29,390 nt of DNA, from IMG/VR virus record IMGVR_UViG_3300048009_000719, positions 1 through 29,390 of that record; one strand, given 5' to 3'. The notes under the pieces are model-generated. The model was given only the letters and a program-made list of their open reading frames with translations, was not told the origin of the DNA and made no database searches. Below are positions 1 through 29,390 of this stretch, piece after piece (position 1 is the first letter of the stretch; each line of letters starts with the position of its first letter). The DNA comes from a virus. The position numbers and the translations under genes were made by a program.

Positions 1-1602
1 AAGATTTTCCACCTCTAGGTTTTTGGTCATGTTGTAAAGTTGCAGAGTTGCAGATGCTTCTACATTAGTGACCTCCCAAGGAAGAACAGCAGTGTCCTTA
101 AATGTTCCTATTACTTCTGCGTTATTCAAAAGTGTGGCAGAACCACTTGTAAGAATATTGCCAGTAAAAGTAGTGGCTTTAATTGTTAGAGTATTACCGC
201 TAATTGCAAATGTAGAACCTGCACTTGCATCCACCACCACATCATAAGAGCCTGCGTCAATGGTACTACCATCTCTTGACACTAATGGTGATGCTTCTCC
301 TGCATAATTATCAACAAGGTAAGATTTTGCTATGTCGTAGAATTTCTGCGGAGTGTCTATTAAAGTATACCCATCTACAGTAGCCTTAGATGCTTCAGAT
401 ACTACCTGATCTGGAGTCATTTTAATTGTGCTTTGCAAAGTATCGAGTCCAACTAAACCTTCGGCAAAATCAGTAATAGTTTGGTTGTATGCAATTATAG
501 AAAATGGAACCTCTGAATTGGAGTTGGTACGAGAATCAGTAGTAATGGTTTTATTGATGTAATTAATTACCTCGACCAAAACATCTTCGTCCAAATTGCC
601 AGTCTGGTTGACTCCACTGTAGATCTTATCAGATCTATCATCTTGGCTTTTTGGCCCTAATGCTCTGTTGCCACTGTCTAAATCTTTAGCGTAATACGAA
701 TAGGTTAATGGGTTACCATCCAAATCTTCCACCACTAAACTTATAGGTCTGACGCATTTTAGATACATGAAATTGTTTCTTGCTGCATCGAGTGCGACTC
801 GCAATCTCTCAGAAAACCCTTTGATGGTAATTGTCTCTCCACTTGATTGAGTTCTAGTAACATTAATTATGTCGAAGTCATGTAAGTTTGGGCCTGTGTC
901 GAAGTTCTCAAAAGTCAGTGGTGGGAATGGTGAATTATAACTCTGGAATCCTCCTTTTTTAAATTTAAAGATTCCGACATTCCATCCGCTTTTTGTGAAG
1001 ACCCTAGACTCCAAAGTCTCTCCATCGAAAGTTAAATTGTAAATATTTATTTTTGCGTCACTTGTCGAGTTAGTGGACTCAATCCTGAACTGAGATGTGT
1101 TCGTGTTTGATGATCCCTGCTTTGCAAGGTTGTAGAAAATCCCACTATTGACTGTGACTGTTGCCCCATTTGCAGTACGCAAAGTTGCAGTAGTACGAAT
1201 TATTCCACCATTCCATAAGAATGTAGAATTGCTACCAAACGAAATCCCAAAGGTATTATACATTTGCCCAGTCAAATTCTCATTGGGTAGATCAATTCCT
1301 ACTCCGACAGAGTATTTATTTTTTCCATTTGCTGTAGTTTTGACACCTAAGTTCAATGTGCCTGTCACTGTAAGTGGGTGTCCACTACCTGCGTTGATCG
1401 CTTGCTTCATCACTTGCAAGGTCTCATATGCAGGATCAATACTAAGTGTTCCTTGAATCTCTAAAAAATGAGTTGAGGCAATAGTATAAGTAGTGTGATT
1501 TCCGCGAACTGTAGTAGTTACTCCTATCACTCCATCCAATTCACTAAGATCAATGTCTGTCCCTGTTTGCGTAATCTTGTTGCTTGATTCAGAAAAACTC
1601 AT
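1..1602 (-). CDS. Tail fibre/appendage protein, partial (3' end beyond window)
   Basis: An uninterrupted minus-strand reading frame of 534 codons runs from an ATG at 1602 to the left edge with no stop, so the C-terminus is missing. The N-terminus (MSFSESSNKITQTGTDIDLS) has the ITQTGTD-DLS type of opening seen, as I recall, in fibre or appendage proteins of marine phages. The rest is rich in Thr, Ser, Asn and Gly, with short beta-strand-like stretches and few charged residues, as expected of an extended beta-structured virion protein. The start overlaps the stop of the upstream small gene in an ATGA, so the two are probably translationally coupled. It is the last of a series of small fibre-type genes after the nozzle-like gene, which supports a receptor-facing role. 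No enzymatic motif was seen. The fibre call is inference from composition and place. Confidence 0.7.
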   Translation of the reverse strand, partial: MSFSESSNKITQTGTDIDLSELDGVIGVTTTVRGNHTTYTIASTHFLEIQGTLSIDPAYETLQVMKQAINAGSGHPLTVTGTLNLGVKTTANGKNKYSVGVGIDLPNENLTGQMYNTFGISFGSNSTFLWNGGIIRTTATLRTANGATVTVNSGIFYNLAKQGSSNTNTSQFRIESTNSTSDAKINIYNLTFDGETLESRVFTKSGWNVGIFKFKKGGFQSYNSPFPPLTFENFDTGPNLHDFDIINVTRTQSSGETITIKGFSERLRVALDAARNNFMYLKCVRPISLVVEDLDGNPLTYSYYAKDLDSGNRALGPKSQDDRSDKIYSGVNQTGNLDEDVLVEVINYINKTITTDSRTNSNSEVPFSIIAYNQTITDFAEGLVGLDTLQSTIKMTPDQVVSEASKATVDGYTLIDTPQKFYDIAKSYLVDNYAGEASPLVSRDGSTIDAGSYDVVVDASAGSTFAISGNTLTIKATTFTGNILTSGSATLLNNAEVIGTFKDTAVLPWEVTNVEASATLQLYNMTKNLEVENL

Positions 1603-1907
1603 GCGTAGTCCTTAGTAATCGACTCCAAGTTTCCATCGGAGTCATAGGCTAATGTCTGTGTCAGCTCAGTTACACTAGACCCATCTGCTACTACTATCTG
1701 CGTCAATAACCCGTTAGTGTAGGTAAACGCTTTGGTCTGCAAAAGGTTGGACTTACTAGATGTAGACCAAGTCGTAATCTGACTCACGACTCCATTGGTG
1801 TAAGTAGTCTCCGAGTAGCTATCTTCTGACTCTAAAGCAGAAATGCGGGAAGATAGGGAGTCAACTTCCGTCCCTACCTTCCCGCCAATTTGCTCAAATA
1901 TTGTCAC
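1599..1907 (-). CDS. Small tail-associated protein, 102 aa
   Basis: A short protein read from a GTG start that shares its first G with the TAG stop of the preceding gene. The first ~14 residues (TIFEQIGGKVGTEVD) match the opening of the 261-residue fibre protein just upstream (SIFQLIGAKTKTELD), which suggests a common virion-attachment module. Residues ~28-100 contain two imperfect copies of a Y-T/D-NG(D)-type strand pattern (TTYTNGVVSQITTW, FTYTNGLLTQIVVA, LAYDSDGNLESIT), reminiscent of YD/RHS-like beta repeats. A short heptad-like segment (VDSLSSRISALE) follows the N-terminal module. It sits in the tail-fibre cluster with 1-nt and 4-nt junctions. It is likely a short fibre, chaperone or adaptor; the precise role is unknown. 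Confidence 0.65.
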   Translation of the reverse strand: MTIFEQIGGKVGTEVDSLSSRISALESEDSYSETTYTNGVVSQITTWSTSSKSNLLQTKAFTYTNGLLTQIVVADGSSVTELTQTLAYDSDGNLESITKDYA

Positions 1908-2692
1908 TAGGCATTATTAAATCCTGTGAGGAAATCTTGGTAATCACCAAGTTCAGTGCCATCGACTTCGAGTGATCCTACACCTAAGGTTGCTAGGGCT
2001 GCACTTGAATCAGTTGAGGATATATCGGATGAGGCTGCTGTAGCACTAGTAGTAAGTGCCTTAAATTGGTCATCACCTTCATCCCAAATGAAAGCTGCAT
2101 TATTTTCAGAAGAACCACGCTCAACGATAAAGCCACCGTCATTGGATGCATTTGTGGAATTACCAGCTCCTGAGCTTACATTCAAAATGCTATCCTTAAT
2201 GGTGACATTTGTTGTATCAACTGTAGTTGTTGTTCCCTGCACGGTAAGATTTCCGCTAAGGGTCAAGTCAGCAGCAGATAGGTTTCCGCTGAAAGAAGCA
2301 CTATTACCATCAGCAGCTAAAGAACCAGCTTGGGTTTGAAGATTGCTAATGTCAGTGTCATTAGAAGCGATATTATCTGCGTTGGTCTTTACTTGGGTAT
2401 CTAAAGCATTATCAGCAGCCTGTAATGTGGCTACAGAAGCAATGTAGTTTGCCGAGCCATTAGCTGTATAAGAACCATCTGTACCAAGTCCTGCACCTGC
2501 CTGAGTAGCATCAAGCTCTGTCTGTAGACCTGAGGTAAGCCCATCAGCGTATGCTTTAGTAGCAGCGTGTAAATTTGAGGTTGGTGCTCCAGAAAGAGTC
2601 AAAGCACCCGTAAGGGTTCCTCCTGTAAGATTAAGCTTCTTATCAAGCTCTGTTTTTGTTTTAGCACCTATTAATTGGAATATACTAGACAT
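1907..2692 (-). CDS. Tail fibre protein, 261 aa
   Basis: Residues 1-20 form the shared IFxxIGxKxxTExD module. They are followed by GGTLTGALTLSGAPTSNLHA with AATKAYAD, a segment I recognise from many phage fibre proteins. The middle is a Ser/Thr/Asn-rich run with regular polar heptads. Residues ~148-180 (LTVQGTTTTVDTTNVTIKDS and following) resemble a repeat of cyanophage and pelagiphage structural proteins. The C-terminus ends in YQDFLTGF plus NNA, the same short motif that recurs four times in the 146-residue protein two genes upstream. Start is an ATG at 2692 with no obvious Shine-Dalgarno sequence. The 69-bp gap upstream (2693-2761) shows no hairpin or clear promoter. Confidence 0.75.
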   Translation of the reverse strand: MSSIFQLIGAKTKTELDKKLNLTGGTLTGALTLSGAPTSNLHAATKAYADGLTSGLQTELDATQAGAGLGTDGSYTANGSANYIASVATLQAADNALDTQVKTNADNIASNDTDISNLQTQAGSLAADGNSASFSGNLSAADLTLSGNLTVQGTTTTVDTTNVTIKDSILNVSSGAGNSTNASNDGGFIVERGSSENNAAFIWDEGDDQFKALTTSATAASSDISSTDSSAALATLGVGSLEVDGTELGDYQDFLTGFNNA

Positions 2693-2761
2693 AATTATTT
2701 ATTTGGGTTGGGAGTTAGTGTTACCTAATATTTTAGATAAAGTCTTGGGGTTTTGCAATTA

Positions 2762-2965
2762 TTATCCTAGGTCAAGATTTAACGATCTTTCCACATCTTC
2801 CGCACAATACCTTATTACTCTTGAATTAATTTTTTGTAATCTCCATTCGTAACGCCTTGCCCATGCACGGACTGTCTTACCAGAAACTTCCATTTTCTCC
2901 TGTATCGTCCTAGACGAGACATATCTTTGACATTTCTTAGGATATTCCATCTTCAAAGTCTTCAT
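2762..2965 (-). CDS. Small helix-turn-helix DNA-binding protein
   Basis: A 67-residue basic protein (62 residues if the second ATG at 2950 is used). Residues ~17-40 (SSRTIQEKMEVSGKTVRAWA) fit a helix-turn-helix, followed by a basic wing-like stretch and ...VIRYCAEDVERSL, the layout of small MerR/excisionase (HTH_17-like) proteins. It overlaps the upstream 146-residue gene by 29 bp and lies in the middle of the tail-gene series, an unusual place for a regulator. It could control late genes, act as a second directionality factor, or be a leftover. Function is inferred only from the fold pattern. Confidence 0.6.
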   Translation of the reverse strand: MKTLKMEYPKKCQRYVSSRTIQEKMEVSGKTVRAWARRYEWRLQKINSRVIRYCAEDVERSLNLDLG

Positions 2966-3377
2966 ATACTTCTAGTGCTGCTGGTGCTGTTGAATATTGT
3001 GTAGTATCACCACCTACTGAGTCTTCAAAGTCATCATAGTAAGCTAGGTTTTGCTGTGGTATAGTGGTTGAATCTACCGTATTTCCATCAAGACCAAATA
3101 AAAAGTCACTATAGTAGCTAGTTTCCATTGCATCATTTTCATAAAATGCAGCAACCGAACCATCAATATCGTAAGACTGCAGCCCTATACCTAGCCCACT
3201 TAAGAAATCACCATAAGCACTATTCGACTCTTCATCCGCCTCTAGCGTAATTTGTGCTGTTCTCATGACTCGTTCACGCAAACGAGCAAGCGACATTTGA
3301 AGGCTTACTGGATTATCAGTATTAAAGCCAGCATCCACGCTGTATGGAGCGTGTTTAGCTTTTCTTCTCCTAGGCAC
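2937..3377 (-). CDS. Unknown virion-region protein with four Y-x-D-F repeats
   Basis: A 146-residue protein of unrecognised family. It opens with a basic stretch (PRRRKAKH) and becomes strongly acidic. Four copies of a short motif are spaced along it: YGDFLSGL (55-62), YSDFLFGL (89-96), YDDFEDSV (114-121) and YEDFEDGI (138-145). A fifth copy closes the 261-residue fibre protein. The gene overlaps the nozzle-like gene by 8 bp, so it is part of the tail operon. The motif may be a docking peptide for a shared partner such as a fibre or tail-hub chaperone. That is inference; no enzyme motif is present. Confidence 0.65.
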   Translation of the reverse strand: MPRRRKAKHAPYSVDAGFNTDNPVSLQMSLARLRERVMRTAQITLEADEESNSAYGDFLSGLGIGLQSYDIDGSVAAFYENDAMETSYYSDFLFGLDGNTVDSTTIPQQNLAYYDDFEDSVGGDTTQYSTAPAALEVYEDFEDGIS

Positions 3378-5649
3378 TTACTTCGTGAGCTTGATGAGTG
3401 TGCCTTGTTCTTACACCTGACACCTCAAAGGTTCTACCAAGAATTTTAAAACCATTATCCCGCCCTCTTAGCTCAATAGTATCCTGATAATAATTACCCT
3501 GTGCAAAAAGTGGAACCATTGTTTCAGTATCTAAGGAATCAAGTACTTCATTAATTTCCTCATCACCATCATCTACCCCTGTACTATATGTTTTGATTGA
3601 AACGGTAGCACTAAGGTCTTTTGTAAACTCTTCATCCACATATCCTTCGCGAGTGTAGGTGGTATAATCATATCTGTCAGATAAATGCAGGGCATAGGAT
3701 CGTAACATTTTTTCAGAGAACTTATCTCCAAAATCATTCTTACCATACTTAATTCTAGATATGTAATCCGCACCATCCCTACGAAATGACCTGTATGGCT
3801 GAGTGTTCCCAAAGATGTTTTCAACTGCGGGTCCATAGGAATATCTCATGATCTTAGAACCTGCAGATGTAAATTCCTTATCTTCTTCCCTAAGCAACTC
3901 ACTGTCTGTGTACATGTCAGACTCATTTTCTACCACATGTGTCGATAAAATGAACCATCGTGAACTTATTTTGGTAGTAGGAAATAAATTACAAGCAGAG
4001 GTCATTGCTGTATCGACCTGGGAAAGTGTTCCATATATCATATCATAACCAATAACACCCCAGTCAAGCTTCATGCCTGTTGAGTCATCTAGCTTAATTC
4101 CAACTGGTGCTATAACAAATATTTCCTGAGTCAGGTTATTTTCGCATGACCAGCAATATTCTATTTCGTCTCTAGTAATATTTCGCCAAAACTCTGGCCC
4201 CATCATAAAGGGCTGAAAAGGTGTAGGTTCTACATTTGCAGGTGTAACAATAAATACACCGTTAAAACCGACAAACATTTGCCTCTGTTCATCGATTGTA
4301 ATTATCGTGTTCCTGAAATCAGCAACTCGTTCTCCTCGATATTTTTCCTCAAAGAAATATGCACTTTGTGAATTACCTCGAGAAATTGCCAAATAACCAG
4401 TCTGTCTATACACAAGAAGCTTATCTGCCAGTTTTACCATTTTAAGTATTTGAGAACCATCTTCTGGAAAACTTAGCCCGTCTGCTGATTCCTTTTGGAT
4501 TTGTGCGTCTGCAGAAAAAGTATCTGGCTCTTTCAATAGAATTAGTTCTACAGGCTCCCCAACTTCTGGAGTGCTCGTCGATGTTTGGTCATCCCCTGAA
4601 GCTGTAAGTGAGCCTGCATTTGTCGCTGTTGCCGAAAGTGATATTTTTGTTTCACCTCCCACTATCGACAAAGAAGATACTACGCCATCATATACCACGT
4701 AATTTGGAGACGGTTGACCAGGTGTCGTATTGATAGACATCCTTATTGAATCACCAAGCTTTATTGTACCCGCCTCTATTGATGAATTTGAGTGATACGG
4801 GTTAAGACTATTAGTTCCGCTTTCTATCCCCCCTAGCTTATATGGTAGTTTTATTTCTGTTAATGTAGAACCAGTCATTCCTGACACTTCCCCGCTATAT
4901 ACCTGCCCAAAAAGGTATGGACTTGCTTTTGCTACACCAATGTTATCTGCGAGCCTCCATGCTGAATACTCTATTGAGTGTGGAGAGTTATAAGTAGGTG
5001 TGCTGAAGCTCTCATTCTCTGGCAAGCCGTATGGGTGTGAAGCATTCTGCATCCATTCCCTGAATGCATCAGAGTTTGACTCTTCATCAATGTATGTCAC
5101 GTCGCCTAACCATAATCTGCCATCGTACTCAGTAATTGTACCACACCTAATAATACCCCTTTCCCTTATGCCATAAATAGGATAAGCACATGACCATCCG
5201 TTTCTATAAATAAGCGGGAGGTCAGCACCATTATTCAGAATACAGAATCCGTCGATACTGACAGCCTCCCATCTTCGTGGCTGAACCACATGACTTGAAC
5301 TATCTAAGTACTGCAACCCTTGAGCAATAATCTCCCAGCTTTCCGTGGACTCATTTAGTCTATAGATTTTACTGCCAGAGGCAGCAATCAATACCTGCTT
5401 CTCACCTGAAAGAAACTGATACACAAGCCTGACAGGGTCATTTGTCCCAAGATTATCAATGTAGCTATTTAACTTTAATTTTTCCCAACCTTCTCGGCGA
5501 ACTTCCCCGTCTGTCTCTCTGCGAAAATTTACCTTCTCCACATAATTACTAGCACCTGCAGTATCACCAGAATTACTGCCTGTAATTAACTGACCACCCT
5601 CTGTTGCCATAACAGAGAAATGACGATAATTTAGTGACTTCTTTGCCAT
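3370..5649 (-). CDS. Tail nozzle / tail tubular protein B-like
   Basis: A 759-residue protein, close to the size of T7 gp12 (nozzle). It begins MAKKSLNYRHFSVMATEGGQ and is rich in beta-type sequence with many aromatic and Gly turns (for example RLVYQF, KIYRLN, GRLWLGDV), compatible with a propeller-like tail protein. It follows the adaptor-like and fibre genes, as expected in podoviruses. Its ATG overlaps the stop of the HxH fibre gene by one base (TGATG), indicating translational coupling. P22 gp10-type head-closure proteins are an alternative assignment. The call rests on length, order and composition, not on a recognised motif. Confidence 0.6.
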   Translation of the reverse strand: MAKKSLNYRHFSVMATEGGQLITGSNSGDTAGASNYVEKVNFRRETDGEVRREGWEKLKLNSYIDNLGTNDPVRLVYQFLSGEKQVLIAASGSKIYRLNESTESWEIIAQGLQYLDSSSHVVQPRRWEAVSIDGFCILNNGADLPLIYRNGWSCAYPIYGIRERGIIRCGTITEYDGRLWLGDVTYIDEESNSDAFREWMQNASHPYGLPENESFSTPTYNSPHSIEYSAWRLADNIGVAKASPYLFGQVYSGEVSGMTGSTLTEIKLPYKLGGIESGTNSLNPYHSNSSIEAGTIKLGDSIRMSINTTPGQPSPNYVVYDGVVSSLSIVGGETKISLSATATNAGSLTASGDDQTSTSTPEVGEPVELILLKEPDTFSADAQIQKESADGLSFPEDGSQILKMVKLADKLLVYRQTGYLAISRGNSQSAYFFEEKYRGERVADFRNTIITIDEQRQMFVGFNGVFIVTPANVEPTPFQPFMMGPEFWRNITRDEIEYCWSCENNLTQEIFVIAPVGIKLDDSTGMKLDWGVIGYDMIYGTLSQVDTAMTSACNLFPTTKISSRWFILSTHVVENESDMYTDSELLREEDKEFTSAGSKIMRYSYGPAVENIFGNTQPYRSFRRDGADYISRIKYGKNDFGDKFSEKMLRSYALHLSDRYDYTTYTREGYVDEEFTKDLSATVSIKTYSTGVDDGDEEINEVLDSLDTETMVPLFAQGNYYQDTIELRGRDNGFKILGRTFEVSGVRTRHTHQAHEVSA

Positions 5650-6980
5650 CAGGGAACCCTTCTAACATAACCCATGCCTTGCGAAACATAACCTGTTGAG
5701 AAAAATCTAGCTTCACTGAAGATTTGTACTAGGTCTGAATCTGATGTTTGTACAACTTGTATATTGAAATTATCTTGCGGTGAACCTGTGAAGTCACCAT
5801 CTGGATTCAATAACCAATACTCAGGAACAACTGAATAGTCAGTAGTTTCATATACTGCTATTAGCTTCTGTCCTCCTGATCCAGTTTGTATCCACTCCCA
5901 TTGGTTTTCTACTTCATTAAAAGCAATTACCTGATCCTCGCTTGTAGTACCAATAAATAGCTCCTTGTTATAATTAGTAGAATTAGCAATGCTCACCTCT
6001 GGCAACACACCACCTTCAAATATTCCCGTTAATGTAAGACCCGCAATTGGTGAAGTTGCAAATATAGAAACTGTAGATGCCTCTACTCCACTCAAAGCCT
6101 CTGCTTCTACTGGATCAACATCATACAATGTATATGGATTTGGTGGAGTCAGGTTATTAATGGACTCCTGCAGCTGATCGATCTTTGCATCTACTATCTC
6201 TAGGATTTGGTCTTTTGCTAATGCTATTCCAATCCTTAGTAGTTCATCTACATCTGGTTTATCATAAAAGTCATCAAGCAATGCTCGTTCATCTAACTTG
6301 ATCTTATTGTCATTTATTAAACCAATAACTTCATTTGGTGTTGTAAATATTTCGTCTAAACCGCTTATCTCGGATGCCTGATGCTGATGCGATGCGTCAG
6401 CCTTATTTGCCAAGTCTCCTTGGGTTGCGAAATTACTAGATTCCGCTCTTGTAATGTAGTCTGAATGTACATGACTTGCATCTGCTTTTGCTGCTATTAA
6501 AGCTTCTAGTGCAGTTACTGCTAACTGGAGTGCGGACACAGTAGCTCGATCTGCTATGGATGCATTTATAATATCATGCTCCTGAGAGTTCGATGTGATC
6601 TGTGAGGCTAAGTCACTAACTACATCAGATACATCAGATTCGATAGCAGTATCTTTATTCTTAAGTGTTTCTATTTGATCGCTAACAGATTGGATATCAC
6701 TAGCAAATGCCTGAGATAGTTGCGCATCTAAGTCCTTAACTTCGCTCAGCGTAGGGTGCTGACCCTTGTATGTATCGTAATCGCTTTTATGGTCTTCAGC
6801 GAATGCTTTTAAATCATCAATCCGTGATGAAAGATTTGTTACGCTTACACCAGTAGCTAATTCTCCGCTCGAAACGTCCTCATTAATATGTGCAAGACTT
6901 TCGATTAAACTGTGAAAGTCGGCTTCACCTATACGCTGACCCTTGCTGAATCTTGTTTTTAATTGATTTCGACTATCCAT
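5649..6980 (-). CDS. Coiled-coil tail fibre protein with HxH motifs
   Basis: A 443-residue protein. Residues ~1-170 are mostly helical with heptad patterning (for example LSSRIDDLKAF, IQSVSDQIETLKNKD), indicating a trimeric coiled coil. Two KADASHxH units follow, with HVH at 170-172 and HQH at 198-200. This KADASHxH pattern is common in phage fibres, and HxH pairs in T4 gp37 coordinate iron along the trimer axis (known for T4, inferred here). The C-terminal half is beta-rich and ends in a Gly/aromatic stretch (SQGMGYVRRVP) that may form a tip. It sits between the adaptor and nozzle-like genes, overlapping the former by 8 bp. Confidence 0.75.
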   Translation of the reverse strand: MDSRNQLKTRFSKGQRIGEADFHSLIESLAHINEDVSSGELATGVSVTNLSSRIDDLKAFAEDHKSDYDTYKGQHPTLSEVKDLDAQLSQAFASDIQSVSDQIETLKNKDTAIESDVSDVVSDLASQITSNSQEHDIINASIADRATVSALQLAVTALEALIAAKADASHVHSDYITRAESSNFATQGDLANKADASHQHQASEISGLDEIFTTPNEVIGLINDNKIKLDERALLDDFYDKPDVDELLRIGIALAKDQILEIVDAKIDQLQESINNLTPPNPYTLYDVDPVEAEALSGVEASTVSIFATSPIAGLTLTGIFEGGVLPEVSIANSTNYNKELFIGTTSEDQVIAFNEVENQWEWIQTGSGGQKLIAVYETTDYSVVPEYWLLNPDGDFTGSPQDNFNIQVVQTSDSDLVQIFSEARFFSTGYVSQGMGYVRRVP

Positions 6981-7719
6981 CGCCTAGTAAGAATCCCTCC
7001 TCCCCGAGTGTTTCTGTTGATGCAATATTATTAAAACCAACTTGCTCACGGATGTTTGCAAAAATTGATCTTCTTAATTGCTGGTAAATTTGAAAGTTAT
7101 TCTGTGCTGAACTTGCATCATCATTTACATCTCTTTGGAAATGATACTTGACATAATGGTAAACAGCTAGAGCTTCATCATCCCCAAGCTTAGTCTGCTC
7201 CTCTCGCTCAGAACCTGTACACTCAAACAAAGGCTTGAATATTTTCTCCTGACTAAAATAGATTGTTAATGTTTCATCATCCCTGAGCAATGGAGCACTA
7301 TAAAACTTTCCATTCTCAAAAACCATTTTCCCAGGATATCCTGCAGTTCTCGGAGAGTTGCCACCGTCAATTAGACTAAACTTCGCCAACTCTGTGTAAA
7401 CTTTAGGGCGAAAATAAGTAGATGTTTCCTCACCTCGATCTGCATCTGGAAGCCTGCGAACTACAATATCTTTAATCCTAGAATTACTATAATTAAAATC
7501 ACCAATCTCAGCCTTACCTTCACTATGATCCTCAAGGTCACTTTCGGTAAATGAAACAGAACCTGTATGCTCGCGCAATAAAGGTATGTACCTCTGTAAG
7601 TCTCTTACACCATTAACTATCTGTCTGTCCCTAAACTTTTCTATGCCTCGTCCCTTTCGAGAACCATCGACAAGCAAAAGATCATTTACTGCGTCGTTGA
7701 ATGCTTGCCAAGTTTTCAT
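6973..7719 (-). CDS. Head-tail adaptor / tail tubular protein A-like
   Basis: The frame extends to a TTG at 7728, but the ATG at 7719 (MKTWQAFNDAVNDLL) is the better start. This gives 248 residues, mostly helical, with Arg-rich helices (GIEKFRDRQIVNGVRDLQRY) and a C-terminal helical segment (YHYVKYHFQRDVND...YQQLRRSIFANIRE). Size and helical character fit gp11-type (T7) or gp4-type (P22) adaptors that sit under the portal. The position between capsid and nozzle-like genes supports this. It overlaps the lipoprotein gene by 38 bp, so start choice and translation may be coupled to it. Confidence 0.6.
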   Translation of the reverse strand: MKTWQAFNDAVNDLLLVDGSRKGRGIEKFRDRQIVNGVRDLQRYIPLLREHTGSVSFTESDLEDHSEGKAEIGDFNYSNSRIKDIVVRRLPDADRGEETSTYFRPKVYTELAKFSLIDGGNSPRTAGYPGKMVFENGKFYSAPLLRDDETLTIYFSQEKIFKPLFECTGSEREEQTKLGDDEALAVYHYVKYHFQRDVNDDASSAQNNFQIYQQLRRSIFANIREQVGFNNIASTETLGEEGFLLGDG

Positions 7720-8113
7720 CTTTATCAAATATATCGTCTATTAGTTTTTTAACCTTAAATTTGGTATACAAGAATGGAGCGACCAAGAATACCAATCCAC
7801 CTACTGCAATCATAATTATGATGTCATAGATTCCAGAAACTAACTTATCTATCCAACTCTTCTGATTCCCTTCGCTTTGCTTTATCAAAGTAACAATTTC
7901 GGTAAGCTCTTCCTCATCAAAGTTGGATCGTTTTATCTCATCATTCTTAAATAACTCACCAGCAGCACTACCAACCATTCCGCCTGCAATACTGCCACCT
8001 ACACCGCCTACACTGCCTGCCCCTGCTCCCAATCCCGCACCAATCGAGGGATAAAGGGTCGCCTTATTGCAACCCGATAAAAGAATAAATAAAGCCACTA
8101 GCATCCATCTCAT
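7682..8113 (-). CDS. Lipoprotein with glycine zipper and one transmembrane segment
   Basis: A 143-residue protein. Residues 1-15 form a lipoprotein signal peptide ending in lipobox LSGC, with the modified Cys at 15. A Gly/Ala-rich zipper (residues ~24-53, GAGLGAGAGSVGGVGGSIAG) follows, then an acidic soluble part and a strong hydrophobic helix at ~92-113 (IIIMIAVGGLVFLVAPF) with a basic tail. It starts in an ATGA overlap with the LamG-like gene. A lipoprotein in a phage late operon suggests envelope disruption or spanin-like lysis function. A second membrane anchor is what a one-protein spanin (u-spanin) would have. A virion-entry role is also possible. Confidence 0.7.
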   Translation of the reverse strand: MRWMLVALFILLSGCNKATLYPSIGAGLGAGAGSVGGVGGSIAGGMVGSAAGELFKNDEIKRSNFDEEELTEIVTLIKQSEGNQKSWIDKLVSGIYDIIIMIAVGGLVFLVAPFLYTKFKVKKLIDDIFDKDENLASIQRRSK

Positions 8114-9072
8114 GAGGTGTAGTAGCCAGTGACTGCGTCAGATACTCGATACTCATCTAGATTATTAACGCAGTAATATTCTTTTGTTGTAGATGGGAGT
8201 AGCTCTTCTTCGCCAGCTACATCTCTGTATACAAATAATGACTCAATATCCTGTGAGGAAACTCCGTCAGCTGACATTCCTATTACAAAAGAATTTTGAG
8301 CAAATATCTCATCTAACATACCAACACCAGTAGATGTGACTGTAGCTGTGTGAACAGGTGACCACTGACCCGAAAAGGCAGGATTTTCTACATGAAGAGT
8401 AATATTAAACTCGGAATTACTTGCAGTTGCTTCCAGTTGAACTCTGTACCACCTATCAAGAATTGCATCTGGTAGAGTTTCATCTGCTACATTACCTTTA
8501 AACAATCTAAATTCAGGTACTTCCGATGTATCTAATCCAACACCTAAAGATAAAGCTGGTAGATTTGCATCAATAGCTTGCTTACTAGTATAGATTCCGA
8601 ATGGCTTGACCGCATGATCTGGTTTACTTGAATTTGTCCAACCAATGGAATTTATCCTGAAATAAGCCTGAACACCAAAAAAGGATTCTGTAGTCTCTAC
8701 AGACTCATAAGCTGCTGAGTCTCCAGCATGGGTTATTCTAAGAACAGCACTCTCTCCATTAGGAGTGTAAGAATCGACGGACTCCAACCTTATAGTATTC
8801 GAGTCAACATTTACATCTATGCTGTTATCAAAAGTCCTAATTAAAAGAGGTGTCTTTTGAGTGACCACAACTGGGCTAGTGTTAGCATTTGTAATCCTAA
8901 ACTGTTTGGCAGTAATTGAAGGCAACTCACCTGAAGTGGTTTGTCTAAATACTCCGAACCTAGAGGGGCGAGTATTTACCAGCAGGTGATTATCAGCAAC
9001 TGCAACTAAAGGGTTTAGCTCGGAAGACCCAATAGTCTTCTGGGTAAGACCTGACTGCAATATAGTTTTCAC
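8110..9072 (-). CDS. LamG/jelly-roll-like virion protein, 320 aa
   Basis: Starts with GTG at 9072, overlapping the stop of the small membrane gene (GTGA). Residues ~125-285 have the alternating pattern of a concanavalin-like beta-sandwich: FFGVQAYFRI, ALSLGVGLD, EFRLFKGN, LDRWYRVQLEATA, EFNITLHVENP and a closing strand near IESLFVYRD. The DRWYRVQLEA strand is typical of laminin-G-like domains. No catalytic residues were recognised, so a carbohydrate-binding or structural role (head fibre or appendage) is the most I would say. It lies between capsid-proximal and tail genes. Confidence 0.55.
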   Translation of the reverse strand: MKTILQSGLTQKTIGSSELNPLVAVADNHLLVNTRPSRFGVFRQTTSGELPSITAKQFRITNANTSPVVVTQKTPLLIRTFDNSIDVNVDSNTIRLESVDSYTPNGESAVLRITHAGDSAAYESVETTESFFGVQAYFRINSIGWTNSSKPDHAVKPFGIYTSKQAIDANLPALSLGVGLDTSEVPEFRLFKGNVADETLPDAILDRWYRVQLEATASNSEFNITLHVENPAFSGQWSPVHTATVTSTGVGMLDEIFAQNSFVIGMSADGVSSQDIESLFVYRDVAGEEELLPSTTKEYYCVNNLDEYRVSDAVTGYYTS

Positions 9073-9215
9073 TTCTTGATTTTATTAACTATAGCAATTG
9101 CCATGTATACAGCGGTCAAAGAGGCAGCAACACTTGCTGCAACAAGATGATAATCTGCTAAACCCCAAGATGAAATAATTCCAAATAATCCGATCGATCC
9201 GTGACTATCCATCAT
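9069..9215 (-). CDS. Small membrane protein, 48 aa (holin candidate)
   Basis: A short frame read from ATG at 9215 (or the next codon, ATG at 9212). It encodes MDSHGSIGLFGIISSW, then GLADYHLVAASVAASLTAVY and MAIAIVNKIKK. There is a hydrophobic N-terminal stretch and a clear membrane helix at ~22-42 closed by a basic tail. It overlaps the preceding gene by 11 bp and ends in a GTGA overlap with the next, so it is locked into the operon. Size and topology fit a small holin or other virion-region membrane peptide. The lipoprotein one gene further on makes a dispersed lysis set conceivable. No endolysin is in view. Confidence 0.65.
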   Translation of the reverse strand: MMDSHGSIGLFGIISSWGLADYHLVAASVAASLTAVYMAIAIVNKIKK

Positions 9216-9579
9216 TTTCTCCCTCTTCAGCATCTACAGCTTCTACGCGAATCAAGTCCTTTGGGTTCTTCTTTTTAGGCGAGCGTGACTTTGAAGGTGC
9301 GCTTTTTTCCTCCTCCGCATACTCCGCATTTGGATCCTTGTTGGCTTCTTGTTTTACTGTGTTCAACCGACGAAAAGTCACCGCTTCCTCTAGTACTTTT
9401 TTTTTGTACCAATCAAAATCTTCGTCGCTAAGCTCTGTAACACCGTCTTCTTTTAAAAGAGTTTTTGCGTATTTATCTTCAACTTTTGCAATTCCTACCC
9501 AAGACGAACCAACCAATACTGGCTGATACGACTCAAATCCATTGTAAGCTTTATTAATGTTATCAAATAATAGTTTCAT
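9205..9579 (-). CDS. Hypothetical head-region protein, 124 aa
   Basis: It begins MKLLFDNINKAYNGFESY, with a compact N-terminal half of ~75 residues, then a low-complexity tail with a basic patch (SKSRSPKKKNPKD) and an acidic end (DAEEGENDG). It is the first gene after the capsid gene, behind a GC-rich hairpin that ends 11 bp before its ATG. The position suggests a capsid decoration, stabilising or head-completion protein. No family was recognised. Confidence 0.65.
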   Translation of the reverse strand: MKLLFDNINKAYNGFESYQPVLVGSSWVGIAKVEDKYAKTLLKEDGVTELSDEDFDWYKKKVLEEAVTFRRLNTVKQEANKDPNAEYAEEEKSAPSKSRSPKKKNPKDLIRVEAVDAEEGENDG

Positions 9580-9590
9580 GTTTAAAGAAA

Positions 9591-9624
9591 GACGGGAGGC
9601 GCCGCTAGATGCAGGCCTCCCGTC
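9591..9624 (-). terminator. GC-rich hairpin after the capsid gene
   Basis: A perfect 10-bp inverted repeat, GACGGGAGGC at 9591-9600 and GCCTCCCGTC at 9615-9624, with a 14-nt loop. On the minus strand it follows the capsid stop (9666) by about 40 bp and is followed by TTTCTTT. It is the most GC-rich stem in an AT-rich region and looks like a factor-independent terminator or partial attenuator that separates capsid from downstream tail expression. Confidence 0.75.
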
Positions 9625-9665
9625 GGCATATGAGTGATATGTGGATGTGGAAGGCTTTCTAAAGC

Positions 9666-11561
9666 TTAGAAAGTATGTGTTGTACCTCCCAAGGTGAACT
9701 CGACTGCATCACTTACATTCTCAATAATGAGGTGGCGATGCGGACGATCCATCATGGTTGTCCATTTTGTGGAACGGAGGTTAAATGTCCTTTTGACAGA
9801 ATCCATACGGCAGCTATACAAGCGATCTACTTCTGGATGTGGCTGTGTGCGGGTTACGCTATTAGTTCCAGCAACACCGATTTTTACATCAGACCAGTCA
9901 ACGAGCCAGAGCATACGCTGTGAATTAGCATAGTAAGTAGCATCATTACCATCAAACACTGCATCTCCAGAGCGTGTTCCATCAAGCAAGTATTTATTTC
10001 CGCTTCCAACATTCAACAAGTCGTCAAACATTGGGTCATGGAATACTGCCAACTGAACGCCTACATCTGGAATATCATAGACATTGTAGTTAAAGAGAAC
10101 GATTCCGTTATGTTCGATGGTTTGATTAATGTTAGCATTACGCTGAGTTTCCCATCCGTAGCGAAGTTTGTAGTAGCTATTGAAAGCTTCAAAAATCTTT
10201 ACGGAAGTTAAACGGTCAGTCATGACATCAATAACAGAAATGGTGTCGCCATCTTGCTCGCGATTTCTCTTAAGGAAATACAAGTCGGAGAACAAGTCAT
10301 CAAGATTTAATGCTCCTCCTGCGTTATCCTTAACACGGTTACCTTCACGAAGAAGTGCCTTGATTCCAAGAGCGTTACATTTGTACTCGAGTGTGCAGTT
10401 AGTGTCCTCAGGGTCGGTAACTGCAGGGAGTTGCATGTAAGTCTCAGGCTTCTGAGCAGCACTAAGAGGCTGGTTGTACCATACCGCACGATTCCATTGG
10501 TCTTGAGACACTTTAGCTGCAAGCTTATTCTGCTCTGCAAGTGGCTGATAAACCATTGAGGAGAGGTAAGGATTAACTTTACCAGACATGATCGACTCAA
10601 GAGTTTTCTTGTAGTTATCATTAACCTCACGAGACTCACGAGTTGTTTGCAACCAGTTAACAAGCAAACGAACGCTAAGGTCAGTTGGCTGATTTCTGCA
10701 CCATGACTCATAGTCGTTGATGTTGTTGGCAATGGTTTGAAGAATACCAGTTGTTACTTGATACTTTTCTTTTTCAGCACTTGGTAAGCTGTTAAAGTTT
10801 CCGTCAGCAGGAACGATTGAGCCTACAGGACGAAGAACAACTTTAGCCTTAGATACTGAACCTGCGTCGGCATTTCCTGCTCCACAAATAATGTACTGTA
10901 CTTCACGAGTAGCTGTTCCAGTAGCATTCCAGTGATTGATAATTACATAACCACCAGGAAGGAAGTAACGCTCGATGTTTTCGATTGGGGATGCCCAGTC
11001 AGAACCACCAAGGTTGATTGTAATCATCCAGTCACCAGATGTAGCAGAATTTACAGGTGGCAAATAAGAAGGATCGTATGGATAAGTATTAAGATCAGTC
11101 GAATCTGCCGCAACACCTGCTTCAATTGCGAAGTAGTTAGCATTCATTACTGAACGCTGTCTACGCTGGACATATGGAAGGATTATTGATTGCTCGGCAA
11201 TGTTTTGCTTGTTAATCAAAGGTTTGATGTTTTGAACAGAGCTTGTAAGAAGTGTGGTAAGTCCACGCTCTTCTACGCCGAGTGCTTTAGCTTCTGCCGC
11301 CGAAGCAATAACTCTAGCTAGATCAATTTCTTTATTACCAAGGGCTTCAAACTCACCAGGAGTCATCCCTTTAATATGTGCCTTAGTAAGTGTGCAACCG
11401 TTCGAGCTATCAACCTTAACCAATCGTGGAAGAGCTTCATATCCGCTTCCGCCTGACCCTGGAATTAATGAACTTGCAGAAGACGCAGTTGGCTGTGCCA
11501 TTGCAGTGTTCTGATAGCCCGACGTTGTAAATTGTCCTGAACTTGAGATTTCGTTAGCCAT
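9666..11561 (-). CDS. Major capsid protein
   Basis: A 631-residue protein, the probable main shell protein. Evidence is positional and compositional. It follows portal and scaffold candidates, has its own 144-bp leader, and is followed by a strong hairpin terminator, all usual for the most expressed late gene. The sequence is a balanced alpha/beta mix with N-terminal low complexity (SSASSLIPGSGGSGYEALP), a long central helical part (NDNYKKTLESIMSGKVNPYL) and C-terminal beta segments (RHLIIENVSDAVEFTLGG). It is much longer than a minimal HK97-fold subunit (~300 aa), so an inserted or additional domain is likely. Start ATG at 11561 has no clear Shine-Dalgarno sequence. Confidence 0.75.
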   Translation of the reverse strand: MANEISSSGQFTTSGYQNTAMAQPTASSASSLIPGSGGSGYEALPRLVKVDSSNGCTLTKAHIKGMTPGEFEALGNKEIDLARVIASAAEAKALGVEERGLTTLLTSSVQNIKPLINKQNIAEQSIILPYVQRRQRSVMNANYFAIEAGVAADSTDLNTYPYDPSYLPPVNSATSGDWMITINLGGSDWASPIENIERYFLPGGYVIINHWNATGTATREVQYIICGAGNADAGSVSKAKVVLRPVGSIVPADGNFNSLPSAEKEKYQVTTGILQTIANNINDYESWCRNQPTDLSVRLLVNWLQTTRESREVNDNYKKTLESIMSGKVNPYLSSMVYQPLAEQNKLAAKVSQDQWNRAVWYNQPLSAAQKPETYMQLPAVTDPEDTNCTLEYKCNALGIKALLREGNRVKDNAGGALNLDDLFSDLYFLKRNREQDGDTISVIDVMTDRLTSVKIFEAFNSYYKLRYGWETQRNANINQTIEHNGIVLFNYNVYDIPDVGVQLAVFHDPMFDDLLNVGSGNKYLLDGTRSGDAVFDGNDATYYANSQRMLWLVDWSDVKIGVAGTNSVTRTQPHPEVDRLYSCRMDSVKRTFNLRSTKWTTMMDRPHRHLIIENVSDAVEFTLGGTTHTF

Positions 11562-11705
11562 AATATGTGTGAATTAAATGTTTTCACCCATACTAAATGA
11601 TTTTTATGGCTACGCGCTCATTTCAGGCATTTTTTTCTAAATCTCTAAAAGTTTGGTAAAGTTGGGCAGTTTAATTGAATACCCAAGGAATCATTTGATT
11701 ATCAA

Positions 11706-13013
11706 TTACAAGTCGAGTAACTTAAGGATTGAGTTACTTTGCTCAGGCTGTGCAGTGGCTGGAGCACTAACCCCTTTTGATGGAGTAGGCGTCTGAATCT
11801 TCCTAGGTTGCTGAACTTGCGGAGATTGCTGAGGGGCAACCTGAACTCCATTTCTTACATAACCAGCTTTTTCGAGTGCTGACCTTGTGTTCTTAATCTG
11901 TCCGCTCATTGATTCTTTTGCACGTAGAGCGATCAAATTAACAATATCATCATCACTAAATGTATAATACTTATCCAGTTGATCTTTTGGAACTAAAGGC
12001 ATTCTTTCCCTGCGAACAAAAGTTTTACCACCTTTTACTGTTCTGCCGCTTTTTATAAATTTCTCCTGTTCTTTATTTATAAAATCACTGAGTGCTTGGT
12101 GACTTGTGTTCTTCTCATCATAACTAGAAACATTATGTACAATATCATAGAAGGTATTTACCATCTGCTGTGCATTGGTCAGGGAATCGTTAATGATTTT
12201 TGCTTCAATTGGGTTTTGATCAACTAATCCCTTAATCCCAGAATTTTTTATAACTTCTCTTGATTCATCGGGAATACTTTCAAATAGAACCCTTTTTGCT
12301 TTTAGAACATTTTCCTTGGCTACAGGTTCCCCCTGTATTCTCTCCTGTTGACGACGCAATTTTATCAATTCAGGCTGAACCTTCTGTATTGCTCTTTTTT
12401 CAGCTTCGGATGTCCACATCTCACGCTCAAACTTTTTAAGATCTACCTTCGGCTTATTTTGATCCAGAAATTTTTTATACTCATCTGAATCTGATAAATC
12501 ATATTCTGAATTATCATCTAAATATTTTTTATGCTTTTTAAAGAAATCTAAATACTTTTTATCTAGACCCTGTTGACCTTGCACATTCTGAGAAGCCCAT
12601 CGGCTAATTTGATATACCTCCTTTTCCTCAGGTAATAAGTTTTTTACATAAGGGTCTGCAACTGGCTTACGAACAGGTGCATTTGGACGGGATGGCATAT
12701 CGAATTGTGGGTCAATAATCTTTCGCTTTACTTTGGTTTTGGCTTTTGGCTTTGGGGCTTCCTCCTCAACCACCTCTTGTGGCGCTTGCTCCTGTGATTG
12801 CTCAACCTCATTTACAGCCTCTTCTGATAATGCACTATGTATTGATGTTGGGCCTGTGTAAGGCTCACGCTGCTCTTCCTCTTCTTCCGCCTCGTCCTCT
12901 GCTGCCGCATACAAAGCATTAAAGATAACATTATCTGATGACTCTTCTACAGGAGCCTGTTCCTCCTGAGCTGGGGCATCTACTACTTCTTCCACTTTTT
13001 CTTCTTCACTCAT
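11706..13013 (-). CDS. Capsid scaffold protein candidate
   Basis: A 435-residue, highly charged, helix-rich protein. Residues 1-90 are very acidic with Glu runs. A Pro/Lys-rich linker (APKPKAKTKVKRKIIDPQ) follows, then long amphipathic helices (DKKYLDFFKKHKKYLDD, EKRAIQKVQPELIKLRRQQE). The last ~60 residues are Gln/Pro-rich and end in LKLLDL, a short hydrophobic peptide that could contact capsid subunits. Its place between portal and capsid genes matches scaffolds of podoviruses (T7 gp9, P22 gp8). It starts 3 bp after the portal stop. An alternative would be an assembly protease, but no catalytic motif was seen. Confidence 0.65.
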   Translation of the reverse strand: MSEEEKVEEVVDAPAQEEQAPVEESSDNVIFNALYAAAEDEAEEEEEQREPYTGPTSIHSALSEEAVNEVEQSQEQAPQEVVEEEAPKPKAKTKVKRKIIDPQFDMPSRPNAPVRKPVADPYVKNLLPEEKEVYQISRWASQNVQGQQGLDKKYLDFFKKHKKYLDDNSEYDLSDSDEYKKFLDQNKPKVDLKKFEREMWTSEAEKRAIQKVQPELIKLRRQQERIQGEPVAKENVLKAKRVLFESIPDESREVIKNSGIKGLVDQNPIEAKIINDSLTNAQQMVNTFYDIVHNVSSYDEKNTSHQALSDFINKEQEKFIKSGRTVKGGKTFVRRERMPLVPKDQLDKYYTFSDDDIVNLIALRAKESMSGQIKNTRSALEKAGYVRNGVQVAPQQSPQVQQPRKIQTPTPSKGVSAPATAQPEQSNSILKLLDL

Positions 13014-13016
13014 AAT

Positions 13017-15302
13017 TTATTGTGCCATTGCTGGTTGTTGTCCTTCGGGTGAGGGCGCTGGTTGTCCAGGAGGTCCTCCTGGTGGGGGCGGTTGACCTGG
13101 TTGGGGCGCACCGCCAGCTCCTTGCATTTGCATGATAATTTTCTGTAACGCCTGCTCCACTTGAGGCCATTTCTTTTGCAGCTCATCTATAAACTGAGTT
13201 TGCCCAAGCTCCATATCCTCGTTGTCATCTGCTTCGTCGACCTGGAGATTTAAATCATGACCTACGCCAGACATTCTAAATATTTCATTAAATATGCTAA
13301 AAATTCTCTCCTTACCTAAAGTCTTAGCCATATCAGGAATCTGAAGAACTTGCTGAACAAGCTGACCAAGAATCTGTGCAGACTGAGTATCTCTTGCTCT
13401 TTCCGAACCATCTCTACCCGAAAACAAATACTCATGTACCAAGTTTTCTGGGTTACCAATTATATTCCTACCTTTTGGAAGTTCATCTTGATCACCACTA
13501 TCTTCAATCTCAAGCCCTGCCTCACGGATACTTTTAGGCGTGAACCTTTGCTTTACGGGAACATTAAACTCGGTGGTTGAACAGGATATTAAATGCTCAT
13601 AAAGCATCTTTTTTGCTGCTGCTCGCATTTCATCAATGCCTTCAGATATAAAGGCATAAATTGTATTAGTTGAGTTTGTTATCTCACTAACCTCGGTAGC
13701 AGATATTTCTCTCTGTGCAGCCTGTCCTAATTCCTGTGGAGAAAGAATCATCAGTCTCTCTACAAGGTTGAGTAACTGGAACAAGCTTTGAAGTGATTGA
13801 TTAATGCCCTGAGATAATTCCCTAGAAACATCGACTACTGTGATAATGTTCTTAGGGTCAATTCCTAGGTCTGCAGTCTTCGCACCACTATAAAATAGTG
13901 CTTTTGGTTTTTGATAAAATGTATCTTCTGCCAGTGATTCTTCTAGGTATGCTTTAACATCATCATCTAATGCATCCTGATCAATAGATAATATTTTAAA
14001 CATGCTAATTTTCATATGATGAAGCATAGCGTAAATAATATTATTCATCTGATCCTGATATGGCATTAAATCATGAGCCATAGAGCAATTCGCCATACGG
14101 TCATCATTCTGATTAATTCCACCATAAATAGCAGGTAAGCTTGGTAGCCATTCTGCATATACAACAGTTTCATCAGATGCCACTACTAGCTTCAACCAGC
14201 AATCAAAAGGATAATCCCCAAGACCTTCAGCCTTTGGATTAACTCTCATGAATACATTAGATAAAAACATCCCTTTATCTTCATCCTCACCAGCATAAAT
14301 ACCAGTATGAGCAGTACGCTCATTTTGAAATGGAAAATCATCTTTTAATGACGGAAATGCTAAAATCTTAGGGTCATAATAAAAATCAAAGAAATCACGA
14401 TATGCATTCACTATGCCCTGCAGGGAATTAGTGTATGTGACCTCATCCATATTAAAGTAATCAGGATTATCACGGACTGATCCATATCTTACTATATCCC
14501 AATACCCAAGCCACGAAGGACCAAGGTCACTATTCACTGCTTGTAATGGACGAGAGTTATCCCAAATTACACGAGTAGGATGAGGGTTCACAAAGTAAAC
14601 GCCCTCTCGCTCCACATAAGACTCTATATCATCCTCACCAAGTGAGTCCTTGGTTTTTCTCCAATGCACTTCCCTTGTCCACGCTTCAGCAGGAAACAGG
14701 ACAGAATATCCATACATAAACATATTTCTTATGCACTGAGCAAATGTATGGCGGTAATCAAATTGTTCTGCCATAATCTCGACACGCTGGCTAAGAACTT
14801 CTGCCCTAATTTTAGACTGCATATCTGTACCACGGGGAGCATATCTAAAGTATGGATATAAATTAGAAAACCTAGAAACTTGAGCAGCAACCCTACGAGT
14901 GATATATGATCTGATTAATGATACGGATACTTCATAGATTCTAGTAAGTGAAATATCACGAATAGAACCCTCGTCATCATACTCTACAAATTGATCTTTT
15001 AATTTAGGATCAATTCCCTCTAATTTAGTAGCACAGGTCTGTATGTTAATTTTGCCCTGTGCATACTGTAATAACGGAATAGTAAATTTATTTATGGGCA
15101 GTGAATCCCAGGCTAAATCAACCGCAAGATATAATGAGTGATTTCTGCACGAATGATATATACCCTCGTGGATTCTAGACTGCACCATATCCTGCAATTT
15201 TTCACGAATCTGATAATCTTCAGTTCCTTTTTTTGCAGTAAAAACTTCACGCAACCTTTTTTGGGTTACACCTCTCTCTTCTAGTAATTTAAGATCGACC
15301 AT
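13017..15302 (-). CDS. Portal protein
   Basis: A 761-residue protein from the ATG at 15302 (a TTG at 15311 is the upstream alternative). It forms the DNA entry ring at the head vertex. Long helical segments are typical: QSRIHEGIYHSCRNHSLYLA near the start, a membrane-like YGYSVLFPAEAW core, and a C-terminal helix region (QELGQAAQREISATEVSEIT) that resembles the barrel-side helices of P22/T7-type portals. The last ~45 residues are a Pro/Gly/Gln tail. The order terminase, two small genes, portal, scaffold, capsid is the standard late layout. No exact motif defines portals, so the call rests on length, pattern and context. Confidence 0.8.
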   Translation of the reverse strand: MVDLKLLEERGVTQKRLREVFTAKKGTEDYQIREKLQDMVQSRIHEGIYHSCRNHSLYLAVDLAWDSLPINKFTIPLLQYAQGKINIQTCATKLEGIDPKLKDQFVEYDDEGSIRDISLTRIYEVSVSLIRSYITRRVAAQVSRFSNLYPYFRYAPRGTDMQSKIRAEVLSQRVEIMAEQFDYRHTFAQCIRNMFMYGYSVLFPAEAWTREVHWRKTKDSLGEDDIESYVEREGVYFVNPHPTRVIWDNSRPLQAVNSDLGPSWLGYWDIVRYGSVRDNPDYFNMDEVTYTNSLQGIVNAYRDFFDFYYDPKILAFPSLKDDFPFQNERTAHTGIYAGEDEDKGMFLSNVFMRVNPKAEGLGDYPFDCWLKLVVASDETVVYAEWLPSLPAIYGGINQNDDRMANCSMAHDLMPYQDQMNNIIYAMLHHMKISMFKILSIDQDALDDDVKAYLEESLAEDTFYQKPKALFYSGAKTADLGIDPKNIITVVDVSRELSQGINQSLQSLFQLLNLVERLMILSPQELGQAAQREISATEVSEITNSTNTIYAFISEGIDEMRAAAKKMLYEHLISCSTTEFNVPVKQRFTPKSIREAGLEIEDSGDQDELPKGRNIIGNPENLVHEYLFSGRDGSERARDTQSAQILGQLVQQVLQIPDMAKTLGKERIFSIFNEIFRMSGVGHDLNLQVDEADDNEDMELGQTQFIDELQKKWPQVEQALQKIIMQMQGAGGAPQPGQPPPPGGPPGQPAPSPEGQQPAMAQ

Positions 15303-15663
15303 AAAAATCAAAAAGGTTGTGGATTACATCTGGAGCAAATCCGTTCATATATCGTTTTTCCAGTATGGTGAGTAGTAGATACGCCGAAAGTGGCAGTTTT
15401 CCAGTCGGATACAGTCTTCCAAAGTCCCTGTGCAAGACCCCAATCAGGCTCGCAAGTTCGTACTCGGTTACTCGCAAGTACCCACACAATCTCTCTAGCC
15501 TTTTCCTGTCCCATCTTTTTACTATTCCCAATCTCTCATAATGCGTATCAATTAATACGCTCGCAGGCGTCGATGTCTTAGCAGAATTACTCCTCTTCGT
15601 CCTCGTACTCGTCGTACTCTTCTTCGTCCTCTTCGACTTCAGGTTCGTAATCTTCTTCGTCAT
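15289..15663 (-). CDS. Small HTH-like protein with basic N-terminus overlapping an acidic gene
   Basis: The frame opens at a TTG (15681), but the ATG at 15663, just after GGAGGAAG, is the best start and gives 124 residues. The first ~25 residues are Lys/Arg/Thr-rich (MTKKITNLKSKRTKKSTTST) and are encoded by the same bases, one nucleotide out of phase, as the Asp/Glu tail of the preceding gene. The rest (YERLGIVKRWDRKRLERL and on) is a helical domain; TEYELASLIGVL and LPLSAYLLLTILE look like a Cro/XRE-type helix-turn-helix. It overlaps the portal start by 14 bp. A role in packaging or regulation is possible but unproven. Confidence 0.6.
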   Translation of the reverse strand: MTKKITNLKSKRTKKSTTSTRTKRSNSAKTSTPASVLIDTHYERLGIVKRWDRKRLERLCGYLRVTEYELASLIGVLHRDFGRLYPTGKLPLSAYLLLTILEKRYMNGFAPDVIHNLFDFYGRS

Positions 15664-15847
15664 CTTCCTCCGATCCACCAATCACACTAACATCTGGGTC
15701 AAGCATATCGATTGTAGCTTTAAACCTTTCCTCATCGATTTCACTTACTGTTACTTCAAAAGTTAGTTTTACCTTATCACCAGCGGATACACCTTCCATT
15801 ACTTCGGATAGCTCTTCGCTCATTCCTAATTGTACTACATCTTGCAT
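15587..15847 (-). CDS. Small acidic-tailed protein, 86 aa
   Basis: Residues ~20-50 form a compact beta domain (DKVKLTFEVTVSEIDEERFK). Residues ~59-86 are almost only Asp, Glu and Tyr. It sits between the large terminase and portal genes. Acidic-tailed small proteins near portal genes may act as assembly chaperones or DNA mimics, but I do not recognise this family well enough to assign it. The acidic tail's codons are reused in another frame by the next gene. Confidence 0.75.
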   Translation of the reverse strand: MQDVVQLGMSEELSEVMEGVSAGDKVKLTFEVTVSEIDEERFKATIDMLDPDVSVIGGSEEDDEEDYEPEVEEDEEEYDEYEDEEE

Positions 15848-15878
15848 ATCTGTAACCTAGTTTTTTGGGTTTCAAAAA

Positions 15879-17408
15879 TCAAGCATTAATTTCAATTACA
15901 GATGATCTTGGTGAAGTCATTACAACACTCTGTCTTACATCGTAATACATAATCGGATAAGTCAGGGCATCGAAGGGGTGGATATATACTGACCTTCTAG
16001 GTTTTAATTCTAATGATGGGTCGTACTTTCCGTTCTTTGACTCTTCTGATGTTAGGTTTCTTAGCATTTTTATTACTTCTGTGCAGTGGGCTGATATAAC
16101 TATCTCCTCGTTGACTAATTTAGCCATTAGTAACCTTACTCTACTTTCCACAGATCCAGAAAACTTAGGGGCTGCTTTCATCCGAATTGGCTCTAAACCA
16201 AAGTGTTCACATTTGTCTTTGGATATTTCTTCGAAGTCTCTGACATCATAACTACCTGTTTTGGCTCTATACTGATTAAATGCTGAGTTATCTGAGATGT
16301 GTTGCCAGTTCAGTTGTCCTACCCTATCCTCCCACTTTTTCATCTTTCTGTATATCTGTGGTATCAGGGCTGTATAGGGTATCTTCTTGTTCACTGTTAC
16401 CAGTTCATCGAATATTATCCATATACTTTTATCTGTGCCTATTAAGCACTGCATGAATATCATAGCGTTATTTACTGATCCTGGATCGTACCCTATGACT
16501 ACTGGAAAGTTGGGGTCTGGGACTATTCCGTTTCTTCTGTCTCCTACTACATGAGTTCCTTTACTAAAGTAAGGACCGAATATGGCGTTTCCCGCAGGGC
16601 GATCCACCCACTTACCCTCAAGCATTCGTTGTGATTCAATTGGATCATTAGATACAGCTTCCATGACCCGATCGTAATATCCTTTAGGTAAATTCTTCTC
16701 ATTGTCCTGAATCTTTACATGCACTACATGATAATCAGGATTCCACTCGCCAGTCTTTAACGGAACCTCAAAGAATCTCTTATACACCCAATGACTTGGC
16801 CCCGCGGGATTGCAAGCTGCCGTATACTGCTGGCATCCCTCAATTCCCTGCCTTCGACCCAACTGCTGAACTACAGCATCGAAATAAGCTGGCGAATCAA
16901 GATTGGTAAGCTCATCAATAAAAACATAACTAGGCTCATAACCCTTGATTCTGTCAGTCAGTATATTTCCATAAGGTGCTGAAAGTAAAGAAATCCTAGA
17001 CCACCCTCCGTACCTGTTCTCAATGTCAAGATATGGTTGCTTCTGTAAATCGAGCTTCTCATCAGTGTAATCAATCCCAATACCTTCCTTCCATTCTGGC
17101 AATACCTCCGTCTGTAATTTATGCCAAACACCCCCCTGGGTAGCCTGTGCCTTTACACCTACAATTATTAAACACAATCCATTAAATGACTCATAGGCAT
17201 GACGAACTAACTTATGACCACCCAACACAAATGTCTTACCCGATGCCCGCTCGCCATAAGCTAAGATATATTTTGCAGTTGAATCAAAAATTTCTAACTG
17301 TGGTGGTGACAAAGATGGTGCCCATGTTTCCTGAATTTCTTTGGTATCATTTCTCTCATCGAGCTTTTTGATTACCGAATCAGGATCAATCTTCCTTATT
17401 TTCGGCAT
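15879..17408 (-). CDS. terL: Terminase large subunit
   Basis: The 509-residue DNA-packaging motor. The ATPase domain has Walker A GERASGKT at 52-59 and Walker B YVFIDE at 161-166, with the catalytic Glu at 166. A coupling-type AACNPAG follows about 30 residues later. The C-terminal half carries the RNase-H-like nuclease domain, starting at VVIGYDPGS with its metal-binding Asp, with further acidic residues downstream (FDELVT, HPFDALTYP). It cuts concatemeric DNA and drives it through the portal. The start overlaps the small terminase candidate by 23 bp. Recognition is strong. Confidence 0.95.
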   Translation of the reverse strand: MPKIRKIDPDSVIKKLDERNDTKEIQETWAPSLSPPQLEIFDSTAKYILAYGERASGKTFVLGGHKLVRHAYESFNGLCLIIVGVKAQATQGGVWHKLQTEVLPEWKEGIGIDYTDEKLDLQKQPYLDIENRYGGWSRISLLSAPYGNILTDRIKGYEPSYVFIDELTNLDSPAYFDAVVQQLGRRQGIEGCQQYTAACNPAGPSHWVYKRFFEVPLKTGEWNPDYHVVHVKIQDNEKNLPKGYYDRVMEAVSNDPIESQRMLEGKWVDRPAGNAIFGPYFSKGTHVVGDRRNGIVPDPNFPVVIGYDPGSVNNAMIFMQCLIGTDKSIWIIFDELVTVNKKIPYTALIPQIYRKMKKWEDRVGQLNWQHISDNSAFNQYRAKTGSYDVRDFEEISKDKCEHFGLEPIRMKAAPKFSGSVESRVRLLMAKLVNEEIVISAHCTEVIKMLRNLTSEESKNGKYDPSLELKPRRSVYIHPFDALTYPIMYYDVRQSVVMTSPRSSVIEINA

Positions 17409-18054
17409 CGTCCATCTCCTTTAGTGGTCTAAATCCTGGCTTACGCTTCTTCTCGCCTTTCTCTCGCTCAGTCATTTTAAGCATTAGGTCTAAACCATGA
17501 AGTATTCTGTCATAGAACTTACCCTGCTGCTCAGTAGCTTGCATAAACAGACGAGTCCTTATTATCTCCTCTTCTGCTTCTAAACCGCCATCCTGAATAT
17601 CGTCCCTGAGCTTTTCTGCTATTTCGAAAAGACTCATATTCTGACGAATGGCAATCTTCTGGGTAAGCTTTAGTGCTTCACCCATAAGTTGACCAACTGA
17701 GTCATCAAAAGATTCAAAGATTGCTAACTTCCCAACATTGTCAGGATTATTCAACATATCAGCAATGTCATTCATGAATGCCTCTTTGCCGTTCTTTTCT
17801 AGGGCATCCATTAATTTATTCTGATCAGGCTCGGGTGGTGGCTTATCACGAACAAGCAATTCAGTAGCATCTGGCTGTTTTGTGTCATCGCCACTTGATA
17901 TCCAAATGGCGCGCAGTTGCGGATTATCCTCAACATACCTTCTTAAATATCTACGACTTGTACCAAGTTCCTCAGCAACTTTAGCATAGTCGCCATCATG
18001 ATCGCTCATGAGCCGAGCTACATCCTCAGTAAGATACTTCTTTTTTCTTGGCAT
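17386..18054 (-). CDS. terS: Terminase small subunit candidate
   Basis: A 222-residue protein directly upstream of terL. Residues ~17-40 (DGDYAKVAEELGTSRRYLRR) form a good helix-turn-helix, followed by a linker, a long central helical region (QLMGEALKLTQKIAIRQNMS) that could oligomerise, and a basic C-terminus (REKGEKKRKPGFRP). This matches small terminases: DNA-recognition domain, oligomer core and a C-terminal tail that contacts the portal or TerL. Assignment rests on fold pattern and position. Confidence 0.75.
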   Translation of the reverse strand: MPRKKKYLTEDVARLMSDHDGDYAKVAEELGTSRRYLRRYVEDNPQLRAIWISSGDDTKQPDATELLVRDKPPPEPDQNKLMDALEKNGKEAFMNDIADMLNNPDNVGKLAIFESFDDSVGQLMGEALKLTQKIAIRQNMSLFEIAEKLRDDIQDGGLEAEEEIIRTRLFMQATEQQGKFYDRILHGLDLMLKMTEREKGEKKRKPGFRPLKEMDDAENKED

Positions 18055-18418
18055 TGATATATCTCCTTAACATCGGTAAGTATTTGCTCTTCCAGAAGGG
18101 ACTGCATTTTAAGTAAGCAAACGATCCACCATTTGCTAATGCATAAGCACTATTTCTCACACGCCAGTCAAAGAAGTCGAAATTGCATCCCCTGCAAAAC
18201 TTTTCAGCAATACCTATAGGCACCTGCTCCCAGCTAGTTTGGTTTGCAATCTCCTCAACCGTATCCACAGAAAGTCCTGAACGAATAGCTATCTCTTCAT
18301 CCGACAATACACGGACTGAAGATTTGCCAATCTTTTCCCTCGCTAATAATCTTACAAAAACAGGCGGGAAGTAACTAAAAACCTCCCACCCCTTCCTGAT
18401 TTTCCGCTCCATCTTCAT
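18026..18418 (-). CDS. HTH protein upstream of small terminase
   Basis: A 130-residue basic protein. Residues ~38-58 (LSDEEIAIRSGLSVDTVEEI) form a helix-turn-helix, followed by TSWEQVP, AEKFCRGC and an F-x-Y-L-K...P-W/F pattern. I recall similar small proteins next to terminase genes in environmental phages, with no characterised function. It overlaps its neighbours by 29 and 44 bp, so it belongs to the packaging operon. It might recognise the packaging site together with the TerS candidate, or regulate late genes. Confidence 0.65.
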   Translation of the reverse strand: MKMERKIRKGWEVFSYFPPVFVRLLAREKIGKSSVRVLSDEEIAIRSGLSVDTVEEIANQTSWEQVPIGIAEKFCRGCNFDFFDWRVRNSAYALANGGSFAYLKCSPFWKSKYLPMLRRYINAKKKEVSY

Positions 18419-18623
18419 CTATAATATCCTTGATCGCTTTTACGCATAGTCTTAATTTTTTATTCTGCTCAGGAAACTTTAACTGGTTCCCCAAACTACC
18501 CACCAAAATTGGTCTACCATTCTCACCACTCCGAAACCCAACACACAAATATCCATCAAACATTTCTTCATGCAAAGGCCTCAAATAATTCTTAATATCA
18601 TTAGTTGTCATGTCACCACTCAT
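18375..18623 (-). CDS. Unknown small protein, first gene of the late unit
   Basis: The frame is open to 18701, but the first 26 codons would cross the proposed promoter and arm sites. The ATG at 18623 (MSGDMTTNDIKNYLRPLHEE) or 18611 is more likely, giving 82 or 78 residues. The protein is a small alpha/beta domain (FDGYLCVGFRSGENGRPILV) with an acidic Gly-rich end. No family was recognised. It is the first late gene after attP. Confidence 0.6.
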   Translation of the reverse strand: MSGDMTTNDIKNYLRPLHEEMFDGYLCVGFRSGENGRPILVGSLGNQLKFPEQNKKLRLCVKAIKDIIDEDGAENQEGVGGF

Positions 18624-18657
18624 GCATTTGATTTTCCATTTAAGTTTTTGAAAACGC

Positions 18658-18686
18658 AAGATAATTTGACAATTTATGACAATCAA
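18658..18686 (-). promoter_or_regulatory. Candidate leftward late promoter
   Basis: On the minus strand TTGATT (18686-18681) and TATCTT (18663-18658) are separated by exactly 17 bp, each matching 4 of 6 sigma70 consensus bases. It would start transcripts about 28 bp before the first late gene. Both left-arm TGACAAT repeats overlap its spacer or -35 region, so integrase binding could shut it off. Weak by consensus alone. Confidence 0.3.
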
Positions 18687-18904
18687 TTCAATCGAACCCA
18701 CTGTTTATCTACTACTATTAATGCATGACACGCATGAGGTCGGCAGTTCGAATCTGCCATCTCCCACCACTCTTAAATAACTACAAAAGAGTGACTTACA
18801 AAATAATTAATTCTCTTTTTTGTAGCCTTAAATATCTCATAATATTTGACAATATCTGACAATTATACCTAATATCCGCTCAAATTTGACAATGATTTGA
18901 CAAT
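18667..18904 (+). repeat. Six TGACAAT direct repeats in three pairs (integrase arm sites)
   Basis: TGACAAT occurs at 18667, 18677, 18847, 18857, 18887 and 18898, all in the same orientation, in pairs spaced 10, 10 and 11 bp apart, about one helical turn. One pair lies left of the tRNA-like core and two pairs lie right. This is the layout of arm-type sites that a tyrosine integrase's N-terminal domain binds. The last copy overlaps the integrase ATG, suggesting autoregulation. Several copies are preceded by T and so also match a -35 box (TTGACA), an alternative reading. Confidence 0.65.
18721..18769 (+). other. attP: attP: 3' part of a tRNA-Val(GAC) gene
   Basis: The segment folds as the 3' part of a tRNA: anticodon stem ATGC/GCAT around a loop with anticodon GAC (18727-18729), variable loop AGGTC, T arm GGCAG-TTCGAAT-CTGCC, acceptor strand ATCTCCC, discriminator A and CCA (18767-18769). 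The 5' half (D arm and acceptor 5' strand) is absent, so it is not a functional tRNA. Phages that integrate into tRNA genes carry this 3' end to restore the gene. It lies 133 bp before the integrase start. The exact core limits need the host attB. Confidence 0.85.
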
Positions 18905-19859
18905 GGATTTTAAGGTAACACAGGTAAGTTTTTCAAAAAATTCTCCATGGATGGTAACACTGACCCATCAAAAGAAGAGAATCTACAGGAAGTTTTTCAA
19001 GTCTAAGAAAAAAGCAAAGGACTTCATTGACGAAGAAGAAGCTAAGATTGATTTAGGATTATCTGAAGAGAAATCATCATCAATGGGACTAAAACATGCG
19101 ATTGAATTATTCCTGGAGGATTGTGAGAACTCTAATTTACGCCCTACATCAATAAATACCTACACCCAAAGACTGACAAAGTTCTTAGGTTGGAAAGGTA
19201 ACTGCAGTATCACGGAAGTGACACGCAAGGACATCAAGCAGTTTGCTGAGACAAGTAATAACAAACACACAAGATTAGCATACAGGAATGATACTGCATA
19301 TCTCATGAATTGGTGTGGAATGAAAGAGTGGATACCTGAGGGTGGATTCTACAATATTAAGCTCAGGGAAATACTTGTGGATGAGCGAGAGATACCCATT
19401 CTTACTCCCGAGCAAGCATATGATATTCTTTTCGCAATACCAGAAGCACACAAGCTGAGGACGGCATTACAAATGTTTGCAGGGCTTCGTCCATTTGAGG
19501 CATGTAGGGTGGAGCATGTAACGCCTGAAAAAATAATCATCAAGGGCGAAGAATCGAAAGGTAGGAGGTCGAGAACTTTGACTGACTTACCTTGCAATTT
19601 GAAAGTCTGGATTCAGAATTTCAAGGTAAAGCCATGCTCATACAATGCATTCAGGCTGGCAAGAGAAAGGTCGGCAGGATCATTAGGGCACGATGCGATG
19701 CGTCATTCCTTCTGTACATATGGCTATTGGTACTTAGGTCAGGAGAAAACAATGAGATACACTGGGCATACAAATCACAGGACATTTCATCATCATTATT
19801 GCGACCAAAATATTACTGAAAAACAAGCAGATTTTTGGTTTAAAGTGTCACCAGAGTGA
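18903..19859 (+). CDS. int: Tyrosine-type integrase
   Basis: Starts at ATG 18903 (an upstream in-frame TTG at 18897 adds two residues), giving 318 residues. The N-terminus (WMVTLTHQKKRIYRKFFKSK) is a basic arm-binding domain. Residues ~60-140 are the core-binding SAM-like domain. The catalytic set is present: R196 (GLRPFEACR), a beta-hairpin Lys near 219, H263-x-x-x-R267 (HDAMR), H289 (TGH) and nucleophile Y299 (HHHYC). It should recombine attP with a host tRNA-Val gene. No Shine-Dalgarno is seen, and the start codon overlaps an arm repeat. A TTGACA at 18846 with TAATAT at 18870 is a possible promoter. Confidence 0.93.
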   Translation: MDFKVTQVSFSKNSPWMVTLTHQKKRIYRKFFKSKKKAKDFIDEEEAKIDLGLSEEKSSSMGLKHAIELFLEDCENSNLRPTSINTYTQRLTKFLGWKGNCSITEVTRKDIKQFAETSNNKHTRLAYRNDTAYLMNWCGMKEWIPEGGFYNIKLREILVDEREIPILTPEQAYDILFAIPEAHKLRTALQMFAGLRPFEACRVEHVTPEKIIIKGEESKGRRSRTLTDLPCNLKVWIQNFKVKPCSYNAFRLARERSAGSLGHDAMRHSFCTYGYWYLGQEKTMRYTGHTNHRTFHHHYCDQNITEKQADFWFKVSPE

Positions 19860-19887
19860 TACGCTAGTGTCACGCCAGTGTCACCAG
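19844..19887 (+). repeat. Four tandem 11-bp iteron-like repeats
   Basis: Copies start at 19844, 19855, 19866 and 19877: AGTGTCACCAG, AGTGATACGCT, AGTGTCACGCC, AGTGTCACCAG. The period is exactly 11 bp, and the first and last copies are identical. The core GTGTCAC is nearly palindromic. The array straddles the integrase stop codon and leads into the unusual region at 19907-20002. It could bind a replication initiator or, less likely, integrase/excisionase. Confidence 0.6.
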
Positions 19888-19906
19888 CTGTGTATCTGAT
19901 GCACCC

Positions 19907-19986
19907 TACGCGCGCGTATGTGTGTGTATGCGTGCGCGATATTAAGTCTATATTATATATACATAGACTATAGTATAATATATATA
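19907..19986. other. Alternating Py-Pu run and AT-rich palindromes (candidate origin)
   Basis: 19907-19938 is 32 bp of uninterrupted pyrimidine-purine alternation (CG, TG and TA steps), prone to Z-DNA. 19941-19986 is almost pure A/T and contains the inverted repeat AGTCTAT (19945-19951) / ATAGACT (19963-19969) plus further TATA palindromes. With the neighbouring iterons this resembles the binding-site plus unwinding-element layout of a replication origin. Function is inferred. Confidence 0.5.
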
Positions 19987-20002
19987 CCCCCTAAAGGGGG
20001 TA
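19985..20002. terminator. Strong C5/G5 hairpin between converging genes
   Basis: TACCCCC (19985-19991), loop TAAA, GGGGGTA (19996-20002) is a 7-bp perfect stem with a tetraloop. It lies between the integrase end and the RHH gene end, which converge. It lacks a good T-tract on either side (AT-rich sequence follows on the minus strand), so a terminator is only probable. It could instead be a structural part of the origin. Confidence 0.45.
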
Positions 20003-20012
20003 CTAGGGGGAA

Positions 20013-20237
20013 TCAAAATTTTTGCTTACTTTCGTTAGCCTCATGAACCCAAAACCTACTTCCTTTAAGAAACTTTGTAAGTTCAGGTTTATCTTTTGAT
20101 CTAATTATCTCACAGCAACTAAGAAGTGCTTGTTCTCCGAATTGCGATAGAGACATATTTAGTTCTTCTGCGAGTCCTTTAACAACATTGTACTGTTGTT
20201 CGGGCAAGCGGACTCCAAGTGTGATTTGTTTACTCAT
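20013..20237 (-). CDS. Ribbon-helix-helix regulator
   Basis: A 74-residue protein. Residues 4-37 fit the Arc/CopG ribbon-helix-helix fold: beta strand ITLGVRLP, helix EQQYNVVKGLAEEL, turn NMS, helix LSQFGEQALLS. The basic C-terminal tail lacks a known motif. It is read leftward, away from the early operon, and its ATG overlaps the stop of the membrane-protein gene by 8 bp. Among the genes seen here it is the best candidate for a repressor controlling lysogeny or early expression. An antitoxin or plasmid-type copy regulator is also possible. Confidence 0.75.
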   Translation of the reverse strand: MSKQITLGVRLPEQQYNVVKGLAEELNMSLSQFGEQALLSCCEIIRSKDKPELTKFLKGSRFWVHEANESKQKF

Positions 20238-20475
20238 TGTTTTTGATTAGGGTATCTTGTTTGTTGTGGGGAGGGATTTCTCGGTTTTGATATATAATAT
20301 AAAAAAACTTTGAAATAGATATGAACGCAAATACCCAGCATAATGTTCGCAACTGTTTGCAAAGTTTATCCATTTCACGGATACTTTTTCCGTCAATTGC
20401 AATGTCTTTTAATGGAAAATCTACAATGAAATCAGATTGAGTTTCATTATTTTCTATTAGGGTAATTTTATTCAT
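20230..20475 (-). CDS. Small single-pass membrane protein
   Basis: An 81-residue protein with a soluble N-terminal part and one membrane helix at ~45-62 (CWVFAFISISKFFYIIY), then a short polar tail. It is co-transcribed with and translationally coupled to the RHH regulator. Membrane proteins beside a repressor in temperate phages are often superinfection-exclusion or immunity proteins; alternatively it is the partner of a toxin-antitoxin-like pair. No family was recognised. Confidence 0.6.
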   Translation of the reverse strand: MNKITLIENNETQSDFIVDFPLKDIAIDGKSIREMDKLCKQLRTLCWVFAFISISKFFYIIYQNREIPPHNKQDTLIKNNE

Positions 20476-20514
20476 GGGGCGGGATGGTTATTTTTTAATA
20501 TTTTGTATTTTAAG

Positions 20515-20543
20515 TTATTTGCAAATATTTTAGAGTATGTCAA
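20515..20543 (-). promoter_or_regulatory. Candidate leftward promoter with palindromic operator
   Basis: On the minus strand there is a perfect TTGACA (-35) at 20543-20538. The 12-bp perfect palindrome TATTTGCAAATA (20516-20527) lies over the spacer and the -10 position (AAATAA at 20520-20515, a poor match, spacing 17). A palindrome covering the promoter of a membrane-protein/RHH unit suggests an autoregulatory operator. The divergent early operon starts about 100 bp away. Confidence 0.4.
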
Positions 20544-20625
20544 GTTATTAGATAGTAAATTATTTATTTCGATTACTTTTCATTTTTTTCTTGTTTAGAA
20601 AACTTTTTTCCATATTCGTAAATGT

Positions 20626-20844
20626 ATGAGTGATATGGAAAGCAAAGAAAATGATTTAGTGGAGGTTTCAGAAGCCGCTGAAATACTAGGATACAAAACG
20701 CCAAAGTCTGTCCGTGATTTAATAGCAAAGGGTAGACTATCTGCCTACAAGCGACCTTTGGGTAGAAAAATTTTAGTATCAATCCGTGAGGTAAAAAAAA
20801 TTAATCAACCTGTTCTTATTTCGAAAGGAGATTTAGATGTCTGA
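20626..20844 (+). CDS. Excisionase/MerR-like HTH protein, first early gene
   Basis: A 72-residue protein with an HTH_17-type winged helix-turn-helix: VEVSEAAEILGYKTPKSVRD then LIAKGRLSAYKRPLGRKILV, the typical 'helix-turn-helix, wing, basic' layout of phage excisionases. As first gene of the rightward operon it could be Xis, directing excision with the integrase, or an early activator. No Shine-Dalgarno precedes the ATG at 20626. The gene overlaps the next start by 8 bp, and its 3' end contains the strong AAAGGAG site for that gene. Confidence 0.75.
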   Translation: MSDMESKENDLVEVSEAAEILGYKTPKSVRDLIAKGRLSAYKRPLGRKILVSIREVKKINQPVLISKGDLDV

Positions 20845-21568
20845 TATACCTGAAAATGTAAAAGCAATCTGTAAAGAGATTGATTTGAGTTCAAGCGAAG
20901 CATGCTGGGAGTTGCCACAAAGAAAAGGCACATGGATCATGAAGCACAAGTCTTTGGAGAAGATTGCAGCGTTCAAAGGCGTAAAGTTTGATCTTCCTGA
21001 ATATATTGAAACATCTGCTGAAAAGAAGATCTGCATAATTATGGTACAGGGGCATCTGGGGGATAAGACTGAATGGTCAATCGGGGAAGCCACAGCGTAC
21101 AATAACAAGAACTCATATCCATTTGCGATGGCTGAGAAACGGGCAAAGGATCGTGTAATCCTGAAATTGGTTGGTCTTCATGGTGATGTTTACTCCGAGG
21201 AAGAAGCTGACGATTTCAAAGATACTCAAAAAAAAACTAAAGAGCATTTAGAGGAGTCGGTGGAAAAGAATTATTCAGTCATTGAGGGCATGGTTCGTCA
21301 AAGTACGGACAATCCAATTGAGGAAGCGATTCCTACAGCAGTCAAAAAGTATGGCGGTAGATTACTTTCTGATTTGAAGGAAGATGAATTAGTCGAGCTT
21401 CAGGAAATGGTAACAACCAAAAAGTGGGCACAGAGAATAGATGATGCACTAGATGTATTCAGACCTGCTCCAATCGACGAGATAGCTGAGCAAGGAGCCG
21501 ATGACCCAACAGCACCTGAAGTCGTAGAAACCTTTAAGCAAGCAGACACAGCATGGCTGAACCTGTAG
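20837..21568 (+). CDS. Single-strand annealing protein candidate
   Basis: A 243-residue protein with one of the few clear Shine-Dalgarno sites (AAAGGAG, 6 bp before ATG). Residues ~45-120 include ICIIMVQGHLGD, WSIGEA and SYPFAMAEKRAKDRVILKL followed by GLHGDVYSEEEAD. The AMAEKRAxDRxxLxLxGL pattern is common to Rad52/Sak/Erf-type phage recombination proteins. The C-terminal half is acidic and helical. It overlaps an exonuclease gene by 16 bp, and such annealase-exonuclease pairs form Red-like recombination modules. The exact superfamily is uncertain. Confidence 0.65.
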   Translation: MSDIPENVKAICKEIDLSSSEACWELPQRKGTWIMKHKSLEKIAAFKGVKFDLPEYIETSAEKKICIIMVQGHLGDKTEWSIGEATAYNNKNSYPFAMAEKRAKDRVILKLVGLHGDVYSEEEADDFKDTQKKTKEHLEESVEKNYSVIEGMVRQSTDNPIEEAIPTAVKKYGGRLLSDLKEDELVELQEMVTTKKWAQRIDDALDVFRPAPIDEIAEQGADDPTAPEVVETFKQADTAWLNL

Positions 21569-22635
21569 ACAAAAGAGCAAAAGGAGGCATAGCCTACCCT
21601 TCTGGCTCATCCATTGGTTACCTAAGAAACTGTATAGGTAGACATCAGGCACAGCAGAACTTTCCTGACAAAGATGACAATGATGCAAACTTGGGAACAG
21701 AGATACATTGGCATTTGTCTGAGGAAACAGCTGAAGATGATTTACCTGATCATGTAGAGTTTGCGGTGACAACAGCTAGGAAAATGACCGAACAGCTTCG
21801 TCAGGAATTTCAGGTAAATGGAAATGTGGTACGGGAAAAAAGAATATGGTTGGAAGAAAAAGGAGAACCAAAGTTCTCAGGCGAGATAGACTTCTTTGAG
21901 GTATCAGAAGATCAGACAATCGCATCAATCATAGATTATAAAACACTCTTTGGATATCATGCACCAGCAGAGATTAACAGACAGCTACAAATCTACTCTG
22001 TTCTGCTACTAGAAGAATATCCAAAGCTACAAAAAGTATACCTTGGGTTAGTACAACCGATGCTAGGAAAAGTAACCAAAGCATCATTGGATGTTAAATC
22101 CATAAAAATTTTAAGGGAGAATCTCATAAAGCTAATAGACGAGGCGATGGGGGAGAATCCAAAAAGAACGGCGGGTGCGGATCAATGCAGATGGTGTAAA
22201 GCGTTAGCTCACTGTCCAGAGGCGTACGAATACATAAAGAAAAATACACAAGATGAAATTGAGATGGAAGCTATTGGTAATGAAGAACTATCTGAAAAAA
22301 TGGGCTTTGCACCCCTTTTGGAGAGATTTATTAAGGAAATTAAAGACTTGGTCAGGGCTAGGCTTGAAAAAGACATTGAGGTTCCTGATTTCAAGCTTCG
22401 TTCAACTGGGAAAATTACTACTTATAATCCTGTTGAAGCTTCGAAAATTCTATTTGATGCTAATCTCAGTATCGAGGAATTCTTGGGGTGCTGCTCGATC
22501 AAAGAACCTGCATTGATAAAGGCTTGGCAGAAATACACAGGACTCCCTGCCAAGAAGGCAAAAGAGGAGTTACGCACAAGATTAGAAAATGCGATATCTC
22601 AAAAGGAGAAATCTAAAAGCATTTCAAGGGTATGA
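21553..22635 (+). CDS. PD-(D/E)XK exonuclease (DUF2800-like)
   Basis: A 360-residue protein. The nuclease core shows GTEIHWHL near 57, FSGEID with E111/D113, IIDYKT with D128 and K130, and QLQIYSVLL near 148. The Cys-rich QCRWCKALAHC (C212, C215, C221) follows, as in Cas4/AddB-related or DUF2800 nucleases, though only three clustered Cys are present. The C-terminal ~110 residues are helical and may bind DNA or the annealing partner. With the preceding gene it would process DNA ends for annealing recombination. Confidence 0.75.
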   Translation: MAEPVDKRAKGGIAYPSGSSIGYLRNCIGRHQAQQNFPDKDDNDANLGTEIHWHLSEETAEDDLPDHVEFAVTTARKMTEQLRQEFQVNGNVVREKRIWLEEKGEPKFSGEIDFFEVSEDQTIASIIDYKTLFGYHAPAEINRQLQIYSVLLLEEYPKLQKVYLGLVQPMLGKVTKASLDVKSIKILRENLIKLIDEAMGENPKRTAGADQCRWCKALAHCPEAYEYIKKNTQDEIEMEAIGNEELSEKMGFAPLLERFIKEIKDLVRARLEKDIEVPDFKLRSTGKITTYNPVEASKILFDANLSIEEFLGCCSIKEPALIKAWQKYTGLPAKKAKEELRTRLENAISQKEKSKSISRV

Positions 22636-22706
22636 TCGAGCTATGCACATTTATCATCCTAACCCTTGTTGTAATGGCATTAATAATGGATTCTTTTGAT
22701 GTATAG
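22632..22706 (+). CDS. 24-residue hydrophobic peptide
   Basis: A tiny frame whose ATG overlaps the exonuclease stop (ATGA) and whose TAG lies just inside the start of the RusA gene. It encodes MIELCTFIILTLVVMALI then MDSFDV, a single membrane-spanning helix. The reading frame exactly fills the gap between two genes with coupled junctions, which argues for translation. Function unknown; holin-like, inhibitory or leader peptide roles are all possible. Confidence 0.45.
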   Translation: MIELCTFIILTLVVMALIMDSFDV

Positions 22707-23142
22707 ATTTTGGATAAATTGCAGACCACCACGCTCAACTGGGCAGGCAACTAAAAAGGTTGGTGTGCGTAAGAATGGTAAGCCATTTAGTTACACAAGT
22801 GCTCGTGGGAAATCATTACACAATGAGTTTATGAGTCTGCTCATGCCATATGTTCCGCTCAAGGCATTAGATGGGCCACTATGTATGGAAGTAAGATATG
22901 CCCTGCCCTTTCTTAAGACAGAAAGAAAAGCAATCAGGGAAAAAGGATGGGTATATCACGATAAAAAGCCTGATGCAGATAATTTACTCAAAGTATTTCA
23001 GGATATCATGGAAAGATTAAATTTCTTTGAAAAAGGAGACTCACAATTAGTCGATGTTAGAATCATAAAAGTAAGATCAGAAAATCCAGGGATTGGAGTG
23101 AAACTTTACGCAACCCATGACCTAGAGGATTTTGATGTATGA
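22699..23142 (+). CDS. rusA: RusA-type Holliday junction resolvase
   Basis: From ATG 22699 (the in-frame TTG at 22696 is less likely) a 147-residue protein. The RusA signature is present: KKPDADNLLKVFQDIMERL with D92 and D94, then GDSQLVD with D114, matching the three metal-binding Asp of RusA (D70, D72, D91 in the E. coli protein). The N-terminus (RFWINCRPPRSTGQ) matches the family's opening strand. It resolves branched recombination intermediates before packaging. Neighbouring genes are recombination and replication functions. Confidence 0.88.
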   Translation: MYRFWINCRPPRSTGQATKKVGVRKNGKPFSYTSARGKSLHNEFMSLLMPYVPLKALDGPLCMEVRYALPFLKTERKAIREKGWVYHDKKPDADNLLKVFQDIMERLNFFEKGDSQLVDVRIIKVRSENPGIGVKLYATHDLEDFDV

Positions 23143-23696
23143 GAATTTGTATTACAATAGATGAAGATTCTTTAGCATTCGCTAGGCTTGAAAAGCTGGT
23201 GAGCGTAACAGGTATGAAGAGCAAGCAGGATGTCTTTTTGGCAGCCCTAGCTCAGTATCGTTTAGATATACAGGCTGAGGAGCCTAAGAAAAAAAGACGA
23301 GTCACAGCTACTAAGAAAGAAAAGCATCTTGGTGAAGGCTCACGACCAAAAGACATAAAAGAGGTAACCCAGTTTTTTAGACAAAGACAAGTACCTGAGC
23401 CTGTTGAGCCAAAAGCGAAAATCTTCTACGAACACTATCAGTCAAAAGGATGGCAACTACGCAGTGGTTCACCAATTAAGAACTGGGGATGCTGTCTGAC
23501 AACATTCCAACAGAACAATGCTGATTGGCGACCTGTTCAGACTGATAACACAACAAACCTGAAACTACAGGACTTTTTAAACTGGGTAAAAGACGAGCGT
23601 CCCTCTTGGTACGGCAAGCTAAGGGATGTGCAAAGCATAGATGATATAGATGGTTATTACATTCAAGAATACAAACAAAACATTGGAAAATTTTGA
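23139..23696 (+). CDS. Replisome organiser/helicase loader-like protein
   Basis: A 185-residue protein starting in an ATGA overlap with rusA. Residues 1-48 look like a small ribbon-helix-helix or dimerisation unit (CITIDEDSLAFARLEKLVSV). A basic linker (KKKRRVTATKKEKHL) follows. Residues ~75-125 (VTQFFRQRQVPEPVEPKAKI, FYEHYQSKGWQLRSGSPIKN, WGC) match the F-x-x-Y-x-x-x-G-W...K-x-W module found at the C-terminus of phage replication initiation/loader proteins. It sits directly before and overlaps the DnaB-like gene, supporting a role in helicase loading or origin recognition. Whether it binds the 11-bp iterons is untested. Confidence 0.6.
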   Translation: MRICITIDEDSLAFARLEKLVSVTGMKSKQDVFLAALAQYRLDIQAEEPKKKRRVTATKKEKHLGEGSRPKDIKEVTQFFRQRQVPEPVEPKAKIFYEHYQSKGWQLRSGSPIKNWGCCLTTFQQNNADWRPVQTDNTTNLKLQDFLNWVKDERPSWYGKLRDVQSIDDIDGYYIQEYKQNIGKF

Positions 23697-24948
23697 CGCA
23701 GAACGAGGTCTTCTTGCGTGTTGCGGTATATCTACCGAGGCACTGCATGAAGCAATGGATCAGGTAAGGTCTGAGTGGTTTACCCTGCCCTTGCATAGAC
23801 AGATATGGGAGAAGCTCGTTGAATTAAACGATCAGGGAGACTGCTTGGATTTAGTTGTTCAATTGGAAATGCCAACAGAACTACAGGAAGAAATCAGAAG
23901 TGTATTCGATTCAGTAGAAACTGCAGGGCACTGGAAAGCATACCTAAATAAACTTCATGACTCTTACAGGTACAGGAAAGTAAAAAAGTATGTCATGGAG
24001 TTGTCTGATATGGTCAATGAAGGGAATCAGATTGATGAGATTTTAAATCATGCCGACAGGGGAGCTACAGAATTGCTTCAAAGTGATTCATCAAAAGTTA
24101 GATCAGGTGCAGAAGTTGTCCAATCTACAATTGAGAGAATAAAGGAAAGGCGAGAAAACGGGGTCATCAGTGGTATAAAATCTGGTATTTCACAACTAGA
24201 CTTCATGACCCAAGGATTTAAGGCAGGGCAACTGGTTGTTGTATGTGCAAGAACTTCAATGGGAAAAACAGCTTATGCGGTGGATGCTGCCGTCTCATGT
24301 CTACGCCAAGAGAAGAAGCTATATTTTATATCCTTAGAAATGGAAGCTGAGGAAGTAATGCAAAGAATGCAGGTAAATCACTCAGGTGTTCCAATCAAAC
24401 CAATTGAAGATGACACCGCAACCGCAGAGCAAAAGCAAAAGTTTAGTGCAACCTGTAAGTTCTTCAATAAGGAGAAAGCAAAAGAAACACTTTGGATAGA
24501 TGACGATAGTTGTCTGTCATTTATGCAAATAAGGGCTAGAGGGAGAAAACTAGCACGAAAAGGACTGGATATGATCATCGTAGACTATGCACAAATAGTT
24601 CAGTCCGACCCAGGGAGAGATAAAGAAAGCGACTATGTTCGTGTCAGTTATGTTAGTCGCTCAATGAAAATATTGGCACGAGAGCTAGGAGTGCCCGTAA
24701 TACTCCTAGCTCAACTTTCTAGAAAAGCAGACGAACCAAATCGGAAACCACGATTATCTGACCTCAAAGAATCAGGAGGATTGGAGCAGGACGCAGATAT
24801 CGTTTTGGGACTCTGGAGAAAAGATGATGAGAAAATTGAGGAAAGGACATTATCTGTCCTCAAGCAAAGAAATGGAAGGGTTGGAGATATCGACCTCAAG
24901 TTTGAAGCTCATCTCCAAAGATTCACTAATCAACCAAGATTAAACTAA
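23650..24948 (+). CDS. dnaB: DnaB-type replicative helicase
   Basis: A 432-residue protein from ATG 23650, overlapping the previous gene by 47 bp. The N-terminal domain (residues ~14-110) matches DnaB-N (FDAERGLLACCG, PLHRQIWEKLVEL). The RecA-like C-terminal domain has Walker A ARTSMGKT at 200-207 (consensus GxxSMGKT, here Ala first), Walker B-type DMIIVDYAQIV, ILLAQLSRK, and RLSDLKESGGLEQDAD at ~368-383, a DnaB hallmark. It unwinds DNA at the fork as a hexamer. A separate primase is not visible in this window. Confidence 0.93.
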   Translation: MVITFKNTNKTLENFDAERGLLACCGISTEALHEAMDQVRSEWFTLPLHRQIWEKLVELNDQGDCLDLVVQLEMPTELQEEIRSVFDSVETAGHWKAYLNKLHDSYRYRKVKKYVMELSDMVNEGNQIDEILNHADRGATELLQSDSSKVRSGAEVVQSTIERIKERRENGVISGIKSGISQLDFMTQGFKAGQLVVVCARTSMGKTAYAVDAAVSCLRQEKKLYFISLEMEAEEVMQRMQVNHSGVPIKPIEDDTATAEQKQKFSATCKFFNKEKAKETLWIDDDSCLSFMQIRARGRKLARKGLDMIIVDYAQIVQSDPGRDKESDYVRVSYVSRSMKILARELGVPVILLAQLSRKADEPNRKPRLSDLKESGGLEQDADIVLGLWRKDDEKIEERTLSVLKQRNGRVGDIDLKFEAHLQRFTNQPRLN

Positions 24949-24956
24949 CTAAACAT

Positions 24957-25331
24957 ATGAAAGCTATAGCACAGTTCCTAGGGCGCGTAGTACGCGACCC
25001 AGAAAGTAAAAAAGTCGGTGAAACACAACTCACCACCCTATCCCTTGCGGTAAATAGAAAAAGCAAAGGTGGGGAAAATCAGGCAAGCTTCTTCGATCTT
25101 GAAGCATGGGGTCAGCAAGGTGACTACATTACCCAATACGCAAAAAAGGGCGATGTTGTATATTGCGATGCTGAAATCAAAATAGACAGCTATCAGGATA
25201 AAGAAGGTAAGGACAGAAAAGCCACAAAATATCTAATCAAACCATACAGCTTTGGATTCGTGCCAGCGGGCGCTCCCAAGAATGGGATCGCCCAACAAAC
25301 ATCGGAATCTACTGAAGACTCACCGTTTTAA
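24957..25331 (+). CDS. ssb: Single-stranded DNA-binding protein
   Basis: A 124-residue OB-fold protein: AQFLGRVVRDPESKKVGETQ, LTTLSLAVNRKSKG, SFFDLEAWGQQGD and KKGDVVYCDAEIKIDSY correspond to the canonical SSB strands. The C-terminus ends in EDSPF, close to the DDIPF tip that recruits partner proteins in bacterial SSB. It starts 8 bp after the helicase stop and no Shine-Dalgarno sequence was seen. It should protect single strands at the fork and in recombination. Confidence 0.93.
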   Translation: MKAIAQFLGRVVRDPESKKVGETQLTTLSLAVNRKSKGGENQASFFDLEAWGQQGDYITQYAKKGDVVYCDAEIKIDSYQDKEGKDRKATKYLIKPYSFGFVPAGAPKNGIAQQTSESTEDSPF

Positions 25332-25342
25332 AATTTTTTAAA

Positions 25343-25534
25343 ATGACTGAGCTTACAAAAAATCTAACACGGGTAAGTACCGCAACCGATGAGGATGGGA
25401 GAAAACTTGTAATCACACTAAACGCAGAGGATCAATCGATATCTATAAAACCAAAAGGTAGAACTGCGAAAGCAGAAGTAAGCATGGATATCAAGAAACT
25501 CTACACAATCATGAGGAACGTACATAATGTCTAA
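25343..25534 (+). CDS. Hypothetical small protein, 63 aa
   Basis: A short protein after ssb, with two beta segments (KLVITLNAEDQSISIKPKG) and a C-terminal helix (DIKKLYTIMRNVHNV). It overlaps the next gene by 8 bp. Codon use and coupling suggest it is real. No family was recognised; it may be an accessory of the replication proteins. Confidence 0.55.
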   Translation: MTELTKNLTRVSTATDEDGRKLVITLNAEDQSISIKPKGRTAKAEVSMDIKKLYTIMRNVHNV

Positions 25535-25832
25535 GGACAAAGGTAAAACAGAGGAAGAAACGCTTGATTTCCCAACTGATGGAGAAGAGCAGCAAGAAGA
25601 ACGCACTATCGAGGAAAGAATCGATATTATTGAAAGCGGAGCAGCTTCTATTGTTGCGGTCAATAATATGGGGCAAGCGATAAATAACATCGCAAACTTG
25701 GTAGAAAAGATCGATTTGCGATTGAAGAATCTGGAGCAGAAAGCGGAGTTCGAAGGGTCTGATTTCAAGGACGCACTGGCTAAACGAGTGGTAGAGGAGA
25801 TGGTAGCCTACGACTCAAAAAAGGAAGAGTAA
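25527..25832 (+). CDS. Acidic coiled-coil protein, 101 aa
   Basis: Residues 1-35 are very acidic (GEEQQEERTIEERIDIIESG). Residues ~42-75 contain heptads (NNIANLVEKIDLRLKNLEQK) that should form a coiled coil. Starts 8 bp inside the previous gene. It may act as a small scaffold or anti-host factor. Function unknown. Confidence 0.6.
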   Translation: MSKDKGKTEEETLDFPTDGEEQQEERTIEERIDIIESGAASIVAVNNMGQAINNIANLVEKIDLRLKNLEQKAEFEGSDFKDALAKRVVEEMVAYDSKKEE

Positions 25833-25835
25833 CTA

Positions 25836-26087
25836 ATGGGAGATAAGCCTTCAGGTCCGAACCCTGTTGAGCTTTCCCGTAGTTGTATGGCTGAATTGAG
25901 AACCTTGGTAAATCAGGGATGGGAATATTTTTGGAGCAGAGACGAAACGAGAGGGTACGATAAAAGTGGCAAAAGAATCGGAACAGGGATTCCAAGACAA
26001 CGGAATGACCATTCAGCATTTGGAGGCAGAAAGGTTTCTTCTAGTAAGTCTAAGAAATCCAATGAATGTACATCTGGTAGACCTTGA
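25836..26087 (+). CDS. Hypothetical basic protein, 83 aa
   Basis: Starts at ATG 25836, 3 bp after the previous stop. The first ~50 residues (ELSRSCMAELRTLVNQGWEY) are a helical domain. The last 30 are basic and Ser-rich (GRKVSSSKSKKSNECTSGRP). The 3' third overlaps the SWIM gene in another frame, so the tail could be a by-product. No family was recognised. Confidence 0.5.
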   Translation: MGDKPSGPNPVELSRSCMAELRTLVNQGWEYFWSRDETRGYDKSGKRIGTGIPRQRNDHSAFGGRKVSSSKSKKSNECTSGRP

Positions 26088-26238
26088 GGAGTATGATGGC
26101 TACGGGGAATGCTCTTGTGAGTATTTTACCTACATGATCGCGCCTAAATTAAAACTAGGAAAAAAACCATTTAAACAATGCAGACATTTAAGATCAGCGA
26201 AACGGGCGAAGGCTCAGAATTTACATATCCAAAAGTAA
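26005..26238 (+). CDS. Small SWIM zinc-finger protein
   Basis: From ATG 26005 (an in-frame GTG at 25966 would add 13 residues) a 77-residue protein. It carries the SWIM pattern C-x-C...C-x-H: C36-S-C38, then C59-R-H61, preceded by LVSLRNPMNVHLVDL. SWIM domains bind zinc and are found in proteins that contact DNA or protein partners, such as Rad51-associated and transposase-like proteins. It overlaps genes on both sides by tens of bases. It is a likely early regulatory or recombination accessory; function inferred. Confidence 0.65.
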   Translation: MTIQHLEAERFLLVSLRNPMNVHLVDLEEYDGYGECSCEYFTYMIAPKLKLGKKPFKQCRHLRSAKRAKAQNLHIQK

Positions 26239-26714
26239 TTGGACTATCTGGGGTCAAGGGTGTTGGGAAATCTACCTTTGCTCATCAGATGGGTGGGGAG
26301 GTAATTAGTTTAGCATCTCCGATAAAAAAGATGCTTGAGGTAATAGTACCGAAGATATTCATATATGAGGAGAAGGAAAGAGATATTCCTGGATTCCCTA
26401 AAGGGGTAAATGCTAGACTATTAATGCAGACCTTGGGGACAGAATGGGGACGAAACCATTATCCTGAAATATGGATAAACTTTGTTGAGGAGAAGATAGC
26501 AGAGGCTCAAGGACGATGGAAGGTCACTGACTGTTATTCTCAAAGGATAATTGTGGATGATATCCGATTTAAGAATGAGGCGGATATGATACGCAGAAAT
26601 AAGGGAGAAGTATGGAGATTAAAACGCGCGGGTGTGGAAACCAATGATTCCCATGTTTCTGAGGCTGGTGTTCCTGATGAATTGGTGGACAAGGAGATAC
26701 TGTTAGATGAGTAG
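26178..26714 (+). CDS. Deoxynucleoside monophosphate kinase
   Basis: A 178-residue P-loop protein. Walker A GVKGVGKS lies at 25-32 in VIGLSGVKGVGKSTFA. RLLMQTLGTEWGRNHYPEIW is the region typical of phage dNMP kinases (T4 gp1-like), and IIVDDIRFKNEADMIRR supplies the Asp and Arg seen in the family. It converts dNMPs to dNDPs for phage DNA synthesis. Its start lies within the SWIM gene (61-bp overlap), but no later ATG precedes the P-loop, so the start is kept. Confidence 0.82.
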   Translation: MQTFKISETGEGSEFTYPKVIGLSGVKGVGKSTFAHQMGGEVISLASPIKKMLEVIVPKIFIYEEKERDIPGFPKGVNARLLMQTLGTEWGRNHYPEIWINFVEEKIAEAQGRWKVTDCYSQRIIVDDIRFKNEADMIRRNKGEVWRLKRAGVETNDSHVSEAGVPDELVDKEILLDE

Positions 26715-26847
26715 AGTGCTGCTAATAATCATTATGTGTAGCGGGTGTGCTACAACAAAGCATGTATGCCCTGCTGAGGGACATGGACCATGTCCTAATC
26801 ATCCAGTAGACAGAACATGGTTTATATGGGACGAATTTCTTAAATAA
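26707..26847 (+). CDS. Small lipoprotein candidate, 46 aa
   Basis: A short frame whose ATG overlaps the end of the kinase gene by 8 bp. It reads MSRVLLIIIMCSGCATTK, then a Cys/Pro/His part (HVCPAEGHGPCPNHPV) and DRTWFIWDEFLK. The start looks like a lipoprotein signal with Cys14 as modification site (CSGC, with Cys rather than Leu at -3, a non-standard lipobox). Tiny phage lipoproteins often block superinfection by masking receptors (Llp, Cor types); that role is inference here. Confidence 0.55.
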   Translation: MSRVLLIIIMCSGCATTKHVCPAEGHGPCPNHPVDRTWFIWDEFLK

Positions 26848-26930
26848 AGGTAGGGAAAGGTACGGTGAGGCACGGTCAGGCAAGGACGGGAAGTGAAAGG
26901 AGCGGCGTGGAACGGACAGGCAAGGCAAGG
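26846..26930 (+). repeat. G-rich array with strict 5-bp period (NNNGG)17
   Basis: Seventeen consecutive pentamers, 16 of which end in GG (for example AAAGG, TACGG, TGAGG, CACGG, TCAGG, CAAGG); the exception is AAGTG at 26891-26895. Bases 1-3 vary. The run starts at the end of the lipoprotein gene and covers the beginning of the Cys-rich gene. GG pairs separated by three bases fit two-tetrad G-quadruplexes in DNA or RNA. Confidence 0.85.
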
Positions 26931-27068
26931 AAACCTATAAAGTTTGCATCGGAATGCGAGGAGTGCCCTGATTGTGGAGAACCTTGGTGTGATGAATGCG
27001 AAGAACATTACGCTGAGTGTGATTGTCCAGGGCCAGATTCTGAGACTGATATATCATGCAAAACCTGA
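26865..27068 (+). CDS. Cys-rich (zinc-ribbon-like) protein with R-x-G repeat start
   Basis: Starts at GTG 26865, inside the G-rich array. The array encodes a five-residue repeat R-x-G-x-x (RHGQA, RTGSE, RSGVE, RTGKA). Then come ECEECPDCGEPWCDECEEHY and AECDCPGPDSE, a C-x-x-C/H-rich domain of a type I recall from phage genomes, sometimes fused to methyltransferases. The start codon is uncertain because no ATG exists before the Cys region. Zinc binding is likely; role unknown. Confidence 0.55.
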   Translation: MRHGQARTGSERSGVERTGKARKPIKFASECEECPDCGEPWCDECEEHYAECDCPGPDSETDISCKT

Positions 27069-27135
27069 TTAACAGAAAGGGATATTAAGGTTTATATGCC
27101 TAAATGTTAATCAACGCATTTTTTATCATGCAAAA

Positions 27136-27603
27136 ATGATAATCAAACTAACTGAGACTGAATGCGAGTTTGCTCGGATACTGGGGGCAAAACGCAGGGG
27201 GAGTAATCGTGCAAATAACATCACTGACAAACTGGTGGCACGAGAGAACCCCATGGATATGGATATACAGGGGGTGGGTGCAGAGATAGCGTTCGCAAAA
27301 GCGTACGGGTTGTACCCACCCTTTGATATCGGTATAAGATCAGGAAGCTGTGACTTTGTAGTAAATGGAAAGACTGTTGATGTTAAGACATCAAAACATA
27401 AAAACGCCAGATTGATCGTAGCACCTGATAAGATAAATGAGGGTCACTCGTGTGACATATATGTATTAGCAACTGGTGAGTTGCCTACTTTTAACTTTAG
27501 GGGATACGCACTTAAGGATGATATTTGTAACCCATTAAACTTGATTAAGTTACGCAGTATGGTGTATGCTTTGGGAATCAAAGAGTTAAAAAGTATGCCA
27601 TGA
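27136..27603 (+). CDS. Small PD-(D/E)XK nuclease-like protein
   Basis: A 155-residue protein. The nuclease core is E50 (VGAEIAFAKAYGL), D73 (SCDFVV), then VDVKTSK with D82 and K84: the E...D...D-x-K arrangement of small phage PD-(D/E)XK proteins. Many such genes exist without assigned function; host DNA degradation or junction cleavage are candidates. The ATG lies in a 7-bp inverted repeat (27123-27142), which could hide the start. It is followed by a 4-bp coupled overlap. Confidence 0.7.
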   Translation: MIIKLTETECEFARILGAKRRGSNRANNITDKLVARENPMDMDIQGVGAEIAFAKAYGLYPPFDIGIRSGSCDFVVNGKTVDVKTSKHKNARLIVAPDKINEGHSCDIYVLATGELPTFNFRGYALKDDICNPLNLIKLRSMVYALGIKELKSMP

Positions 27604-27785
27604 ATATCGCAACCAAGTACCATGATACTGAGGAACCTGAACCACAACAGGATAAGATTGCTCGTATCAGGGAGTGGAGAAATGCATTAATTAGGGTACA
27701 GGCAGATACAGAAAAACAGCTGGAGGAAGTAGAGCAAAAACTCGAAAACATTACCCTCAGAGCTGTGTCTGATTCCGATCTGTAA
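27600..27785 (+). CDS. Small helical protein, last early gene
   Basis: A 61-residue protein starting in an ATGA overlap. After a short acidic start it is one long helix (KIARIREWRNALIRVQADTE, KQLEEVEQKLENI) with heptads, so probably a dimeric coiled coil. Its TAA directly abuts the stop of the convergent HNH gene, with no room for a terminator. Function unknown. Confidence 0.55.
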   Translation: MNIATKYHDTEEPEPQQDKIARIREWRNALIRVQADTEKQLEEVEQKLENITLRAVSDSDL

Positions 27786-28070
27786 TTACCTATCCTCAAT
27801 GTAACCTTTCTCTCGCGCCCAGGACGGATTCACATGAATCCGATCGTGGCATTGTCGGCATACAGAAAGCCAGCTATCAACGTCTAGGTAGTGTTTTCCC
27901 CTTCCTTTCTTGTGATGAATGTCTGTACTTTTTGATTTTGCACAAACCTCGCAAAACGGCAATTCCTGTAGGAAGTTCTGGCGCAGCTTTGAGTATGTTT
28001 TCATAGCGGCTTGTCGAGTCTTCGATACACGACGCAGGGGAGTCTTTCTTTTTAGGGGAGTTCTTTTCAT
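27786..28070 (-). CDS. HNH endonuclease
   Basis: A 94-residue protein with a basic N-terminus (KRTPLKRKTPLRRVSKTRQ) and an HNH zinc-binding core: C40-x-x-C43, IHH (H52-H53), C71-x-x-C74-H75, H79. It may act in DNA packaging with the terminase (HNH proteins near phage termini often do) or as a free-standing homing-type nuclease. It is read toward the early operon and its stop abuts that of the last early gene. Confidence 0.85.
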   Translation of the reverse strand: MKRTPLKRKTPLRRVSKTRQAAMKTYSKLRQNFLQELPFCEVCAKSKSTDIHHKKGRGKHYLDVDSWLSVCRQCHDRIHVNPSWAREKGYIEDR

Positions 28071-28099
28071 AAGGGGTGCGGGACTTTCCGCTTTTTCCG

Positions 28100-28297
28100 T
28101 TATACGGATTCAAAGTTTATATCGTAGTATTTTATAATCTGTGGCATCGCCGCGATTGGATATTCATCGCCCATTTCATAAAAGTACAGGAATGTATTCC
28201 AATCAAAAGCTTCGCCACGGGTGTATACTATAAACGATTCGAACGAGCCTTCGAGGATGTGCGTATGCACTTGTTGTCCTGGTACCATTTGTTCCAT
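28100..28297 (-). CDS. Hypothetical protein, 65 aa
   Basis: Reads MEQMVPGQQVHTHILEGSFE then SFIVYTRGEAFDWNTFLYFY, a compact alpha/beta protein that looks coding but belongs to no family I recognise. It overlaps the upstream gene by 70 bp in another frame, more than usual here, so one of the two may be shorter than given. 29 bp separate it from the HNH gene. Confidence 0.45.
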   Translation of the reverse strand: MEQMVPGQQVHTHILEGSFESFIVYTRGEAFDWNTFLYFYEMGDEYPIAAMPQIIKYYDINFESV

Positions 28298-28488
28298 TGA
28301 TCACATAATAGCACAGCATCCGCATAGTTGTCAGCACTGAGGTCTAACTTGGGCAAACTTCCCTTTCCTAATCGGCTACCTATAGGTCTGTAACCCATTA
28401 TTTCAGACCAAAAACGAATCTTCCAAACATTTCCCTCTTCTTCCGCAACAAACTTGCGGATGTAGTCAGGAGCTTTTACTCCCCTCAT
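28228..28488 (-). CDS. Hypothetical protein, 86 aa
   Basis: The frame opens at a TTG (28506), but the ATG at 28488 (MRGVKAPDYIRKFVAEEEGN) is preferred. Residues include VWKIRFWSEIMGYRPIG and YADAVLLCDQWNKWYQD, a pattern of a small DNA- or RNA-binding domain similar to AP2/integrase N-terminal strands, but this is only a resemblance. It overlaps both neighbours, consistent with operon membership. Confidence 0.5.
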   Translation of the reverse strand: MRGVKAPDYIRKFVAEEEGNVWKIRFWSEIMGYRPIGSRLGKGSLPKLDLSADNYADAVLLCDQWNKWYQDNKCIRTSSKARSNRL

Positions 28489-28801
28489 CGTATTTCGACC
28501 ATCCAAACGGGCTTCCGTAATTCATGCGTCCCCAGCATTCGTCATAGAATAGATTACTAAACGGGACATAGCATCCACAGCCCCGTTCACTAGCATCAAA
28601 TGGTTTACATCTTTTTAATTCAGCATCAAACAAGGGACACTTTAAACATACTCGATATCTTCTTTTCCATTCCTGTGTTTCTTTATTCCCCCGATACAGC
28701 CAAAATGGCAGTAAATATAAGAATCCGATTATAAAAGTGTAAAGAAATGACAAGTGGAAGCCTTCACGCCAGAGGACTTTGGCAAATTCCCAGAGCCTCA
28801 C
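28466..28801 (-). CDS. Membrane-anchored Cys-rich protein, 111 aa
   Basis: Starts with GTG in a GTGA overlap. Residues ~16-38 are a membrane helix (HLSFLYTFIIGFLYLLPFWL). They are followed by RVCLKCPLFDAELKRC and ASERGCGCYVPF, a C-x-x-C...C...C-x-C cluster likely to bind metal. I recall similar Cys clusters in small phage proteins with no known role. An envelope-located metal-binding factor, possibly for entry or lysis, is a guess. Confidence 0.6.
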   Translation of the reverse strand: MRLWEFAKVLWREGFHLSFLYTFIIGFLYLLPFWLYRGNKETQEWKRRYRVCLKCPLFDAELKRCKPFDASERGCGCYVPFSNLFYDECWGRMNYGSPFGWSKYDEGSKSS

Positions 28802-29390
28802 GCAAATACGCCCTCTTTCTCTTGTACCTGATTTATGCCTTTAGCTATTTCTTCGCCAAGATTTTGCTTAGGCTGTTCAAAATGTTCTTTCAGACGATAG
28901 TTCTCGTTTGCGATACCAGCATATGCGTCTCCCTGCTCAGGATTCCCTTGCTCAACTTCGGCTGCTCTTCGATCAAATAAACCTCGCCTGGATAGCTCAT
29001 CGGCAAGTCTATCCTCTCCGTATAGATCCGCATACTTTGCCTGACCATCTGGAGTGGATAAATCAAATCCATCAGCCATACTGCTCATTCCTGAACGAGC
29101 ACTACCTGAGCCTCCGTCCATACCTCCGACACCGCCAGGAACACCACCTGATGATGCGACCCCTCCTGAACCACCATATATTGTCATGCTTGGGTCACTA
29201 ACGGAGTTCATGTAGTACCCTGGAGTTCCCTGCCCTCCAGTACCATTATTTGCATAGTAACCCGTGCCGTAGTGTTTATCTCTAAGTATTTCGACAAGTG
29301 GAGAATTTCCTGGTTCATAAATACCAGATTTCATTACCTCAAACATTTCAGGAGAAATTTCATTTCCCTCACCATCTCCACCTGTTCCAT
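28798..29390 (-). CDS. Gly-rich virion-region protein, partial (5' end beyond window)
   Basis: The frame remains open to the right edge, so the N-terminus is missing; at least 197 residues are visible. The middle is Gly/Ser-rich (YGGSGGVASSGGVPGGVGGM). The C-terminal part is helical and charged (QAKYADLYGEDRLADELSRR, ENYRLKEHFEQPKQNLGEE). Such Gly-rich plus helical proteins occur among internal virion proteins or tail components. With its minus orientation it probably belongs to the distal late unit on the circular map. Confidence 0.6.
   Translation of the reverse strand, partial: GTGGDGEGNEISPEMFEVMKSGIYEPGNSPLVEILRDKHYGTGYYANNGTGGQGTPGYYMNSVSDPSMTIYGGSGGVASSGGVPGGVGGMDGGSGSARSGMSSMADGFDLSTPDGQAKYADLYGEDRLADELSRRGLFDRRAAEVEQGNPEQGDAYAGIANENYRLKEHFEQPKQNLGEEIAKGINQVQEKEGVFA

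Follow-up and report, generated by a model that had tools for sequence, protein, structure and literature searches.

The TRAP attenuation protein binds RNA at 11 NAG-NN sites. VIPR (Viral Interference Programmable Repeat), first described in 2026, has the same spacing: a phage RAMP protein, Vipr, binds RNAs made of 9–16 YNNGG units (PMC13142463, preprint). As reported there, Vipr holds the GGY triplet, base pairing with DNA is left to the NN letters and passes over one target base in each unit, and the system represses competing phages, with satellite phages and prophage regulators as most of the published targets (PMC13142463). The guide RNA (vrRNA) has a structured 3' tail, which contains a pseudoknot in the SUSP1 clade, and VIPR has been proposed as a forerunner of the CRISPR RAMP systems (PMC13142463).

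We analyzed a phage fragment of 29,390 bases (the window), whose genes include those for a terminase, a DnaB-like helicase, and a dNMP kinase, and which contains an array of pentamers close to those of VIPR. Like them, it has a GG triplet followed by two free letters, in 16 units (9–16 in the published RNAs); it is phage-borne and on the same strand as the genes, its NN letters are readable with a 1-nt skip, and a near-identical relative of the window (G003) encodes a SUSP1-like Vipr. It differs in that it is solitary, 12 kb from vipr in G003 and devoid of a pseudoknot tail, in that position 3 is A, C, or T rather than a pyrimidine, in that it overlaps the start of an ORF, and in its inferred target, a tandem octamer satellite. 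With TRAP, the common point is a protein multimer that binds an RNA in which a fixed triplet recurs at 5-nt intervals, but here the triplet is GGH, the arrays reach up to 140 units, the protein is a RAMP, and the NN letters carry information. The class 1 CRISPR RAMPs (Csm3/Cas7) share the fold of the Vipr family and a filament that shows guide letters in short periodic segments; in contrast, the VIPR side has neither cas genes nor CRISPR repeats, and its arrays have a period of 5 with two free letters, as opposed to 6 with five. A TRAP-like ring was rejected on account of the family of the partner protein (RAMP), and a CsrA sponge because CsrA requires GGA. The features of the region are the following:

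26178–26714, + strand: deoxynucleoside monophosphate kinase gene (phrog_139), the anchor gene for finding relatives
26707–26847, + strand: small ORF of 46 aa, lipoprotein-like by eye, stopping 1 nt 5' of the array
26849–26930, + strand: candidate VIPR-type guide array (vrRNA-like), 16 GGHNN units plus a final GG, proposed from register, shuffles, and octamer decoding
26849–26930, + strand: NN letters of the array, AG AA AC GA AC CA AA CG AG AA GC GT AC CA AA AA
26865–27068, + strand: ORF encoding a small Cys-rich protein (ECEECPDCGEPWCDECEEHYAECDCPGP), with the GTG within the array as the sole ATG/GTG/TTG start in frame
26894–26898, + strand: the only broken unit, TGAAA (position 1 is T instead of G), retained in the relatives L128 and L129
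26919–26930, + strand: GGCAAGGCAAGG at the 3' end of the array, as is typical of arrays of this kind, whose last two units show AA enrichment
26931–26990, + strand: 3' flank, without a GACTG..CAGTC-type pseudoknot tail and coding directly for the conserved Cys-rich protein

Read from 26846 to 26930, the array consists of 17 pentamers, of which 16 end in GG, AAGTG being the sole exception; this is exactly the count given in the original prediction, which had been made from the sequence. Read with GG first, it comprises 16 units (26849–26928) and the final GG, and 15 of the 16 full units carry GG. Position 3 of these 15 units is A (6), C (5), or T (4), hence GGH, a triplet related to GGY that the vipr locus of G003 also uses, and the NN letters are not conserved between units. 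A 17-fold GGNNN pattern with at most 3 mismatches had a single match in the window and none in 100 dinucleotide-preserving shuffles. The best independent score of any other spacing or dinucleotide in the window was 9/17; period 10 was not counted as independent because it is a harmonic of the same array. Ordinary RNA folding of the array was no better than that of shuffles (z = 0.11), so that the structure-based control that had been envisaged is not supported, and no evidence was found for a recombination hot spot, also proposed at that time. No promoter or terminator was found for the array.

To see how such arrays are distributed, we scanned 2.9 million contigs of viruses for twelve GGNNN units in a row, which gave at least 120 stretches; removal of perfect repeats and G-runs left at least 323 arrays in at least 103 contigs. 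Among the viral matches listed, the letters following GG-pyrimidine were random, and the median identity between units in the free columns was 0.258, versus 0.87 in a control scan with period 7, where none of 120 stretches was degenerate and only near-perfect repeats were found. In a bacterial scan, 9 of 118 matches were degenerate, most matches being perfect or near-perfect repeats. The random NN letters of the viral arrays, set against the near-perfect control and the few degenerate bacterial matches, indicate that neither slippage nor G-richness of the DNA accounts for the viral pattern. In the arrays among the matches listed (103 contigs), position 3 was a pyrimidine in 94% and A in only 4%. 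The last two units were enriched in AA (GGCAAGGCAAGG) in the 323 arrays among the matches listed, as they are in the window, and all arrays of a contig lay on a single strand in 78 of the 79 multi-array contigs among these matches. Rfam searches of 11 array loci gave no array family and only one match (int-alpA), and no tRNAs were found in the array loci.

Among the ORFs that these contigs contain outside the masked arrays, one protein family (about 195 residues) was conspicuous, its genes directly adjoining the arrays on the upstream or the downstream side. It was picked out from the array contigs before its match to the named Vipr. A profile search found it in 78 of the 103 array loci, and in 83 when whole records were used (contigs among the matches listed), versus none of 120 period-7 control loci (Fisher p ~2e-42 for 83/103). 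It was also present in 6 of the 9 degenerate bacterial loci and in 1 of the 109 others (118 in all). In Vipr loci, 98% of array clusters lay at most 1 kb from vipr. Nearly all members (52 of 53) matched phrog_4652, a family of unknown function, and the family profile matched PDB 36pp, 'SUSP1 Vipr', with E = 4.6e-42. An AlphaFold model of one member (pLDDT 94) had a Csm3/Cas7-like fold (E ≤ 0.001 for 86 PDB matches). Vipr, a RAMP-family protein, is found alongside arrays that have this spacing. The third proposal of the original prediction, a protein-binding array, had therefore taken the right branch, since Vipr binds such RNAs (PMC13142463).

The same profile search found no vipr in the 29-kb window. 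G003 (41.6 kb) is 98–99% identical to the window over the 8.6 kb that they share and extends past the right end of the window. Its vipr (22890–23474; phrog_4652, E = 6.3e-48; SUSP1-like, PDB 36pp, E = 1.8e-27) lies 9.5 kb further along than the right end of the window, and the array is not close to it, about 12 kb separating them in G003. Upstream of this vipr are arrays with a 39-nt tail, in four copies; the stem and the pseudoknot pair in 4/4 copies, and both bases are replaced in four of the pseudoknot pairs. No tail of this type follows the window array, and a tail-less array also precedes vipr itself in G003. As neither a tail nor a neighboring vipr was found where they were looked for, we call the window array a VIPR variant. 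Its broken unit has TG in place of GG, which is common in the vipr-locus arrays of G003, and its GG is cleaner (16/17) than in these arrays. A at position 3 is about as frequent in the G003 arrays as in the window array (6/15), versus 4% in the listed contigs. This shared usage ties the window array to the Vipr of this lineage rather than to the general GGY kind.

Further evidence came from the NN letters, which we read with 0–3 skipped target bases per unit. With a skip of 1, 28 of the 32 letters fitted one 8-mer, compared with 20.1 ± 1.3 in shuffles (z = 6.3), and none of 100,000 shuffles reached 28. With skips of 0, 2, or 3, the octamer periodicity of the window array was not significant. 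The octamer was first noticed through a match to a phage contig (L384, see below); the shuffle test uses the letters of the window alone. When natural variants are included, the address reads (AGWAACGM)n, with 29/32 letters fitting and 2 of the 3 misses in the last unit (conserved terminal CAA); its concrete form is AGAAACGC, as in (AGAAACGC)6. The two halves of the array agree at 12/16 NN letters but at 2/8 third bases (hand count), so that copying of array DNA does not account for the periodicity. The octamer was also found in the array of L128 (27/34 at skip 1; 1 of 20,000 shuffles), while it was gone from that of L129, which has a 3-unit duplication (z = 0.8). No z above 5 was observed in 4416 such tests on the other arrays among the matches listed, indicating that octamer periodicity is uncommon among guides. 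The window array thus provides an internal, database-free test of the VIPR rule, as only the 1-nt skip yields a clean tandem repeat, and it is chiefly from this octamer that we infer a guide function.

A search of viral contigs (viral_contigs) with an exact 20-nt seed (10 units) gave no target. Three 16-nt seeds matched 6, 8, and 18 viral contigs, with L384 among the 6; for the seed contigs other than L384, extension was no better than chance or the match was of low complexity. L384, a single uncultivated contig, is a phage contig with a terminase gene and octamer satellites in at least two places. Its best site matched 29 of 32 letters, among them the T in unit 12 at which the octamer is interrupted; at least 26 letters matched in 19 registers. 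The (AGWAACGM)n satellites of L384 occupy 2308–2596 and 5484–5628; after the first comes its reverse complement, which makes a large hairpin possible there. Two further contigs (L387 and L388; 25/32 and 24/32) were not counted as targets because the site lies on the antisense strand of a transketolase-like gene. A wide occurrence of the octamer in bacteria was not supported: three tandem copies were present in 0 of 841 genomes from three phyla, and the satellite is therefore not common in those phyla. A satellite search of phages and plasmids gave no match, though a low-complexity filter may mask it.

The original prediction had advised searching for the 5-bp period in relatives and metagenomes and had raised the possibility that the array was unique to one assembly. 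Besides the contigs of the viral scan, five contigs have a dNMP kinase at least 99% identical to that of the window, and all five carry the array. L128 and L129 have one extra pentamer at its 5' end, and L129 has three more, a 15-bp duplication (3 units) that preserves both registers; because the gains are whole pentamers, the register of the array is kept. Substitutions among the window, L128, and L129 fell in GG in 1 of 9 events, against 3.6 expected (p ~0.07, hand count).

The array had also been described as coding, with a five-residue R-x-G-x-x repeat, and as covering the GTG start of the Cys-rich gene. The reading is correct (peptide MRHGQARTGSERSGVERTGKAR...), and the GTG at 26865 is indeed inside the array; because it is the only ordinary in-frame start of that ORF in this lineage, the array may overlap translation. 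The coding role nevertheless appears incidental or secondary, since the Cys-rich homologues encoded by other phages (L403–L411) have neither the array nor the R-x-G peptide. Homologues from diverse phages begin at or shortly before K/R-P-I/V-K-F-A. The part encoded by 26931–27068 is a small Cys-rich phage protein with the pattern PDCGEPWC..C..HYA.C.CPGP, present in diverse phages, for which searches of Pfam and PHROG matched no family.

From sequence comparisons, the window array is probably a VIPR guide-RNA (vrRNA) array that stands alone in a phage operon. The + strand of the array would be transcribed, and a Vipr encoded elsewhere on the same phage would coat the RNA, one subunit per pentamer on GGH. 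The free NN letters would then pair with double-stranded DNA carrying an octamer satellite, such as that of L384, and the rival would be repressed by occupancy of its DNA, by analogy with the published mechanism (PMC13142463). Somewhat short of an even chance is the fuller proposal, that of a solitary, tail-less vrRNA in an operon away from vipr and directed against a tandem octamer satellite, such that one guide might load on many overlapping registers of the repeat of a rival phage. Against the reading as a guide array stand the lack of a vipr in the window and of a tail after the array, the loss of the octamer in L129, and the absence of a detected promoter or terminator. Most array clusters, moreover, adjoin vipr and that of the window does not, L384 is a single contig, and a match between tandem repeats, such as that to L384, arises more readily than one to random DNA. 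Guides apart from vipr, tail-less and aimed at minisatellites, are suggested here and are not described in the main text of PMC13142463. If the proposal is true, the unlinked arrays of other phages (L062 and L070 among them) would make up a second class of VIPR guides, one that is dispersed.

The absence of a tail, the in-frame fusion to a conserved ORF that has no other ordinary start, and the L129 duplication, which keeps both registers while the octamer is gone from the NN letters, would also agree with a captured or decaying vrRNA array, a former guide that lost its tail and neighbors and whose present role is to provide the Cys-rich gene with a leader and its N-terminal codons (R-x-G-x-x). 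We consider this unlikely, because the NN letters of the window still fit the octamer (29/32), its GG (16/17) is cleaner than in the vipr-locus arrays of G003, and GG took only 1 of 9 substitution events where 3.6 were expected (p ~0.07, by hand). It is quite improbable that the array is a Vipr-binding decoy or autoregulatory leader, which would control translation of the operon or titrate Vipr irrespective of NN: such an element needs no target-like letters, yet it is under the targeting rule alone that these yield a tandem octamer. The overlap with a translation start, the solitary arrays that L062 and L070 have between a stop codon and the ribosome site of the following gene, and the tail-less array preceding vipr in G003 are all in its favor.

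The original prediction had pointed to G2N3 quadruplexes, and this spacing could in principle give two-tier structures, acting as a control element or a recombination hot spot. We give this scarcely any credence, as a two-tier form could do without a strict 5-nt period and without a pyrimidine at position 3, and as it would leave the tie to Vipr unexplained; moreover, folding did not exceed that of shuffles, relatives keep the period through whole-unit indels, and no signs of recombination were found. The gain and loss of whole pentamers between relatives is what a functionless repeat generated by slippage would show. Slippage, however, yields repeats that are perfect or nearly so, such as those of the period-7 control and of most bacterial matches, whereas the viral arrays keep GG with random NN; this explanation, also contradicted by the octamer decoding under skip 1, seems to us extremely improbable.

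Arrays that stand alone, placed after a stop codon and before the ribosome site of the next gene, were also found in other phages (L062, L070). Four phage contigs of 56–105 kb (L023, L028, L062, and L091) had degenerate arrays but no detectable vipr; these arrays may be orphan guides or have a divergent partner protein. In L031 (6920–7171) and in Gordonia phage MakoManhole (L432, 2919–3100), arrays alternate with spacers resembling the 3' half of a tRNA (GGTTCGACTCC arm). ARAGORN found no tRNA in these spacers, which may be tRNA-like tails for processing. In five other contigs (L007, L015, L025, L034, and L050), arrays of about 12–18 units alternate with a repeated, hairpin-like spacer of 40–60 nt that is phage-specific. 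Long arrays with a 4-nt phase shift (GGCAGG) about every 11–13 units, giving a super-period of about 64 nt, were seen in L010, L013, L036, L044, L046, and L052, and are possibly the 'staggered' arrays of PMC13142463. Finally, the vipr match contains one TAG in both L378 (G029) and L379 (G023), which may reflect stop-codon recoding or merely the end of the gene.
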